Shown: positions 1 to 64,000 of the stretch, in pieces
Layout: each line of letters begins with the position of its first letter
Position numbering within the stretch: position 1 is the first letter of the stretch
From: Streptococcus salivarius
Lineage (GTDB): Bacteria; Bacillota; Bacilli; Lactobacillales; Streptococcaceae
Length of the DNA: 64,000 nucleotides
Direction of reading: 5' to 3'
NCBI RefSeq assembly: GCF_002094975.1
Contig: NZ_CP015283.1
Coordinates: 1,721,501-1,785,500, forward strand
The notes under the pieces: generated by a model
What the model saw: the letters and a program-made list of their open reading frames with translations, nothing else
Told to the model about the DNA's origin: nothing
The model's database searches: none
Program-made: the position numbers and the translations under genes

Positions 1-335
1 ACCACATAGAAGGGAACGCCCGAATCAGCAAAGGCCTCCTGATCAAAAACGTCTAACTCCATTGGAACCTTATAATAGGAGAACTCCTTATTAACGAAGT
101 TACCGGTCGTCAGCCATGACCAGAAACTCATGTAGCGACGGTCTCCCATGAATCGTTTGTTGTAGCGAAGGGCTCTTTTGGGCTGGTTAGAAAGGTAATT
201 AACACCAAAAAGCGCTCCAGCTGATACTGATACAACGCCGTCTACTTTGATTCCAGCTTCTAAAAAAGCATCTAAAACACCAGCAGTGTATAAGCCACGC
301 ATGCCTCCGCCTTCAAGGACTAAGCCTACCTTCAT
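1..335 (-). CDS. Patatin-like phospholipase family protein (partial, C-terminus beyond window)
   Basis: About 111 N-terminal residues are visible; the rest lies left of the window. The glycine-rich oxyanion motif EGGGMRG is at residues 8-14. The nucleophile elbow is SVSAG with the serine at about residue 38. Patatin family members usually have GxSxG, so the first glycine is replaced here. These features fit the bacterial YjjU/RssA-type serine hydrolases, which act on acyl esters or lipids by a Ser-Asp dyad; the Asp would be in the missing part. The ATG overlaps the TGA of the upstream SGNH hydrolase by 2 bp, so the two are probably co-transcribed and translationally coupled. The exact substrate cannot be read from sequence. 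Confidence 0.85.
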   Translation of the reverse strand, partial: MKVGLVLEGGGMRGLYTAGVLDAFLEAGIKVDGVVSVSAGALFGVNYLSNQPKRALRYNKRFMGDRRYMSFWSWLTTGNFVNKEFSYYKVPMELDVFDQEAFADSGVPFYV

Positions 336-952
336 TCTAAAATCTCCTTCTTGATTGGTTCTGCTAGGACTTGATAACCTTGTGGACTCAAGTGTAAACC
401 ATCCGTTGTGTAAGTGTCATTTAACTGTTCTTGGGCATCTGTCAGGTAATCATAAAGATCAACATAGGTCACACCAGGTAGAACAGCTAATTGTTGATTC
501 AGTTCACGGACAGTTGCATTATTTCGAATCTTAACCTTAGAAGCATATTGTGATTTTTCACTAACTGGAAAAACACTCAGCAAATAGACCTCAGTAAGGA
601 GAGATTCCTGACGAACTGTCATGATAATATCGGAAATACGATTGACAATATCTCGAATGGGGTAACCCCTTCCGATGTCGTTAATACCAATCAAGAGTAC
701 CAATTTACTGGGTTCCAAATCTAAAACTTGCTCTTTAAGGTGTTCTAAAAGCCAAACTGAGTCTGTTCCTGCAATCCCACGGTTTATCAAGGGAAAATCT
801 CGACCCAAATATTTTTTCAACGCAAAAAACTCCGTGATGGAGTCCCCTGCAAAAACAATTTGGCCTTTGTCTAACTTCTGATTTTCATTCACAAATTTGG
901 CTAAACGCTCTTCTTGATAGGCCACAAGCTCGGGCCTAGTTGTTTCAATCAT
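332..952 (-). CDS. SGNH/GDSL-family hydrolase
   Basis: A 206-residue single-domain protein with the SGNH blocks in order. The block I nucleophile is in AGDSITEFF (Ser at about 38), block II glycine in NRGIAG (about 58-63), block III Asn in GIND (about 90), and block V in DGLHLSPQGY (Asp and His near 185-188). Family members are cytoplasmic or secreted esterases, acetylhydrolases or lysophospholipases. No signal peptide is seen, so a cytoplasmic esterase is likely. The length matches the small streptococcal platelet-activating-factor acetylhydrolase-like proteins. It begins 3 bp after the UbiB-like gene stop and overlaps the patatin start, making a lipid/ester-related minus-strand cluster. The natural substrate is unknown. 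Confidence 0.85.
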   Translation of the reverse strand: MIETTRPELVAYQEERLAKFVNENQKLDKGQIVFAGDSITEFFALKKYLGRDFPLINRGIAGTDSVWLLEHLKEQVLDLEPSKLVLLIGINDIGRGYPIRDIVNRISDIIMTVRQESLLTEVYLLSVFPVSEKSQYASKVKIRNNATVRELNQQLAVLPGVTYVDLYDYLTDAQEQLNDTYTTDGLHLSPQGYQVLAEPIKKEILE

Positions 953-955
953 ACT

Positions 956-2533
956 TCATCCTTTTTTCTTAAATATTATACGCACTACCGTGATTAAAGC
1001 TAGAAAAGTTCCAAGTCCAAGAAATAGCCAGGCAAGATTTTCAAAACCTGATTTATTGGCCAAAAGGGCACCGGAAAGTAGAAATCCCAATGTCAGCAAG
1101 GCTAAAACCAGATTATTTAAAACTTTCTCAAAGACTTTAATTCGACCTGAAAAGTTGATAAAATCATGGTTTACCACAATTCGTCCGTTTAAAATCTGCT
1201 CCAAGAGCTGATGCAGGCGACGCGGAATATTTTTTCCATTGCGAATCAGATAAAAGAGTTCAATCAAGATACTCTCTTTATTCAGGGCCTGCTTAAGCAT
1301 GTCAGGGCCCATATTTTCTAGGAAATAATCCTTGGCCAGAGTCATCAAATCCATATTTGGGGCTAACTCTCGGAAAATACCTTCAATTTGAAGCGAAGCC
1401 TTCTCCAAAATGGTAATTTGAGAGGAAGCCTTAAGATGATTCTTCTGGAAAATAGCCAGTAGATCCTCTAGCAAATCTGTCATGGATAGACTTCCCAAGT
1501 CAACACCAGAATAACGACCCAGCATCTGCTCGACATCCTGACTTAGAACCGCACGGTTTAGAGCATTATCAAACTGGGTAACTGACAAGATAGCCTTAGT
1601 CATGCCGTCAACATCCTGAGCAGTAAAACTATATAGGATGTCATTTAAGGACGCACGCATCCCCACTTCCAACTCACCCATAATGCCAAAGTCAATGAAA
1701 CAAATCTTGCCATCACGTACCAAGAGATTTCCAGGATGAGGATCACCATGAAAATAGCCGTCTTTGAAAACCTGCTTGATAAATGACAACATTAGTTTCT
1801 TACCCACGTCTTCCAGGTCATAGCCAGCCTCAAGCAGTTGACTGTAGTCATTAAGTGGAATCCCATCGATGTACTCTTCGACTATGAGGTGTGGCGTCGT
1901 GAAGGTATCATAAACCTTTGGGACACCTAGACAAGCAACAGCCCTGTTATTTGCCTTAAAACGCTTCATGGCCTCTGCTTCATTTCTGAAATCAAGTTCC
2001 TTAATTAGGGTTTCTCGCAGATTTTCCAAAACCTCCTGAACATCGACCATAGGTATAAAGTGCTTTGGAATATGGCGTGCAAGCTTAATGAGAAGCTGAA
2101 TATCTTCCTTAACGACCTCATCAATACCAGGTCGCTGAATTTTTACAATCACTTCCTGACCAGACAACAATCTAGCCCTATGGGTCTGAGCTACAGAACC
2201 AGAAGCCAAGGGCTCTTCCGAGAAATCAAGGAAACTGTCAGAAAGCCCACTGGGTAATTCTCGCCTAATGGCAGTCATGACTTCCTCTTTATTCAAGGGA
2301 GGAACTGAGCTCTGGAGTTTTGATAATTCTCTGATATAGGCCTCTGGCAAAAGGTCAGAGCGTGTGGATAGGATTTGACCAATTTTAACAAAACTAGGTC
2401 CCAATTGCTCAAAGGCTTGGCGTAGCTTGACAGGTGTTGTCTGTTGGTCTTGAGGAAGGTGTTTTTCACGATAAGAAAGGAGACCAACTGACGAGAAAAC
2501 CTTCAACACATGTCTCAATCGTTTACTTGCCAT
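956..2533 (-). CDS. ABC1/UbiB (AarF) family atypical kinase-like protein
   Basis: A 525-residue protein with the UbiB/ADCK signature: KIGQ in the N-terminal KxGQ region (about residue 50), an alanine-containing loop GSVAQTH, the catalytic HGDPHPGNLLV (about 260), and IDFG metal-binding motif shortly after. Two hydrophobic segments at the extreme C-terminus (about 470-520) look like membrane anchors, as in bacterial UbiB proteins. Family members are ATP-binding proteins linked to quinone or lipid trafficking. Streptococci of this group lack a full ubiquinone pathway, so the role here is uncertain. The gene follows the small phasin-like gene by 17 bp, a pairing also common in other bacteria, and precedes the SGNH hydrolase by 3 bp. 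Confidence 0.88.
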   Translation of the reverse strand: MASKRLRHVLKVFSSVGLLSYREKHLPQDQQTTPVKLRQAFEQLGPSFVKIGQILSTRSDLLPEAYIRELSKLQSSVPPLNKEEVMTAIRRELPSGLSDSFLDFSEEPLASGSVAQTHRARLLSGQEVIVKIQRPGIDEVVKEDIQLLIKLARHIPKHFIPMVDVQEVLENLRETLIKELDFRNEAEAMKRFKANNRAVACLGVPKVYDTFTTPHLIVEEYIDGIPLNDYSQLLEAGYDLEDVGKKLMLSFIKQVFKDGYFHGDPHPGNLLVRDGKICFIDFGIMGELEVGMRASLNDILYSFTAQDVDGMTKAILSVTQFDNALNRAVLSQDVEQMLGRYSGVDLGSLSMTDLLEDLLAIFQKNHLKASSQITILEKASLQIEGIFRELAPNMDLMTLAKDYFLENMGPDMLKQALNKESILIELFYLIRNGKNIPRRLHQLLEQILNGRIVVNHDFINFSGRIKVFEKVLNNLVLALLTLGFLLSGALLANKSGFENLAWLFLGLGTFLALITVVRIIFKKKG

Positions 2534-2550
2534 TTTAGTCTCCTTACATT

Positions 2551-2829
2551 TTATTTATTTTGACTGAGCAAAGCGTCAAGTTTTTCTTCAAGACGTTTCA
2601 CGTCATCCTTAGTCGCATACTCAACTGAAGATTTCTTAGCATCAAGTTTATTCAAAAATTCTTGAGCTTCTTCCTTACTTTGACGTTTGAGCTCTTGTTC
2701 TAGTTCCTTACCTTCTTCAACAGTCAAGCGCCCCTTTTCAACCAACTCTTTGACAAAACTATCAGCTTTATCTACTGTCATAGCAGTCAATCCGATTCCA
2801 GCCAAGAGAACTTTTTTCAAATCATTCAT
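2551..2829 (-). CDS. Phasin-like small coiled-coil protein
   Basis: A 92-residue protein starting MNDLKKVLLAG. An upstream in-frame ATG at 2844 exists, but GGAGGT at 2837-2842 lies 7 bases before the ATG at 2829, which decides the start. The first 25 residues are mildly hydrophobic, followed by charged helix-forming sequence rich in Lys and Glu, and the C-terminus VKRLEEKLDALLSQN looks like a short coiled coil. It resembles the phasin/poly(hydroxyalkanoate) granule-associated family found upstream of UbiB-like genes. The host is not expected to make PHA, so a membrane-associated partner of the kinase is more plausible. A cre-like GTGAAAACGTTC lies about 70 bases upstream. Confidence 0.7.
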   Translation of the reverse strand: MNDLKKVLLAGIGLTAMTVDKADSFVKELVEKGRLTVEEGKELEQELKRQSKEEAQEFLNKLDAKKSSVEYATKDDVKRLEEKLDALLSQNK

Positions 2830-3038
2830 TATCGTTACCTCCATCTAAGTAGGAAAAGCAAAGAAATAGACTAGCTACTTCTTCAGAAAATATAAGAACG
2901 TTTTCACACTTTTATTCTACCACTTTTTCAGAAAATGTGTTAATTAACATAAATTGCATTCTGTAGTAGTTTAATACTCGATATGCAAATATATTCGCCG
3001 AAATACTTATTTATCAATGTTGTACCCAAATACTAAAT

Positions 3039-3067
3039 AAGAATCTCGAGCTTTTGCTGAGATTCTT
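3039..3067 (-). terminator. Stem-loop downstream of 6-phospho-beta-glucosidase
   Basis: Inverted repeat AAGAATCTC / GAGATTCTT with an 11-base loop, 10 bp past the glucosidase stop. The downstream U-tract is weak, so it may be a terminator or an mRNA 3' end stabiliser. Confidence 0.5.
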
Positions 3068-3076
3068 AACGATTTT

Positions 3077-4516
<1,440 letters not shown>

Positions 4517-4558
4517 TTATCTCCTCGTCTTGTTTAATATACTAATAGTATAACACTT

Positions 4559-4572
4559 AGAAAACGATTACA
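4559..4572 (-). promoter_or_regulatory. cre (CcpA) site in glucosidase promoter
   Basis: Read on the minus strand this is TGTAATCGTTTTCT, matching the catabolite-response consensus TGNAANCGNTNNCW at all fixed positions. A TATACT -10 candidate lies at 4547-4552, so the site overlaps the expected -35 region and would repress when glucose is present. Confidence 0.75.
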
Positions 4573-4610
4573 CTTATACTATCTTATTGACATCTGATAC
4601 TATAGTACGA

Positions 4611-4634
4611 AAAAAACAGACCCAAGTCTGTTTT
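4611..4634 (-). terminator. Rho-independent terminator of the AI-2E-family gene
   Basis: On the minus strand ACAGAC, a 4-base loop, then GTCTGT followed by a run of seven T. It begins 3 bases beyond the stop codon of the gene at 4637. Confidence 0.85.
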
Positions 4635-4636
4635 AA

Positions 4637-5773
4637 TTAATCATTATTTTCAATAGTATTTGCTGCTTTGGCTTCTTCTCGCCTAACAACATTATCTTTA
4701 ACAATCTGATAAAGGGTAGCGGCTACTGGCACAGAAACCAACATGCCCAAGATACCACCCAAGGCAGAACCTATGGTGATAGCGAAGATAACCCAAATAC
4801 CAGGAAGTCCGGTAGAGCCACCAACCACATAAGGATAGATGAGATTTCCTTCAAACTGCTGCAAAATAACCACGTAGGCAATAAACAAAAGTGCCAAGGT
4901 CACAGAGTGCGTCATAATCAAGATGGTACCAATCGTCACACCGATATAGGCCCCTACAACTGGAATCATAGCTGAAAAACCAATCAGGATAGAGATAGTC
5001 GCAGCGTATGGAAAATCAAAGATACGCATCCCAATATAACACAAGGTTCCCAAGATACAAGCCTCAATCGACTGATAAACAAAGAAATTGCGGAAGCGAT
5101 TATTGAGAATAGCAACCACATAGTGGAAAGTCTTACCATAACGTCCTAAATAGACATCTACCAAACGATTGACCTGATTTCCAAGTTTTTCTTTCCCAGC
5201 CAAAACATAGCAAGAAAAGACGATACTAATAAAGAGATTAATCAAAGTTGATGGTAGACTCGTTAACGAAGTCAAGAAGCTTGTCAAACCATTCATGATT
5301 TGTTGAAGCAACTGAGCACTGTAGCTATTGATTAGCTCTCTAACCTGTGTCACACCACCAAGATCTTGAATAATCTTTTGCAAGGACTTGTTTTTAAGCA
5401 GCCAATTAATCAAGTTATTAATAGCTGAACGGTCTTGACTAATCAAGGTGTTGATACTGTCAATCAAATCGGGAAGAACAGTGAATACGACCCAAGTAAA
5501 GACCAAACCAATGGTAGCCAATGCAGAGAGCAGAGCAATTGGACGCTTGATCTTAGCGATAAAACCAAATGGAATAAACTTAACCAGTAGCTTCTCATAA
5601 AAAGACATCAGGATATTGACCACAAAGGCAATCCCTGCTCCAACCAGGAAGGGCTGACTGGCAATGTAAATAGTGTTACAAATTGAAACAACGGTTTCCC
5701 AGTAAGTATAAATCAAGAAACAGCTGAAAAAGAGGACAGCTAACCAAATGAACTGATTTTTTGTAAATTTCAT
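4637..5773 (-). CDS. AI-2E family transporter (PerM/YdiK-type membrane protein)
   Basis: A 378-residue integral membrane protein with about eight hydrophobic segments. Two cluster at residues 8-60 and one near 78-100. A long soluble region (about 105-150) follows, then closely packed helices from 155 to 355. The pattern and motifs such as IPVVGAYIGV and VGGSTGLPGIWV are those of the AI-2E/PerM family. Members have been linked to export of autoinducer-2, Na+/H+ antiport or other small solutes, so substrate assignment is open. A second family member occurs at 39262. It has its own terminator and a TATAAT -10 candidate at 5803-5808. Confidence 0.85.
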   Translation of the reverse strand: MKFTKNQFIWLAVLFFSCFLIYTYWETVVSICNTIYIASQPFLVGAGIAFVVNILMSFYEKLLVKFIPFGFIAKIKRPIALLSALATIGLVFTWVVFTVLPDLIDSINTLISQDRSAINNLINWLLKNKSLQKIIQDLGGVTQVRELINSYSAQLLQQIMNGLTSFLTSLTSLPSTLINLFISIVFSCYVLAGKEKLGNQVNRLVDVYLGRYGKTFHYVVAILNNRFRNFFVYQSIEACILGTLCYIGMRIFDFPYAATISILIGFSAMIPVVGAYIGVTIGTILIMTHSVTLALLFIAYVVILQQFEGNLIYPYVVGGSTGLPGIWVIFAITIGSALGGILGMLVSVPVAATLYQIVKDNVVRREEAKAANTIENND

Positions 5774-5851
5774 AGGTACTCCAAAATTTAAAATACCCTT
5801 CCATTATACACTAAGAAAGGGTTTCTTACTATCTTTGATCGTAGAAAGCCG

Positions 5852-6448
5852 CTAAAATTCCACCAACTCTTGATCAGCTATTGGATCAATCAGCTTGACA
5901 AAGTAGAAGCTAGATCCATCGTAATCAAAAACTAAGATGGCACAATTGCCTGGACACGACTCAAAGGCCCTCTCTGGCTCCACGGCATGAAGAAAAGTCA
6001 TCAAGGCTCCAGCGTGACTAACAGCTAAAATAGATTGGTTAGGATGCTTATCTACTATCTCCTTAGCACTCGCAACCACACGCGCAACGAACTGATCTTG
6101 ACTTTCTCCACCAAACTGGGCATAGTGGTCACCAAAATGCCCCACAACAGATGTCTTGGGATGAAGATACTCTGGCTGACCCTCAAAGATACCAAAATGC
6201 ATTTCTTTAAGTCCCTTAACACGTTGATAATCAGAACGCCCAGTCGCCAATTCAATGGTATCAGAAGCTCTTTCGGTTGTCGTGCAATAATACTGATCAA
6301 AGGTCATATCATGTTTTTCAAAATAAGCACGGACCTGACGAGCTTGGTCCCGACCTTTCTCAGTCAAGGGAGAATCACACCAACCTTGAATCCGATTAAG
6401 TGTGTTAAAAAGTGTTTGTCCATGTCTCATTAAATAGAGTCGTGTCAT
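5852..6448 (-). CDS. Histidine phosphatase family protein (third of three in tandem)
   Basis: A 198-residue phosphoglycerate-mutase-like phosphatase. The catalytic LMRHGQTLFN opens the protein (His 9), the conserved Arg is in TTERASDT (about 60), the acid is near KEMHFGIFEG (about 84) and the second His is in AVSHAG (about 145). That last motif is SHA rather than the usual SHG. Family members dephosphorylate small phospho-metabolites. It overlaps the preceding paralogue by 4 bp (ATGA), so the three genes form one translationally coupled unit. Its N-terminus is closer to the 7050 copy (GWCDSPLTE) than to the 6445 copy (GVCDAPLTE). Confidence 0.88.
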   Translation of the reverse strand: MTRLYLMRHGQTLFNTLNRIQGWCDSPLTEKGRDQARQVRAYFEKHDMTFDQYYCTTTERASDTIELATGRSDYQRVKGLKEMHFGIFEGQPEYLHPKTSVVGHFGDHYAQFGGESQDQFVARVVASAKEIVDKHPNQSILAVSHAGALMTFLHAVEPERAFESCPGNCAILVFDYDGSSFYFVKLIDPIADQELVEF

Positions 6449-7053
6449 TCTTCGCCTCCATAGATATACTCTTCTTCTACAGGATTATATACTGAAAGCA
6501 ATTCAAATTGACCTTTATCATAAGTAAAATGTAAGATGCAACAATTTTTAAGACCACGAATATCTAGGTCGGGATTTAAAACACGTCTACAGAACTGCAA
6601 AATAGATGGTCCATGACTAACTAGCAAGGACTTAGAACCATCGGCCACACTCTCCATGATGGCCCTAATAGTTAACTCCATACGATCCCGAACCTGGGTC
6701 GTACTCTCACCACCAAATTGAACAAAGTAATCACCAAAGCCTTGGCCATCAGGTAAGGTTTTAGGAGTAAGATACTCTGGCTGGCCCTCAAAAGCTCCAA
6801 AATCCTGTCCCTTAAGACCTTTAAGTCTTTCATAGTCTGTTCGTCCAGTCACAATTTCTAGAGTATCACTGGCTCTCTCAGAAGTTGACGTAAAGACATG
6901 ATCAAAAATCGGCTCCTGCTTGACTAGATACTGACCAGCCTTTTTAGCCTGTTCAATCCCGACTTCCGTCAAAGGGGCATCGCAGACCCCCTGAAGTCTA
7001 TGCTGAACATTAAACCGTGTTTGTCCATGCCTCATTAAATAAAATTCTTTCAT
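6445..7053 (-). CDS. Histidine phosphatase family protein (second of three in tandem)
   Basis: A 202-residue paralogue of its two neighbours. It has LMRHGQTRFN at the N-terminus, TSTSERASDT (Arg near 62), LKGQDFGAFEG (Glu near 86) and VSHGPSI (His near 148), so all catalytic positions are present. The ATG overlaps the stop of the upstream paralogue by 4 bp, and its own stop overlaps the downstream ATG by 4 bp. Substrate unknown; the family includes phosphoserine, alpha-ribazole and sugar phosphatases. Divergence among the three copies is high outside the motifs, which suggests old duplication and distinct substrates. Confidence 0.88.
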   Translation of the reverse strand: MKEFYLMRHGQTRFNVQHRLQGVCDAPLTEVGIEQAKKAGQYLVKQEPIFDHVFTSTSERASDTLEIVTGRTDYERLKGLKGQDFGAFEGQPEYLTPKTLPDGQGFGDYFVQFGGESTTQVRDRMELTIRAIMESVADGSKSLLVSHGPSILQFCRRVLNPDLDIRGLKNCCILHFTYDKGQFELLSVYNPVEEEYIYGGEE

Positions 7054-7652
7054 AATGTTACCTCTAAACCAGAAATCGGATCAATCACCTGAAGAAGCTC
7101 CAATTGACCTTGGTTATAATCATAAACACAAATATTACAATTTCCAAAGCCCACTCCTTCAGGAAAGGCCAAGTCCATGAAAATGATTAATCCCCATAGA
7201 GCCGCCCCATGACTGACGAATAGGAGATTCTCAGCACCATCTTTAGTGTGTGCTTCTGCTTTCTCTAACACAGTCTTCAAGACCCTCTGACCGACCTCGC
7301 GAATATCTTCACCACCGTATGGGACCAAGAGATCTTCAAAGGATCGTGAACCTGGTCGATGTTTGGGGAGGAGGTGCTCTGGTTGAGCTTCAAAAGATCC
7401 AAAGTTCATTTCTTTTATTCCCTTGAGCTGGGTTACCGAATAGTCAGGCGCCACAATCTTTGCCGTATCAGTCGCCCTCTCTTGCGTAGAGGAGTAGACA
7501 GCATCAAAAGAAATACCTTTCTTTGCAAAGTACTGTTTCGCTTGTTCTGCCTGCCAAATCCCATTTTCAGTCAAGGGAGAGTCACACCAGCCCTGAACAC
7601 GCTTTTGCGTATTAAACAGTGTCTCACCATGTCTCATTAAATATAACTTCAT
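7050..7652 (-). CDS. Histidine phosphatase family protein (first of three in tandem)
   Basis: A 200-residue phosphatase starting MKLYLMRHGETLFN, the RHG phosphohistidine motif. The conserved STQERATDT, LKGIKEMNFGSFE and FVSHGAALWG complete the active site. It is the promoter-proximal copy of three, and it starts 18 bp after the Cof-type phosphatase. The four phosphatases therefore form one minus-strand operon behind the promoter near 8.52 kb. The exact role is unknown; a common function in clearing sugar or nucleotide phosphates is inference. Confidence 0.88.
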   Translation of the reverse strand: MKLYLMRHGETLFNTQKRVQGWCDSPLTENGIWQAEQAKQYFAKKGISFDAVYSSTQERATDTAKIVAPDYSVTQLKGIKEMNFGSFEAQPEHLLPKHRPGSRSFEDLLVPYGGEDIREVGQRVLKTVLEKAEAHTKDGAENLLFVSHGAALWGLIIFMDLAFPEGVGFGNCNICVYDYNQGQLELLQVIDPISGLEVTL

Positions 7653-7670
7653 TACTCTACCACCCTATCT

Positions 7671-8489
7671 TTAAACCAATCCTAAATAATCTTCTAAGAC
7701 AGTCAATACTCCTTGGTCTTTGTGGTGGGGAGCAATCTGATCAGCCACTTGTAAAATAGCTGGACTGGCATTTTCCATAGCATAAGAGTGGCCAGCCATT
7801 TGCAAGAGCTCAAGATCATTGTCTCCATCACCGAAAGCCATGACATTGGACTCAGACAAGCCCCAGTGTTTAAGAAGCTGCTTGAGTCCCCAAGCCTTAT
7901 GCATGCCTTTTTGAATGAAGTCAATAGCACCAAAACCACTGGGAACAGCAACTAGATTGCCATCAAAATCACGATTAAAAGCCTGTGAAACACGATTAGC
8001 CTCTTCAGGACTCAGCAACATGGTAATCTTGATAAAATCATCATCTAAATCCTCCAGCCCATTCAAACGTTGAATGGATGCTTCCATGGCGGCTTGCTCT
8101 TCTTCTGTTATCATCTCAGCAAAATTGACCCTAGACCCTTTTAACATATAGGAGCCTTGAGCACCATTAAATATAGTTGGCCTATCCAACAAATCATAAT
8201 TAAAATAGCTTAGCAAGTTTTCAACATCATTTAATGCCATGAACTCCTGACACAGAAGTTTGCCATAGCTAACCACCTGACCACCATTTTCAGCTACAAA
8301 ATGCAGTCGGTCAAAAGTCTCCGCAAACATGGGTTTAAGGCGACTCATACTATTACCTGATGCAACGACAAAGTGCATATCACGCGCATCCATAGCATCT
8401 AAAATCTGACTAAAACGCTCCTTGTCATAGCTCCCTTTATCGTCTAAAAATGTACCATCCATATCTGTTGCAATCACCTTAATGGTCAT
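7671..8489 (-). CDS. Cof-type HAD-IIB family phosphatase
   Basis: A 272-residue HAD phosphatase. Motif I is DMDGTFLDD with nucleophile Asp 9 and Asp 11; motif II is VVASGNS near residue 44; motif IV is GDGDNDLELL near 218. The C2B cap domain lies between about residues 85 and 190. Members of this family remove phosphate from sugar phosphates, FMN or pyridoxal phosphate. It is the first gene of an operon with three histidine phosphatases. A good ribosome site AAGGAGGTG precedes the ATG, and a cre-like sequence overlaps its promoter, which suggests carbon-source control of the operon. Confidence 0.9.
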   Translation of the reverse strand: MTIKVIATDMDGTFLDDKGSYDKERFSQILDAMDARDMHFVVASGNSMSRLKPMFAETFDRLHFVAENGGQVVSYGKLLCQEFMALNDVENLLSYFNYDLLDRPTIFNGAQGSYMLKGSRVNFAEMITEEEQAAMEASIQRLNGLEDLDDDFIKITMLLSPEEANRVSQAFNRDFDGNLVAVPSGFGAIDFIQKGMHKAWGLKQLLKHWGLSESNVMAFGDGDNDLELLQMAGHSYAMENASPAILQVADQIAPHHKDQGVLTVLEDYLGLV

Positions 8490-8517
8490 AAAGCACCTCC
8501 TTGACTAACTTATCCCT

Positions 8518-8546
8518 ATTATAACCCTTTTAGAAAACGCTTACCA
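8518..8546 (-). promoter_or_regulatory. Promoter with cre-like site for the phosphatase operon
   Basis: TATAAT (minus strand) is at 8518-8523. The 15-base sequence at 8532-8546 reads TGGTAAGCGTTTTCT on the minus strand, a cre consensus with one mismatch (G for the fixed T at position 2), overlapping the -35 position. Confidence 0.6.
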
Positions 8547-8584
8547 GTACCATGCTAGGAAAAACTGATACTATTCTTGGATAT

Positions 8585-8610
8585 AAAAAAAGATTCCATT
8601 GGAATCTCTT
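8585..8610 (-). terminator. Terminator closing the exopolysaccharide operon
   Basis: AGATTCCA / TGGAATCT with a one-base centre, followed on the minus strand by seven T. It lies 210 bp past the flippase stop, beyond an IS-end remnant, and is the first strong terminator leftward from the operon. Confidence 0.75.
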
Positions 8611-8617
8611 AAATAAG

Positions 8618-8690
8618 GCTCTATAATTTCTGTAGTGGGTAAAAGTACTGTAGAGATTATAGAGCTGCTTTTTAAGTGTACACAAAAAGT
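8618..8690 (-). mobile_element. ISL3-family terminal remnant
   Basis: Reading plus, GCTCTATAATTTCTGTAGTG to the shared GTGTACACAAAAAGTCCC is closely matched by the reverse complement of 54511-54581. That second copy sits next to a decayed ISL3-like transposase. Only the end is retained here. Arms GCTCTATAAT (8618-8627) and ATTATAGAGC (8656-8665) form a 10-bp inverted repeat. The remaining sequence of 8690-8820 shows no gene I can support. Confidence 0.55.
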
Positions 8691-8820
8691 CCCGAAAAAG
8701 ACAATCGACAATAGCTTCAACTAAGCCACATACGATTGCCTCTATACATCGTCTCATTCGAACAATATATTACCTCTTTTTGATCTTTACGAAAAAAATT
8801 TACTTTTTATTATATATAGT

Positions 8821-10257
8821 CTACTTTAAATTCCCAAATACATTCTTTATTGTTTTATCCCTAAGTAAAAGAAGTAAAGAAACATAAATTAAAAAGAACA
8901 ACAAGCCTGATACAGTTAACTGAATAAGAGCATCCTTATAAATAAAAAGTGACCTAGTTAATAATAATATTAAAGCTGAAATAATAGCTGAAATAATAAA
9001 TTTAAAGATTGAGCTAACAGAGATACTTTTTTGTAAGAAATCTATAGAGTATTTAACCTGTATAACCATCTGAGTAATCTCTGCAAACAAGGTTGCTAAG
9101 CCTCCCCCTAAGATTCCATATTTCGGCATGAGCAAAAAATTTAATATTAAATTAACAAATGCACCACTGCTTACTGCAAGCATAAAATATTTTTCTCGTC
9201 CTGTCGGAATCAAAATTTGATTTCCAGTAATATTTGAAAAGCCTGAAATTAACAATATAGGCATTAGAACTTGCATAGTTAATGTTGCATCTAGATATTT
9301 ATTACCTCCTAAAAGTAATATACTATCTCTTGCTTCGATTAGAAAAAAAACAGTTAATGGTATTGATATTAAAAAAATCACTGAAATGGATTCTCGTAAA
9401 ACTTCTCTAAATTTTGAAATATCTTTCTGACTAATATAGAACGAAAAGCGAGGTAATAAAACAGTGCTAATAGAAGTAACTAATGATAGTAAAATCCATT
9501 TAACTTTAGTAGCAACTGAATAAAGACCGACTGCTGAATTACCACTAATAAACCCTAACATCACCGTGTCTAAGTTTGTATATACATTTACCGCCAAAAG
9601 AGATGCGAATAAATACCACATGGGTTTTAGATGATGTTTGAATTTAAGATCATTTCTTAATTTAAAAGATATAAATTTCCTACTTTGAAGAATATTTAAG
9701 ATATTGGAACTTAATATAGAAAATAAAGTTATACTAGCATATACGATATAATCGTTGGGCTTTTTAACCAATAAAAAAGTAAGAATCAATGATATAAACT
9801 TTAATAAGATTGACCTTTTTGTTATATAAGAATATTCTTCTATGCCACTGTAAAACCAATTAAGTGAAAAAGGTGAAGCCAATACAGTAACACAAGTAAT
9901 GACTAACAACGCCATTTCAGATCTTAATTGTTCTATCCCCATTGCTAATAACAATAGTAAAACTGAAACAATGATTGCCATAAATAAATTAACTAATAAT
10001 AACTCTTGAAATACTTTAGTTAATTTATTTTTATCATTACGAACCTTTGCAATAGCACGAATACCATAGGTAGAAATTCCGAGCGATGCTACTAAAGTAC
10101 AGTAACTACTGATTGAAGTAAAAAAAGAAGTTACCCCAACTCCAGTGGGGTTTAAAACTCTAGAAATGTACGGAAAAGTAATTAGAGGAAAAACAATATT
10201 TGACAAAGTTAGTAAAACATTCAATATTGCATTAATTTTAATTGATTTCTCTTTCAT
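8821..10257 (-). CDS. Polysaccharide flippase (Wzx/RfbX family)
   Basis: About 478 residues with 12-14 hydrophobic helices spread along the chain, the MOP-superfamily pattern. The N-terminal NAILNVLLTLSNIVFPLITF and PYISRVLNPTGVG are characteristic of Wzx flippases, which move undecaprenyl-linked repeat units across the membrane. I use the ATG at 10257 rather than an in-frame start 60 bp upstream, because family members begin with a short charged segment before the first helix and the upstream start would lie inside the preceding gene. It is the last gene of the eps operon and is very AT-rich. A marginal ribosome site suggests coupling to the preceding gene. Confidence 0.88.
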   Translation of the reverse strand: MKEKSIKINAILNVLLTLSNIVFPLITFPYISRVLNPTGVGVTSFFTSISSYCTLVASLGISTYGIRAIAKVRNDKNKLTKVFQELLLVNLFMAIIVSVLLLLLAMGIEQLRSEMALLVITCVTVLASPFSLNWFYSGIEEYSYITKRSILLKFISLILTFLLVKKPNDYIVYASITLFSILSSNILNILQSRKFISFKLRNDLKFKHHLKPMWYLFASLLAVNVYTNLDTVMLGFISGNSAVGLYSVATKVKWILLSLVTSISTVLLPRFSFYISQKDISKFREVLRESISVIFLISIPLTVFFLIEARDSILLLGGNKYLDATLTMQVLMPILLISGFSNITGNQILIPTGREKYFMLAVSSGAFVNLILNFLLMPKYGILGGGLATLFAEITQMVIQVKYSIDFLQKSISVSSIFKFIISAIISALILLLTRSLFIYKDALIQLTVSGLLFFLIYVSLLLLLRDKTIKNVFGNLK

Positions 10258-10259
10258 TA

Positions 10260-12202
10260 TTATATTCCATTTCTCAATTTCAAAATAAAGCGTTTTAAAA
10301 AGAAGACGAAATAACAATACATTTTTGAGAAAATTTTCCCAAAACTTATCTTATAAAAAGCCATATATGCAAAATCGACCCAAAGAAAGTCCATCTTTAA
10401 AAGAAATAATGATTTCTTTGAAAGTCTTACTTTCTTTTTTATAACAACTTCACCAAAATTTTCTATTACATTATCACGTAATCTTTCCTTTAAAAGGAAT
10501 AATTTAGGAGCGAAGACACATTCCTTTTTTAAAGAATTAATAATAAATAAATTATAACAATCATACGGAAGTTTACAAGAATTACTATACCCTTCCAATA
10601 AAGTTTTAAATCCCGTAATCATATTTTCTTGGTAGCTATGTACCATTTCATAAACTTTAACATGTTTCCGGTCATTATCAAGGATTGGAATTACTTTTCC
10701 ATTAGTTGACTTATACGCAATTGTCGGGCCATGATCAGCTACAAAAATATCCTCATAAAATTCATAATTTCTACTAATAATATCAAAAAACTCCGTCTTC
10801 TCAGGAAAATCATTAAACATTATACCGAACTTATTCTTTTTCGAAATGTTATCATTATCTTGATATTTAAGACCAAAATAATACCCTATAATAATTTTAT
10901 CAGATAACGCCCTTTGAATATTATCTTGAATTGTACCTTTCCAACCTATATCAACCAAATAAATAGTATCATCACTAGTTAAACTATTCACATAATCTCT
11001 AAAATTCGAGCTCTTTGATTTCTCAAACATATATCTCTTAAGAAAAACAGGGTTGGATTTCAGTAACTCTAAAAGCTTGGAATTTTTTTCAAGAGTCTCC
11101 TTAATTTCAACTCTTAAATCACCAGCTATCTGTTTAATCTCTTCATCTGAAAAATTTAAATTCAGAAGAAAATTTTCTAAACTAATTTTTTTATATTGTC
11201 TAAAAATGATATCAAAATCTTCAACATCAGGATTAGTTAAAGATGGAATTAACGTTGAACGTCTTGAAACATAAAAATAATATGTTTGAATCTTATTCTT
11301 ATGTAAAAAAGTACTTTGATAAAGATCAAATAATTCCTTTAATAACTGACCTTCACGTGAACAGAATAAAACTTTGGTCACTCTATCCTTTGTAAGTTGA
11401 ACATGTAATTTCGAAACAAAATATAAAATGTCTGCTAAGAATCCATTAAATGGAGCATTCTCGGCATCGGAAAAAAGAACATCTTTATAAAGTTTCTCAA
11501 GTCCTTTATCGTCAATTAAACTATCTTCAACTGGAGTATACTCTCTAAAATATGCGTTTAACCCTATATTACTGGGATTAACGAAGTCAGAGATATAATT
11601 ATCACCAATCATAGTTACTTGGTGAGGCTCCAGTCCTGTTATAGATAAGAATTTTTCAAACAACCTACCACTAGATTTACGTGCATTATATTCGCTAGAA
11701 ACTATAATATCTTCGAAATAATGTTTTATACCTAAATGTTCCAAAATCTTACCTATAAGCTTACTATCGGCATAGAAATCGGAAATAACGTATAATTTTT
11801 TCCCATTTTCATAATGAAATTTTATAATATCTAAAATTTCATTATCTATATAAATATGCTCTATTTCTAAAAGTACTTCTAACTCTTTCGAAAACTCAAC
11901 AAAATCTTCAATATCAGGAAAATATTCTGATTTAGAAAGATTCTTTAACCTATTATAAAGCTCAGCTAAGAGATCTTGATAAGCAACTTCTTCTAAGCCA
12001 TTACTTTTTTTTCAGTTTCAATTTTCTTTCTTATTTGATAAATTACAGATGAACTAATCGAAAATCTTAAATAGCACGAAACCTCTTTGGCCCACTTAAA
12101 TAAAATAATTTCAGGATTACAATCACGATGAACAATAGTATCAAAGAAATCGAACGCGACAATGTTGGTCTTAATTTTTTTATAATCAATTACAGACATC
12201 AT
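10260..12202 (-). pseudogene. HAD-domain protein of the eps cluster, split by a frameshift in an A8 tract
   Basis: Two reading frames make one protein of about 647 residues. The first (12202 to 11993) holds HAD motif I, VAFDFFDTIVHRD, and runs into TAG. After the A8 tract (T on plus, 12005-12012) the other frame continues as SNGLEEVAYQDLL with HAD motif II YVISDFYAD, a motif III Lys in NARKSSG and motif IV MIGDNYISD. It then runs about 450 further residues without obvious membrane helices to a stop at 10260. The architecture resembles COG5610-like proteins of polysaccharide clusters, with an N-terminal HAD phosphatase and an uncharacterised C-terminal domain. One extra A, a -1 ribosomal slip on A-AAA-AAA, or transcript slippage would restore the frame. 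AGGTG precedes two ATGs at 12202 and 12199. Confidence 0.75.
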
Positions 12203-12207
12203 TTCAC

Positions 12208-13296
12208 CTAATTATCTAATAAAATTTCAACAATCTGTTTACAAGCCGTACCATCACCATAAGGATTGCTAGCTTCACTCATTTTATTGTACTCAGTTTG
12301 ATCTTCCAGCAATCGCCTGAAATTATTATAGATGTTTTCCTCACTTGTTCCAACTAATTTCAAGGTTCCGGCAGCGACACCTTCAGGACGTTCTGTTGTA
12401 TCTCGCATCACTAACACAGGTTTGCCTAACGAAGGTGCTTCTTCTTGAACGCCACCTGAATCCGTTAAAATCATATAACTTTGGTTCATGAAATTATGAA
12501 AATCAATCACTTCCAAAGGTTCAATAATTTTTATTCGTTCATTATTTCCAAATACTTTATTGGCTAATTCACGAACTTTGGGATTCTTATGAATCGGATA
12601 AACCACCTTCACATCTTCGAATTCATCCAAAATACGATTGACCGCTCGGAACATATGCTCCATTGGTTCACCCAGATTTTCACGACGATGCGCTGTCAAC
12701 ATAATGAGCTTACTTCCTTTGGCCCAATCTAAAATAGGATGGCTATAATCATTTTGAACTGTAGTCTTCAAGGCATCAATTACAGTATTCCCAGTAACGA
12801 AAATGTTCTCTCGACCTTCTCTCACTAGGTTTTCTTTTGAAACCTCTGTAGGAGCAAAGTTGTAATCAGAAACTATAGACGTTGCTTGACGATTAAATTC
12901 TTCTGGAAACGGACTATGTAAATTATAAGTTCGAAGGCCTGCCTCAACATGCCCTACTTTAATACCTTTATAAAATGCTGCTAGAGCTGTTACAAAGGTC
13001 GTCGTTGTATCACCATGAACTAGAACAATATCTGGTTTTTCTTCATCTAAAACTGATTGTATTTTATCTAAAATAGATGTTGTTATTGTAAATAGTGTCT
13101 GATTGGTTTTCATGACACCTAGGTCATAATCAGGTATAATCTTAAAAACATCTAAAACTTGTTCTAGCATTTCCTTGTGTTGACCAGTAACGCACACTAC
13201 TGTTTCAATAGTAGTATGCTGTTTCAGTTCTTTAACTAAGGGACACATTTTAATCGCTTCTGGGCGCGTTCCAAAAACCAACATTACTTTTTTCAT
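12208..13296 (-). CDS. wecB: UDP-N-acetylglucosamine 2-epimerase (non-hydrolysing)
   Basis: A 362-residue cytoplasmic enzyme interconverting UDP-GlcNAc and UDP-ManNAc. Diagnostic segments in order are VFGTRPEAIKMCPLV (residues 6-20), VHGDTTTT (about 94), GHVEAGLRTYNLHSPFPEE (about 115-133), TAHRRENLGEP (about 208) and LTDSGGVQEEAPSLGKPVL (about 283). The length is typical. Within the eps operon it would supply ManNAc, which fits the TagA/CpsF-family transferase coded at 18272. Only this gene in the cluster makes a nucleotide sugar; the others must come from household pathways. Confidence 0.95.
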   Translation of the reverse strand: MKKVMLVFGTRPEAIKMCPLVKELKQHTTIETVVCVTGQHKEMLEQVLDVFKIIPDYDLGVMKTNQTLFTITTSILDKIQSVLDEEKPDIVLVHGDTTTTFVTALAAFYKGIKVGHVEAGLRTYNLHSPFPEEFNRQATSIVSDYNFAPTEVSKENLVREGRENIFVTGNTVIDALKTTVQNDYSHPILDWAKGSKLIMLTAHRRENLGEPMEHMFRAVNRILDEFEDVKVVYPIHKNPKVRELANKVFGNNERIKIIEPLEVIDFHNFMNQSYMILTDSGGVQEEAPSLGKPVLVMRDTTERPEGVAAGTLKLVGTSEENIYNNFRRLLEDQTEYNKMSEASNPYGDGTACKQIVEILLDN

Positions 13297-13314
13297 TTTA
13301 CACCTTCCAATATA

Positions 13315-14223
13315 TTAATCATTTTCAATCACAATAAACGGATATTTCGAATCAATTACTCCTCTTATACCATCAACGTAATACCTAATAATCTTAATAT
13401 TTTTTTCTTTTCCTAAAAGAAGACGATAAGTAAATCTAAAAAGTAGATACATCAGAAATCTAATATATTTAATTTTGCTATTTATATTTCTTTTAACGAA
13501 AACTACTTTATTTCTATTCATCAAATACTCTTGTAATCCATTTATAGCATTAATAGATACCGATCCCTTGTGGTAAATATAGTAGTCCGTTAGACATATA
13601 TTTTTAAACCCTTGTTCTTTGGCCTTGTAACACCACTCGGTCTCCTCATAAAATAAAAAATAACTCTCCGGTATATACCCTAACTTTTTAAGAACTTCAG
13701 TTCTGAATAACATACAGGCACCACCGATATAATCGCTCTCAACAATGGGAGGTAATTTTCTTCTTGAAACTTTATTATTTTTCAGATTAACGTATCCTTT
13801 TTCAATACAAATATCACCTCCAGTAGATTGAACTAAATCATCATCTTTATATTCCACAAGTGCTGGACTTATAAAAGCAATTGAACTATCATTCTTCAAG
13901 AAATCAACACAGGGTGTTAAAAAATCAATATCAATAACAGTATCATTGTTTAATATACATATATATATATATCCTCGGCTTTCAGCAATTTTTATACCAA
14001 TGTTGTTACCATTAGCATATCCTCGGTTCACCTTATTGGGAATAATTTCAACATCATTCAAGCATTTTCTCAATTGACTAACACTATCATTAGAAGAGTT
14101 ATTATCAACTACAATAATGTCGTACATATCACGTCGAATCGTTGACTGTAAACTATGAATACAATTAATCGTATCGGTGTAATTATTATAATTTAGAATG
14201 ATAAAACATACTTTATTTAACAT
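13315..14223 (-). CDS. Glycosyltransferase family 2
   Basis: A 302-residue GT-A enzyme. It has the nucleotide-sugar fold start FIILNYNNYTDT, VVDNNSSND (about 37-45), the metal-binding CILNNDTVID (DxD-like, about 90), and an acceptor region GGACMLFRTEVL followed by LFYEETEWCYKAKEQG with ED-type catalytic acids. This pattern is that of rhamnosyl- or galactosyltransferase-like GT2 proteins of capsule clusters. Its ATG directly follows the TAA of the polymerase gene and AGGAGAG lies inside the polymerase end, so translation is coupled. An (AT)7 dinucleotide run (13959-13972) sits in the coding region just before the LNND motif. The sugar transferred cannot be deduced. Confidence 0.85.
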   Translation of the reverse strand: MLNKVCFIILNYNNYTDTINCIHSLQSTIRRDMYDIIVVDNNSSNDSVSQLRKCLNDVEIIPNKVNRGYANGNNIGIKIAESRGYIYICILNNDTVIDIDFLTPCVDFLKNDSSIAFISPALVEYKDDDLVQSTGGDICIEKGYVNLKNNKVSRRKLPPIVESDYIGGACMLFRTEVLKKLGYIPESYFLFYEETEWCYKAKEQGFKNICLTDYYIYHKGSVSINAINGLQEYLMNRNKVVFVKRNINSKIKYIRFLMYLLFRFTYRLLLGKEKNIKIIRYYVDGIRGVIDSKYPFIVIEND

Positions 14224-15465
14224 TTATCTCTCCTTAGTCAACTGATAATCATAAAAGAATATTAATGCAAAGATCAACACTAAAGAGTAAATCCTCTGAC
14301 TACCAAATATGTTTAATGATGCGGCAGTTACCAATATGTTAGTCAACAAACCTATAAATAGAGAACATTCACATATATATTTTTTATTCTTTGTTCTTCT
14401 TATCAAGGTCACCAATTTATATATCAAATAACCATATAAAAAGAAAGAAAGTATTCCAAATTGAACGAAAAGTTCTACGAATCCCAAGTCGTCAAGATAC
14501 ATCTGAACCATACCGGGACCAAACAGTATAGAAAAACTATTTGCGTTTAAGGAGGTTAATATACCTAATCCGTATATCCAATGATTGTCTCTCAACAAAC
14601 TCAAATAATACTTAAGTTCCCAATATCTAAATCCTAAGCCCAAATCAGTAGATCCATTATTAAACAGATTAATATACCCTTTTATCAAGTCTAAGCCACC
14701 AGTTAATAAAAAGCATACTATTCCTGCAATAATACAAAAAAGATAAAAATGCATATAAGGTTTTTTATAGTATAAATACATTAAAAACATTGATAACAAC
14801 TGAGGGAAGATTAACATACGAGTTTGATTTACAAAAACTACAAAAATCATCATAAAAAGTAGTTTATAAAAATACTTTCTTTCACCATACTTTAAGAAAA
14901 AGTAAAAGGATAAAAAAAGTGCTATAGAAATTAGAGGTGTGCCATCAATTCGAATAGAAGTTTCATTTCTATACCATAACTTTCCAAACTCCATCAATAT
15001 TTTTGGAAACAATTGAAATTTAAGTAATGAAAATGACAGCCATGATATAAAACGAATAACCAATGAAACAAGTAAAATGTTTATTGTATTATCAATTACT
15101 CGTTTCATCTTTTTTTCATTATTCCCAAATAAATAAATTAAAGTAAAGAATAATAAAACCCAAATATATTGTCTTATAGCATAAAAATATTCGATAAATG
15201 AATAAGAATAAGAACTTGCGGCTTTTATCGATGAAAATAATACACACAAAATATATGCAGCACCAAAAAAAAACGCAGACCTAGATATATACCTTCTATT
15301 AGCTATTAAAAGTGGAAGCATAAGGATAATAATAAAAATAGAGATAAGTGTAAGTAAATTCCTATGAATAAATAAACTTACATTTAAAAACAAGAATAAT
15401 CCCACCGAAAATGCTACAGAAATGTAATACAACAGCTCCATTAATTCTATACGAAAGCTTCTCAA
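14224..15465 (-). CDS. Polysaccharide polymerase (Wzy-like, O-antigen polymerase type)
   Basis: A 413-residue membrane protein with about ten to twelve hydrophobic helices. A larger extracytoplasmic loop lies near residues 260-320, between the helix VCFLLTG and ILSFFLYGYLIYKLV. No sequence motif is strong, but the topology, size and position between transferases fit Wzy. Wzy joins lipid-linked repeats on the outer membrane face. The start is a TTG at 15465 supported by GGGAGG five bases upstream; an ATG eight codons inside has no such site. The gene is among the most AT-rich of the cluster, as is usual for polymerases. Confidence 0.75.
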   Translation of the reverse strand: MRSFRIELMELLYYISVAFSVGLFLFLNVSLFIHRNLLTLISIFIIILMLPLLIANRRYISRSAFFFGAAYILCVLFSSIKAASSYSYSFIEYFYAIRQYIWVLLFFTLIYLFGNNEKKMKRVIDNTINILLVSLVIRFISWLSFSLLKFQLFPKILMEFGKLWYRNETSIRIDGTPLISIALFLSFYFFLKYGERKYFYKLLFMMIFVVFVNQTRMLIFPQLLSMFLMYLYYKKPYMHFYLFCIIAGIVCFLLTGGLDLIKGYINLFNNGSTDLGLGFRYWELKYYLSLLRDNHWIYGLGILTSLNANSFSILFGPGMVQMYLDDLGFVELFVQFGILSFFLYGYLIYKLVTLIRRTKNKKYICECSLFIGLLTNILVTAASLNIFGSQRIYSLVLIFALIFFYDYQLTKER

Positions 15466-15495
15466 TTTTTCCTCCCAGAATATGTTAAATACAGA

Positions 15496-16575
15496 TTATA
15501 ATTTTTCAATCAATGCTTCTATTCTTGAAATTCGATTTTCCCAACTATTACAATTCAAGAAATCTTCTCTCATCTTTTCATTGTATTTAATTTCTTTTGA
15601 TTGCATTAATATTTCAAGCTGACTCTTAAATTCGTCATAACCATCGTAAGAATAAGTAAATTTACTAAATCTTTCTATCTCCTTATAACTTATCGTCAAG
15701 ATATCCTTATTAAAGTTTATGTACTCATACAATTTTACGGGATCAACTGCTTCCACAATATCATTTAATTTAAATGGCATAATCAACGCATCAGCATCTT
15801 TGATATTAGAATAGATATCTTTGTGATCTACACTACCAACATACTTTATTCTTTCATTTTCGGGAATTGTAACTCCACTTACTGGTCCTATCAAACGATA
15901 TTCAATATTCTTAAAATCTTTTAAACTTTTCAACAAAATATCGAAATCAAACCAATGACTTATTGTACCAACATAAGCTAAAACATTTTTTTTTGCTTTT
16001 CTTTTTTCAGCTGGAACATCTAATATATCTCCATTGTAGCCGTTTCTAACAACTTCAATTTTAGACTCATCTAGTACCTCTTGATAATCTTTCAACAGAT
16101 TTGATAGTAATCTTTCACTAGATACTAAAATTAGATCTGCCCTAGCAATTAATTTAGTTTCAAGTTTCTTGATTCGTTGCTGCTCGTTATTTTCAGTAAT
16201 GAAAGCAGTATGATAATCCATACAGTCATAAATGACCTTTCCTTTATAGTTATTATCAAATCTTTCAAATTGATTAGGATGTGTTAAATAAACAATATCT
16301 GGATCAAAGTTTCTAGCTACTTTTTTTATCTTTCGGGAAACAATCCAATCATTTACTGCCTTAAGTTTTGCAAATCTAGTTACAAAGGGGATACTATAAA
16401 TTCGAGAAAGCTTCACACTATTTTCATTCCTATTTAGAGTAAGACCTTTTCTATTATACCAATACCGATAAAGAACTTCCACATGGTGATTCTTAGACAA
16501 TCCTTCTGCAATAAAGTGAGGTCGTTGCTTTATCCAATTCCACTCAACGTTCATTACATAAAGTATTTTTTTCAT
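15496..16575 (-). CDS. Glycosyltransferase (GT-B fold, TuaH/GT4-like)
   Basis: A 359-residue protein. The N-terminus KKILYVMNVEWNWIKQRPHF and the following HFIAEGL resemble the TuaH/GT1-like subset in which QRPHFIA is conserved. The middle shows YDCMDYHTAF (about 118), the C-terminal Rossmann half starts near VLAYVGTISHWFDFD (about 205), and a donor-binding segment VDPVKLYEYINFNKDIL lies near 285 with the ExxE-like position partly changed. There is no signal peptide or membrane segment, so it acts at the cytoplasmic membrane face. It starts 1 bp after the neighbouring GT2 stop. Donor and acceptor are unknown. Confidence 0.82.
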   Translation of the reverse strand: MKKILYVMNVEWNWIKQRPHFIAEGLSKNHHVEVLYRYWYNRKGLTLNRNENSVKLSRIYSIPFVTRFAKLKAVNDWIVSRKIKKVARNFDPDIVYLTHPNQFERFDNNYKGKVIYDCMDYHTAFITENNEQQRIKKLETKLIARADLILVSSERLLSNLLKDYQEVLDESKIEVVRNGYNGDILDVPAEKRKAKKNVLAYVGTISHWFDFDILLKSLKDFKNIEYRLIGPVSGVTIPENERIKYVGSVDHKDIYSNIKDADALIMPFKLNDIVEAVDPVKLYEYINFNKDILTISYKEIERFSKFTYSYDGYDEFKSQLEILMQSKEIKYNEKMREDFLNCNSWENRISRIEALIEKL

Positions 16576-16576
16576 G

Positions 16577-17446
16577 TTATTTTTCCTTCCCCATCAATTC
16601 TAAGAAATAACTAGTAGATTCAAAATTACACTTATTTGAAAAGATGGTTTTTTCTACCAAATTTGAATATACCTGATTTGTCGCAACATTTTGATGATGG
16701 AGAACTTTTATCTCTGGTGTATATAAACGCTTGTATCCTTTTTTTTCACATTCATAGTCCAGAATTTCTGTTTCAAAATAGAAAAACGTATTTGGATTAA
16801 AAGCAAACTCCTCATTTTTTATATAATCTTTAGAGTATACGATAAAAGAGCCATGTAAAATTGGATTTACGACGGTTTTCTTATAATTGGTTTCTGAGTT
16901 TCTTCTTTTCTGATAGATAAGTGTTCGTAATTTTTTACTTGCTTTAAGCCAACACTTTATTTTCAAAGAAAGACTAATCTGACTTTCTTTTTTAAATTTT
17001 TGATTCAATTTCTTGACTTCATCATAAGTATAATGCGAACATCGTTTTGGATTCTGATGAAGATGATAAGTCGTTGAATAAATATCAGGACCGAGTAAAT
17101 GAAATTTTTCTCGGTCATATATTTCACTAACTTTTTCCTCAAAATTGTTAGTTTCTATTTCTACATCATTGTTCATAATGACAATAAAATCCGGTTTATA
17201 TTTGAATTTAGAATATTGATAAGCGACATTATTTCCTCTAGCAAATCCTAAATTTTTATCATTTATTAACACATCAATTTCTTCATCATCTTTATAAAAT
17301 TCCTGTAACTGTTCACCTGTTCCGTTATTTGAGAAATTATCAATGATGATTATTTTTTTCTGATTGCAATTACTTTCCCGTATAGATTTCACACAAGAAA
17401 CCGTCTCATCATAAACCTTGTAATGTAAAATAATATAACAAAACAA
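16577..17446 (-). CDS. Glycosyltransferase family 2
   Basis: A 289-residue GT-A protein with IILHYKVYDETVSCV at the start, IIDNFSNNGTGEQL (about 36-48), the DxD-like VIMNNDVEIE (about 89-98) and a late GSFIVYSKDYI with FFYFETEILDYECEKKG. The start is TTG at 17446, supported by AGGAGG seven bases upstream. A region rich in Lys and Arg around residues 145-190 is longer than usual and may be a membrane-surface patch. It lies between licD and the GT-B gene with gaps of 4 bp and 1 bp, so it belongs to the same transcript. Specificity is unknown. Confidence 0.82.
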   Translation of the reverse strand: MFCYIILHYKVYDETVSCVKSIRESNCNQKKIIIIDNFSNNGTGEQLQEFYKDDEEIDVLINDKNLGFARGNNVAYQYSKFKYKPDFIVIMNNDVEIETNNFEEKVSEIYDREKFHLLGPDIYSTTYHLHQNPKRCSHYTYDEVKKLNQKFKKESQISLSLKIKCWLKASKKLRTLIYQKRRNSETNYKKTVVNPILHGSFIVYSKDYIKNEEFAFNPNTFFYFETEILDYECEKKGYKRLYTPEIKVLHHQNVATNQVYSNLVEKTIFSNKCNFESTSYFLELMGKEK

Positions 17447-17450
17447 ATTC

Positions 17451-18272
17451 TTACCCTCCTATATGCGACTTTCTATCTTCTTCAGCAGGTTCTTCGTAAT
17501 AATAGTTTTCACCATACAACCTCTTCAGATAACTATCATAATCAGACGGAACTCTATACTCTGTATCTTCAAATCTCAAAAAAACACCTTTTCCCCAAAT
17601 ATCGGAAGGCATCACTTCTTTAGTGAATAAAGAAGCATTTACTGTACCAGCATAATGTTGTTTCTTCCAATCATATCGCTTATACAACCTATCCAGTCGG
17701 TTGTATACTGAATTTTGAGGAAACAGTTTTGCAAAACCTAATTTTTTAAATAATCCAATCAGCAATTTCTGCTTTTTAGAATGCATATCAATATGATCGC
17801 CTTTATAAGTTGTTCCCAAACTAGCTAAAAAACGGTACCAATACACTTTAAGGTAATACACCTTTCTGACTAAACTATTGTTAGGAGCGCCATCAAGAGG
17901 TATGATATCAATAAGATGCAAGCCAAGATTTGTATTCCTGGGTAGTCCCAATTTTATTCTCTCATCTTCAAGTAGAAAAAGACGTGGAAAATAACAGTGT
18001 AATTCTTCACAATACTGATGACAAAGAACCTGATACTTACCTGCAATTATTTTATTTTCAAAAATTTGTGGTAGCTGATCATAATCTTCTCTGGGAACGG
18101 CAATATCCACATCATCATCCCAAGGGATAAACCCTTGGTATTTAACTGCTCCCATCACACTTCCGCCTCTCAAGAAGAACATTAGATTATTTTCTTTACA
18201 AATCTTGTTGAATTCTTTTAAAGCATCCAGCTCAATTTCTTGAATTTTTTTTAAGACTTCAAACTGTCCCAT
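17451..18272 (-). CDS. LicD family protein
   Basis: A 273-residue protein of the LicD nucleotidyltransferase-fold family. LRGGSVMGAVKYQGFIPWDD followed by DVDIAVPREDY is at about residues 35-64, with the DxD metal pair. LicD proteins transfer phosphocholine or other phospho-ligands onto cell-surface sugars from a CDP-linked donor. No licA, licB or licC genes occur in the window, so a donor other than phosphocholine (for example CDP-glycerol or CDP-ribitol derived) is possible. The ATG overlaps the previous stop as TAATG. It implies a phosphodiester-linked decoration on the repeat unit; that is inference. Confidence 0.85.
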   Translation of the reverse strand: MGQFEVLKKIQEIELDALKEFNKICKENNLMFFLRGGSVMGAVKYQGFIPWDDDVDIAVPREDYDQLPQIFENKIIAGKYQVLCHQYCEELHCYFPRLFLLEDERIKLGLPRNTNLGLHLIDIIPLDGAPNNSLVRKVYYLKVYWYRFLASLGTTYKGDHIDMHSKKQKLLIGLFKKLGFAKLFPQNSVYNRLDRLYKRYDWKKQHYAGTVNASLFTKEVMPSDIWGKGVFLRFEDTEYRVPSDYDSYLKRLYGENYYYEEPAEEDRKSHIGG

Positions 18273-19012
18273 TATTTCACCCGCTTTTTCTCTTTTACAA
18301 CTTTATAAATAAAACTAACATTTCCCACAAAATAACGCTTAAAGAGCCGTTTGGGTTCATTGGCCACACGAAACAACCACTCTAAATTTGCTTTCTGCAT
18401 CCACATTGGCGCGCGCTTGATATGACCTGATAGGACATCAAAACTTCCTCCAACTCCCATAAACACAGAGTTTACTCCATTATCCATAAACTTCTGGATC
18501 AAGTACTCCTTTTTAGGAGAAGTAATGCCGACAAAGACAAAATCTGGATTTTTTTTTCGAATATCTTCTTGAATAATTTCTTCCTCTTCAGCAGAAAAAT
18601 AACCATTTCGATGGCCAACTACCTGTAAATTCGGATAATCCTTTTTAAAAATGGCCAACATATCGGTTAAGACTTCTTCTTTTGCTCCAAAGAAGTAGAC
18701 AGAGTAACCATTTTTATTGGCTAGAACAAGCAGTTCTTGCATCAAATCAATCCCAGCTACACGCTCAGGTACTGAGTATCCTAAATAGCGAGCAGCGATT
18801 ACAACAGAAGCTCCATCTGCATTGATAACCTCAGACTCGTTGACAATCCTCTTTATCTCGTCATCAGAGTGACACTGGTTTATTTTATCAGCATTCACTC
18901 CCATTAAGTGAAGGGGCCTCTTATCTGAAACAAATTGTTCCACAACACTAATCGTTTCATTCATTGTTAATGGATCAATATTAATGCCAAGTAATTGAAT
19001 TCTGTTTTTCAT
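18272..19012 (-). CDS. WecG/TagA/CpsF family glycosyltransferase (GT26)
   Basis: A 246-residue protein. Family markers are LLGINIDPLTMNE, HLMGVNADKIN, NADGASVV (about 73-80), VFFGA-type YFFGAKEEV (about 128), FVGITSPKKEYLI (about 168) and MGVGGSFDVLSGHIKRAPMW. A C-terminal amphipathic stretch after EWLFRVANEPKRLFKRY would bind the membrane. TagA members transfer ManNAc to lipid-linked GlcNAc, and the operon's own WecB would make UDP-ManNAc. The residues just listed include the catalytic Asp of the NADG loop. Six bases separate it from the priming transferase gene upstream, so it is probably the second sugar addition step. Confidence 0.9.
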   Translation of the reverse strand: MKNRIQLLGINIDPLTMNETISVVEQFVSDKRPLHLMGVNADKINQCHSDDEIKRIVNESEVINADGASVVIAARYLGYSVPERVAGIDLMQELLVLANKNGYSVYFFGAKEEVLTDMLAIFKKDYPNLQVVGHRNGYFSAEEEEIIQEDIRKKNPDFVFVGITSPKKEYLIQKFMDNGVNSVFMGVGGSFDVLSGHIKRAPMWMQKANLEWLFRVANEPKRLFKRYFVGNVSFIYKVVKEKKRVK

Positions 19013-19017
19013 ACTAT

Positions 19018-20385
19018 TTATTTTGCTCCATCTTTCATTACTACAACTTTAATCGTTTTCAGTAAGATTTGAATATCTCGCCAGATTGTCCACCCATCCA
19101 TATAAGCAACATCCAGTTTAACAACCTCATCAAAGTCAGTGATTTCACTTCGTCCACTTACTTGCCAAAGACCTGTGATACCAGGTTTAAAACTTAAACG
19201 ACGTTTCTGTTCAGGTGTATATTTTTCATACTCATCAACTGTTGGAGGACGTGTCCCAACCAAGCTCATATCCCCTTTTAATACATTCCAAAATTGTGGA
19301 AGTTCATCTAAGCTAGTTCTCCGAATAAAATGCCCAATTTTTGTAATACGGGGGTCATTGTCTATTTTAAACATCCCCCCCTTCATTTGATTTTTATCCA
19401 TCAATTGCTTTTTAATTTCCTCAGCATCAACACGCATTGAGCGGAATTTATAAAATCTAAAAATACGTCCATTCTGTCCAACACGATTCTGTACAAAGAT
19501 AGCTGGTCCTCCGTCTTTTCGAATAAGAGGGTAAAGAAATAATCCTGCAACCCCACAAATTACAAGGCCAACTAAAGATCCTACAATGTCGAGCAAACGT
19601 TTTGCAAGTACGTCAACATAACTATAGAATTGAGCAGAGAATGTAATAACATTAAAAGGCCCTAGTTGTTGTAATCGTTTTTCACTCTCACTCAAAAACT
19701 CGATCACATTAATATTGATAGATACAGGGATACCCATTAATTCAAACGAAGAGATAAAATCCCATATCTTATACTTCTCACTTGGGAGATTAACAAACAC
19801 CTCATCTACCACTGAATGAGTCGCATATTCAGTAAGATTTTCCTTGGATAAAGTTTTTAAAATAGGATCTGAAAAATTTGGATCATCTAGGACACAAACT
19901 GCTGTGATTTTACCATCCATATTATCTCTCATCCGACTCAAGACAGTATCCAATCTAGCTCTGTCAGTAATTAAAAGAATATTTTTATTAGCTTTACGAC
20001 GCGTATAAATTGAAGATCTAAAAATTTTTAAACACGTATTTGTTATATAGAGAAACAAAGCATTTAGAACAACAAAAAAGAGGAGACCTCGGCGAGATAT
20101 AGAAAAACCACCGTCTGAAAAAAAGGATATAAACGTAGCAATCAATACAAATAACAAACTATATTTAAATGTTGCCACAAATTCTTGTAAATATCCTCTA
20201 TACTTGAGATTATTATGGTAGTTACTTAAATAATATGTCAACATATGAATTACAGCTAATAGTACTATACTACTTTTGCCAATCTCTGAATAAGGAATTT
20301 TACTGACTCCCCATGCAACAAAAGCAACTACTATCAACTGGACCATACCAATCTCAAAACGGCGTATATCTTGTTTTTCTTTCAC
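19018..20385 (-). CDS. epsE: Undecaprenyl-phosphate sugar-1-phosphate transferase (priming enzyme)
   Basis: A 455-residue polyisoprenyl-phosphate hexose-1-phosphate transferase. Four to five hydrophobic helices cover residues 12-130, a CoA-binding-like middle domain covers about 140-250, and one helix (about 270-290) precedes the catalytic C-terminus. That part shows [49 protein letters not shown] and [13 protein letters not shown]. The enzyme starts each repeat unit by moving Glc-1-P or Gal-1-P onto undecaprenyl phosphate; which sugar cannot be told. A TagA-type transferase usually acts on a GlcNAc primer, so HexNAc-1-P is also possible. An 80-bp gap with a stem-loop separates it from epsD. 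Confidence 0.92.
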
Positions 20386-20431
20386 CTTAAACTCCTTCTC
20401 TTCCTTTTAATAATTTACTTGGAAGTTATGA

Positions 20432-20459
20432 AAAAGTTGCCTTCCCCCTTTCAACTTTT
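20432..20459 (-). terminator. Possible intra-operon attenuator between epsD and epsE
   Basis: Minus strand AAAAGTTG, a 12-base purine-rich loop, then CAACTTTTTC. It lies in the only large gap inside the eps operon, between the regulatory block epsABCD and the sugar-assembly block. The stem is AU-rich, so it may be partial termination or just spacing. Confidence 0.4.
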
Positions 20460-20465
20460 ACAGTT

Positions 20466-21212
20466 CTATCCTCTCTTTCGACGATGTTTTCTCGACTTGT
20501 TTTCAGTATGTTTATCGCCTCCATACTCTCCATAAGACCCGTATGAGCCATAAGATCCATATGAGCCGTACTTATCAATCGCTAAATCCACCTTATTCAA
20601 AACAACACCAAGAAACTCTGAGCCACTTTGTTGCAATTGTTCTACAGCCTTAGTAACAAAACGACGCTTAATTCTTCCAGCTGCTGTAACCAGTAGACTA
20701 GCATCTGCTTGGTGTGCAATAATAACAGCATCAATCACCAAACCAATTGGTGGTGTGTCAATGATAACGTAATCATATTGAGCACGAACAATCTCTAATA
20801 ATTGTACAAAATTATCATTTTGTAACAGACTTGTTGGATTTGGTGGCACTGGACCTGACGAAAGAACATGAAGTCCGGGAACATCAGTTTCACAAATCAC
20901 TTCGCCTAATGAAGCATTCCCAGATAAGAAGTTAGACAACCCCTTATAAGGTTCATTTGACTTAAATGTTCCTGACAATACAGAATTACGCGTATCCGCA
21001 TCGATAAGAAGTGTCCTAAGACCAACACTAGCAAAGGAAATTGCTAAATTAACAGATGTTGTTGATTTTCCTTCACCAGGTTGAACAGAGCTTACTGCAA
21101 TCACTTTAAAATTTGCACCAGAAAACTGGATATTTGTACGAATAGCGTTATAATACTCTTCCGTCTTTTTAGCAAAGTCTGCTTTTGATTTAACTAACTT
21201 TAATAAAGGCAT
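20466..21212 (-). CDS. epsD: Exopolysaccharide tyrosine-protein kinase (BY-kinase, CpsD-like)
   Basis: A 248-residue cytoplasmic BY-kinase. Walker A is [16 protein letters not shown] (about 42-57), Walker A' is LLIDADTR (about 75), and Walker B is [12 protein letters not shown] (about 148). The C-terminus has four GSY repeats followed by GEYGG, a tyrosine cluster that is autophosphorylated in trans. In Gram-positives the kinase needs the membrane adaptor EpsC, coded just upstream, and is dephosphorylated by EpsB. Cycling of phosphorylation controls polymer length and export. The GSY units are short tandem DNA repeats, so their number could vary between strains. Confidence 0.94.
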
Positions 21213-21221
21213 TTCTTCTCC

Positions 21222-21914
21222 TTAAATTTTATCTGTATCAGGAACAATTCCAAGAAGTGTCATTTCAAGCACGTCTTCAACATCTTCAGGGCGACGAATA
21301 CGATCATCTAAAACTTCACGAACTAACACAGCCACAATTGCTACAAAACCACCCAGAATAGCACCAAGTAACACGTTCCGTTTAATATTTGGTGAAGATG
21401 GTGAAGATGGCAACTTAGCCTCTTCAAGTGTTGTGACATCTTCAACTTTAGTTACAGTTTTAATTTTTTTAGACGCTACCTCACGTACTTTATTAGCAAG
21501 CACTTGAGCATCTTGACCAGTTTTGGCTTTTACTGAGATTGAAATAAGACGAGTATCTGTAGGGATATTAACTGAAACCATTTTAGACAGTTCTGCCTCA
21601 CTCAAATTCAACTTTTCATCTTTAATAACTTCTGATAATACATCATTTGATGTAATAATCTCTTTATAGTCATTTACCAAATAGGTACCAGCTTGCAAAT
21701 CTTGAGCAGAAAGATTCTTATTATCTGTTGCCTGATTAACAACATAGATACGCGTTGTTGATGTATATGTTGGTTGGATAAAGAAATAAGTACCTAAGAA
21801 ACTGAAAGCAGCGAAATAAAAAGCTGTGAAAAGAATCAAAAGCTTCTTCGTCCAAAGTTTATGTAGCAATGCTAGTACGTCGATTTCAACACTTTTAGTG
21901 TTATCTTGATTCAT
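21222..21914 (-). CDS. epsC: Chain-length determinant / kinase activator (CpsC, Wzz-like)
   Basis: A 230-residue membrane protein with helices at about 25-50 (LLILFTAFYFAAFSFLGTYF) and 176-198 (LLGAILGGFVAIVAVLV) flanking an extracytoplasmic domain. The proline-rich ATLEEAKLPSSPSSPNIK before the second helix is the Wzz motif. The short C-terminal tail DDRIRRPEDVEDVLEMTLLG contacts and activates the EpsD kinase. The gene is 9 bp upstream of epsD and follows epsB closely, the usual order in streptococci. Confidence 0.93.
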   Translation of the reverse strand: MNQDNTKSVEIDVLALLHKLWTKKLLILFTAFYFAAFSFLGTYFFIQPTYTSTTRIYVVNQATDNKNLSAQDLQAGTYLVNDYKEIITSNDVLSEVIKDEKLNLSEAELSKMVSVNIPTDTRLISISVKAKTGQDAQVLANKVREVASKKIKTVTKVEDVTTLEEAKLPSSPSSPNIKRNVLLGAILGGFVAIVAVLVREVLDDRIRRPEDVEDVLEMTLLGIVPDTDKI

Positions 21915-21922
21915 AATATCTC

Positions 21923-22654
21923 CTATAAATATTGATTTTCTAGTAATGTTTTGGGATTTTCAATAAAAAGATTCTTAGCACGTTTGGGGCCGTAGTTCTT
22001 TTTAACAATTTCATAAGCATCTTTCATAAATGGTGGTCTCGGCCCAAGATTATGCATGTCGCTAGCAACCATATGAACCAAATTTTTCTCCAAGAAAAAG
22101 CGAACACGTTTCTTTCTTACTTTATCTTTATCTCCAAAGAGCTTTGGTTTTAGAACATGTGAACTATTGACTTGAGTATAGCAGCCCATATTGATGATTT
22201 CTCGAACACGGTCAGCATTTTCTTCGAGGGCATCATAGCGCTCAATATGAGCAACAATTGGTGTCACACCTGCTCGTAAAACATTGCTAAGCCCAGTATG
22301 AATTTCTTTCCAAGATGTGCGAGCACTAAACTCGATTAAAGCAAATTGAGTGTTGTGCATGCGTGGAATGAGCTTCTTTTCAAGCTTCTCCACAATGTCG
22401 GAGGTGTAATAAAGTTCACCACCATAAAAAATAGTTAAGTCTGGATAAAGTGCTTCAGCTTCTTCTTTTACTTTTTTAAAGTTTGCAAAGATTTTATCCT
22501 CTGGTGTTTCAAACATTCCCTTACGACGATGAGATGTTGAAACAATCGTACGCACTCCTTGCGCAAAGCTTTCGCCAATGAGGTCAAGACTTTCTTCTAA
22601 AGTTTTAGGACCATCATCAACATCAAAAACAATATGTGAGTGAACGTCAATCAC
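21923..22654 (-). CDS. epsB: Manganese-dependent tyrosine-protein phosphatase (CpsB/Wzh, PHP family)
   Basis: A 243-residue PHP-domain phosphatase. Metal-binding motifs are DVHSHIVFDVDDGP (residues 3-16), TSHRRKGMF (about 41), VAHIERYD (about 136), and ASDMHNLGPRPP (about 196). CpsB-type enzymes remove phosphate from the C-terminal tyrosines of the EpsD kinase. The gene directly abuts epsA (22655), so both are translated from the same transcript. Length and motif order are as in the family. Confidence 0.94.
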   Translation of the reverse strand: MIDVHSHIVFDVDDGPKTLEESLDLIGESFAQGVRTIVSTSHRRKGMFETPEDKIFANFKKVKEEAEALYPDLTIFYGGELYYTSDIVEKLEKKLIPRMHNTQFALIEFSARTSWKEIHTGLSNVLRAGVTPIVAHIERYDALEENADRVREIINMGCYTQVNSSHVLKPKLFGDKDKVRKKRVRFFLEKNLVHMVASDMHNLGPRPPFMKDAYEIVKKNYGPKRAKNLFIENPKTLLENQYL

Positions 22655-24115
22655 TTATTTTTCCTCCATCAATTTTTTGATAGCTTGAGAGGCGCTTTCT
22701 ACACTAGAATCATCCAGTTTCATCATGTAGAGACTAGAATTTGGCATAGCATAAGAGGTCAATTGTCCAGTTGAACCTGTACCTGTTACTGCTTGAGAAG
22801 CCACCGTAAATTTAGAACCTGAATCAAGTTGTGTATTGGCCAAAGCATTAATGGTATCTAAAGACATATTCGTTTGAACAGAGTCTTGAAGATTGTTAAC
22901 AATTGAAGTAAAGTTTGATACTGATTTTAGTGAAGCTAACTTGTTTACAATCGCAGAAATCACTTTCTCTTGGTTCTTACCACGGTCATTGTCTCCTCCA
23001 TCCAAACTATAACGCTCACGAACAAAGCCAAGGGCTTGTTCAGAATTCATTTGGATATCTCCAACTGGGAAATCAAACTTCCCGTGAAGACTCGTGAAGG
23101 CTTGATCATTATGAACTGTCACACCACCAAGTTGGTCAATCAACTTAAGGAAAGATGTGAAGTTAATACGTGCATAGTAATCAATCTTAATGCCATAAAG
23201 ATTTTCCAGAGTTTTTTCAGATGTTTCAACGCCATAAATACCTGCGTGGGTTAATTTATCATACTGGTCTGCCCCTCCATCAGGAATCTTAACGTATGCA
23301 TCACGTGGAGTAGTCGTCAAGAGAATCTTATGTGTGTTCATGTTAACGGTCATAATGATATTGACATCTGAACGTGACACTGTTGAAATTGAACCGTAGG
23401 TATCAATACCACTAATATAAATATTGAAGACTTTTGAATCTACTTGTTTTGCAGAGTTGTTATTCTTCTTTTTAATTTTATAAGTATAGATTGTTTTTAG
23501 ATTTGAAGAATAGTTACTATCGACAGACTCTAGTAGGCTAGCATAAGAGCCACTCAAGACCATAGCTTTAGATTTGCCAGACTTAAGATTGTCATATGCT
23601 TCTTGATATGAAGCAACATCATCAACTTTAACATCAACCTTTTTGTCTTTCTTTAGAGCAGACATCAAGGTGTCGACATTGTTCTTATCAACCTTAGTAG
23701 GTGCCTGTACGGTAGTAAGCTGATTCACATCTTTGATGTCACTATCCTTAGGAACAACAATGCTCATTTCAACTTCTGAAAATGCTGCCGTTTGATTCAT
23801 ACGGTTAGTGATATCAATCATTTGTTTAAAACCAAAGACACCGACCAAAGAAATAAGTGAAAAAACTACTAAAATAATAGTAGTTACTAGCGTTGATTTT
23901 TTAGCTTTCTGAAGGAAGATGCTAATGGCAAGAACTACCAATAAACCAATAGTGATAATAATGTTCAAAAACCTAAATGATAGGAAATTATAATTGAACA
24001 TAATGAATAACAAAAATGCTACTAAAACAGTATACAGAATAGTCAACCCGATGTTAACCATTCCCCACATTTTTTTACCCGTTCGTTTCTGCTTACGATT
24101 CGTACGCGAACTCAT
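22655..24115 (-). CDS. epsA: LytR-CpsA-Psr family protein
   Basis: A 486-residue membrane protein and first gene of the eps operon. A basic N-terminus (SSRTNRKQKRTGKKMWG) is followed by three helices (about 18-100), then an accessory domain (about 110-215), and the LCP domain with NIYISGIDTYGS, DVNIIMTVNMNTHKILLTTT, PRDAYVKIPDGG and HAGIYGVETSEKTLENLYG. The arginines of the NDRGKNQEK region fit pyrophosphate binding. LCP proteins move undecaprenyl-linked polymers to peptidoglycan; CpsA-type members have also been described as transcription factors. Promoter elements lie 44 bp upstream. Confidence 0.93.
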   Translation of the reverse strand: MSSRTNRKQKRTGKKMWGMVNIGLTILYTVLVAFLLFIMFNYNFLSFRFLNIIITIGLLVVLAISIFLQKAKKSTLVTTIILVVFSLISLVGVFGFKQMIDITNRMNQTAAFSEVEMSIVVPKDSDIKDVNQLTTVQAPTKVDKNNVDTLMSALKKDKKVDVKVDDVASYQEAYDNLKSGKSKAMVLSGSYASLLESVDSNYSSNLKTIYTYKIKKKNNNSAKQVDSKVFNIYISGIDTYGSISTVSRSDVNIIMTVNMNTHKILLTTTPRDAYVKIPDGGADQYDKLTHAGIYGVETSEKTLENLYGIKIDYYARINFTSFLKLIDQLGGVTVHNDQAFTSLHGKFDFPVGDIQMNSEQALGFVRERYSLDGGDNDRGKNQEKVISAIVNKLASLKSVSNFTSIVNNLQDSVQTNMSLDTINALANTQLDSGSKFTVASQAVTGTGSTGQLTSYAMPNSSLYMMKLDDSSVESASQAIKKLMEEK

Positions 24116-24158
24116 ATAAAATGCTCCTAAATATTAAAATTAGATATTTCCCACAGTA

Positions 24159-24187
24159 ATTATAACATTACTATAACTTTATTTCAA
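24159..24187 (-). promoter_or_regulatory. Promoter of the eps operon
   Basis: On the minus strand TTGAAA (24182-24187), 17 bases, then TATAAT (24159-24164), with TG one base before the -10 hexamer (extended -10). The IS110 left end begins about 150 bp upstream, so the core promoter is intact. Confidence 0.8.
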
Positions 24188-24367
24188 TTGTCATTCTTTT
24201 TAAAAAAGAAGAAACCGTATTCAATGAGGGTATTGAGCTTTTATTATCTACCTTTTTTTGTTATTTTATAAGCTTTTTTTCACATTTTTAAAATTTAATT
24301 TTGAATTGTCAGTTAATTGTTATAATTTTTCCATCAAAAACTCTAAGCAGGCTTAGCCTGCTAACTC

Positions 24368-24396
24368 ATGACAGAAAAGAAAGTTCGGCTTATAAT
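24368..24396 (+). promoter_or_regulatory. Promoter inside the IS110 left end
   Basis: ATGACA (24368-24373), 17-base spacer, TATAAT (24391-24396). The decayed inverted copy keeps ATGATA, a 17-base spacer and TATAAT at the same place. Transcription would begin near 24403, about 160 bases before the recombinase start. Confidence 0.6.
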
Positions 24397-24402
24397 GAAG
24401 GT

Positions 24403-24560
24403 GAACAATACCAATCCGTTGTCTTTAATAGGGCTTTGCCTAGCCTGTATCAAAAACTGGATGAACAAGAGTCATGAGATAACTCGAATATGCCTTGAGC
24501 ATGAAAATAAAATTACTAATAGCCTCTTGTTCTATTGTTCAATAGTTAACAGGAGGTTTT
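24403..24560 (+). ncRNA. Candidate IS110 bridge RNA (seekRNA)
   Basis: In the IS110 group a structured RNA from the left non-coding end guides the recombinase by pairing with target and donor DNA. This stretch has the expected position, length (about 155 nt) and its own promoter. GAACAAGAG (24463-24471) pairs perfectly with CTCTTGTTC (24524-24532), closing a 52-base loop. The decayed copy keeps the stem as GGACAAG/CTTGTTC with one G-U pair while its loop sequence differs, as expected for guide loops. A 14-base palindrome CTATTGTTCAATAG (24532-24545) is identical in both copies. I did not identify the guide segments. It could instead simply be a leader. Confidence 0.5.
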
Positions 24561-24564
24561 TGTA

Positions 24565-25732
24565 ATGGAAGTTATGATTGAAACTTGTTGTGGAATTGAT
24601 GTCCACCAAAAGTCTATCGTTTGTTGTATTCTAGATGGTCCACTAGAAAGCAATAAACCTAAAAAGATTCAGAAAAAATTTGGTACAACAACTATAGCTC
24701 TCCAAAACGCCTTAGATTGGTTATTGGAAAATCACGTCACACATGTCTTTTTTGAAAGCACTGGCCAATATTGGGTACCACTCTTTAATATATTCTCAGA
24801 CTCAGAACTCAATTTGATATTAGCTAACCCCCAACATATTAAGAATGTGCCTGGTCGAAAAACAGACATGAAAGATGCCGAATGGATTGCACAGCTCGGA
24901 CGTTGTGGACTTATTGAGCCATCTTACATTCCAAGCCCTGAAGTGATGCAGTTACGTTTACTCACTCGTAGGTTACGTTCTTACAAACAACGTCAAACTC
25001 AAATAAAGAATGAGATTCATAACCTCTTACAACGTGCTAATATCAAACTAACCAGCTATCTTTCTGATATCTTCTCTAAGACAGGACAGTCTCTTTTAAC
25101 GCTCTTTATCAATGGGGAACTCATTGATTATGACAATGTGACAGCTTGTATTCACAAGCATGTCAAAGCAAGTCCCGAAGAATTAATGGAGGCCATGAAT
25201 GGGAAGTTGTCACTGGAGGATCGATTTCTCTTGGACCAAAGCCTAGAAGAATATCAATTGTATCAAAAACTCATGAACAATTTAAGGAGTGAAATAATAG
25301 CTTATATCGAAAAGGAGTTTCCCTGAAGAAAATAGATTACTTCAAATGATTCCTGGTGTGAGTGAAACTTGTGCAGCCACTATTTTAGCTGAGATTGGAC
25401 CAGATGTGAAGGCTTTTCAATCAGACGCACACTTAGCTTCTTGGGCTGGGCTCTGCCCAGGATCTTATGAAAGTGCTGGCATTAAAAAATCCTCACATAT
25501 CACGCAAGGAAATCGATATATCAAGCAGGCTTTGACCATGTCGGGATTGATTGCGGCTCACTCTAAAGACAATGCGTTTTCATCTTTTTATAGCAAAATT
25601 TCCCAAAGAGGAAGTAAGATGAAAGCCGTCATTGCTTGCGCACATAAGCTACTTCGTATCATTTACAAAATTCTCGCAACACACCAAGAATACGACAAAG
25701 AAAAAGTGCTAGGACTGAGGCAACAGTTCTAA
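24565..25732 (+). CDS. IS110-family recombinase (transposase), two frames joined by a probable +1 frameshift
   Basis: The first frame (24565-25326, 253 residues) holds the RuvC-like DEDD catalytic domain: Asp 12 in CGIDVHQKS, Glu 64 in FFESTGQYW, and Asp 101/Asp 104 in KTDMKDAEW. The second frame (to 25732) holds the Tnp_20 domain, with MIPGVSETCAATILAEIG, the segment LASWAGLCPGSYESAG with candidate catalytic serines, and TQGNRYIKQAL. The first frame ends AAGGAG-TTT-CCC-TGA (25312-25326). A +1 slip at CCC to CCT continues as PEENRLLQMIPGV and gives one protein of about 388 residues, close to the family norm. AGGAGG lies eight bases before the ATG. No other disabling lesion is seen. A simple one-base deletion is the alternative. 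Confidence 0.85.
25312..25326 (+). promoter_or_regulatory. RF2-like +1 recoding site in the IS110 recombinase
   Basis: AAGGAG (25312-25317), TTT spacer, CCC slippery codon (25321-25323), TGA (25324-25326). The layout equals that of the prfB site in this window (GGGAGG, TCT, CTT, TGA), including the three-base gap between internal Shine-Dalgarno and slippery codon. The base after TGA is A rather than the C of prfB. Confidence 0.65.
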
Positions 25733-25763
25733 CACCAAAAATTTAAAAAATCTCAATTACAGT

Positions 25764-25795
25764 ATAGCACAAGAAGAGTTTTTTGCGCTATTTTT
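25764..25795 (+). terminator. Stem-loop and T-run after the IS110 recombinase
   Basis: ATAGC-A-CAA pairs with TTG-C-GCTAT across a 10-base loop with one A/C mismatch, followed by five T. It lies 32 bp past the recombinase stop, within the likely right end. Confidence 0.5.
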
Positions 25796-25869
25796 AATGT
25801 TTTTTTCAAATAAAAGCTCGCGAAACTTGACTTTCTAAAATCCAAGATAAGGCCCCTTTTTTTATAACT

Positions 25870-25993
25870 AGGGTCATCATTTCAAACTTTTTCGAGGTTT
25901 GTTCGTATATATCTGAACATCTATAATACAACGAATAATAGATTATCGGTGAATATCAATAACACAATATTTTTCAATCATAACTTCTCCCAT
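25870..25993 (-). pseudogene. IS110 recombinase N-terminal fragment
   Basis: The ATG at 25993 opens MGEVMIEKYCVIDIH, matching MEVMIETCCGIDVH of the intact recombinase. A TAA follows where the intact copy has QKS, and the degraded match continues as SIIRCIID and NKPRKS before fading. The rest of the gene is missing. The catalytic Asp of the first motif is still present. Confidence 0.7.
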
Positions 25994-26190
25994 AATAAAA
26001 AACCTCCCACTACTATTGAACAATAGAACAAGAGGTTGATTGTAAGATATTTTCTGACTAAATTTCTTGTCCATCCATTTTTTGTACAAGCTAGCAAAGT
26101 CCTCCCTACTATGGGCCAAAAATTTATATTGTTCACCTTAATTATAAGAAGGACAAGCTTCTCTATCATGAGTTAGCTGACTGAATAAGC
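25870..26190 (-). mobile_element. Decayed inverted IS110 copy (left end plus start of recombinase)
   Basis: Read on the minus strand this matches 24362 onward of the intact element: CTAACTCATGA, the TATAAT promoter, GTGAACAATA, the conserved CTCTTGTTCTATTGTTCAAT segment, a GGGAGG ribosome site and the recombinase start. Similarity fades after about 40 codons. The two copies face each other. 25800-25870 between them shows nothing I recognise. Confidence 0.75.
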
Positions 26191-26530
26191 ATAGGATTCT
26201 ATACCTAGTCAACAATTAGCTTTTTATACCATGGTCTTAACTACTTTAGTTTTTCAATTGGCTCAAACATCTATACTGTAACTCGTTTAGATTTTCTTAT
26301 CATTGCAGTATAAGCTTCAATGCATAACTGTATAGTATTCGTTTTACACCTTCAGAACAACATAAACTGAAAATTGTATAATAAGATAAATATTAGAAAA
26401 CAATATTTGTCCTTATTCTGATTAACTAAAAGCCTTAAAGTTTCTATCCAATTTTGAACACGTTTAGGATATTCAGTTTGATGACAGAATAAAGCTTACT
26501 TGGCACTCCCTGAATCAATGACTAAAAAAA
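26191..26530. other. Intergenic region without a recognised gene
   Basis: About 340 bp of AT-rich DNA between the decayed IS copy and the uracil-DNA glycosylase gene. I see no open frame with a ribosome site, no strong terminator and no repeat. It may be old mobile-element debris or former target DNA. Confidence 0.5.
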
Positions 26531-27115
26531 TCATTTAATCAAAATATCTTTAACTAAATTCTTCAAATCTGGAACTACTTCTTCCATAAACCATGGATTT
26601 TTGGCTTGCCATATATTATTCCGAGGAGAGGGATGAACGAGAGGAAAAAACTCTGGAAGGTAATCTTTATAATGCTTAACTGTATCCGTTAATTTTGCCG
26701 ACGATTTTTGATGCAAATAGTAACGCTGTGCATAGTTACCTACTAAAATCGTCAATTGAATATCAGGAGCTAAAGCAAGAACTTTCTCATGCCACTTGTC
26801 TGCAAATCCTTTGCGAGGAGGTAAATCACCTGATTTCCCATGACCTGGGAAATAAAAATCCATTGGCACAATAGCAAACATGCCAGATTCATAAAATTCT
26901 TCGCGTGAAACACCCATCCAATCCCTGAGATTATCACCGCTAGGATCATTCCAGTAAAGGCCGGACTCTTGGGCACGAATACCAGGAGCTTGTCCTACGA
27001 TATTAATTCGTGCCGTTTTTGGAATGGTGAACAAGGGTTTTATACCTTGTTCCGTAAAAACTTTATTTTGTTCATCGGACATGATTGCTTGTGTTAATTC
27101 TTCAAGTGTTTCCAT
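26531..27115 (-). CDS. Uracil-DNA glycosylase family protein
   Basis: A 194-residue UDG-superfamily protein. The N-terminal catalytic-site segment is INIVGQAPGIRAQESGLYWN followed by DPSGDNLRDW (about 32-60), and the C-terminal motif is LVHPSPRNNIWQAKNPWF (about 155-172). The glycine-rich GQAPG with Gln replaces the classical GQDPYH of family 1. The HPSPRN loop is family-typical for DNA-minor-groove insertion. No Fe-S cysteine set is seen, so it is not a family 4 enzyme. The likely job is uracil or damaged-base removal, but some homologues have no proven activity. AGGAGGAAAAT precedes the start, 40 bp after the pepV stop. Confidence 0.85.
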   Translation of the reverse strand: METLEELTQAIMSDEQNKVFTEQGIKPLFTIPKTARINIVGQAPGIRAQESGLYWNDPSGDNLRDWMGVSREEFYESGMFAIVPMDFYFPGHGKSGDLPPRKGFADKWHEKVLALAPDIQLTILVGNYAQRYYLHQKSSAKLTDTVKHYKDYLPEFFPLVHPSPRNNIWQAKNPWFMEEVVPDLKNLVKDILIK

Positions 27116-27127
27116 ATTTTCCTCCTC

Positions 27128-27156
27128 AAAAAAGAGACAAAACTGTCTCTCTTTTT
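27128..27156 (-). terminator. Terminator after pepV
   Basis: Minus strand AGAGAGACA-GTTT-TGTCTCT followed by six T. The sequence is near-symmetrical with T-runs on both sides. It separates pepV from the uracil-DNA glycosylase gene. Confidence 0.8.
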
Positions 27157-28562
27157 TACTTGATTAACTCATAGATAGCTTCTGCATAAATGGCAGCTGC
27201 ACGGTACAAGTCTTCGACCTCAGTAAACTCATTTGCTTGGTGCATCGTGTTGACATAACCAGGGAACATAGCTCCATAGGCAACACCACGTTTGAGGAGA
27301 CGTCCAAATGTTCCGCCACCAATAATTTGTTCATGACCTTTAAGGCCTGTTTGTTTCTCATAGACTGAAAGAAGAGTCTCCACCATAGGATCATCAACTG
27401 GTACATAGTGTGGCACATGACCATGTTCTGAGAGACTAACCGCCTTAGGACCTTCGAGTTTTTCAAGATTAGCCTTAATAGCGTCCGTATCAACCCCTTG
27501 AGGATAGCGGAAATTCAGAGCAATCGTATTATCTTCTGATTCCTTAGAGAAGTTAAATACACCTGCATTCATGGTCAATTCACCCATCTTAGGATCTGTA
27601 AATGCAAGACCTGTCTTTTCAGCAAAGAAATCTTTATGAAGTGTTTCAGCAATTATATCCAAATACGTTTTAGCATTGCCTTGGAAATCAAATTGACTAA
27701 GGAAGAGTGCCAAGTAGGTTGCCCCATTAATACCATTTTGAGGCATCATACCATGAGCTGATTTCCCATGAATAGTCACATGGAAAACACCTGCTTCTTC
27801 GGTCACTTGACCAGTTACTTCTTGTTCCGCAACAAAGTCTGCTAATTTGTCCTCAAGTTCTTTCAAAGTGATAGGTCCAGTAAAATCTGCACTTGCTGAT
27901 TCAGGAACCATATTTTCACGCAAACCACCAATAAAGGACACAAGACTAAAGTCTCCATCATTTTGACCTTCAAAATGAAGATAGGCTGTAATATTACCTT
28001 TTTCACCATTAATAATTGGGAATTCTGCATCAGGTGAAAAACCAAAATCAGGATCTTTCAATCCATTATGAGCGAAGTAATATTCCATATCGCCCCAACC
28101 AGATTCTTCATCAGTACCAACAATGAATCGCACACGCTTAGATACTGGAAGCTCGAGTTCTTTAATAATTTTCAAGGCATAGTAACAAGCCATTGTTGGG
28201 CCTTTATCATCTGATGACCCACGGGCATAAAGTTTGCCATCTTTGATTACAGGTTCGTAAGGATCTGTATCCCAACCGCTACCAGCTGGAACTACATCCA
28301 AGTGGGCAAAGATACCCAAAACTTCATCACCTTGACCAAATTCAAAGTCACCAGCATAATTATCAATATTACGAGTTTTATAGCCATCACGTTCTGCTAA
28401 AGCAAGAAAATGTTCCAAAGCTTTTACCGGTCCAGGACCAAATGGGTGCTTATCATCAACCTTACTGTCATCACGTTCTGAGTTAATACGCAAAAGACCA
28501 AAAAGGTCCTCCATCAAAGCATCTTTGCGCTTATCAACTTCGGCACGAAAATCAATTGTCAT
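27156..28562 (-). CDS. pepV: Dipeptidase PepV (M20 family)
   Basis: A 468-residue cytoplasmic zinc dipeptidase typical of lactic bacteria. Metal ligands are in [16 protein letters not shown] (His near 87), [15 protein letters not shown] (Asp near 119), [15 protein letters not shown] (the Glu pair near 153) and FSPDAEFP. A lid domain covers about 190-385, including [13 protein letters not shown]. The C-terminal GGGTFGRLL and [13 protein letters not shown] complete the site. The enzyme cleaves a broad range of dipeptides from casein or host peptides. It is monocistronic with a terminator right after the stop. A TAAAAT -10 candidate lies at 28594-28599. Confidence 0.95.
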
Positions 28563-28614
28563 AATTTACTCCTTACTGTCTCTAGTTAGCATTATTTTAC
28601 CATTTTTAGTAAGA

Positions 28615-28850
28615 GTTTTCATCCTTTATAAAGAAAATACAATCACTTACCCATCATCACAAGACGCCTTACCATTTTGAAAAGCATGTGAAACATTTCT
28701 TAAATCAGTAATGATCGAATCAAAAGTAATACTATTGCTTTCAACTAGGAACGCTTTCTCTTAGCTACCTGCCTCTTTTTACTTTAAGCCTTACTATTGA
28801 AATCACTCGCATTGTAGCATTACGATAATATCATTTCAAGAATTTCCATA
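28615..28850. other. Intergenic region without a recognised gene
   Basis: The divergent gap between pepV and the tautomerase gene is 350 bp. Apart from likely promoters at each edge, I see no coding frame, repeat or stem-loop that I can support. Confidence 0.5.
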
Positions 28851-28875
28851 AACTTTAGAATATTCTCTTAATTAA

Positions 28876-28884
28876 TGCTATAAT
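28876..28884 (+). promoter_or_regulatory. Extended -10 promoter of the tautomerase gene
   Basis: TGCTATAAT, an extended -10 (TGn plus TATAAT), 28 bases before the start codon. The -35 region is poor, which fits extended -10 use. AAGGAGATG is the ribosome site. Confidence 0.65.
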
Positions 28885-28912
28885 AGGACTATCAAAACTA
28901 AGGAGATGCATT

Positions 28913-29098
28913 ATGCCATTTGTAAAAATTGATCTCTTTGAAGGTCGCACTGAAGAACAAAAAATCGAACTTGCTCGCGAAGTTACTGAGGTTGTATCAC
29001 GTGTTGCAAAAGCACCTAAAGAAGCTATTCATGTTTTCATTAACGATATGCCAGAGGGAACTTACTACCCACATGGTGAAATGAAAAAGAAAAACTAG
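28913..29098 (+). CDS. 4-oxalocrotonate tautomerase family protein
   Basis: A 61-residue tautomerase-fold subunit. After Met removal the N-terminal Pro is the catalytic base, as in MPFVKIDLFEG. The conserved VFINDMPEGTYYPHGE near the C-terminus matches the streptococcal DmpI/XylH-like group. Such proteins are hexamers that move a proton in enol/keto conversion of 2-hydroxymuconate-like compounds. The host has no aromatic degradation genes here, so the physiological substrate is unknown. It stands alone with its own promoter and terminator. Confidence 0.9.
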   Translation: MPFVKIDLFEGRTEEQKIELAREVTEVVSRVAKAPKEAIHVFINDMPEGTYYPHGEMKKKN

Positions 29099-29106
29099 TC
29101 ATCATT

Positions 29107-29133
29107 AAGCAGTCACATCCGTGGCTGCTTTTA
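29107..29133 (+). terminator. Terminator after the tautomerase gene
   Basis: AAGCAG, then CAC-loop-GTG extending the stem with one mismatch, then CTGCTT and TT. Nine bases past the stop. Confidence 0.75.
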
Positions 29134-29135
29134 AT

Positions 29136-29162
29136 ATAAAAAAACTGGAGTTCCTCTCCAGT
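29136..29162 (-). terminator. Terminator after the DUF2798 gene
   Basis: Minus strand ACTGGAG, five-base loop, CTCCAGT, then a run of seven or more T. It faces the tautomerase terminator across a few bases. Confidence 0.85.
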
Positions 29163-29169
29163 TCTATAC

Positions 29170-29691
29170 TTAGATTATAGTTGGTAATTCGTCATCGTCT
29201 TCAAAATTCTCTACGACTTCTTCACCAGGCAATGGTTTTTGCAGTTTTCCCAAGATAAAGCGTGAGATTGGACCAACTACTAGAAAATTAAGTGGTAAGG
29301 CCATGATAACATTTGTCAACCAAGCACGGCCATAGGATGAGAGCGTCACCGACTGACCGTTGTACACTAAGCCATAGAGCGACATAAAGGTTACCATGAA
29401 TAGAGCCATGGTTCCAGAAATCGCTAAAATCTTCGCCCATCGTTTATCATGGGCTTTTACTTTATGTAAAATTGCAAATGCAATTGTCTTGGCTAGTGGT
29501 CCCACCAAAAGCATATCCAGTAAGAAAGCAACTACAAATCCAGGAAGATAACCTTGGAAAAAGTGACCCCAAGCAAAGGGAACAACTCCAGTCCAATCAA
29601 GGATGAGAAGATTCCAGAGACTCATCCCACAGACCATCATTCCACACATTAAAATCGTAAAAAGCAAAGCTTCCTTAAAATTACGAGGCAT
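29170..29691 (-). CDS. DUF2798 family membrane protein
   Basis: A 173-residue membrane protein with four helices, near residues 8-32, 42-70, 82-110 and 120-150. It contains two related halves: AWGHFFQGYLPGFVVAFLLD with LLVGPLAKTIA, and SSYGRAWLTNVIMALPLNF with LVVGPISRFIL. The repeated VGP motif marks DUF2798. The family's function is not established. The C-terminal tail is acidic (EEVVENFEDDDE). It is probably monocistronic, with a strong terminator. No neighbour suggests a specific role. Confidence 0.85.
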   Translation of the reverse strand: MPRNFKEALLFTILMCGMMVCGMSLWNLLILDWTGVVPFAWGHFFQGYLPGFVVAFLLDMLLVGPLAKTIAFAILHKVKAHDKRWAKILAISGTMALFMVTFMSLYGLVYNGQSVTLSSYGRAWLTNVIMALPLNFLVVGPISRFILGKLQKPLPGEEVVENFEDDDELPTII

Positions 29692-29776
29692 TAAAATTCT
29701 CCATTTCTAAAAGTTCTCTTTCAGCATATCAAATTTTTTTATTCCTCGTAAGTTAAATTTCTCTCATGAAAACGTA

Positions 29777-30250
29777 TTATTTTAGGATAGTTTCCATCTC
29801 TGTATATCTCGGTTTCATACCTAAACGTTCGTAAAAACGTACAGCTCCCTCATTATCATTCCATACGTGAAGTGTCAGATTATAACAACCTAACTCCTTA
29901 GCATAGTCCAAGGCAAATTGATAAAGCTTCTCCCCTAATTTTTGACCTCGAGCCTCCTTATCAACGCATAAATCATCAATAAAAAGAGTCTTAACAGCCT
30001 TTAGTGGACCATTATTATCAGATACCTCTTTAATCATTAAGAACAGATGGCCTAAGATACGGCCTTCTTCATCCTCATATACAAAAATAGGTTTATTTGG
30101 ATCATTAATCACTGCTTCTAAGTCTTCATCTGTAAATTTACTGCCTTCTGACTTAAAAACATCAGGGCGTGCATGATGATGCACTAGAAGAATCTGCCCC
30201 AATAGCTCCTGTAATCTTGGAATATCTTCTGCTCTTGCTAAACGAATCAT
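29777..30250 (-). CDS. GNAT family N-acetyltransferase
   Basis: A 157-residue acetyltransferase. The start is the ATG at 30250 (MIRLARAEDIP), because GGAGG lies just upstream; an earlier ATG at 30262 overlaps that ribosome site. The acetyl-CoA-binding motif is LCVDKEARGQKLGEKLYQFA (about 95-114), followed by NLTLHVWNDNEGAVRFYERLG. Such proteins acetylate small molecules or peptide N-termini. The target is unknown. It follows the rplT terminator and is likely its own unit. Confidence 0.88.
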   Translation of the reverse strand: MIRLARAEDIPRLQELLGQILLVHHHARPDVFKSEGSKFTDEDLEAVINDPNKPIFVYEDEEGRILGHLFLMIKEVSDNNGPLKAVKTLFIDDLCVDKEARGQKLGEKLYQFALDYAKELGCYNLTLHVWNDNEGAVRFYERLGMKPRYTEMETILK

Positions 30251-30263
30251 AATTACCTCCATA

Positions 30264-30288
30264 AAAAAAGATGGGTAAAACCCATCTT
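30264..30288 (-). terminator. Terminator of the infC-rpmI-rplT operon
   Basis: Minus strand AAGATGGGT, three-base loop, ACCCATCTT, then seven T. Five bases after the rplT stop. Confidence 0.88.
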
Positions 30289-30293
30289 AATTC

Positions 30294-30653
30294 TTATTTA
30301 CCAAGTTTTGCTTTAGCTGCATCTGCAAGAGCTGTGAAAGCTGCTGCATCGTTAACTGCCAAATCAGCAAGCATTTTACGGTTAACTTCGATTTCAGCCA
30401 ATTTCAAACCGTGCATCAATTGTGAGTATGACAAACCGTTCAAACGAGCTGCCGCATTGATACGTGTAATCCAAAGTTTACGGAAATCACGTTTCTTTTG
30501 ACGACGGTCACGGTATGCATAGTAGTAAGAGTTCATTACTTGTTCTTTTGCAGTACGGAACAAGATGTGTTTTGCACCATAGTAACCTTTAGCAAGTTTC
30601 AATACACGTTTACGACGTTTGCGTGATACAACGCCACCTTTAACACGAGCCAT
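30294..30653 (-). CDS. rplT: 50S ribosomal protein L20
   Basis: A 119-residue protein with the L20 hallmark [22 protein letters not shown] at its start (written here as separate motifs ARVKGG and RKRRKRVLK), [16 protein letters not shown] and [18 protein letters not shown]20 is essential for early 50S assembly and binds 23S rRNA. It also represses its own operon by binding the infC leader in Gram-positives. It is third in the operon, 56 bp after rpmI. Basic composition and length fit. Confidence 0.98.
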
Positions 30654-30709
30654 TTATATATTCCTCCGAATTAATTCTAGTTTAGTTAATTTGTAATGCT
30701 TTTAGCGAA

Positions 30710-30910
30710 TTAACGCATTTGTGAAAGCATTGATTTGATACGTTTAAAGTCACCTGAATGTACCATTGACGCTTTACGAAGGTGACGACGTTGTTTTTTA
30801 GTTTTACCGTGGAAACGGTGAGATGTGAAGGCACGGAAGCGTTTCAATCCACCTGAACCTGTACGTTTGAAACGTTTAGCTGATGCGCGGTGTGTTTTTT
30901 GTTTTGGCAT
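30710..30910 (-). CDS. rpmI: 50S ribosomal protein L35
   Basis: A 66-residue, very basic protein beginning [20 protein letters not shown], diagnostic for L35, and ending in [15 protein letters not shown]. It is part of the 50S subunit near L20. It lies 38 bp after infC and 56 bp before rplT in the conserved order infC-rpmI-rplT. Strong ribosome site GAGGAG precedes it. Confidence 0.98.
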
Positions 30911-30948
30911 TTTAAAATTCTCCTCTTAAAATAGTGTTAGTTTGACAA

Positions 30949-31479
30949 TTATTTTTTGTCAGGAATTGGTGCAAGTTGCATGAACATTTGACGTCCATCC
31001 ATCTTCGCTCTTTGCTCAATAATCGCAATATCTTGCGTTTTTTCAGCAAATTCCGCCAAGACCTTAGCTCCGATTTCTTTGTGAGTAATCATACGACCTT
31101 TGAATCGGATAGAAACTTTAACCTTGTTTCCTTTTTCAAGGAACTTACGGCCGTTACGAAGTTTTGTTTCAAAGTCACCTTTATCAATAACTGGACTCAA
31201 ACGAACTTCCTTAACGGTAACAACGCTTTGTTTCTTACGTTGTTCTTTTTGTTTCTTTTGATACTCAAATTTGAACTTACCATAGTCCATAATCTTCGCA
31301 ACAGGTGGCGTAGCTTGTGGTTGGATGAGAACCAAGTCAACATTTGCATCATCTGCAATAGCTTGCGCTTCTGACAATGGTTTAATTCCCAATTGTTCAC
31401 CATCAAGACCAACAAGACGAACTTCGCGGACACGAATTTCATCATTAATGAATAGATCTTTCTTAGCTATGATCTTCAC
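30949..31479 (-). CDS. infC: Translation initiation factor IF-3
   Basis: IF3 with [14 protein letters not shown] and [17 protein letters not shown] in the N-domain, then [21 protein letters not shown] split by the linker, and [17 protein letters not shown] and [17 protein letters not shown] in the C-domain. The longest frame starts at GTG (31479), but AGAGG directly abuts that GTG. Correct spacing points to the ATC at 31473 (5 bases) or ATA at 31470 (8 bases). Non-AUG starts of the AUU/AUC class are typical of infC, since IF3 discriminates against them and so limits its own synthesis. First gene of the operon, behind an L20-type leader. Confidence 0.96.
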
Positions 31480-31493
31480 CTCTTTATTTTTTT

Positions 31494-31529
31494 AGAGAAA
31501 AACAAAGCGGACTTGATATACAAGCCCGC
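31494..31529 (-). terminator. Attenuator terminator in the infC leader
   Basis: Minus strand GCGGGCTTG, five-base loop, CAAGTCCGC with one G-U pair in RNA, followed by TTTGTTTTTC. It is placed 15 bases before the infC ribosome site and would stop transcription when L20 stabilises the leader. Confidence 0.8.
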
Positions 31530-31620
31530 ACACATAATATCCCTTAAGGGATTTGACATGTTGGGCCAGACAACCTAAGTCGCAAGGCGAGAAGTTCTCA
31601 CTTCTGCTTTTCTCATTGTT
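31494..31620 (-). promoter_or_regulatory. L20-type ribosomal protein leader
   Basis: About 130 bases of 5' leader before infC hold paired elements: a hairpin AGAAGTGAGAACTTCT (31590-31605 region), the tract ACTTAGGTTGTCTGGCCCAAC, the palindrome ATCCCTTAAGGGAT (31540-31553), and the attenuator. This layout matches L20 leaders of Firmicutes infC operons, in which L20 binds and causes early termination. Confidence 0.65.
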
Positions 31621-31623
31621 TAT

Positions 31624-31652
31624 AGTATAACAAGTGAGTCATCCTTTGTCAA
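31624..31652 (-). promoter_or_regulatory. Promoter of the infC operon
   Basis: Minus strand TTGACA (31647-31652), 17 bases, TATACT (31624-31629). The -35 lies within the last codons of cmk. Confidence 0.85.
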
Positions 31653-32319
31653 TAATTTTTTTTGCTTTTTCTTGAATAAATTCTACAACACCATCAATAG
31701 ATACACCTGTAGTATCAAAAGTGATGGCATCTTCCGCTGGTTTAAGAGGCGACACCTTACGATGACTATCTTTATAGTCTCGTTCAGCAATTTCTTTTTT
31801 TAGAGTCTCAAGGTCAGCAGGAATCCCTTTTTCAATATTTTCCTTATAACGACGTTCTGCACGTTCATCAACAGAAGCAATCAAGAAAATCTTAAGTTCT
31901 GCATCAGGCAAAACCACAGTACCAATATCACGACCATCCATGATAATAGCCCCATCTTGAGCAATACGTTGTTGTTGCGCAACGAGTTCTTGACGAACTT
32001 CAGGAATCGCTGCTACCCAAGAAACATTATTTGTAACTTGGTTATCACGTATCGGGTGAGTAATATCAACATCACCTACATAAACTTGCTGGCTACCATC
32101 TGCTGCTTTTCCAAATGAAATCGGATGTTGAGAAAGTTGATCCAAAATTTCTGGTACATTTTCCTCAGTCAAACCATTCTGCAAGGCCAAATAGGTTGCA
32201 GATCGATACATAGCACCTGTATCAAGATAAGTATAGCCAAGATTTTTTGCAATAATCTTGGCTACTGTACTTTTTCCACTTGACGCAGGACCATCAATAG
32301 CAATTCTAATATCTTTCAT
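31639..32319 (-). CDS. cmk: Cytidylate kinase
   Basis: A 226-residue CMP/dCMP kinase. The P-loop is [20 protein letters not shown] at residues 8-27, the substrate site holds [16 protein letters not shown], and the CMP-binding [14 protein letters not shown] lies near 124-137. The lid region is [10 protein letters not shown] and [16 protein letters not shown]. It supplies CDP and dCDP. It is 20 bp after the LysM-protein gene and shares its transcript. The end of the gene carries the promoter for the infC operon. Confidence 0.97.
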
Positions 32320-32339
32320 GATGTTCCTTTGCTTTTAAA

Positions 32340-32996
32340 TTATTGAACGTTAACGACATCACCTGGGTTAGCATACCAGTAACCGTTTGTCATGTGATCA
32401 GGGTTAAGACGTTCCAACTCATCTACAGAGATACCTGCACGTGCTGCGATTGATCCAGCACCTTCACCAGATTGTACAACGATTGATGAACCATCTGCTG
32501 CTGCCGTAGCGCTTGATGGTGTTGTCTCAGCTGACTCAGTTGCATCTTCTTTTTCAACATGTTTAGAAGAGCTTGACGCTTTAGTTGAAGATGATTTCTC
32601 TTTTGAAGATTTTTCTGTAGTAGATTTTTCACTATCTTCATCTTTATTTGAGTTTTTCTCGCTAGATGAAGATTTAACAACCTTACTTGTTGATGATGAA
32701 TAGAATCCAGATGATTCCTTAGATTCTGCAGTTTTATTTCCACCTACATTTGAAGTATAGAAAACAAAGAACAAAATACATACAACAATGACAAAGAACA
32801 AGCCAAGCAAGACTGTCAAGAATGATGAATTAATGAAGCCACCACCTTTTTCGCGCTTGTCATCTGAAGGAGTGTTATCCTCTTCTTCAAGATCTTCATA
32901 ATCCTCAAACTCATCTTCATCATCTAGAAAATCAGCATCAACTACTTCTTCCAACTCTTCGTCAGAAACCTTATCTTCCCATGGTTTTTTACTCAT
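32340..32996 (-). CDS. LysM-domain membrane-anchored protein (SAG1386/EF1546 family)
   Basis: A 218-residue protein with three parts: an acidic cytoplasmic N-terminus (residues 1-52, rich in Asp and Glu), one helix at about 55-78 (LTVLLGLFFVIVVCILFFVF), and a long Ser/Thr/Lys linker that ends in a LysM-like domain (about 172-218, SIVVQSGEGAGSIAARAGIS and LERLNPDHM). LysM binds peptidoglycan, so the protein sits in the membrane and reaches the wall. This family is found beside ferredoxin and cmk in streptococci and enterococci. Its function is not established. Confidence 0.88.
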   Translation of the reverse strand: MSKKPWEDKVSDEELEEVVDADFLDDEDEFEDYEDLEEEDNTPSDDKREKGGGFINSSFLTVLLGLFFVIVVCILFFVFYTSNVGGNKTAESKESSGFYSSSTSKVVKSSSSEKNSNKDEDSEKSTTEKSSKEKSSSTKASSSSKHVEKEDATESAETTPSSATAAADGSSIVVQSGEGAGSIAARAGISVDELERLNPDHMTNGYWYANPGDVVNVQ

Positions 32997-33041
32997 GATA
33001 TTCTCCTTGTAAAAACAATAAATCTATTTTAAAATAATACT

Positions 33042-33242
33042 ATGAAAGTATCATTAATTCCAGAAAAATGTATCGCATGTGGTTTGTGCCAAACCTACTC
33101 TCCTGTCTTCGACTACGATGACGAAGGAATCGTTAAGTTCAGAGATAGCGACCAACTTGATCAAATTATTGAAAATAGTCCTGAGACTTTGACCGCTGTC
33201 AAATCTTGTCCTACGAAAGCCCTTATTTGCTGCGAAGTTTAA
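33042..33242 (+). CDS. Ferredoxin (4Fe-4S)
   Basis: A 66-residue ferredoxin with KCIACGLCQTYSPVFDYDDE (Cys 10, 13, 16) and a distal SCPTKALICCEV (Cys near 56). This gives four ligands for a single 4Fe-4S cluster, the Bacillus-type arrangement. It carries electrons in the cytoplasm; the partner enzymes are unknown. It is divergent from the LysM-protein gene, with 45 bp between starts. Its 3' end overlaps the 3' end of the convergent EbsA gene by 20 bp. Confidence 0.92.
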   Translation: MKVSLIPEKCIACGLCQTYSPVFDYDDEGIVKFRDSDQLDQIIENSPETLTAVKSCPTKALICCEV

Positions 33243-33726
33243 GCTTGAGGGCTTTTTTTGATTCCTCATAAAAGGCAAAATAATCAAAGTTAGTCATATG
33301 ATCCAATAGCTCTACCTCACCTTTGAAATCGGGATGCAATGCTAGAGCATCTAAGAAATATTTTTTAGGCCACTTCCTCATATAAAATTGACGTTTCTTG
33401 CCATTTTTAAAGATGAGACATAGACCAGTTTTGATAACTTCTACCTTTTCGATGTCACTAATCTTTACCTTGCGTGGTTTAAAAATGTTAAATGAAACAA
33501 TTCGTAGAATCCCATGGTCTTCAATAATGAAGTAACGATGAAAGCCTAAACCAAACAGGGCTACAAAAATTGTAAAAAGCATCAAAATATGAGAGGGCAC
33601 CGAGTACAACTCGAACAATAGGGCCGCCGCAATAAAGATTGGCGTGATGGCTAAAGACCAGTAAATAATCAGCCAAGATAATTCGGGTTGCCAATGGTAA
33701 CGATACTTGCCGAAAATTTTTATCAT
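33223..33726 (-). CDS. EbsA family protein
   Basis: A 167-residue protein with two adjacent helices at about 18-40 (LSWLIIYWSLAITPIFIAAA) and 48-66, followed by a soluble PH-like part rich in basic residues (KRQFYMRKWPKKYFLDALAL). It matches the EbsA proteins of enterococci and streptococci, first named from aggregation-substance regulation; the biochemical role is not settled. The last 20 bp overlap the ferredoxin 3' end on the other strand. It is separated from pepT by 56 bp. Confidence 0.82.
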   Translation of the reverse strand: MIKIFGKYRYHWQPELSWLIIYWSLAITPIFIAAALLFELYSVPSHILMLFTIFVALFGLGFHRYFIIEDHGILRIVSFNIFKPRKVKISDIEKVEVIKTGLCLIFKNGKKRQFYMRKWPKKYFLDALALHPDFKGEVELLDHMTNFDYFAFYEESKKALKLKLRSK

Positions 33727-33782
33727 CTCAGCACCTCCATTACTTCTAATTTTACCATAAAATCAGTATTTAGCAAGCTCAA

Positions 33783-35006
33783 TTAAGGTTTACTGACAAT
33801 TCCAAGAATAACATCTACGGCTTTTTCCATTGTCTGCAAGGAAACAAACTCATAACGACCATGCATATTTTCGCCACCAGCAAATAAGTTTGGTGTTGGA
33901 ATGCCCATGAATGAAATTTTAGACCCGTCTGTTCCACCACGAATTGGTTCGATGACTGGCGTAATATCTAAGTCTTCCATGACTTCTTTTGCTAACTCTA
34001 CAGGTGTCATGTCTTTTTCAATAACCTGACGCATGTTATAGTATTGATCTTTAAGTACTAAATCAACGCGTGTCAGACCATAAGCTTGATTCATTTGATC
34101 AGCAATCTCTTGGAAGGTTGCTTTACGATTTTCAAAGGATTCAGTTTCGAAGTCACGAATAATATAAGAAGATTTAGCTTCTTCAACAGTACCAGTCATA
34201 GTTTGAAGATGATTAAATCCTTGATAGCCATCTGTCAACTCTGGACGTTCTTTTTCTGGTAACTGGTTATGAAAATCAATTGCTAACTGTAAGGCATTAA
34301 CCATTTGATTTTTTGCTGTTCCAGGGTGAACATTACGTCCGTGGAAAGTAAGTTCTGCTCCTGCAGCCGAGAAGGTTTCATACTGCAATTCACCCAAAGG
34401 TCCACCATCAACAGTATAGGCAAAATCAACATCAAAATCTTCAACGTCAAACTTGTCAGCACCAATTCCAATCTCTTCATCTGGACCAAAACCAACTCGA
34501 ATCTCACAATGTTTGATTTCAGGGTGAGCCTTCAAATAAGCCAAAGCTGTCATAATCTCAGCAATACCAGACTTATCATCAGCCCCAAGAAGAGTGGTAC
34601 CATCAGTTGTAATAAGTGTTTGACCAAGATAATTATTGAGATTAGGGAAATCGGTTGGGCCTAGGCTATAACCTGAACTTCCAAGAGGAATGACCCCTCC
34701 ATCATAAGAGTCAATAACTTGTGGTGAAACTCCTTCTGCATTAAAATCAGCAGTATCCATATGAGAGATAAAACCAATCTTACGTGTTAATTGGTCATCA
34801 TTCGCTGGAAGAGTTGCCACTAGGTAACCATTACTTTCCAAATAATGGATATTGGACAAACCCAGTTCTTCTAATTCTGGTTTTAGAACTTTCAAGGCAA
34901 AATCTACTTGACTTTGTGTTGTTGGCGTTCTTGTTGCATTTTCATCACTACGTGTATTGATCTTAACATAGCGTAAAAAACGCTCTAAGAGTAAATCGTA
35001 GGCCAT
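33783..35006 (-). CDS. pepT: Peptidase T (tripeptide aminopeptidase)
   Basis: A 407-residue M20 zinc tripeptidase, using the ATG at 35006 ([20 protein letters not shown]) with AAGGAG upstream. A longer in-frame extension of 17 codons has no ribosome site. Metal ligands are in [11 protein letters not shown] (His near 78), [13 protein letters not shown] (Asp near 140), [14 protein letters not shown] (Glu near 175) and [10 protein letters not shown]. The dimerisation lid is about 205-310. C-terminal [14 protein letters not shown] and [13 protein letters not shown] fit PepT. It takes one residue from the N-terminus of tripeptides. An extended -10 (TGCTATAAT) sits at 35035-35043. Confidence 0.96.
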
Positions 35007-35044
35007 AAGTACTCCTTTTGTTGTATTTATCTCAATTATAGCAC

Positions 35045-35067
35045 AAAAACCCATCAAAATGATGGGT
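35045..35067 (-). terminator. Terminator of the two-enzyme wall hydrolase gene
   Basis: Minus strand ACCCATCA, three-base loop, TGATGGGT, then TTTTT. It overlaps the upstream side of the pepT promoter. Confidence 0.85.
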
Positions 35068-35079
35068 TAACCTTATAAC

Positions 35080-37206
35080 TTAAACTTTAGATACTTTTTC
35101 GTAGTAAGACTTTATCCCAGCCACAATTGCATTAGCTAAAGTCTCTTGATAAGCAGAGGTATTCAAACGAGCTGCTTCTTGAGGATTTGACAAGAAACCA
35201 AGTTCAAGAAGGACTGCTGGCGCTGTTGTCTCACGCAAGACCGCAAAGGTTTGTCGTTTCACGCCTTGGTTTTGAGCACCAGTCGCATTAATAAGGCTAG
35301 ACTGGATGGCATTGGCCAAGGTATCACTCATGCTCAAACGAGTTGGATTAGCGTGGTAGGCGGCATTAATACGTGATGGGTATTCTGCATAAGGTTGGTA
35401 ATAGTAAGTCTCAATACCCTGTGCTGCTGAACTTCCTGAGGCATTGATGTGAATACTTACGAAGATATCTGATTCAGAGGCATTAGCTGCACGAGAGCGA
35501 TCTGTCAAATCGACATAGGTATCACTTGTGCGAGTGGTTACAACTTGATACCCTTCTGCTTCTAGTTTAGCTTTCACACGGCTTTGGATAGCCAAGGTCA
35601 AGCTCTTTTCAGAGATACCAAAGTACGAAGCTCCTGGATCATAGCCACCATGACCAGCATCGAGATAGACAACCTTATTTAAAACATCGTAGTTTCCTCT
35701 TGATGCCGAACCGATTTTCTTAGGGGCTACCACATCAGCTGAAGTTGCCCCAAAGCCGATATTCTTACCTGAAGCATCCACAATATAGCCGTGAACAATG
35801 TACTTGCCTGAATTCCACTTGTGTTGACTGGCTGAAATCGTCACCTTGTAAGAACCATCATCTTGTTTTGTGGCATTATGCCAAACAAGATCATCCTGGC
35901 CATTTTGCTCAGACCAAACAGGGATAACCACACCTGAAATACCGCTTGGATTCGTCAGGTTGGTGATGAGAACATCAAAAGTACCACGATTTTTATCATT
36001 ATTGGCAATAGTTAAAGTTCCTTGAGTCTTAGTGATATCAAGTGTTGCTTGTTTGCCACCTAGGCCAATGTATTTACCATCATTGTCAACCAGATAGACA
36101 TGAGAATTATACAGACCACTATCACCCTTATGGTTGCTTGAACGAACGGTTACCTTATAGTCTCCATTAGCTTGCTTAGCTGCCTTGTACCAGATGATAT
36201 CATCTTGGCCGTTCTTTTCTGACCAGGTTGGAACTAGAACTTCTTTGAAACCTCGTGGGGCAATCAAATTTGAAATGACAACATCATAGCTACCAGTAGC
36301 ATTGTTGAGACCAGTGATGGCAAGGTCGGCCTTGGGATTATCAATAACTACTCCTTCATTTTCCACAGTAGAGATGGAATTATTGCTCATTTCATCCCAT
36401 TCATAAAGCTTGTAGGCTTCAATCAAAGAGATAAGCTTTCCAGCGTAACCTGGATCTGTCGCATATCCTGCATTCTTAAGTTCCTGAGCCGCAATGCGAT
36501 AATCTGTTTCATTCACAACTTTTCGGTAATTGTTTTTTCGCCACTCGGTACTCGTGAAAAATTTTGCATGGTCTACTACGCTATCATTCCATGAGGCATA
36601 TTTTCGAAAAGCTGCATTGACCGTGATATAGCCACCATTAACATATTCCTGGGTAAGGACAGTCACGCTTTCTCCATTCCAGTCCTCTGAATCCTTAATG
36701 CCAAAAAGATTATTGTTCGGAGCCTTAGCAAGTTCAGAGCTTCCCCAACCACTTTCTAGGATAGCTTGTGCTGCCGTAATAGAGGGAAGGACTCCTTCCT
36801 TGGCTCCATCCATAGCTCCTTGCTTAATGGCACTAAGAAAATGACTTTGTTTTTGATCAATTTCGCTAAGATTATCTGCCTCTTGATAAGAGATTGTGGT
36901 CACAGAACTATTGGTTAAGACAGCTATTTTTGAAGAATCTGCCAGACTTGTTTGCTCCTCCTCTAATACCTTTTCACTTTGTAGATTCATTTGGCTCGTT
37001 GAATCATCGTGTACTCCCACTTCAGAATAACTTGCCTCATGATTATCTGTACTTTCTTTCAAAGTTGAAGATGTATCAGTTGGTGACAACATTTCATCTG
37101 CTTTCGCCGATTGACCAGACATTCCTAAAAATAAGATTGCTAGCATAACACCGCACAGTCCATAAGCTTTGCTTTTCTTAAATCCAAAATGAAATCCTAA
37201 TTGCAT
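35080..37206 (-). CDS. Secreted wall hydrolase with glucosaminidase and amidase_3 domains
   Basis: A 708-residue secreted protein. A signal peptide (residues 1-37, hydrophobic core GVMLAILFLGMSG, cut near AKA-DE) and a Ser/Thr-rich linker come first. A GH73 glucosaminidase-type domain (about 115-270) follows, with ITAAQAILESGWGSSELAKA and NNLFGIKD. Next are two GBS-Bsp-like repeats, about 287-385 and 390-487, each with a WSEKNGQDD or WSEQNGQDD core. An N-acetylmuramoyl-L-alanine amidase_3 domain ends the protein (about 505-705): DAGHGGYDPGA, ISEKSLTLAI, SIHINASG and LLELGFLSN give the zinc ligands and catalytic Glu. It likely cuts both glycan and stem-peptide bonds in cell separation or lysis. 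No LPXTG or choline-binding repeats are seen. Confidence 0.9.
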   Translation of the reverse strand: MQLGFHFGFKKSKAYGLCGVMLAILFLGMSGQSAKADEMLSPTDTSSTLKESTDNHEASYSEVGVHDDSTSQMNLQSEKVLEEEQTSLADSSKIAVLTNSSVTTISYQEADNLSEIDQKQSHFLSAIKQGAMDGAKEGVLPSITAAQAILESGWGSSELAKAPNNNLFGIKDSEDWNGESVTVLTQEYVNGGYITVNAAFRKYASWNDSVVDHAKFFTSTEWRKNNYRKVVNETDYRIAAQELKNAGYATDPGYAGKLISLIEAYKLYEWDEMSNNSISTVENEGVVIDNPKADLAITGLNNATGSYDVVISNLIAPRGFKEVLVPTWSEKNGQDDIIWYKAAKQANGDYKVTVRSSNHKGDSGLYNSHVYLVDNDGKYIGLGGKQATLDITKTQGTLTIANNDKNRGTFDVLITNLTNPSGISGVVIPVWSEQNGQDDLVWHNATKQDDGSYKVTISASQHKWNSGKYIVHGYIVDASGKNIGFGATSADVVAPKKIGSASRGNYDVLNKVVYLDAGHGGYDPGASYFGISEKSLTLAIQSRVKAKLEAEGYQVVTTRTSDTYVDLTDRSRAANASESDIFVSIHINASGSSAAQGIETYYYQPYAEYPSRINAAYHANPTRLSMSDTLANAIQSSLINATGAQNQGVKRQTFAVLRETTAPAVLLELGFLSNPQEAARLNTSAYQETLANAIVAGIKSYYEKVSKV

Positions 37207-37307
37207 CTTAATTTCCTTTTCTATTTACAATTTCTGCTGATTCATTTTAAGACGATTAAACTATCAGCATCATAAAGTCTTAAAATAAACCTTCACCAAT
37301 TTATTCG

Positions 37308-37346
37308 CAAAAAAAGCTAGAAACTTATCAAAAGTTCCTAGCTTTT
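37308..37346 (-). terminator. Terminator after the signal-peptidase-like gene
   Basis: Minus strand GCTAGGAACTT, short loop, AAGTTTCTAGC with one G-U-type mismatch, then TTTTTTT. It is 18 bp past the stop. Confidence 0.88.
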
Positions 37347-37363
37347 TTAGTAGTATTGAAATA

Positions 37364-37921
37364 TTAATCGACATCAACGAAACCAAAACGTGATAGAGGA
37401 TACAATCTGAAAGAGATAACACCTTTAATTTGGTCTTTTTCAATGAGACCAAACTTACGACTATCATCTGTATTACGGCGGTTATCGTTCAGTACAAGGT
37501 ATTGACCTTTTTCAATCTTAGTTTGTTTATTATCTGTCAATGTTGCAATGGAAAAATCATCAGTAAAGAAATTCCCAGGTGAAACTGTCGCCAAATAAGC
37601 TGATTTATCCTTGCTAATATAGGCTTCGTCAACTGACTTATCATTGACATAAAGGAAATCATCCATAGCTGTCACGCTCTTGCCCTCACCAGCAATAACA
37701 CGACCAATATAATCCTTGCCATTAACTGTATAAAGAATAAAATCTTTTTTCTGAGGTTCAACATTTTTATTGAAAGTAACATAATCACCAGCATGAATAT
37801 AGTCATTCGCCTGACCTTCAGTCACACGGTGTGTTGAAAAGACAAATGCTCTTAACAACAAAATCACTACAATGGCAAGAACTGCTATGATAATATTTCG
37901 AATTAAATCTCTCTTAACCAT
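37364..37921 (-). CDS. Signal peptidase I-like protein lacking the catalytic Ser-Lys pair
   Basis: A 185-residue S26-family protein with one N-terminal helix (about 8-28) and the C-terminal motif LNDNRRNTDDSRKFGLI that is conserved in signal peptidases. The catalytic box, normally VxGxSMxPTL, reads VTEGQANDYI, so the serine position is Gln 37. The general-base Lys of the KR motif is replaced in YIGRVIAGEG (Gly 73). By sequence the protein cannot work as a Ser/Lys peptidase. Inactive homologues of this kind, such as SipA of S. pyogenes pilus loci, act in assembly of surface proteins; no pilin genes are seen here. Monocistronic with its own terminator. Confidence 0.78.
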   Translation of the reverse strand: MVKRDLIRNIIIAVLAIVVILLLRAFVFSTHRVTEGQANDYIHAGDYVTFNKNVEPQKKDFILYTVNGKDYIGRVIAGEGKSVTAMDDFLYVNDKSVDEAYISKDKSAYLATVSPGNFFTDDFSIATLTDNKQTKIEKGQYLVLNDNRRNTDDSRKFGLIEKDQIKGVISFRLYPLSRFGFVDVD

Positions 37922-37967
37922 ACTTACTCCTTATGGGTTCTAATAAAATCATAACATAAATAGAGAA

Positions 37968-38012
37968 ATAAAAAAAGAGGGAGTGAACAAGCTCAATGTA
38001 TCTCTCCCTCTC
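37968..38012 (-). terminator. Terminator after the TPR gene
   Basis: Minus strand AGAGGGAG, 20-base loop, CTCCCTCT, then seven T. It is 31 bp past the TPR stop. Confidence 0.8.
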
Positions 38013-38042
38013 TTTAAACCAAGGATTAAAGCCTTTCGCAGC

Positions 38043-39290
38043 TTAATAATCCTCAAGAAATGTTTGCATATTGACATCATCTGGAACTAAGGCAAGGTAT
38101 TTTTCTGCCGTTGCACGCGCCTGATCTCTGTAACCAAATTCCCTCAGGATATATGCATAATCATGGAGGAATTCAGGATTTTCAGATAAATCTGTAGCCA
38201 AATCTTGATAGATTTGAAAAGCTTCTTCTTCATCATCAAGTGCTTGGTAGGCCTTGGCAATGTTCCAACGAGCCAAAACAGAATCAACTTCGTAATCGGC
38301 TAAAGCTACCAGATCCTCGTAACGTTCTTCTTCTAAATAGAGAGTACTTAAACGTAGAACAATCTCATCTTGGTCCTCAGCGAGTGGTAAGGCTTGCTTC
38401 AGATAAGATTCAGCAGATTGAGTGTCATGCAACTCGTAGGATAACTGTGATGCTAACAAAAGTAATTGAACATCAAAAGCATTTTTTGAAATCCCTTGTT
38501 GTGCCATACGTAATGCTTCTTCAGTTTTATGTTCTGCATGTAAGGACAAGGCGTAAAAATACTCATAACCCTCGAAGTCAGCAGACATGATTTCTATCTG
38601 CTTAAAGTAAAAATTAGCTTTTTGATACTCTTCTTGATCATAGAGCAAAGTGGCTAATTCAAAAGCAATGGTATCATCGTATTCAATTTCAATGGCTTTT
38701 TCCAAAAATTCACGAGCAGCTTCAAACTTTCCAAGACTGGCATAAGCCTTACCAATGCGTTCATAAGTAGAAACGCCAGTCATTGCAAGGAGATCACGAT
38801 TATCCAATTTAGCGTAATAATGAATAGCTTGTTCAAAATTTCCTAGTTCAAATTCCATCTCAGCCAAACCAAAAATAATCAATGAGTCATCTGATAATTG
38901 ACTTGCCTCCAACAACTTATCACGTGCCACATCAGTTAGGCCCTCCATTTGGTAGAGGTCTGCCTTTACAATTAAAGCAGACAAATAGTCGTCAGAGTCT
39001 TCAGGTATGGCATCCAAATAAAGAAAGGCCTCTTCAATATCACCATCTTCGGCTGCAATTTGTGCTAGATTGACATTAACCTCTGGAAAATCAAAACGAA
39101 CTTTTTCGTAAATTTCCTGTGCCTGTGGTAAGAAACCAATAGACTCTAAGTATTGACCCAACTCAACAAGAACCTCTTCTGGGTCTTCTCGTAAAGCTTT
39201 TTTAAAATATTTGTCTGCGTGGTCTAAATCTTGGTTTCCAATAGAGGCAACCATTTTTTCACTATTTAACATCGTCTTTTTGTCCTTCAT
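38043..39290 (-). CDS. Tetratricopeptide repeat protein
   Basis: A 415-residue, strongly acidic soluble protein made of about ten TPR-like helix pairs, with repeated pattern of A/G at position 8 and 20, for example LDHADKYFKKALREDPEE, YERIGKAYASLGKFEAAREF and EEALRMAQQGISKNAFD. No signal peptide or membrane helix. TPR arrays are scaffolds for protein-protein contacts; no partner is evident. Its start overlaps the 3' end of the AI-2E-family gene by 29 bp. The ATG at 39290 has little ribosome site, and an ATG at 39272 has AAGGA ten bases upstream, so the true start may be the latter. Confidence 0.82.
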   Translation of the reverse strand: MKDKKTMLNSEKMVASIGNQDLDHADKYFKKALREDPEEVLVELGQYLESIGFLPQAQEIYEKVRFDFPEVNVNLAQIAAEDGDIEEAFLYLDAIPEDSDDYLSALIVKADLYQMEGLTDVARDKLLEASQLSDDSLIIFGLAEMEFELGNFEQAIHYYAKLDNRDLLAMTGVSTYERIGKAYASLGKFEAAREFLEKAIEIEYDDTIAFELATLLYDQEEYQKANFYFKQIEIMSADFEGYEYFYALSLHAEHKTEEALRMAQQGISKNAFDVQLLLLASQLSYELHDTQSAESYLKQALPLAEDQDEIVLRLSTLYLEEERYEDLVALADYEVDSVLARWNIAKAYQALDDEEEAFQIYQDLATDLSENPEFLHDYAYILREFGYRDQARATAEKYLALVPDDVNMQTFLEDY

Positions 39291-40440
39291 TTTCTAGATC
39301 ATCTTGATAAAGATTACTTACAGAACGGTACCAATCAAAAATCTCTCTAACAACAACCTTGACAGAGGCATAGATTGGAATACCCAATAGAACACCCCAA
39401 ACACCGTACAGAGAGCCTGCTGTCAAGAGAATAAACATAATGGTAATAGGGTGAATGCTTAGTTTATTTCCCAAAACAAGTGGAGAAACAAAACGTCCTT
39501 CAATAGTTTGCTCAATGACAAAAATGATGAGGACCTTGATCAGCATAGCAGGTCCTTGCACCAGTCCCATGATTACAACTGGTACCATAGCAAGAAAACT
39601 TCCTAGATAAGGAACCATGTTTAGAAAACCTGCCATAATACCAAAAGTCATACCATATCGAAGACCTACAATCTTAAACATAATACAGAACATAATGGCA
39701 ACGACAATAGCGACTGTAACCTGGCCTTGAACATACCCTTCGAGCTGACTATTAATATCTGAAAGCATACGAACAGTTGTTTCACGAAAGCGAGTTGGTA
39801 AGGCTGAGACAAAGCTATGTTTCATCTTTTGGCTATCTCTTAAAAGGTAGAAGAGAATGAAAGGTGCCAAAATGATAGCTACTGTCACCCTTGCTACTGT
39901 GCTCGCAAAAGTTCCAACCCACGTCAAAGCAGATGAAGAAAAGTTCTCAGCATAATTGACCATTCTCGCTGAGAAATCACTAAGCATGGACTCTAAATCA
40001 CCGTGGAAGTTGGAAAGAATGGGAAGATTAATCCAACGTTCCGTCTCACTATTGGCACGTGCAATATATGAGGGTGCATTTCTTATTAAAATCAAAATTT
40101 GATTTTGTAAGCTAGGAATAGCCGTCGAAATTCCCCAGACCAAGAGCAAACCAAGGATAGCGTAGATGACTAAGATAGACATGGTTCGGTTTAGTCCGGT
40201 TCTTTCTACAAGTAGTACCAAAGGTTTTATTAAATAATAAAGGAGCATGGAAATAACCAGTGGCAACATAATAATGGTCATAAACTGGATGACAGGTGAA
40301 AAAATAGGACTAATCTTGGTGAAAATCAAAACCGTCAAACCAATCAAAAGTAAGATGAAAAAGGCTACAACAGCCTGATTATTCAATATCCACTTAAAAA
40401 ACCATGTTTCTGAAAAATGTTCTGTTTTTTTACGCTTCAT
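39262..40440 (-). CDS. AI-2E family transporter
   Basis: A 392-residue membrane protein with eight or so helices: a pair at 20-80, one at 85-110, a soluble region to about 165, then a packed set to residue 370. The GMVPYLGSFLAMVPVV-like segment NMVPYLGSFLAMVPVVIMG and ISIHPITIMFILLTAGSLYG match the AI-2E/PerM family. Same family as the protein at 4637 but only distantly alike. The 3' end overlaps the TPR gene. The upstream Nudix gene is 10 bp away, so all three share a transcript. Substrate unknown. Confidence 0.85.
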   Translation of the reverse strand: MKRKKTEHFSETWFFKWILNNQAVVAFFILLLIGLTVLIFTKISPIFSPVIQFMTIIMLPLVISMLLYYLIKPLVLLVERTGLNRTMSILVIYAILGLLLVWGISTAIPSLQNQILILIRNAPSYIARANSETERWINLPILSNFHGDLESMLSDFSARMVNYAENFSSSALTWVGTFASTVARVTVAIILAPFILFYLLRDSQKMKHSFVSALPTRFRETTVRMLSDINSQLEGYVQGQVTVAIVVAIMFCIMFKIVGLRYGMTFGIMAGFLNMVPYLGSFLAMVPVVIMGLVQGPAMLIKVLIIFVIEQTIEGRFVSPLVLGNKLSIHPITIMFILLTAGSLYGVWGVLLGIPIYASVKVVVREIFDWYRSVSNLYQDDLENEGQKDDVK

Positions 40441-40449
40441 AGTTCCTCC

Positions 40450-40932
40450 CTATTTATCATAAAAGGTTACAGTCTTGTCTACTAAGTTTTGGTTACGATC
40501 ATAGACAAATTTTGCAGAGAAGAAAGGCTTATCTTCAAGAATCCACTTGAAGATCTCATAGTCACCTTCCCAAGTTGGTTTAGATAAGACCTCATCATAA
40601 GGTACCCATTCAAGCGTTCCTTCACGAGACTCCTCATCTGAGATGAGTTCTCCTTCAAAACCAGTTACCTTAAAGACATAGGTATACCAATCATGACCAG
40701 GGGTAAATTCTGGAAAGGTAATCATCCCTTTAAAATCCATCTCAGTCACTGTAAAATGGGTTTCCTCGAGAATTTCACGACGAGCACATTCGTCAGGCGT
40801 TTCTCCCGCTTCTAGTTTTCCCCCAACAGAAATCCACTTTCCTTCATGAACATCATTAGGCTTTTTATTACGATGTAGGAGCAAAAGCTCCTTTCCATTG
40901 TCAATATAACAAATGGTAGCTAACTTTGTCAT
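40450..40932 (-). CDS. Nudix hydrolase (MutT-like)
   Basis: About 160 residues. The Nudix box is GGKLEAGETPDECARREILE followed by ETHF (about 38-61), with the usual GX5EX7REUXEEXGU pattern except that the last Gly is His, a change often seen in this subgroup. The start is taken as ATG at 40932 (MTKLATICYIDN), preceded by AAGAGATG; the ATG 18 bp upstream lacks a site. Such enzymes hydrolyse 8-oxo-dGTP or other nucleoside diphosphate derivatives. First gene of a three-gene unit with an AI-2E transporter and a TPR protein. Confidence 0.88.
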   Translation of the reverse strand: MTKLATICYIDNGKELLLLHRNKKPNDVHEGKWISVGGKLEAGETPDECARREILEETHFTVTEMDFKGMITFPEFTPGHDWYTYVFKVTGFEGELISDEESREGTLEWVPYDEVLSKPTWEGDYEIFKWILEDKPFFSAKFVYDRNQNLVDKTVTFYDK

Positions 40933-41052
40933 AATGCATCTCTTTTCCAATGTTTTTTAAATATTATACCAAATATGGGATTGGATTTGGGCTTTAAGCA
41001 GACGATTTTGAGATATAGTTGAAAATCTGCTTTTCTGAATCTCTCGACAAAC

Positions 41053-41076
41053 AAAAAGAGAACCAAAATAGTTCTC
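41053..41076 (-). terminator. Terminator after ftsX
   Basis: Minus strand GAGAAC, seven-base loop, GTTCTC, then TTTTT. It is 11 bp past the ftsX stop. Confidence 0.8.
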
Positions 41077-41086
41077 CTTTAATCTC

Positions 41087-42016
41087 TTAGTATTTCAAAT
41101 AACGACGCATTGCCATACGTGACCCAATCGAACCGATAATAATACCGACTGCGAAAAGGGTTCCGATAACCGCATAGACAAACCACTCTGGATCATACAT
41201 CGAAATACCACCTTTGACAAAATCTGGATTCAAAGATGAGTAAACCATGTGATACAAAAGATAAATGAGCCCAGAAGGAATGATGGCACCAAGTGCTCCA
41301 ATCCAAGCACCTTCCATCAAGTAGGGACGACGAATGTATGAATTCTTAGCACCTACCAAACGCATGATTTGAATTTCAGTCGCACGTGACATAATGGTAA
41401 TACGGATGGTATTTGAAATCAATAGGACAGCCACAATAGTTAAGAGTGCTGTGGCAATGATTCCCCAAAATTGAACACGTTTCATAGTGGACATCAGAAT
41501 TTCAGTATCTGAGCCACCAAAGTTAGCATTATCAACACCCTGAATGGCTTTTGCTTCCTTGGCAACTCGACTGACATCATCTGGTGATTTCGTTTGGACG
41601 ATGTAAACATCTGAAAGAGGGTTGGCATCTCCAGTAGCTGTCTCGAAACTTGAACCCATTGTTTCAATGAGTTGTTTCTTTTGCTCTTCTTTACTAGAGA
41701 AAGTAACCTTATCTACACCTTTGATTTTGGTCAAAGCATCATAAATCTTATGGTAGTCTTTATTAGCAACAATCTGTCCAGAAAGTTCCTTGACTGTTTT
41801 CGAGGCATCTGATGAATCTGGATCCAAGTAGACATTGACCTGAATATTCTTTTCAATATCTGAAGCCAATTTCTGCGTATTTAAAATAACAGAGCCAAAG
41901 ACACCTAAAAGTGAAAGAACAATCATCACCGAAAATACTGCCGTAAGTGTCGACAATAGATTACGTTTGAGATTCTTAATCGATTCTCCTAAATGGCGGA
42001 AAAAGCGTCTAATCAT
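41087..42016 (-). CDS. ftsX: Cell division protein FtsX
   Basis: About 309 residues starting MIRRFFRHLGESIKNLKRN, the usual streptococcal N-terminus; an in-frame start 51 bp upstream would lie deep inside ftsE. One helix (about 24-46), a large extracellular loop (about 50-175) that in relatives binds the hydrolase PcsB, then three helices with the ABC-permease motif TEIQIMRLVGAKNSYIRRPY. With FtsE it forms a complex that controls peptidoglycan hydrolysis at the septum. The start overlaps the ftsE stop by 8 bp (ATGATTAG). Confidence 0.95.
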   Translation of the reverse strand: MIRRFFRHLGESIKNLKRNLLSTLTAVFSVMIVLSLLGVFGSVILNTQKLASDIEKNIQVNVYLDPDSSDASKTVKELSGQIVANKDYHKIYDALTKIKGVDKVTFSSKEEQKKQLIETMGSSFETATGDANPLSDVYIVQTKSPDDVSRVAKEAKAIQGVDNANFGGSDTEILMSTMKRVQFWGIIATALLTIVAVLLISNTIRITIMSRATEIQIMRLVGAKNSYIRRPYLMEGAWIGALGAIIPSGLIYLLYHMVYSSLNPDFVKGGISMYDPEWFVYAVIGTLFAVGIIIGSIGSRMAMRRYLKY

Positions 42017-42701
42017 GGTAACCGTACTCTCCTTCCTCTTCATCACGAACAATACGTCCTTCTTCAATCGCTACGACACGATGACGAAGGTTATTAACGA
42101 TAGTTGAGTTATGGGTTGCCATTATAATGGTAGTCCCTTGCAAGTTAATACGTTCAAGGACTTGCATAATTTCCCATGAAATCTCTGGGTCCAAGTTCCC
42201 TGTTGGTTCATCCGCAATCAACACTTTTGGATTATTGACGATAGCACGCGCAATAGCGACACGTTGTTGCTCACCACCAGACAATTGATTTGGGAATGAA
42301 CGCATCTTGTGTTTAAGACCAACCAACTCGAGAACCTCTGTCACCCGTTTCTTGATATGACGAGGTTTCTCACCAATAACTTCCATGGCATATGCAACGT
42401 TTTCAAAAGCCGTTTTCTTTGGAAGGAGTTTATAATCCTGGAAAACAACTCCAATAGAACGTCTCAAAAGTGGAACATCTTTCTTACGAAGTCGGGTTAA
42501 ATCAAACTCTCCAACCTTCATAGAGCCACTCGTTAATTTTTCTTCTTGGTAGAACAAGCGAATTAAGCTTGATTTCCCAGCACCAGAAGGGCCGACTAAG
42601 TAAACAAACTCCCCAGAGTTAACAGACAAATCAATGTGTCTAAGGGCTGTTGTTGACTTATCATACTTCTTAGTAACATCTTTTAATTCAATAAGAGCCA
42701 T
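42009..42701 (-). CDS. ftsE: Cell division ATP-binding protein FtsE
   Basis: About 230 residues, start at MALIELKDVTKKYD (ATG 42701); a start five codons upstream is also possible and neither has a good ribosome site. Walker A is VGPSGAGKSSLIR (about 36), Q-loop VVFQDYKLL, signature LSGGEQQRVAIARAIV (about 140), Walker B KVLIADEPTGNLDPE and H-loop MATHNSTIV. It powers or gates FtsX-linked wall hydrolases. It stands 86 bp after prfB in the streptococcal order prfB-ftsE-ftsX. Confidence 0.95.
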   Translation of the reverse strand: MALIELKDVTKKYDKSTTALRHIDLSVNSGEFVYLVGPSGAGKSSLIRLFYQEEKLTSGSMKVGEFDLTRLRKKDVPLLRRSIGVVFQDYKLLPKKTAFENVAYAMEVIGEKPRHIKKRVTEVLELVGLKHKMRSFPNQLSGGEQQRVAIARAIVNNPKVLIADEPTGNLDPEISWEIMQVLERINLQGTTIIMATHNSTIVNNLRHRVVAIEEGRIVRDEEEGEYGYHD

Positions 42702-42787
42702 AATGTCAGTATTCAACTACTAAAATAGCTGAAGCCTTCCTTTCATTGAGATAGAGTATCTAAATACTTGAAAATAGTATATCGTTA

Positions 42788-43886
42788 CTATTCTTCCATA
42801 CGCCACTTGAGGTAGGCATCGATGAAGCCTTCAACATCTCCATCCATTACCTTATCAACCTGGGCAACTTCATAGCCTGTACGGTGATCTTTAACCATGG
42901 TATATGGCGTGAAAACGTATGAGCGAATTTGACTTCCCCAAGTGATTTCTTTCTTATCACCCTTCAAAGCATTCACTTCTTCTGCTTTCTTTTCTTGCTC
43001 CATTTGATAGAGTTTAGCTTGAAGCATTTTCATCGCACGGTCGCGGTTCCCATATTGTGTACGGTCAACCGTTGAAGCTACAACAATACCAGTTGGAATA
43101 TGGGTCAAACGCACACCTGTAGAAACCTTGTTGACGTTCTGACCACCAGCACCACCTGAACGAAATGTATCCATCTTGATATCATCATCACGAATTTCAA
43201 CTTCAATGGTATCATCCAATTCAGGCATAACTTCCACAGATGTAAATGAGGTATGACGACGTTTGGCAGAGTCAAATGGTGAAATACGAACCAAACGGTG
43301 GACACCCATTTCTGATTTGAGGAAACCATAAGCATTAGGTCCTTCAAAAGCAAGGGTTACAGATTTGATTCCAGCTTCATCACCAGCCTGATAATCCAAA
43401 GTCTCAACCTTGAAACCTTTGGCATTTCCATAACGTTGGTACATACGGAGCAACATATCAGCCCAGTCCTGAGCTTCTGTACCACCAGATCCTGGGTGAA
43501 TTTCCAGAATGGCATTGTTATGGTCATATGGTTCAGACAAGAGCAGTGTCATCTCGTAACTTGTCATAATCTTATCAAGTTTTTCGAGCGTTTCTTCCAG
43601 CTCTTCTTGAACACTATCATCTTCTTCCAACATTTCTAAATAAAGCTCTGTTTCATCAGAGAGTTCTTGCATATTGTTGAAAGTTTCGTATTTCATTTTG
43701 AGCTCATTTAACTCTTGTGAAGTTTTTTGAGCTGCAATATTATCATTCCAAAAATCTGGCTCAGTCATTCGGTTTTCAAGGAGCGCAATGTCCTCTTCCA
43801 AACGATCTAAGTCAAAGAGACCTCCCGAAGCTCACGAGCTTCTCTTGATTTTCAGAGATTTTTTGGCGAATTTCTGCCACTTCCAT
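42788..43886 (-). CDS. prfB: Peptide chain release factor 2 with programmed +1 frameshift
   Basis: RF2 recognises UGA and UAA. The start is ATG 43886 ([20 protein letters not shown]). After codon 24 the frame hits TGA (43812-43814). The +1 frame continues [20 protein letters not shown] to the stop at 42788, giving about 365 residues. GGGAGG-TCT-CTT-TGA-C is the classic RF2 autoregulatory site: low RF2 lets the ribosome slip, full RF2 stops. The anticodon-like tripeptide is in [15 protein letters not shown] (SPF) and the peptidyl-hydrolysis motif is [17 protein letters not shown] (GGQ). Annotation that begins after the frameshift would miss the N-terminus. Confidence 0.97.
43812..43826 (-). 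promoter_or_regulatory. prfB programmed +1 frameshift site
   Basis: Minus strand GGGAGG (43821-43826), TCT (43818-43820), slippery CTT (43815-43817), TGA (43812-43814), then C. The internal Shine-Dalgarno stands three bases from the slippery codon. Confidence 0.96.
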
Positions 43887-43938
43887 GGATAGGTTTCCTC
43901 CATTTTATAGTATTATGCTTAATTCTAGCATAAATCAC

Positions 43939-45057
43939 TTAAATTTGCCATTTTGCGCATACAAGCTCCCACTCTGCTTGGGCGTCTTCATCTTTAGGTG
44001 AAAGATTCCTCATATAGTCTAACATGGCCTCATCGGGCTTCTTAACAATTTCTCCGAGAGCCCAAATGGCAGTCGCCGTATGGATGGGATTATTATTCTT
44101 ATCGATAATCTCCATCAGTTTGACAATAGCATTGCGGTCATGTAAGTTGGCCAAGGCAATAATGGCATTACGTTGAAGAATATTCTTCCCTCGCCATGAA
44201 CCGGCAATCATCCCAAATTTCTCCTTGAAGGATTTGTTACTCAGCTCAAGAAATGGAAGCAATTCGGGCATGGCAAGCTCAGGATCTATATCTGAAGCCA
44301 AAGGATTGTCGATACCTCTGTTATATGGACAGGAAATCTGACAAATATCACAGCCATAGATAACAGTCTTTATTTTCTTTCGAAACTCCATATCCATCAT
44401 CCCCTTATCTTGGGTCTGGAAGGATAGGCAACGACGGGCATTCATAGTCCCATCGCCAATGAGACAAGATGTCGGACAGGCATCCAAACAACGACGACAA
44501 TCCCCACATCCATAGTCTACTTCATGATCAGGTTCTATCTCTAGATTAGTGATAAGCTCACCGAGATACATGTAGGAGCCATATTCTTTTGAAATCACTA
44601 GTCCATTCTTTCCGATAAAACCTATTCCAGCTCGCTTGGCCACTGCTGTATCGACCAAGGCTCCAGTATCCACCATACCTTTATATTCGAAGTTTTCCGT
44701 CAGTTTTTCAATGCCTTCTGCCAAGCATTTTAGTTTGTCCTGCAAAACATAGTGGTAATCTAGACCCCACGAATTTGGAGTGATTTTGCCCCGCTTAAAT
44801 TCTGTTTTTTGGGGTTGTTGCGGCAACTTATGCGGATAGGCTACTGCAATGGAAATGATGGTTTTAGCTGATTCTAAGGTCAACTTAGGATAAATACGCT
44901 CTTCAATATTTTTATGTTCAAACCCTGTTGTTCGCCCTTCTTCGACACCAAGTCGAAGGGATTTCTCCAGATAGGCAAAATCATCAGCGGTTGTAAAACC
45001 AATTTTTGAAATGCCAATTTCCTTGGCCATCTTTTGTATTTCTAACTTGATATCCAT
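43939..45057 (-). CDS. queG: Epoxyqueuosine reductase
   Basis: A 372-residue cobalamin and Fe-S enzyme for the last step of queuosine synthesis in tRNA. N-terminal substrate/cobalamin region ISKIGFTTADDFAYLE and GMVDTGALVDTAVAKRAGIG (about 120-140), then two 4Fe-4S motifs: YGCGDCRRCLDACPTSCLIG (about 180) and YGCDICQISCPYNRG (about 238). The C-terminal part (about 290-370) is HEAT-like (QRNAIIALANLHDRNAIV), typical of the long form in lactic bacteria. It begins 52 bp before the prfB start on the same strand; link with the divergent phosphoesterase gene is positional only. Confidence 0.95.
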   Translation of the reverse strand: MDIKLEIQKMAKEIGISKIGFTTADDFAYLEKSLRLGVEEGRTTGFEHKNIEERIYPKLTLESAKTIISIAVAYPHKLPQQPQKTEFKRGKITPNSWGLDYHYVLQDKLKCLAEGIEKLTENFEYKGMVDTGALVDTAVAKRAGIGFIGKNGLVISKEYGSYMYLGELITNLEIEPDHEVDYGCGDCRRCLDACPTSCLIGDGTMNARRCLSFQTQDKGMMDMEFRKKIKTVIYGCDICQISCPYNRGIDNPLASDIDPELAMPELLPFLELSNKSFKEKFGMIAGSWRGKNILQRNAIIALANLHDRNAIVKLMEIIDKNNNPIHTATAIWALGEIVKKPDEAMLDYMRNLSPKDEDAQAEWELVCAKWQI

Positions 45058-45150
45058 ATTCTTATCATAATGAAAATGTAGTCCAAGGGCAAGTATTTTC
45101 CACCATCTTCATATAGAGACAAGCCTTAACCTTTTTGTTACAATGTTTTT

Positions 45151-46008
45151 ATGACAAGACTTGCAGTAATGAGTGATTTACATATTGATTTGAATCACTT
45201 TGAAACATATGAAATCGATACTCTTATAAAGTGTCTAAAAGATCAAGAAGTTAGCCACCTCCATATCGCCGGTGATATATCCAACCATTTTTCTATCGAT
45301 ACGAAACCTTTTCTACGAAAACTGTCTAAGGCGGTCAAGGTCACCTATAATTTAGGCAATCATGATATGCTTGATTTAGAAGATGAGCTTATTGATAATC
45401 TTGATTTTCAGGTAATTGATTTAGGAAGTAAGACATTATTGGCTTTTCATGGGTGGTATGATTATTCCTATTCTGATGAAAAATTAGATAAGATTCTTAA
45501 ACGTAAGAAGCAACTCTGGTTCGACCGACGACTTAAACGATTGGGTACTGATCCCGAAATCTGTCAAACTAGTCTCCAGAAGCTAGATAATATTCTAAAT
45601 GATTTAGACACGAATAACCTTATAGTTGCCATGCATTTCGTTCCTCACAGTCGTTTCACCATGACGCACGTACGTTTTAAACCTTTTAACGCTTATTTGG
45701 GATCTGAACAATTCCATCAGATTTTCGTCAAGCACGGCGTTAAAGATGTTGTTTTTGGTCATGCCCACCGCAGTTTTGGGACGGTAACTATTGACGGTGT
45801 AACCTATCACTCGCGTCCTCTTGGATACCGACGAGAATGGGACTTAATTATTGATTTTGTTTCCAATCACCCTGAACTCAATCCTACTGGAACATGGAAC
45901 CTATCCAAGCGTTATAACCTAGTCAAGAAACTACAAGAGTTTTTAGAGTATGAAAAAAAGGAACTAGCAAATGAGTTCCTTTCATCCATGACACTATTTG
46001 ATTTGTAG
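45151..46008 (+). CDS. Metallophosphoesterase
   Basis: A 285-residue calcineurin-like phosphoesterase. Metal sites in order are MSDLHIDLNHF (Asp 8, His 10), HIAGDISNHF (Asp near 43), YNLGNHDMLD (Asn-His near 73), VAMHFVPHSR (His near 160) and VFGHAHRSFG (His near 198). Streptococci carry similar single proteins; the substrate, nucleotide or phosphoprotein, is unknown. It is divergent from queG with 93 bp between starts and ends in its own terminator. Confidence 0.88.
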   Translation: MTRLAVMSDLHIDLNHFETYEIDTLIKCLKDQEVSHLHIAGDISNHFSIDTKPFLRKLSKAVKVTYNLGNHDMLDLEDELIDNLDFQVIDLGSKTLLAFHGWYDYSYSDEKLDKILKRKKQLWFDRRLKRLGTDPEICQTSLQKLDNILNDLDTNNLIVAMHFVPHSRFTMTHVRFKPFNAYLGSEQFHQIFVKHGVKDVVFGHAHRSFGTVTIDGVTYHSRPLGYRREWDLIIDFVSNHPELNPTGTWNLSKRYNLVKKLQEFLEYEKKELANEFLSSMTLFDL

Positions 46009-46035
46009 AACGACTCTTACGGGAGTCGTTTTTTT
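46009..46035 (+). terminator. Terminator after the phosphoesterase gene
   Basis: AACGACTC, six-base loop, GAGTCGTT, then TTTTT. It starts right after the stop codon. Confidence 0.9.
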
Positions 46036-46780
46036 AGTCGATGAAAAATCCCTGTTTTTGAAGATCCTTCAAGGTATTAGCACGGTTGGCAACGGATTTA
46101 TTCATGGTCTTAGCAATCTGAGTCGTAAATTCATCAACCCTATTATTGAGATCGCGGAGATCATAATACTCATGGACTTCAGCGTCGTAATCTTTTAGCT
46201 CCTCCAAGGGATTTTCCAAATCCTGATAATAATTTTCCATATGGATGACGTGACGTGGCAAACGAGGTTTAAGCTGTGGCTCCTGATCTGGCCAACCAAC
46301 CGCTAGGCCCACTGCAGGATAGACATACTTTGGAAGTTTGAGAAGCTCCGAAAGCTTGGCATTATCATTCAAGATACTTCCCAAATAAACTGTTCCCATG
46401 CCTAAGCTCTCAGCAGCTACTACCACATTTTGAGCAGCAATCATTGCATCCGAGAAAGCAGAGATAAAGCGTTCGGGACTACCTTGCACCAAGGCTTCAG
46501 CACCCTTTGCCTCTGCAATCAGAGTGTTACGTCTTTGGTCTACAACAAAGACAAAAAGATGCCCAGCATTTGGAATATAAGGCTGATTCGCAATTTCAGC
46601 AATTTCTTCCTTCAATGTTTCATCTGTAATACTGATAATCGAATAGGACTGTCTAAAATTACTAGTTGCCGTATGTCTGGCAACATCAACCAGAAGGTCA
46701 ACTTCTTCCTGTGTCAAAGCTAGAGGTTTAAATTGACGGATGCTACGGTGATTGAGTTGTGTCTTAATAGTCTCGTTCAT
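46034..46780 (-). CDS. NADPH-dependent nitroreductase (NfsA/FRP-like)
   Basis: A 248-residue flavin oxidoreductase. FMN-binding HRSIRQFKPLALTQEE (about 10-25) and TSNFRQSYSIISITD (about 38-52), then FSDAMIAAQNVVVAAESLGM with GTVYLGSILND (about 105-140), and YPAVGLAVGWPDQEPQLKPR with LPRHVI (about 155-180). It transfers two electrons from NADPH to nitro compounds, quinones or FMN. It is convergent with the phosphoesterase gene and lies past the P-type ATPase terminator, so it is probably a separate unit. Confidence 0.92.
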   Translation of the reverse strand: MNETIKTQLNHRSIRQFKPLALTQEEVDLLVDVARHTATSNFRQSYSIISITDETLKEEIAEIANQPYIPNAGHLFVFVVDQRRNTLIAEAKGAEALVQGSPERFISAFSDAMIAAQNVVVAAESLGMGTVYLGSILNDNAKLSELLKLPKYVYPAVGLAVGWPDQEPQLKPRLPRHVIHMENYYQDLENPLEELKDYDAEVHEYYDLRDLNNRVDEFTTQIAKTMNKSVANRANTLKDLQKQGFFID

Positions 46781-46854
46781 GGCCTTCTCCTTAACTTGTG
46801 ATCATTTCTCTTCAATTATAAACAAGACTCCCCCTTAATTCAAGATGTGATAAG

Positions 46855-46881
46855 AAAAAGCCAGAGACCATTATCTCTGAC
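46855..46881 (-). terminator. Terminator after the P-type ATPase gene
   Basis: Minus strand GTCAGAGA, six-base loop, TCTCTGGC with one G-U pair, then TTTTT. Confidence 0.78.
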
Positions 46882-46889
46882 TTTATGTT

Positions 46890-49574
46890 TTAAATAGCGT
46901 CTTTATCCTTACCAAGGGCACGTTGAATAGCTTTGACTAATTCAACCAATACCACAATCAAGAAGGAACCTACAATAACCGCAAGCCATTGTGTCAGACT
47001 AAGGTGTGACACATGGAAAAGGCTATTAAATCCAGGAACTACGATAGTTGCCATCAACAGAACGAAGGCTACTGGAATTGCCCAGTTGAAAGTCTTGTTT
47101 CTAAAGAGACCAACTTTAAAGACTGATTGATAAACAGATTTAACGTTAAAGGCATGGAGCAACTGGATTAATCCAAGTGTGGCAAAGGCCATTGTAAGGG
47201 CATCCGCATGAATTTCTGCTTGCGTATGGTGCTCTGGGAAGGCAAGGCCCCAACCATATACTGCAAGAACAAGGATAGTTTGGAAGACACCTTGATACAT
47301 AATCGCTCCGAAGACACCACCATCAAAGAAGTTTGATTGGCGACCACGAGGTTTGTGAGTCATAATACCTGGTTCAGCTGGCTCAACCCCAAGTGCGATA
47401 GCTGGAAGGGTATCAGTGACTAGGTTAATCCAGAGAAGGTGTACTGGTTGAAGCACATCCCAACCAAACAGTGTGGCAAAGAAGATAATGAAAACTTCGG
47501 CCATGTTGGCTGACAAGAGGTATTGGATTGATTTTTGAATATTTGAGAAGACCTTACGTCCCTCTTCTACGGCAACGATAATTGTCGCAAAGTTATCATC
47601 GGCAAGAACCATATCTGAAGCTCCCTTAGAAACCTCTGTACCTGTGATTCCCATACCGATACCGATATCAGCTGTCTTAAGTGAAGGCGCATCATTAACC
47701 CCATCACCTGTCATGGCAACAACCTTGCCATCATTTTGCCAAGCCTTGACGATACGAACCTTGTGTTCAGGAGACACACGCGCATAGACAGAGTACTGTT
47801 TGAAGACTTTTTGGAATTCTTCATCAGAAAGCTCATTAAGCTCAGCTCCAGTAAAGACATGATCTTCTGTATCATTTGGGTCGATGATACCAAGACGCTT
47901 AGCGATTGCTTCTGCTGTATCTTGGTGGTCACCTGTGATCATGATTGGACGAATCCCCGCTTCTTTAGCGACACGGACAGCCTCTGCTGCTTCTGGACGT
48001 TCTGGGTCAATCATACCTACCAAACCTGAGAAAATCAAATCAGACTCAACAACTGCAGATTCCAAGGTAGGAATGTCATTCGTTATCTTATAAGCCATCA
48101 TCAAGACACGAAGAGCTTGTTTTGCCAAGTCCTTATTAGTCGCAAGGATTGCTTGTTTGTCTTCATCCGTGATTGGACGAATCTCACCATTGATTTCAAT
48201 ACGAGTCACTCGTTTGAGCAATTGGTCAGGCGCACCTTTAACAGCTACAAAGTATGTGCCATCCGCTTCTTTGTGAATAGTAGACATGAGCTTACGGTCA
48301 GAGTCAAATGGCAATTCTGCCACACGAGGCTCTGATTTCAAGACGTCACGCACATCAAAATTATGGTCCAAACCAAATTGAACAAGGGCTGTTTCGGTTG
48401 GATCACCGATTAGTTTACCATCTGGGTCTACCTTAGTATCATTGGCAAAGTTCATAATACGAAGGGTTGTATTGTCAGCACCAAGTTCCGTAGCAGCGCT
48501 TTGCAATTGACCGTTTGTATAGACTTTTTCAACAGTCATTTGGTTCATGGTTAAGGTACCAGTCTTATCAGATGCGATAATTTCTGTTGAACCAAGGGTT
48601 TCAACAGCTGGCAATTTACGAACAATCGAATTGCGCTTAGCAAGGGTCGTTGTCCCAAGTGACAAAAGAATGGTTACAATGGCAGGTAAACCTTCAGGAA
48701 TCGCTGCAACGGCAAGAGCAACGGCAACCATCAAGCCTTCAAGAGGCTGTTCGCCACGAATGAAGACACTAACCAAGAATGTCACCAAGGCAATAGCGAC
48801 AATAAGATAGGTCAAGGTCTTAGACAGTTGCTCCAAGCTTTGTTTCAATGGCGTTTGTGATTCGTCCGCATTAGCCAGCATATCGGCAATCTTACCGACC
48901 TCTGTATACATACCGGTATTGGTTACAACTCCTGTACCACGACCATAAGTAACGTTAGAATTTTGATAACCCATATTTACACGGTCACCGATACCTGCTT
49001 CTGCTTCAACTGTCTCAGTAACGTCCTTTTCAACTGGAACGGATTCACCTGTAAGGGCTGCTTCTTCAATCTTAAGTGAGGCAGCTTCGAGCAAGCGCAT
49101 ATCCGCAGGAACAACATCACCAGCTTCAAGCAAGACGATGTCTCCAGGAACCAATTCGCGTGAATCAATTTCAACGACATGCCCATCACGACGCACACGA
49201 GCCATAGGACTAGACATGTTTTTGAGGGCTTCAATAGCCGCTTCTGCTTGACCTTCTTGATACACACCAAAGGCTGCATTCAAAACAACAACGGCTAAAA
49301 TAATGCAGGCATCCGTCAAACCATGCATACCTTCTGTAATAACAGAAAGGGCGGCGGCGACAAGCAAGATGATAATCATCAAATCTTTAAACTGATCGAT
49401 GAATTTTGACAAGAGGCTGCGTTTTTCACCTTCATCCAACTCGTTATAGCCATAGGCATCTAAACGTTCCTTGGCTTGTGCAGTAGACAAACCATCAACA
49501 GAAGTGTCCAAGTTTTTTAGGACTTCTTCCTCTCCTTGTGTGTAAAACAAGGCTTTATTTTGTTCTTTAGACAA
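46890..49574 (-). CDS. Cation-translocating P-type ATPase (Ca2+/Mn2+ type)
   Basis: An 894-residue P2-type ATPase. Actuator motif LTGESVPV (about 170), M4 ion site AVAAIPEGLPAIV (about 285, as in Ca2+ pumps), phosphorylation site SDKTGTLTMNQ (Asp near 335), nucleotide-binding VKGAPDQLL, and hinge MTGDGVNDAPSLKTADIG (about 628). About ten helices with the last six after residue 690. A TTG start at 49574 is used with AGGAGGAG upstream. The yybP-ykoY-like riboswitch in the leader implies a role in manganese (or calcium) export, since that class senses Mn2+. Homologues in streptococci protect against metal excess. Confidence 0.93.
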   Translation of the reverse strand: MSKEQNKALFYTQGEEEVLKNLDTSVDGLSTAQAKERLDAYGYNELDEGEKRSLLSKFIDQFKDLMIIILLVAAALSVITEGMHGLTDACIILAVVVLNAAFGVYQEGQAEAAIEALKNMSSPMARVRRDGHVVEIDSRELVPGDIVLLEAGDVVPADMRLLEAASLKIEEAALTGESVPVEKDVTETVEAEAGIGDRVNMGYQNSNVTYGRGTGVVTNTGMYTEVGKIADMLANADESQTPLKQSLEQLSKTLTYLIVAIALVTFLVSVFIRGEQPLEGLMVAVALAVAAIPEGLPAIVTILLSLGTTTLAKRNSIVRKLPAVETLGSTEIIASDKTGTLTMNQMTVEKVYTNGQLQSAATELGADNTTLRIMNFANDTKVDPDGKLIGDPTETALVQFGLDHNFDVRDVLKSEPRVAELPFDSDRKLMSTIHKEADGTYFVAVKGAPDQLLKRVTRIEINGEIRPITDEDKQAILATNKDLAKQALRVLMMAYKITNDIPTLESAVVESDLIFSGLVGMIDPERPEAAEAVRVAKEAGIRPIMITGDHQDTAEAIAKRLGIIDPNDTEDHVFTGAELNELSDEEFQKVFKQYSVYARVSPEHKVRIVKAWQNDGKVVAMTGDGVNDAPSLKTADIGIGMGITGTEVSKGASDMVLADDNFATIIVAVEEGRKVFSNIQKSIQYLLSANMAEVFIIFFATLFGWDVLQPVHLLWINLVTDTLPAIALGVEPAEPGIMTHKPRGRQSNFFDGGVFGAIMYQGVFQTILVLAVYGWGLAFPEHHTQAEIHADALTMAFATLGLIQLLHAFNVKSVYQSVFKVGLFRNKTFNWAIPVAFVLLMATIVVPGFNSLFHVSHLSLTQWLAVIVGSFLIVVLVELVKAIQRALGKDKDAI

Positions 49575-49639
49575 AATAATCTCCTCCTTCTATATAGGGA
49601 AAAATGGCTAACAAGACTCTTTTCATATAAAAAATCATA

Positions 49640-49778
49640 CAAAAAGAGACTTGTTTAATAAAAAACAAGTCTCGCTGTTTAAGAATATGCCGGAAATGTA
49701 AAATTTCGTAATGACGACATAATCGCAACTGTTAATCAAATCTCATGATTACAGTCACCTGCTACTCCCTTATTTGTA
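49640..49778 (-). promoter_or_regulatory. yybP-ykoY (Mn2+) riboswitch before the P-type ATPase gene
   Basis: The minus-strand leader begins AATAAGGGAGTAGC, close to the AAAGGGGAGUAG start of the class. It ends in AGCGAGACTTG, matching the conserved CGAGAC 3' element. GAGACTTG then pairs with CAAGTCTC (49646-49653 and 49666-49673), followed by TTTTT, a terminator that Mn2+ binding would prevent from forming. The P-type ATPase start lies 66 bp downstream. The promoter is TTGAAT (49807-49812), 16 bases, TAAAAT (49785-49790), with a TG before the -10. Confidence 0.82.
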
Positions 49779-49838
49779 CTAAACATTTTATCATAAATTA
49801 TTCTTTATTCAAGCAAAATGATTCTATTTTTTCAAAAA

Positions 49839-50225
49839 TTAAAACCAAGAAACTTCTAATTCATAATCAGCAAAAACGTCTTCTGTTTCTGGATGTTTCA
49901 ATTGATAATGAATATCAACTGTCTGTCCATTCGGGTCATGGGCAAATAGACTAGTGTCTGTCAGAAAATGCTGGGTACCAAGCGGTGTCGGAATGTGGAC
50001 CAAGGCAGGTACTTTAGCAGAAAAACGCATGATGGATTTAGGATTAGAAAAGCGTGTCATCACTAGCTCATCCTGATTCAACTTAATAACCACTTTTTCT
50101 TTCTCGGAATTATGATGAACAAGATAGGTATAATCCCCTTTTTCCATAACCTCACAAGTGTGGATTTCTTCGATAATCTCCGTTTGATCCCCTACTTTAA
50201 TTTTGTTTTTTATTTTTATTTCCAT
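49839..50225 (-). CDS. DUF1934 family protein
   Basis: A 128-residue beta-rich soluble protein. EIKIKNKIKVGDQTEIIEE at the start and IPTPLGTQHFLTDTSLFAHD in the second half match DUF1934 (YwiB-like, calycin-type fold). No membrane helix or signal. The family's biochemical role is unknown; it often lies beside tRNA synthetase or RNA-polymerase subunit genes in other Firmicutes, but not here. It lies 25 bp after the nucleoside phosphorylase gene and its 3' end overlaps the promoter region of the riboswitch. Confidence 0.8.
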   Translation of the reverse strand: MEIKIKNKIKVGDQTEIIEEIHTCEVMEKGDYTYLVHHNSEKEKVVIKLNQDELVMTRFSNPKSIMRFSAKVPALVHIPTPLGTQHFLTDTSLFAHDPNGQTVDIHYQLKHPETEDVFADYELEVSWF

Positions 50226-50249
50226 TGATTACTCCTTTTCTTTCTATAC

Positions 50250-51014
50250 TTATTTTTCCAACTCTAATGCGATACTGACAGCAATCTCGAAGAAAGTCAT
50301 TACATCTGTCTTTCTCTCTTCATGTCTAGCATCCCACTCATGATTGTGATGATCAACATAGTCAGCCGTGTAGAAAAACTGATAAACATTGGCTTGTCGA
50401 TATTGGGCCCAGGCCATGATAGCCGAAGATTCCATATCTACAACTTTCGCTCCTGCTTCAAGTCTTCGTTTTACCTTAGCAGCTGTTTCACGATAGAAGG
50501 CATCTGTCGTCCAAACTTTGGTCCGAATGTGCTCAATACCAGATTTGTTCAAAGCGTTCTCCATGGTTAAGAGCAAAGTTTCGTCATAAGCTATCTCATC
50601 ACTTGCAGGAGCGTAATGGTAACTTGCACCTTCATCACGTAGAGCTGAACTTGGTATAATAATTTTATCTGCTTGAATTGACTGATCTAGAACTCCGCAA
50701 GAGCCCAAAACGATAAAGTTGTTAAAGCCTCTCGCTTTGAGTTCTTCTAAGAAACCCACAACCATTGGAGCTCCAATAGTAGCCATAGCAACTGCAAGTT
50801 TAAATCCATCTACTTCATAGATATACCATGGATATTTGCTATTTAGGTTGGTGAGATAACCACCTTCATAGACTCCGTCTATCTGCTTTACTCGTTCAAG
50901 GATTTCTCCATTAAAAGACAGAATAATAGTATCACAGATTTCTCCACCACTAATAAGGCTTCGATCAGTTTGCTCTATCACAGCAGGTACATTTTCAAAT
51001 TCTTCTAATAACAT
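50250..51014 (-). CDS. Nucleoside phosphorylase family protein
   Basis: A 254-residue PNP/UDP-family protein. LAVAMATIGAPMVVGFLEEL (about 75-94), FIVLGSCGVLDQSIQADKII (about 98-117), and the ribose/base-binding KVVDMESSAIMAWAQYRQ (about 192-209) identify the family; the MESSA motif is the ME contact to ribose. Substrate (purine, uridine or S-adenosylhomocysteine) cannot be set from motifs. It adjoins a tandem-GNAT gene with a 4-bp gap, so the three genes from 51885 to 49839 are probably one transcript. Confidence 0.85.
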   Translation of the reverse strand: MLLEEFENVPAVIEQTDRSLISGGEICDTIILSFNGEILERVKQIDGVYEGGYLTNLNSKYPWYIYEVDGFKLAVAMATIGAPMVVGFLEELKARGFNNFIVLGSCGVLDQSIQADKIIIPSSALRDEGASYHYAPASDEIAYDETLLLTMENALNKSGIEHIRTKVWTTDAFYRETAAKVKRRLEAGAKVVDMESSAIMAWAQYRQANVYQFFYTADYVDHHNHEWDARHEERKTDVMTFFEIAVSIALELEK

Positions 51015-51018
51015 GTAA

Positions 51019-51885
51019 TCATTCTTTCTGCTTCAAGTAAACCACCTGGGTTTGTTTGACAAAGCCAATCTTTTCATACAAGCGTTTGGCACCTATATTG
51101 CTATCTTCCACTGCAATTTGGAAGGACTTGTCATTTTGCGCAATAAGTTGGTTGACGACTGATTTTGCCAGATAGCTTCCATAGCCTTGGCCACGATAGG
51201 CTTCTGCTACGGCAAGTCCATAAAGGTAGTTGTTATTCCCAGATAAATCGACCGTACAAACTCCAATGACCTGAGCTTCTTTGAGAAGGATGTAAAGTAG
51301 GCCATCGGAATCCTTCAAGGCCTCTGTAATGTATCTGCGACTTGCTTCAAGTGTTTCCTCTGCATCAGAAAAGGCTTGCTGGTGGAGTTGGGCAATTTCA
51401 TCTAGGTAAGAAGGTTCAGCTAAGAGCACCTTGACATCTGAACGGGAATCCAGAGCATATGGTGTTCTATCTCGCCCTAGCCAGGTTTCCGTCTCTTCAT
51501 CCTCAACCAAACCCCAATGACTTGCCAAATCAGGATGATGATCGAGAAAAACACGCTCCGTCTGAAAGGTCACTGAGCGAATAGGGTAAGATGCCATTTC
51601 TTTTTCAAAGCTTCTATACATCGCACGCGCAATACCATGACGACGATAACTAGGGTCCACTAGGAAGCTCACTTCAACGTCTTCGTTATCCGCATAAACC
51701 GTTAACAACCCAAGCAACTTTCCTTCTTGATAATAGAGGAAAAAGGCTGGCATGATGGGGTCAAAATTAAGCATATTGGAGAGATAGGGTTCTCGAAAGG
51801 TTTGATCATGGGCTTGGCAGCTAGCAATCAATGCTTTTGCTACCTTCCGTTCTTGCTCCGTCAATTGGTTGGTTACTCGAATCAC
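51019..51885 (-). CDS. Tandem GNAT-domain acetyltransferase
   Basis: A 288-residue protein with two GNAT domains. The first (about 1-135) has VSFLVDPSYRRHGIARAMYR, the second (about 145-288) has YLYGLAVAEAYRGQGYGSYL (both acetyl-CoA binding A motifs, with R/Q-x-x-G-x-G/A) and EDSNIGAKRLYEKIGFV. The first domain's A motif reads RRHGIA, a usable form. Such tandem proteins include MshD-like and antibiotic acetyltransferases; the substrate is unknown. It is first in its operon. Confidence 0.87.
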   Translation of the reverse strand: MIRVTNQLTEQERKVAKALIASCQAHDQTFREPYLSNMLNFDPIMPAFFLYYQEGKLLGLLTVYADNEDVEVSFLVDPSYRRHGIARAMYRSFEKEMASYPIRSVTFQTERVFLDHHPDLASHWGLVEDEETETWLGRDRTPYALDSRSDVKVLLAEPSYLDEIAQLHQQAFSDAEETLEASRRYITEALKDSDGLLYILLKEAQVIGVCTVDLSGNNNYLYGLAVAEAYRGQGYGSYLAKSVVNQLIAQNDKSFQIAVEDSNIGAKRLYEKIGFVKQTQVVYLKQKE

Positions 51886-51998
51886 TTTATCTCTCCTTTA
51901 TTTGTCTGACCTTATTTTACCAATTAAAAAGCATTTGGGCAATTCTTACCTAATCTACTTCTTTAAAGTAGGCAATATGTTTTTTCTCATGACAAACT

Positions 51999-52027
51999 AT
52001 GACAAATCATTTAAATTTTAGTAGAAT
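51999..52027 (+). promoter_or_regulatory. Promoter of the Cof phosphatase/FemX-like pair
   Basis: ATGACA (51999-52004), 17 bases, TAGAAT (52022-52027). Another CATGACAAA direct repeat lies just upstream. Confidence 0.6.
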
Positions 52028-52063
52028 AGAAGAGAAATTAACTAAACGAAACAGGTAATTATT

Positions 52064-52870
52064 ATGTCTATTAAACTTATTGCTGTTGATATTGATGGAA
52101 CGCTTTTAAATAGCCAACGTCAAGTTACACCTGAAGTCTTTCAAGCGATTCAAGATGCTAAAGCTGCCGGTGTAAAGGTTGTCATCGCGACTGGTCGTCC
52201 CATTCCTGGAGTACTTCCACTTCTTGAAGAACTCAACCTCAACCAAGACGGAGATTATGTTATCACCTTCAATGGTGGTCTTGTCCAAGAAACTTCTACT
52301 GGTAATGAATTAATTCGTGAGACACTCTCATACGAAGACTACCTTGATATTGAGGTTTTGGCTAACAAGCTTGGTGTTCATTCTCACGCCATTACTAAAG
52401 ATGGTATCTACACAAGTAATCGCAACATTGGACGCTATACAGTTCATGAGTCTACACTTGTTCATATGCCGATTTACTATCGTACACCTGAGGAGGTAGC
52501 TGACAAGGAATTCGTTAAAGCCATGTATATTGATGAACCTGAAATTTTTGATGTAGCCATTGCCAAACTTCCACAGGAATTTTATGACCGCTTTACCATT
52601 GTAAAATCAACACCATTTTATCTAGAAATTCTTAAGAAAACAGCCAACAAAGGGATTGCTGTAACCCATCTTGCTGAAAAACTCGGTCTTTCGAAAGAAG
52701 AAACTATGGCTATCGGTGATGAAGAAAATGACCGTGCTATGCTTGAAGTCGTTGGCTCTCCTGTTGTTATGGAAAATGGTAATCCAGAATTGAAGAAAAT
52801 TGCGAAACACATCACAAAATCAAATGATGAATCTGGTGTTGCTTACGCTATTAGAAAGTGGGTATTGTAA
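52064..52870 (+). CDS. Cof-type HAD-IIB phosphatase (YidA-like)
   Basis: A 268-residue HAD phosphatase with motif I AVDIDGTLLNSQR (Asp 9 and 11), motif II VIATGRPIPG (about 43-52), motif III Lys near KKTANKGIAV (about 195) and motif IV AIGDEENDRAML (about 220). The cap domain (about 85-185) is of type C2B. YidA removes phosphate from several sugar phosphates. The stop overlaps the ATG of the FemX-like gene as TAATG, so the two are coupled, though no functional tie is known. Confidence 0.92.
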   Translation: MSIKLIAVDIDGTLLNSQRQVTPEVFQAIQDAKAAGVKVVIATGRPIPGVLPLLEELNLNQDGDYVITFNGGLVQETSTGNELIRETLSYEDYLDIEVLANKLGVHSHAITKDGIYTSNRNIGRYTVHESTLVHMPIYYRTPEEVADKEFVKAMYIDEPEIFDVAIAKLPQEFYDRFTIVKSTPFYLEILKKTANKGIAVTHLAEKLGLSKEETMAIGDEENDRAMLEVVGSPVVMENGNPELKKIAKHITKSNDESGVAYAIRKWVL

Positions 52871-54084
52871 TGTATAGTTATAAAATTGGAATTTCTGCTG
52901 AAGAACATGATCACTTTGTAAAAAACAGTGACCAAGTTAATCTTTTACAGAGCAGTAATTGGGCTAAAATTAAGGACAATTGGAATAATGAGCGAATCGG
53001 ATTTTATAAAGATGGCAGACTAGTAGCAACTGCATCTATTCTAATACGTACGCTTCCTCTAGGTCTGACTATGCTCTACATTCCGCGTGGTCCAATAATG
53101 AACTACTCTAATATAGAATTAGTGACTTTTGTTATTGATTCTCTTAAAAAAATTGCAAAAACAAAACGTGCACTTTTTATTAAATTTGACCCATCCCTTA
53201 TTCTCAAATCTTACCTCATTGGTGAGAATGTTGAAGAAAATATTAATACACTAAAAACAATAGAAATCTTACAAAAATGTGGTGCCGAATGGACAGGTCG
53301 GACCCAAAACATTTCCCAGAGTATTCAACCACGCTATCAGGCTAATGTTTATACAAAGGAGAATATTATTAATACTTTTCCTAAACACACAAAGCGTTTA
53401 ATAAAAGATTCTGATAAACGTGGTGTTCAAACTTATCGAGGAACAATTGATGATCTCAAAGCATTCTCTAATGTTATTGCACTTACCGAATCTCGTAAAG
53501 GGGTTTCCCTCCGAAATGAGGAATATTTCAGAAAGTTAATCAAAATATATGGTAATGATGCTTACCTTCATCTAGCAAAAGTTAATCTACCCAAGCGTTT
53601 GGAGCAGTACAAAGCTCAGTTAATTGAAATTCAAGATAACCTTTCTGAAACTTCAGATAATCAAAAGAAACGTTTGAAAAAATTGAAACAGCAAGAGACA
53701 TCTATAAAAAAATATATCACTGAGCTCGAAGATTATGTAAAAGATTATGATAAGGAACTAGTTATTGCAGGTATTTTATCAATAAAATTTGGTAATACAA
53801 TGGAAATGCTCTATGCTGGGATGAATGAAGATTTTAAGAAGTTCTACCCACAGTATAAGCTATATCCTAGAGTTTTTGAAGATGCATATAATGACAACAT
53901 TATATGGGCCAATATGGGAGGAGTTGAGGGTAGTCTTGATGACGGTCTAACAAAATTTAAGTCTAACTTTGCCCCTCATATTGAGGAATTTATCGGTGAA
54001 TTTAATATTCCTGTAAATAAAGTATTATATAGACTTTCAAATTTTGTATACGAACTTCGCAAAAAACTCCGAAACAAACATTAA
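52870..54084 (+). CDS. FemX/MurM-like peptidoglycan aminoacyltransferase
   Basis: A 404-residue protein of the FemABX family. N-terminal GNAT-like half with LLQSSNWAKIKDNWNNERIG (about 25-44) and TMLYIPRGPIMNYSN (about 74-88), second half with TFPKHTKRLIKDSDKRGVQT (about 170) and DAYNDNIIWANMGGVEGSLD (about 340). A coiled-coil arm lies about 235-300, rich in Lys and Glu, as in MurM and FemA. Such enzymes add amino acids from tRNA to lipid II, forming interpeptide bridges. Which amino acid is added is unknown. ATG at 52870 is used because it overlaps the phosphatase stop. Confidence 0.88.
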   Translation: MYSYKIGISAEEHDHFVKNSDQVNLLQSSNWAKIKDNWNNERIGFYKDGRLVATASILIRTLPLGLTMLYIPRGPIMNYSNIELVTFVIDSLKKIAKTKRALFIKFDPSLILKSYLIGENVEENINTLKTIEILQKCGAEWTGRTQNISQSIQPRYQANVYTKENIINTFPKHTKRLIKDSDKRGVQTYRGTIDDLKAFSNVIALTESRKGVSLRNEEYFRKLIKIYGNDAYLHLAKVNLPKRLEQYKAQLIEIQDNLSETSDNQKKRLKKLKQQETSIKKYITELEDYVKDYDKELVIAGILSIKFGNTMEMLYAGMNEDFKKFYPQYKLYPRVFEDAYNDNIIWANMGGVEGSLDDGLTKFKSNFAPHIEEFIGEFNIPVNKVLYRLSNFVYELRKKLRNKH

Positions 54085-54585
54085 AAACATTGAGAAAATT
54101 ATTTCATCATTTTGCCAAAGAGCCATTTTCTGTCTAACTTTTTTAAGGGTAGATCATCTTGCGGGTGGTTTGCTCTTCAACTGAATGTCTCTGCTACAGT
54201 TACTCTCTTACATCCTTTACACTGGGAACAGCGTTCCTTAAGACGTAGTAGTGTTGGAGTCCCAACTTGTTCGAGAAGAATTTAGGAAGGGCTTTGAAAG
54301 TCATATTCGCTCATCTTCCCTTGGTAATGAGAATAAAGTGGTGCAAGGCAATTAAGTTTTACATGAATCTCGATGTGAGTATCAGTTTCAAAAACAAGTG
54401 AAATAATGATGTTAGGGTCTTTAATTCCGATTAATTCTGTGGTATTCTTAATAAGTCTCATAAGTTCTTCCTAATGATGGTTTGGTTGCTTTTCATTATA
54501 GTTCTTATGGGACTTTTTGTGTACACTCAAAAAGCACTATAATCTCTGCAATAGTTCAACCCACTACAGAAATTATAGTGCTAAT
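54085..54585 (-). mobile_element. Decayed ISL3-family insertion sequence (left part)
   Basis: The end at 54511-54581 matches the remnant at 8618-8690, including GTGTACACAAAAAGTCCC, and is followed on the minus strand by a broken transposase start. The remaining element is absent; 54085 is where similarity to an ISL3 transposase fades. It explains the 548-bp gap between the FemX-like and DUF454 genes. Confidence 0.7.
54100..54461 (-). pseudogene. ISL3-family transposase N-terminal fragment
   Basis: From ATG 54461 the minus strand reads MRLIKNTTELIGIKDPNI and, further on, KMSEYDFQSPS, like the ISL3 start LLDIKDPNI and KKYDFQKPS. A frame change then continues as LEQVGTPTLLRLKERCSQCK and CKRVTVAETFS before a stop, matching the region with the zinc-finger-like CxxC. 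Catalytic DDE part missing. Two or more lesions make it a pseudogene. Confidence 0.7.
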
Positions 54586-54632
54586 TAATTTTTGTATCTT
54601 CCATCTTGGAAGTCTCATTTTTTGATGATAGC

Positions 54633-54992
54633 TTAGTCTTTATCAGGAATAACCTTAAAGAGATAATAAGTGATGAAGACCGTCAGGCAAAAGAGTCCGA
54701 TTTTCACCCAAAGGATAGGTGCAAAAAAGATTGAAATCCCCATCAAAACATAGATTTGGATGATAATCTTTTTCTTTCGTTCTTTGGCAATTGATTTGGT
54801 TTCTCGAAAATCAGCTACATAACTTTGATATAACTTAGTATGGTATAACCATTTCTCAAAACGTTTGGAACTTCTAGCAAAGCAAGCAATGGCTAAAAGT
54901 AGAAAAGGTGTTGTGGGTAAGATAGGAAGAGGAATCCCAAGAATTCCCAAACCGAGCGAGACAAAGCCTAACGAGAGATAAATTACTTTCAT
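54633..54992 (-). CDS. DUF454 (YbaN) family membrane protein
   Basis: About 119 residues, starting MKVIYLSLGFVSLGLGILG; AAAAGGA lies eight bases before the ATG at 54992, while the in-frame ATG 27 bp upstream has none. Three helices: residues 2-22, 25-45 (LPTTPFLLLAIACF) and 75-115. Motifs GILGIPLPILPTTPFLLLA and FEKWLYHTKLY typify DUF454. Function unknown; the family is often near heme or membrane protein genes. It follows the ISL3 remnant. Confidence 0.85.
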   Translation of the reverse strand: MKVIYLSLGFVSLGLGILGIPLPILPTTPFLLLAIACFARSSKRFEKWLYHTKLYQSYVADFRETKSIAKERKKKIIIQIYVLMGISIFFAPILWVKIGLFCLTVFITYYLFKVIPDKD

Positions 54993-55050
54993 AAATACAT
55001 TCCTTTTAAAAAGCTGCACTAAACGTATTAGTGCAGCTCTTCTGCTATTT

Positions 55051-55863
55051 TTAAATATCTGTCAGTGGAGTCGCTGTGTCTGGTGAGGTATCATAAACTT
55101 TAAAGTCAGTTCCAACACCAAAGTCAGCACGTGCCAACTGATTTTCCATCGTCATGTGGGCCAACTCATTGATATTATTTTCTTTGGAAAGGTGACCCAA
55201 GTAGATTTTTTTAGTTTTATTACCAATGGTACGAATCATAGCATCCGCTCCATCTTCATTACACAAGTGACCTTGATCAGAGAGGATACGTTGCTTGGTT
55301 GACCAAGGATATGAACCTGCTCTAAGGATTTCAACATCATGATTGGACTCAATCAGATAGCCATCGGCATTTTCAATAATACCTGCCATACGATCAGAAA
55401 CATAACCCGTATCCGTCAACATGACAAAACTCTTTCCATCTTTCATAAAGCGATAGAACTGTGGATCAATAGCATCGTGACTAACTCCAAAAGACTCAAT
55501 ATCAATGTCTCCAAAGGTCAGAAGCTTATCACGAGAAAAAACATGTTTCTGGCTATTATCAATCTTGCCAAGCATATTTTTACTATCCATAATCTGCCAG
55601 GTTTTCTCGTTGGCGTAGATATCCATGCCATATTTACGAGCTAAAACGCCTACACCATGGATGTGATCCTTGTGTTCATGCGTAACTAAGATAGCATCCA
55701 AATCGCTCGGATCACGATCAATCTCAGCTAGCAAACTTGTGATTTTCTTACCAGACAAACCAGCATCTACAAGAATCTTCTTCTCTGGAGTTTCCAAATA
55801 AAAGGAATTACCAGTTGACCCTGAAGCCAAAATACTATATTTAAACCCTAAATCTGAGGTCAT
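55051..55863 (-). CDS. vicX: MBL-fold hydrolase VicX/WalJ
   Basis: About 270 residues, start at ATG 55863 (MTSDLGFKYSILASGSTGNS); an ATG six codons upstream overlaps the vicK stop. Metal motif LVTHEHKDHIHGVGVLAR (about 60-77), FGVSHDAIDPQFYR, LTDTGYVSDRM and YLIESNHDVEIL, then the late LGHLSKENN. The order vicR-vicK-vicX is that of streptococci, where VicX modulates the VicRK wall-homeostasis system. It could be a phosphodiesterase or nuclease. The gene is last in the operon. Confidence 0.93.
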   Translation of the reverse strand: MTSDLGFKYSILASGSTGNSFYLETPEKKILVDAGLSGKKITSLLAEIDRDPSDLDAILVTHEHKDHIHGVGVLARKYGMDIYANEKTWQIMDSKNMLGKIDNSQKHVFSRDKLLTFGDIDIESFGVSHDAIDPQFYRFMKDGKSFVMLTDTGYVSDRMAGIIENADGYLIESNHDVEILRAGSYPWSTKQRILSDQGHLCNEDGADAMIRTIGNKTKKIYLGHLSKENNINELAHMTMENQLARADFGVGTDFKVYDTSPDTATPLTDI

Positions 55864-55868
55864 TTCTA

Positions 55869-57209
55869 CTACATCTCCCATTCATCAACCATCATGGCAT
55901 CCTTGTCATATGGAAGCACAATTGTAAAAGTTGAACCCTTACCATACTCACTCTTAGCCCAAATAAAGCCCTTATGTTGTTTAATAATTTCTTTTGCAAT
56001 AGACAAGCCTAGACCAGTTCCACCTTGGGCACGACTTCTGGCCTTATCAACACGGTAAAAACGGTCGAAAATCAACGGCAAATCTTTCTTAGGAATACCC
56101 AAACCTTGGTCAGAAATAGAAACAATCAACTGTGAATCAGTTGTCTTCATAGACACTGTAATCTTACCACCATCAGGCGAATACTTGATAGCATTATTAA
56201 GAATATTATCCACAACCTGGGTCATCTTATCTGTATCAATCTCCACCCAAATTGAGTTTACCGGATAATCGCGAATGATTTCGTAAGTTTTACCTGTATT
56301 GGTTTCTTGACTTTTAATCTGATCAAAACGATTCAAGATATAGGTCATGAAGGCCGTGAAATTGGTCATCTCAACGTCAAGTTGGGTACTCTTATTGTCA
56401 ATACGTGATAGTGCCAAGAGGTCAGAAATCATTCGCATCATACGATTGGTCTCATCCAAAGAAACTTTGATAAAGTTAGGAGCAATCTCTTCGTCGAGAG
56501 CACCATCATCAAGTGCCTCCAGATAGGATTTTACAGAAGTCAAAGGTGTACGCAACTCATGACTAACGTTTGAGACGAAGAGTCGACGTTCACGCTCTTC
56601 TTTTTCTTGCTCAGTGGCATCGTGAAGAACGGCAACCAGACCTGAGATAAAACCTGATTCTTTACGAATAAGGGCAAAGTTAACACGTAAGGTCACAAAC
56701 TCATCGTTAGCATCTCGACGTGACAAATGAATTTCAGGAGTCTTAGAGAGCAATTCACTATAAGTATAGGGATTTTCACCATCTAATAAATCTAAAATAG
56801 ACATCTGAGTCGCTGTTTCAAAATCTAGATTCAACAAACGCTGAGCTGTGCTATTAATCATGGTAATTTGACCACGACGATTTGTCGCAATGACTCCATC
56901 ACTCATGTAAGAGAGGACTGATGATAAGCGGTTTTTTTCCTGGGCTAGATTTTCATGCGTCAAACGAAAGACATCCGATAAATCATTCAAGCTGTCAGCT
57001 AGCTCTAAAAGCTCTGGATCACCCTTTAAGCGTAACTCCTCGTTATAGTTACCTGCCATTAAGGACTTGACCCTCTTGGTCAACTTTCGAATATTTTTGA
57101 CTCGTCGATAATCACGATATGCAAGAAAAATAAAGTAGAAAGCCACAAAGAGGAGCGTAAAGAGTAAGGCTAGTTCAAAGCTTGTGATGTTTAAGCCAAT
57201 ACTAGTCAT
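55869..57209 (-). CDS. vicK: Sensor histidine kinase VicK/WalK
   Basis: A 446-residue kinase with a single N-terminal helix (about 9-32), the streptococcal type without an extracellular domain. A HAMP domain (about 35-85), a PAS domain (about 90-200, [20 protein letters not shown]), the H-box [20 protein letters not shown] (phospho-His near 216), N-box [12 protein letters not shown]1 DQGLGIPK and G2 [11 protein letters not shown] follow. With VicR it controls murein hydrolase and wall genes. It overlaps the vicR stop by 8 bp. Confidence 0.95.
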
Positions 57210-57909
57210 AATTCTTCATATAATAACCAACACCACGACGCGTCAAAATATATTCAGGACGACTAGGTGTATCTTCAATTTTTTCACGGAGACGACGAAT
57301 GGTTACGTCAACCGTACGAACATCACCAAAATAGTCATAGCCCCAAACAGTTTCAAGCAAATGCTCACGCGTCATCACTTGTCCCATATGAGTTGCCAAA
57401 TGGAAAAGCAACTCAAATTCACGGTGTGTGAGCTCAACTTCATTTCCACGTTTTTTAGCAACAAACGCATCTGGAACAATAATCAACTCACCAATTGAAA
57501 TCTCCTGCTTACCAGAGTTAGAGCTTTCTTCTGCTGCTGTTTCAATAGTCTCTGTACGACGCAAGTGAGCTTTGATACGTGCCAACAATTCACGATTAGA
57601 AAATGGTTTTGTCACATAGTCGTCCGCCCCAATTTCTAGCCCGATAACCTTATCGAACTCGCTATCCTTAGCGGAAAGCATGATAATTGGTGTGTGACTT
57701 GTCTTTCGAATTTCCTTAGCAACTTCTAAGCCATCTAGTTCAGGCAACATCAAGTCCAGGATGACCAAGTCTGGTTTTTCAGCTTCAAACTGCTCCAAAG
57801 CTTCACGACCATCAAAAGCCGTAACAACTTCATAACCCTCTTTAGTCAGATTAAACTTGATGATATCCGAGATTGGTCTTTCATCATCAACTACTAGAAT
57901 TTTTTTCAT
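57202..57909 (-). CDS. vicR: Response regulator VicR/WalR
   Basis: A 235-residue OmpR-family regulator. Receiver domain: [18 protein letters not shown] (acidic pocket), phospho-Asp in [17 protein letters not shown] (Asp 52), conserved Thr/Ser in [12 protein letters not shown] and Lys in [18 protein letters not shown]. Winged helix: [40 protein letters not shown] and [15 protein letters not shown]. Essential in many streptococci. The leader holds GTAAAG/CTTTAC arms (57948-57966) near the promoter with TATAAT at 57978-57983. Confidence 0.96.
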
Positions 57910-58011
57910 ATAAACACCTCATCGGTTTTCTTAAGTCATTCAATTTTGTAAAGTAGAAAACTTTACGTATCAAACATATTATACCAAAAAATAGGTTAAG
58001 GACCAAGTTTC

Positions 58012-58143
58012 TACTATAGATATTGAGCTGATATACAAGCTTTCCTTTTTTTTTGAGATAGCATTGCTATGTGTAATCGGTTAAAAGACGAACATTATGA
58101 TTGAATTTTCAAACATTTTTGACATTTTACTATATCTATAGTA
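58012..58143 (+). promoter_or_regulatory. Promoter with spacer-located operator for the first ABC operon
   Basis: TTGACA (58119-58124), 17 bases, TAAAAT (58142-58147). TACTATATCTATAGTA (58128-58143), with 7-bp arms, fills the spacer. Twelve bases of its complement, TACTATAGATAT, recur at 58012-58023. A dimeric repressor or activator binding both is likely. Confidence 0.6.
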
Positions 58144-58194
58144 AAATACACTCTTGTTGTTACATATATTAATGTAAAATTTTAGGAGGCTCTT

Positions 58195-58962
58195 ATGGCA
58201 CTTATCGAATTTAAAAATGTTAATAAATATTACGGAGATTATCATGCACTTCGTGATATCAATCTAGAAATTGAAAAAGGACAAGTTGTGGTTCTCTTGG
58301 GACCTTCTGGGTCTGGGAAATCTACTCTCATCCGTACAATCAACGCCTTGGAATCCATTGATAGCGGTACGCTTATCGTTAACGGACATAATGTGACGGA
58401 AGCTTCTGCCAAAGATTTGGTTGAGCTTCGTAAGGAAGCCGGTATGGTTTTCCAACACTTTAACCTCTACCCGCACAAAACCGTTCTTGAAAATGTAACA
58501 TTGGCACCAATCAAGGTTCTTGGAATCAGTAAGGCAGACGCCGAAAAGACTGCTGAAAAATTCCTTCGCTACGTTAACATGTGGGACAAAAAAGATTCAT
58601 ACCCTGGTATGCTTTCTGGTGGGCAAAAACAACGTATCGCAATTGCCCGTGGTCTTGCCATGAATCCTGAGCTCTTGCTCTTTGATGAACCAACGTCAGC
58701 CCTTGACCCAGAAACTATCGGTGACGTGCTTGCGGTTATGCAAAACCTTGCCAAAGGTGGCATGAACATGGTTGTCGTAACCCACGAAATGGGCTTTGCT
58801 CGCAGTGTGGCTGACCGTATCATTTTCATGGCTGAAGGTCAAGTTCTTGTAGACACTACGGATGTGGATGGTTTCTTTGACAATCCAACTGAACCTCGTG
58901 CAGTTCAATTCCTTTCTAAGATTATCGACCACAACTCTGATCGTGTCCAAGTGGATGCCTAA
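58195..58962 (+). CDS. Amino-acid ABC transporter ATP-binding protein (copy 1)
   Basis: A 255-residue GlnQ-type ATPase. Walker A LLGPSGSGKSTLIR (about 34), Q-loop MVFQHFNLYPHKTVLEN, signature LSGGQKQRIAIARGLA (about 140), Walker B LLLFDEPTSALDPE, H-loop VVTHEMGFARSVAD. First gene of a four-gene polar-amino-acid importer operon. It differs from its copy at 61370 at only three residues (Asp/Glu at about 15, Ser/Asn at about 57, Asp/Glu at about 113). Stop and next ATG are 9 bp apart. Substrate is set by the binding protein and not visible here. Confidence 0.95.
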   Translation: MALIEFKNVNKYYGDYHALRDINLEIEKGQVVVLLGPSGSGKSTLIRTINALESIDSGTLIVNGHNVTEASAKDLVELRKEAGMVFQHFNLYPHKTVLENVTLAPIKVLGISKADAEKTAEKFLRYVNMWDKKDSYPGMLSGGQKQRIAIARGLAMNPELLLFDEPTSALDPETIGDVLAVMQNLAKGGMNMVVVTHEMGFARSVADRIIFMAEGQVLVDTTDVDGFFDNPTEPRAVQFLSKIIDHNSDRVQVDA

Positions 58963-58971
58963 GGAGGACTT

Positions 58972-59805
58972 ATGTTAATCAAGAAACTTAGTCGCATTTT
59001 AGCTATCTCTGTTATAGCTTTTGTAGCAGTTCTCCTCTGGAACACTAAAAGTAGCCAGGCAGATGAAAGCAGTAAACTACTCAATAGTGCTGCAATTCAA
59101 AAAATTGTCAAAAATGGGACTCTAAACGTTGGTGTCAAACAGGATGTTCCAAACTTTGGTTACTACTCAGCCAAAACTAATACCTATCAAGGGATGGAAA
59201 TTGACATCGCTAAGAAAATCGCCAAAGAACTTAAGGTTAAGGTGAATTTTACAGCGGTTACCCCACAAACTCGTGAAGCCCTTATGGATAACGGAACTAT
59301 TGACATGCTTATCGCTACTTATACCATTACAGATGAGCGTAAGGCTTCATATGCCATGTCAACTCCTTACTACTACGACCAAATCGGTTTCCTCGTTCAA
59401 ACCAAATCTGGCTATAAGAAACTTTCTGACCTAAACGGTAAAACTATTGGAGTGTCTCAAGGGTCATCTGCCAAAGCTGCTGTTGAAGAGTACGCTTCAG
59501 CCAATAACCTTAAGTTTGACTACGTTCAACTTGGATCTTATCCTGAGTTAGCCGTATCACTCTATGCTTACCGTATTGACGCCTTTGCTGGTGATAAATC
59601 AATCTTGTCAGGTTACGAAAGTGATAAAACCAAGATCCTTGATGAAGGTTTCAAAACACAAGAGTACGGTATTGCTTCAAGCAAGTCTAACCAAGAGTTG
59701 ATTGATTATACCAACGATTTGATTGCTAAATGGCAAAAAGATGGTAGCCTTCAAAAACTCTACGATAAGTATCACTTGAAACCAGCTAATGCTGAGGATA
59801 AATAG
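58972..59805 (+). CDS. Amino-acid ABC transporter substrate-binding protein (copy 1)
   Basis: A 277-residue solute-binding protein, PBP2 type (SBP_bac_3). Signal segment about 8-30 (ILAISVIAFVAVLLW), with cut near SSQADE. No lipobox Cys is seen, unlike most Gram-positive binding proteins. Domain motifs: LNVGVKQDVPNFGYYSAKTN (about 50), GMEIDIAKKIAKELK, DNGTIDMLIATYTITDER (about 108) and YYYDQIGFLV. Its paralogue at 62149 differs most in the middle portion, while the last 50 residues are nearly identical. It gives the transporter its specificity. Confidence 0.92.
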   Translation: MLIKKLSRILAISVIAFVAVLLWNTKSSQADESSKLLNSAAIQKIVKNGTLNVGVKQDVPNFGYYSAKTNTYQGMEIDIAKKIAKELKVKVNFTAVTPQTREALMDNGTIDMLIATYTITDERKASYAMSTPYYYDQIGFLVQTKSGYKKLSDLNGKTIGVSQGSSAKAAVEEYASANNLKFDYVQLGSYPELAVSLYAYRIDAFAGDKSILSGYESDKTKILDEGFKTQEYGIASSKSNQELIDYTNDLIAKWQKDGSLQKLYDKYHLKPANAEDK

Positions 59806-59822
59806 AAAGGAGTCCTGAATTT

Positions 59823-60521
59823 ATGTATCTTTTAACTGAAACGGCTAGTCCTTTCGCTCTTGAACGTTGGGCTGCTTTCTTCGCTAACTTTGGGCAATTT
59901 GCCAAAGGTTTCTTTTACACCCTTGGTATTTCAATTGGTGCCTTGATTGTTGCCCTTCTTCTTGGGCTTATCTTTGGAGCTATGAGTTCGACTCAAAACA
60001 AGGTCCTTCGTGGCATTTCACGTGTTTATGTCGAAATCTTCCAGAACACACCCTTGCTCGTGCAATTTGTGGTTGTCTTCTATGGGATTTCAATCTTGAC
60101 TGATGGTCATGTCATGATTCCAATTTCATTGACAGCTATCCTTTGTGTGGGGGTCTACACAGGAGCCTATATCTCTGAAATTATTCGTACAGGTATCGAG
60201 GCAGTTCCTAAAGGTCAAACCGAAGCCGCTTTGTCTCAAGGATTCACCTACGCTGATACCATGCGTATCATCATCTTGCCTCAAGCAGTCCGTACTATCT
60301 TGCCACCATTGACTAACCAAGTGGTTAACTTGATCAAAAACACTTCTACAGTTGCCATCATCTCTGGGGCAGATATCATGTTCACGGCTAAGGCTTGGGC
60401 TTATGATACCACTAACTATGTGCCGGCCTTTGCTGGGGCTGCCTTCCTCTACTTTATCATGTGTTTCCCTCTAGCTACTTGGGCACGTCGTAAAGAAGAA
60501 GAGAATAAGAAAGCTTACTAA
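59823..60521 (+). CDS. Amino-acid ABC transporter permease (copy 1)
   Basis: A 232-residue HisM-type permease with five to six helices, starting near 26. The permease EAA loop is TEAALSQGFTYADTMRIIIL with PQAVRTILPPL (about 143-172), where the ATPase docks. It pairs with the second permease gene. GAAAGGAGTCCTGAATTTATG gives a good ribosome site. It differs from its copy at 63000 at two residues (Gln/His near 61, Ala/Ser near 199). Confidence 0.94.
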   Translation: MYLLTETASPFALERWAAFFANFGQFAKGFFYTLGISIGALIVALLLGLIFGAMSSTQNKVLRGISRVYVEIFQNTPLLVQFVVVFYGISILTDGHVMIPISLTAILCVGVYTGAYISEIIRTGIEAVPKGQTEAALSQGFTYADTMRIIILPQAVRTILPPLTNQVVNLIKNTSTVAIISGADIMFTAKAWAYDTTNYVPAFAGAAFLYFIMCFPLATWARRKEEENKKAY

Positions 60522-60532
60522 GGAGGTCCACT

Positions 60533-61183
60533 ATGTCAGAAGTTTTATCAGCTACTAACCTTAAATTCTTGGCACAAGGGATGTGGACGACTCTTTACTT
60601 GTCTTTCTTCATCATCGTGCTATCTACCCTGTTCGGAACTATTCTGGCGGTGATGCGTAACGGAAAGAATCCTATCCTTCGTTGGATCGCTTCTATCTAC
60701 GTTGAGTTCGTCCGTAATGTTCCTAACTTGCTTTGGATTTTCATTATCTTCCTGGTCTTCCAACTCAAATCAACCGCTGCAGGGATTACCTCTTTCACGG
60801 TCTTTACTTCTGCTGCCTTGGCAGAAATCATTCGTGGGGGACTGAACTCTATTGACCATGGCCAAACGGAAGCCGGCTTGTCTCAAGGATTTAACAACAA
60901 ACAAATCTTTATTTACATCATCTTCCCACAAGCTATTCGTAAGATGTTACCATCTATCATTTCTCAATTCGTAACAGTTATCAAGGATACTTCTTTCCTT
61001 TACTCTGTTATCGCCTTACAAGAATTGTTTGGTAAGAGTCAGATTTTGATGGGTGGTTACTACGAACCTAGCCAAATCTTTACCTTATACGGAATTGTGG
61101 CTTTAGCTTATTTCGTGGTTAACTTTGCTATTTCTAGCTACTCTCGCTACCTCTCTAAACAATGGGAGCAAGCTAGTGAATAA
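60533..61183 (+). CDS. Amino-acid ABC transporter permease (copy 1, second subunit)
   Basis: A 216-residue permease, partner of the previous one. Five helices; the EAA motif is TEAGLSQGFNNKQIFIYIIF with PQAIRKMLPSI (about 125-155). N-terminal helix (about 16-38) follows LKFLAQGMWTTLYLSF. Twelve bases separate it from the upstream permease. The operon ends at the terminator at 61186. A second copy starts at 63710 and is cut by the window edge. Confidence 0.93.
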   Translation: MSEVLSATNLKFLAQGMWTTLYLSFFIIVLSTLFGTILAVMRNGKNPILRWIASIYVEFVRNVPNLLWIFIIFLVFQLKSTAAGITSFTVFTSAALAEIIRGGLNSIDHGQTEAGLSQGFNNKQIFIYIIFPQAIRKMLPSIISQFVTVIKDTSFLYSVIALQELFGKSQILMGGYYEPSQIFTLYGIVALAYFVVNFAISSYSRYLSKQWEQASE

Positions 61184-61185
61184 AA

Positions 61186-61217
61186 TAAAAACTCACCTAC
61201 GGGTGGGTTTTTGTTTT
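61186..61217 (+). terminator. Terminator of the first ABC operon
   Basis: AACTCACC, four-base TACG loop, GGTGGGTT with one G-U pair in the stem, then TTTGTTTTTC. Confidence 0.88.
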
Positions 61218-61290
61218 TCTCATATTTATATAAAAAAATGATTAATTATTTAGTAAAAACCGAACGTTTTGAAAGAATATTCGGAATTTT

Positions 61291-61344
61291 TTGACTTTCG
61301 TCTTTACTTATGCTAAAATTTAATACATGTTAGAAAAGCTAACA
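61291..61344 (+). promoter_or_regulatory. Promoter of the second ABC operon
   Basis: TTGACT (61291-61296), 17 bases, TAAAAT (61314-61319) with TG one base before it (extended -10). It lacks the TACTATA operator of copy 1. A small inverted repeat TGTTAG/CTAACA lies at 61328-61344, just past the start site. Confidence 0.7.
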
Positions 61345-61369
61345 AGTAAATCCATTATAGGAGGCTCTT

Positions 61370-62137
61370 ATGGCACTTATTGAATTTAAAAATGTTAATA
61401 AATATTACGGAGAGTATCATGCACTTCGTGATATCAATCTAGAAATTGAAAAAGGACAAGTTGTGGTTCTCTTGGGACCTTCTGGGTCTGGGAAATCTAC
61501 CCTTATCCGTACAATCAACGCCTTGGAATCAATTGATAACGGTACGCTTATCGTTAACGGACATAATGTGACAGAAGCTTCTGCCAAAGACTTGGTTGAG
61601 CTTCGTAAGGAAGCAGGGATGGTATTCCAACACTTCAACCTCTACCCCCACAAAACTGTTCTTGAAAATGTCACTTTGGCACCTATCAAGGTTCTCGGAA
61701 TCAGTAAGGCAGAGGCTGAAAAGACTGCTGAAAAATTCCTTCGTTACGTTAACATGTGGGACAAGAAAGATTCTTACCCTGGTATGCTTTCTGGTGGGCA
61801 AAAACAGCGTATCGCTATTGCCCGTGGTCTTGCCATGAATCCTGAGCTCTTGCTCTTTGACGAGCCAACGTCAGCCCTTGACCCAGAGACTATCGGTGAC
61901 GTACTGGCGGTTATGCAGAACCTTGCCAAAGGGGGCATGAACATGGTAGTTGTTACCCACGAAATGGGCTTTGCCCGCAGTGTGGCGGACCGTATCATTT
62001 TCATGGCTGAAGGTCAGGTTCTTGTGGATACTACGGATGTAGATGGTTTCTTTGACAATCCAACTGAACCTCGTGCTGTTCAATTCCTTTCTAAGATTAT
62101 CGACCACAACTCTGATCGTGTCCAAGTGGATGCCTAA
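61370..62137 (+). CDS. Amino-acid ABC transporter ATP-binding protein (copy 2)
   Basis: A 255-residue ATPase, paralogue of the gene at 58195. All nucleotide-binding motifs are unchanged (Walker A GPSGSGKST, signature LSGGQ, Walker B LLLFDEPT). Three substitutions from copy 1 are conservative (Glu, Asn, Glu). Both copies share the start AGGAGGCTCTTATGGCACTT, so the ribosome site is also duplicated. Part of a tandem operon duplication. Confidence 0.95.
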   Translation: MALIEFKNVNKYYGEYHALRDINLEIEKGQVVVLLGPSGSGKSTLIRTINALESIDNGTLIVNGHNVTEASAKDLVELRKEAGMVFQHFNLYPHKTVLENVTLAPIKVLGISKAEAEKTAEKFLRYVNMWDKKDSYPGMLSGGQKQRIAIARGLAMNPELLLFDEPTSALDPETIGDVLAVMQNLAKGGMNMVVVTHEMGFARSVADRIIFMAEGQVLVDTTDVDGFFDNPTEPRAVQFLSKIIDHNSDRVQVDA

Positions 62138-62148
62138 GGAGGTTGCCT

Positions 62149-62982
62149 ATGATTTTCAAAAAAATCTTACGTTACCTAACTGTCGCATGCTTAGCAATTG
62201 TCACTATTTTTCTTATCTCGAGTCACAAGACTAAGGCTGAAGACACTAGTAAGCTCCTAGATAGTAAAGCAGTCCAAAAGATTGTTAAGCGAGGGACACT
62301 CAATGTCGGTGTGAAGCAAGACGTTCCTAACTTTGGTTACTATTCTGCTAAGACTAATTCCTACGAAGGGATGGAAGTTGATCTTGCTAAAAAGATCGCC
62401 AAAGAACTTAAGGTTAAGGTCAATTACATTCCAGTAACAACGCAAACCCGTGAACCACTTATGGATAACGGAACTATCGACTTACTTATCGCTACCTATA
62501 CCATCAATGATGAACGTAAGGCTTCTTATGCCATCTCAAATCCTTACTACTATGACCAAATTGGTTTCTTGGTTCTTAAGGACTCAGGTATTAACAAAAT
62601 CTCAGACTTGAATGGTAAGACTATCGGTGTTTCTCAAGGTGCGTCAACTAAGGCTGCTTTGCAAGAGTATGCTTCAGCTAATAACCTTAAGTTCAACTAT
62701 GTTCAACTCGGATCTTTCCCAGAATTGGCTGTTTCTCTTTACGCTCACCGCGTCGATGCTTTCTCAGTTGATAAATCTATCCTCTCCGGATATGAAAGTA
62801 AAAAGACTAAAACCTTAAAAGAAGGTTTCAAAACACAAGAATACGGTATTGCTTCAAGCAAGTCTAACCAAGAGTTGATTGATTATACCAACGATTTGTT
62901 GGCTAAATGGCAAAAAGATGGTAGCCTTCAAAAGCTCTACGATAAGTATCACTTGAAACCAGCTAAGGCTGAAGATAAATAG
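62149..62982 (+). CDS. Amino-acid ABC transporter substrate-binding protein (copy 2)
   Basis: A 277-residue binding protein. The ATG at 62149 has AAGGAGG six bases upstream; an in-frame TTG two codons earlier lacks such a site. Signal segment about 8-30, cut near KTKAED. A Cys (TVAC) sits inside the hydrophobic core and is not a good lipobox. Compared with copy 1, residues such as KTNSYEGMEVDLAKK, VTTQTREPLMDNG and VLKDSGINKISDL differ, while GIASSKSNQELIDYTNDL and the C-terminus agree. The middle differences suggest another ligand or affinity. Confidence 0.92.
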   Translation: MIFKKILRYLTVACLAIVTIFLISSHKTKAEDTSKLLDSKAVQKIVKRGTLNVGVKQDVPNFGYYSAKTNSYEGMEVDLAKKIAKELKVKVNYIPVTTQTREPLMDNGTIDLLIATYTINDERKASYAISNPYYYDQIGFLVLKDSGINKISDLNGKTIGVSQGASTKAALQEYASANNLKFNYVQLGSFPELAVSLYAHRVDAFSVDKSILSGYESKKTKTLKEGFKTQEYGIASSKSNQELIDYTNDLLAKWQKDGSLQKLYDKYHLKPAKAEDK

Positions 62983-62999
62983 AAAGGAGTCCTGAATTT

Positions 63000-63698
63000 A
63001 TGTATCTTTTAACTGAAACGGCTAGTCCTTTCGCTCTTGAACGTTGGGCTGCTTTCTTCGCTAACTTTGGACAATTTGCCAAAGGTTTCTTCTATACCCT
63101 TGGCATTTCGATTGGTGCCTTGATCGTTGCCCTTCTTCTTGGGCTCATCTTTGGGGCTATGAGCTCTACTCACAACAAGGTTCTTCGCGGTATTTCACGT
63201 GTTTATGTCGAAATCTTCCAGAACACACCCTTGCTTGTCCAATTCGTGGTCGTCTTCTATGGAATTTCAATCTTAACTGATGGTCATGTCATGATTCCAA
63301 TTTCATTGACAGCCATCCTTTGTGTGGGGGTCTACACAGGAGCCTATATCTCTGAGATTATTCGTACAGGTATTGAGGCGGTTCCTAAAGGTCAAACCGA
63401 AGCGGCCTTGTCTCAAGGATTCACCTACGCTGATACCATGCGTATCATCATCTTGCCTCAAGCAGTCCGTACTATCTTGCCACCGTTGACCAACCAAGTG
63501 GTTAACTTGATTAAGAACACTTCTACAGTTGCCATTATTTCTGGGGCTGATATCATGTTCACTGCTAAGTCTTGGGCTTATGATACCACTAACTATGTGC
63601 CGGCCTTCGCTGGGGCTGCCTTCCTCTACTTTATCATGTGTTTCCCTCTAGCTACTTGGGCACGTCGTAAAGAAGAAGAGAATAAGAAAGCTTACTAA
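63000..63698 (+). CDS. Amino-acid ABC transporter permease (copy 2)
   Basis: A 232-residue permease like the gene at 59823, with two residue differences. Its start, ribosome site and spacing from the binding-protein gene (17 bp) repeat those of copy 1. The EAA loop TEAALSQGFTYADTMRIIIL is the same. Near-identity with copy 1 at DNA level, including synonymous sites, suggests recent duplication or gene conversion. Confidence 0.94.
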   Translation: MYLLTETASPFALERWAAFFANFGQFAKGFFYTLGISIGALIVALLLGLIFGAMSSTHNKVLRGISRVYVEIFQNTPLLVQFVVVFYGISILTDGHVMIPISLTAILCVGVYTGAYISEIIRTGIEAVPKGQTEAALSQGFTYADTMRIIILPQAVRTILPPLTNQVVNLIKNTSTVAIISGADIMFTAKSWAYDTTNYVPAFAGAAFLYFIMCFPLATWARRKEEENKKAY

Positions 63699-63709
63699 GG
63701 AGGTCCACT

Positions 63710-64000
63710 ATGTCAGAAGTTTTATCAGCTACTAACCTTAAATTCTTGGCACAAGGGATGTGGACGACCCTTTACTTGTCTTTCTTCATCATTGTGCTGT
63801 CTACCTTGTTCGGAACTATTCTGGCGGTTATGCGTAACGGAAAGAATCCTATTCTTCGTTGGATGGCTTCTATCTACGTTGAGTTCGTTCGTAACGTTCC
63901 TAACTTGCTTTGGATTTTCATTATCTTCTTGGTCTTCCAGCTTAAGTCTACAGCGGCAGGAATTACCTCTTTCACGGTCTTCACTTCAGCGGCCTTGGCG
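63710..64000 (+). CDS. Amino-acid ABC transporter permease (copy 2, second subunit; partial)
   Basis: Ninety-seven residues visible, cut by the right window edge. It starts MSEVLSATNLKFLAQGMWTT as in the gene at 60533 and reads the same apart from Met for Ile in ILRWMASIYVEF. AAGGAGGTCC precedes the ATG. It completes the second four-gene operon. Confidence 0.93.
   Translation, partial: MSEVLSATNLKFLAQGMWTTLYLSFFIIVLSTLFGTILAVMRNGKNPILRWMASIYVEFVRNVPNLLWIFIIFLVFQLKSTAAGITSFTVFTSAALA

Follow-up and report, generated by a model that had tools for sequence, protein, structure and literature searches.

A conserved site for probable +1 ribosomal frameshifting in the two-frame recombinase gene of a streptococcal IS110-family element

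Recombinases of the IS110 family are usually encoded by one open frame, although this trait is not strictly defining. The structurally described members IS621 and ISCro4 (PDB 8wt6, 8wt9, 9t56) are single chains of 326-341 residues with RuvC, coiled-coil and Tnp parts, DEDD acidic residues plus a serine, and a long non-coding left end. In the IS621 study (PMC11208158), the RuvC domain covers residues 1-122, the coiled coil 123-188 and the Tnp domain, which contains S241, residues 189-326; the coiled coil mediates dimers while Tnp domains recognise the guide RNA. Such RNA-guided enzymes are reported to be under study as programmable recombination tools.

Frame changes between an upstream and a catalytic part, which limit the enzyme and whose short product can regulate, are described for families IS1, IS3, IS5 and IS630. 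Those reported for IS1 and IS3 are -1 ribosomal shifts and those for IS630-type elements transcriptional realignments, all in DDE enzymes unrelated to IS110 recombinases. According to a review, +1 ribosomal shifting had not been identified in IS elements. ISCaa8 and ISCaa13 (family IS5, Amoebophilus) were listed in 2011 with two ORFs offset by +1 (PMC3196728), so that ORFs offset in this way already have a precedent among IS elements; they belong to another family, however, and the two IS110 elements of the same table have one ORF each. The locus presented here resembles IS621 and ISCro4 in domains, catalytic residues and non-coding left end, and differs from them in having two frames, with a conserved shift site where the coiled coil gives way to the Tnp domain.

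The window is a stretch of 64,000 nucleotides from Streptococcus salivarius, to which all positions refer. On its plus strand lies an IS110-family element of ~1480 bp (24336-25815, left end uncertain by a few bases), the edges of which were placed from copies with unrelated flanks (left AAAAACTCTAAGC, right TTTCAAATAAAA). ORF1, in the zero frame (24565-25326), encodes 253 aa comprising the RuvC-like DEDD domain and the coiled coil and ends at TGA; profile searches matched it to PF01548 DEDD_Tnp_IS110 (E 9.8e-27) and also to NF033542. ORF2, in the +1 frame (25325-25732, 135 codons and a stop codon at 25730-25732), encodes the Tnp domain and matched PF02371 Transposase_20 (E 1.7e-19). The frames meet at AAGGAGTTTCCCTGA, the break AAGGAG-TTT-CCC-TGA at 25312-25326, found once in the window, on the plus strand, with the position and motif reported in the initial annotation. 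It is composed of an internal Shine-Dalgarno AAGGAG (25312-25317, AAAGGAG if counted from 25311), a spacer of three nt, TTT or TTC (25318-25320), which is the sole codon of the shift site that varies, the candidate slip site CCC-T (25321-25324; CCC to CCT, +1), of which CCC is fixed in five divergent lineages, and the zero-frame UGA (25324-25326), which is TGA in every two-frame copy found by homology. In the window, 85 frames reach 100 codons or more from stop to stop; only one of these ends in CCC-TGA, and it is ORF1.

Reading CCC-T as one step gave a fused product of 388 residues, equal in length to single-frame relatives (P0031, P0032, P0034 and P0036 among them), and the expectation that a +1 slip restores a protein of normal size, about 388 residues, was borne out. 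The +1 product also agreed with single-frame relatives at the FPEE junction. A -2 shift was discarded, as it would leave one residue extra relative to the 388-aa relatives. Read-through of UGA without a shift was rejected as well: the third zero-frame codon past UGA is again a stop, so that read-through alone yields no enzyme.

Taken from sequence, it is highly probable that the recombinase of this recently mobile streptococcal IS110 element is expressed by programmed +1 ribosomal frameshifting. The majority of ribosomes would terminate at the UGA that follows 253 codons, and their product would be a RuvC/coiled-coil protein without the catalytic serine. With UGA waiting in the A site, the internal Shine-Dalgarno, three nt ahead of CCC, would pair with 16S rRNA and the peptidyl-tRNA-Pro would slip from CCC to CCU; the +1 frame would then add the Tnp domain and give the 388-residue RNA-guided recombinase. 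The frame break would limit the amount of full enzyme, and the short product, which retains the dimerising part, may damp transposition. The 3' end of 16S rRNA in the same genome is CCTCCTTTCT, so that AAAGGAG, complementary over seven bases, can pair with it over this length. Among 59 tRNA genes found there (150 of 170 candidates scored), one was a tRNA-Pro, with anticodon UGG. Section 36 of a review (PMC5009743) states that in +1 frameshifting the Shine-Dalgarno lies three nt from the shift site. At the prfB stop, CCC is reported to belong to the next most slippery codons (PMC10885494), and CCC-U displaces tRNA-Pro in ribosome structures, as described in PMC7577736 for tRNA-Pro-CGG, not UGG. 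Folding of one sequence revealed no downstream stimulatory RNA structure beyond shuffles.

The window also holds prfB (42788-43801, minus strand; TIGR00020, 495 bits), whose shift site GGGAGG-TCT-CTT-TGA-C lies at 43826-43812 on the minus strand. As previously proposed, the order of parts is the same in the two genes and the distance from Shine-Dalgarno to slip codon is three nt in both, a spacing that agrees with the printed one. They thus share an internal Shine-Dalgarno, the 3-nt gap, a slip codon, UGA and the +1 direction. The IS110 site differs by CCC instead of CTT and lacks the prfB-type C, a weak-termination context, after the stop codon; the following base is A in the window copy, as had been pointed out, and A or G among relatives. 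Furthermore, the IS110 shift would occur after 253 codons, that of prfB near the start, and one gene belongs to a mobile element while the other is a host sensor. The Shine-Dalgarno of prfB in this genome, GGGAGG, departs from the AGGGGG consensus printed for bacteria. CCC-UGA had been described as an established +1 site of phage genes, with which its use in the tail gene tsh of Listeria phages PSA, A118 and A500 agrees: the same CCC_UGA +1 site is reported there in a low-GC Gram-positive host, with AAA ahead of the printed site and in a structural phage gene.

We infer both the slip and a possible response to RF2, by which transposition might be tied to release-factor supply. RF2-sensing translational control, in which the default 253-aa product and the 388-aa enzyme combine into inactive mixed dimers and slow termination at UGA shifts the balance towards full enzyme, so that transposition follows the translation state of the host, is a tentative proposal that we regard as rather doubtful. 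Frameshifting may instead be real and act as a throttle fixed at a low level, insensitive to RF2; to this we give slightly less than an even chance. In IS elements, frameshifting generally occurs at a low level and keeps transposition down, and the A or G after UGA fits such a throttle; against it speak the layout, like that of an RF2 sensor, and UGA as the stop of every two-frame copy that homology searches found.

The shift site was conserved well beyond the window. In the own genome (2.33 Mb), AAGGAG-TTY-CCC-TGA was present in all seven copies of the element; AAGGAGNNNCCCTGA occurred seven times, always within copies of this IS110 element, and its reversed control pattern did not occur in these 2.33 Mb, so that the association exceeds chance. 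A DNA match to the gene was obtained in 70 of 284 Streptococcus genomes. The junction was spanned in 17 Streptococcus genomes, by count over the listed matches, and the exact motif was displayed by 14 of them (G000, G079, G082, G091, G096, G101, G137, G140, G172, G208, G228, G255, G269 and G277); two had one open frame (G031, G232) and one was damaged at the junction (G231). The single-frame sisters had no AAGGAG at the junction position. Both frames were otherwise intact in 18 distinct sequences among 41 locus readings, in which the same copy was often fetched repeatedly; these came from S. salivarius, S. mitis and similar strains, S. loxodontisalivarius, S. ovuberis and S. varani. AAGGAGNNNCCCTGA was matched in 35 of the 284 Streptococcus genomes, in 21 of them only outside the element; the sites outside were rejected as shift sites, their two frames never being both long and open. 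The narrow pattern AAGGAGTTYCCCTGARGAA, which would miss other forms of the site, was searched across the order (395 genomes, 80 genera) and occurred in five genomes, every one of them Streptococcus. A search of phage records returned no match, and viral contigs yielded one relative, at 37%.

These distributions bear on another explanation, namely that the break is an ordinary frameshift mutation of a copy in decay or an error of sequencing. Such decay does exist: one copy of the own genome (L007, 88% identical) has a further stop in ORF2, other species have decayed copies, and in several of the 14 motif-bearing genomes copies are decayed or cut elsewhere (G082, G101, G172, G208, G255 and G269). 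That 14 of 17 genomes, in lineages only 77-84% identical in nucleotides, have the break at one and the same codon is nevertheless hard to reconcile with it, as are purifying selection behind the break, the fixed codons of the site and recent mobility. Mutation or error is thus very improbable for the gene and is refuted for the clade by conservation; the window gene is not a decayed copy.

Protein clusters gave a concordant picture, all counts resting on the best 120 of 1927 clusters. At 85% identity or above, 21 of 24 listed clusters stopped at the junction (P0090, one of these, a few residues ahead of it), one ran on and two were partial. The initial annotation would have called the break a simple deletion if most homologues were single-frame; among close relatives the opposite was found, both in these clusters and in the 14 of 17 genomes. 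At 75-85% identity, 19 of 32 listed clusters stopped, nine ran on and four were of other kinds, and below 75%, 39 of 64 ran on, 23 stopped and two were of other kinds. Distant IS110 matches in the genus were mostly open frames of about 390-456 codons, and the view that IS110 recombinases are normally one frame thus holds for the more distant relatives. The 23 stopping clusters below 75% were 220-aa forms (within P0053-P0094) in which ~33 residues of ORF1 are missing, an internal deletion being seen in P0053 and P0081. Fourteen of these 23 end in KDFP instead of KEFP; since the Glu of the motif is replaced by Asp, the internal Shine-Dalgarno is probably weaker there. Other departures were P0020 (KKFP), P0023 (KELP), P0028 (KEFS) and P0029 (KGFT); like KDFP, these come from metagenomic clusters and were judged on protein endings. 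P0003 and P0017 read as one frame, yet were placed inside the two-frame group. A 47-row tree built on ORF1 did not reject that the two-frame group, both included, arose once (AU p 0.489), a value compatible with a single origin but no proof of it.

Selection was estimated on both halves. Divergent copies displayed dN/dS of 0.03-0.08 for ORF1, with dS above 1, and of 0.08-0.13 for ORF2, with dS of 0.65-1.27. Such low ratios in ORF2 at high synonymous divergence indicate that the half behind the break is still under purifying selection as protein. In all, 25 of 28 pairs were computed (c10/c11, c10/c13 and c11/c13 missing) and one ORF1 pair was without dS (saturated). Two groups were kept out of the quoted ranges: pairs with c11, whose ORF2 frame is longer with a different end (ORF2 dN/dS 0.15-0.19), and near-identical pairs, namely c06/c07 and c06/c13 (0.06-0.13) and c07/c13 (0.81 and 1.21 on very few changes). 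Across five divergent lineages, 285 columns had one invariant amino acid with degenerate codons, and 76 of them kept a single codon. The AAG, GAG and CCC codons of the site were among these 76, and TGA was fixed also. GAG is a rare choice in the gene (29 of the 129 Glu codons), as is CCC (12 of the 72 Pro codons), and neither had another invariant column in the five lineages; the Phe codon between them varies (TTT/TTC).

The own genome contained six copies, including that of the window, at 99.2-100% identity, besides the one at 88%. Four plasmid records of S. salivarius contained copies at 99.4-99.7% identity to the element, one match being partial, and the six own and two plasmid copies differed pairwise by 1-11 changes over 1470 columns, with differing flanks. 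No single-frame copy of the subfamily was found in the own genome, where the other three ORF2-like matches were 34-36% identical. Six near-identical copies at different sites, together with the lack of a single-frame subfamily copy, indicate that the element moved recently with its frame broken. The simplest reading would be that the two-frame gene itself makes the enzyme; a past supply of enzyme in trans is conceivable. The second contig of the own genome carries a remnant of the element's left end (G000:C2:58769-59082; 98%, 314 bases). Two-piece matches consisting of gene start and gene end (e.g. query 1-231 with 1133-1168) were obtained in Streptococcus genomes such as G092, G097, G049 and G173 and suggest short, internally deleted derivatives.

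The only serious rival is separate translation of ORF2, by internal initiation or termination-reinitiation, whereby the recombinase would consist of two polypeptides. Annotation does list two proteins (WP_002886742.1 and WP_045768432.1, 253 and 128 aa), many predicted ORF2 proteins are 147 aa and 128 aa long, and a GTG at +33 of ORF2 was present in seven of seven printed sequence types. This GTG, however, codes for a conserved Val inside the Tnp domain. The annotated ATG (25346) corresponds to ACN in other lineages and lies 28 nt behind AAGGAG; an ATG/GTG at -36 is missing in S. varani, and the GTG of S. salivarius meets a stop two codons on. Over the 18 nt upstream that were inspected, none of the printed candidate starts had a Shine-Dalgarno at normal distance, and we consider separate translation improbable. 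Transcriptional slippage, which restores the frame in part of the mRNA of IS630-type elements and is invoked for +1 shifts in other IS, would typically act on a long homopolymer; none is present here, the longest single-base run near the break being four (AAAA) and the TTT and CCC runs three, which leaves this explanation with hardly any credibility.

In the preferred reading by frameshifting, the shift would divide the enzyme at a domain border. D12, E64 and D104 were invariant and D101 nearly so among 40 rows, the DEDD acidic residues thus being present. Ser303 of the fused protein was likewise invariant in the 40 rows and, by count along the alignment and comparison with PMC11208158, is probably the catalytic serine, counterpart of S241 of IS621. 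ORF2 was similar to IS621 residues 197-320 (chain 8wt6_A), while a PDB sequence search with ORF1 alone gave no match at 1e-3. The structure predicted for the fused protein from 40 rows had a mean pLDDT of 84.9 and a pTM of 0.76, and its best 11 PDB matches were IS621 and ISCro4 chains. A helix is predicted at 217-251, followed by another at 253-260, with the shift at 253/254, which in the model places it at the coiled-coil/Tnp border; Ser303 falls in a low-confidence loop. By analogy with IS621, the 253-aa product would keep the dimerising part and lose the serine and Tnp contacts, which makes it a plausible inhibitor.

The enzyme family and the kind of signal are both known, their combination appearing to be new. 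Searches of the literature on IS frameshifting, S. salivarius IS110 and IS621 gave no case of IS110 frameshifting; a listing of this cluster elsewhere, as in ISfinder or the GeneTack database or supplement, is conceivable. The GeneTack paper had no occurrence of IS110 or IS116, and the main texts of two IS110 guide-RNA papers had no word starting with 'frame'. The site is a strongly conserved candidate for +1 control, the first that we found for family IS110. It would mark a natural split or throttle point of the enzyme, separating the RuvC/coiled-coil region from the Tnp region with its serine, and frameshifting would explain why elements of this kind are annotated as two transposase fragments.

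The non-coding right end (25733-25815) was common to copies and relatives. The non-coding left end (24336-24564, 229 nt) was conserved in single-frame relatives as well and, inferred from IS621, is probably the guide (bridge) RNA region. The 238 nt ending at 24564 folded better than 200 of 200 shuffles (z -3.3); Rfam gave no match in 24000-26500. A hairpin at the start of ORF1 (24523-24556, plus strand; arms CCTCTTGTT and AACAGGAGG) pairs an upstream CCTCTTG with the start-site Shine-Dalgarno AGGAGG. It was paired in nine of ten aligned relatives, single-frame ones included, and lost in Fundicoccus; at one pair, G-C was changed to A-T on both sides. This hairpin could restrain translation of the recombinase as a second and older control.

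The capsule gene cpsA (start 24115, minus strand) begins ~220 bases from the left end of the element. Drug-resistance models gave no hit at curated cut-off among the neighbours scanned. At 25880-26182, 65 bases past the right end, lies an inverted IS110 left end with gene start, about 73-75% similar, which by its sequence appears to be the remnant of a related element in opposite orientation; it precedes a gene of the uracil-DNA-glycosylase superfamily. Copies L003, L006, L020 and L130 were found, by eye and with no control, directly beside palindromes resembling terminator hairpins, which may be a preferred target of the element.
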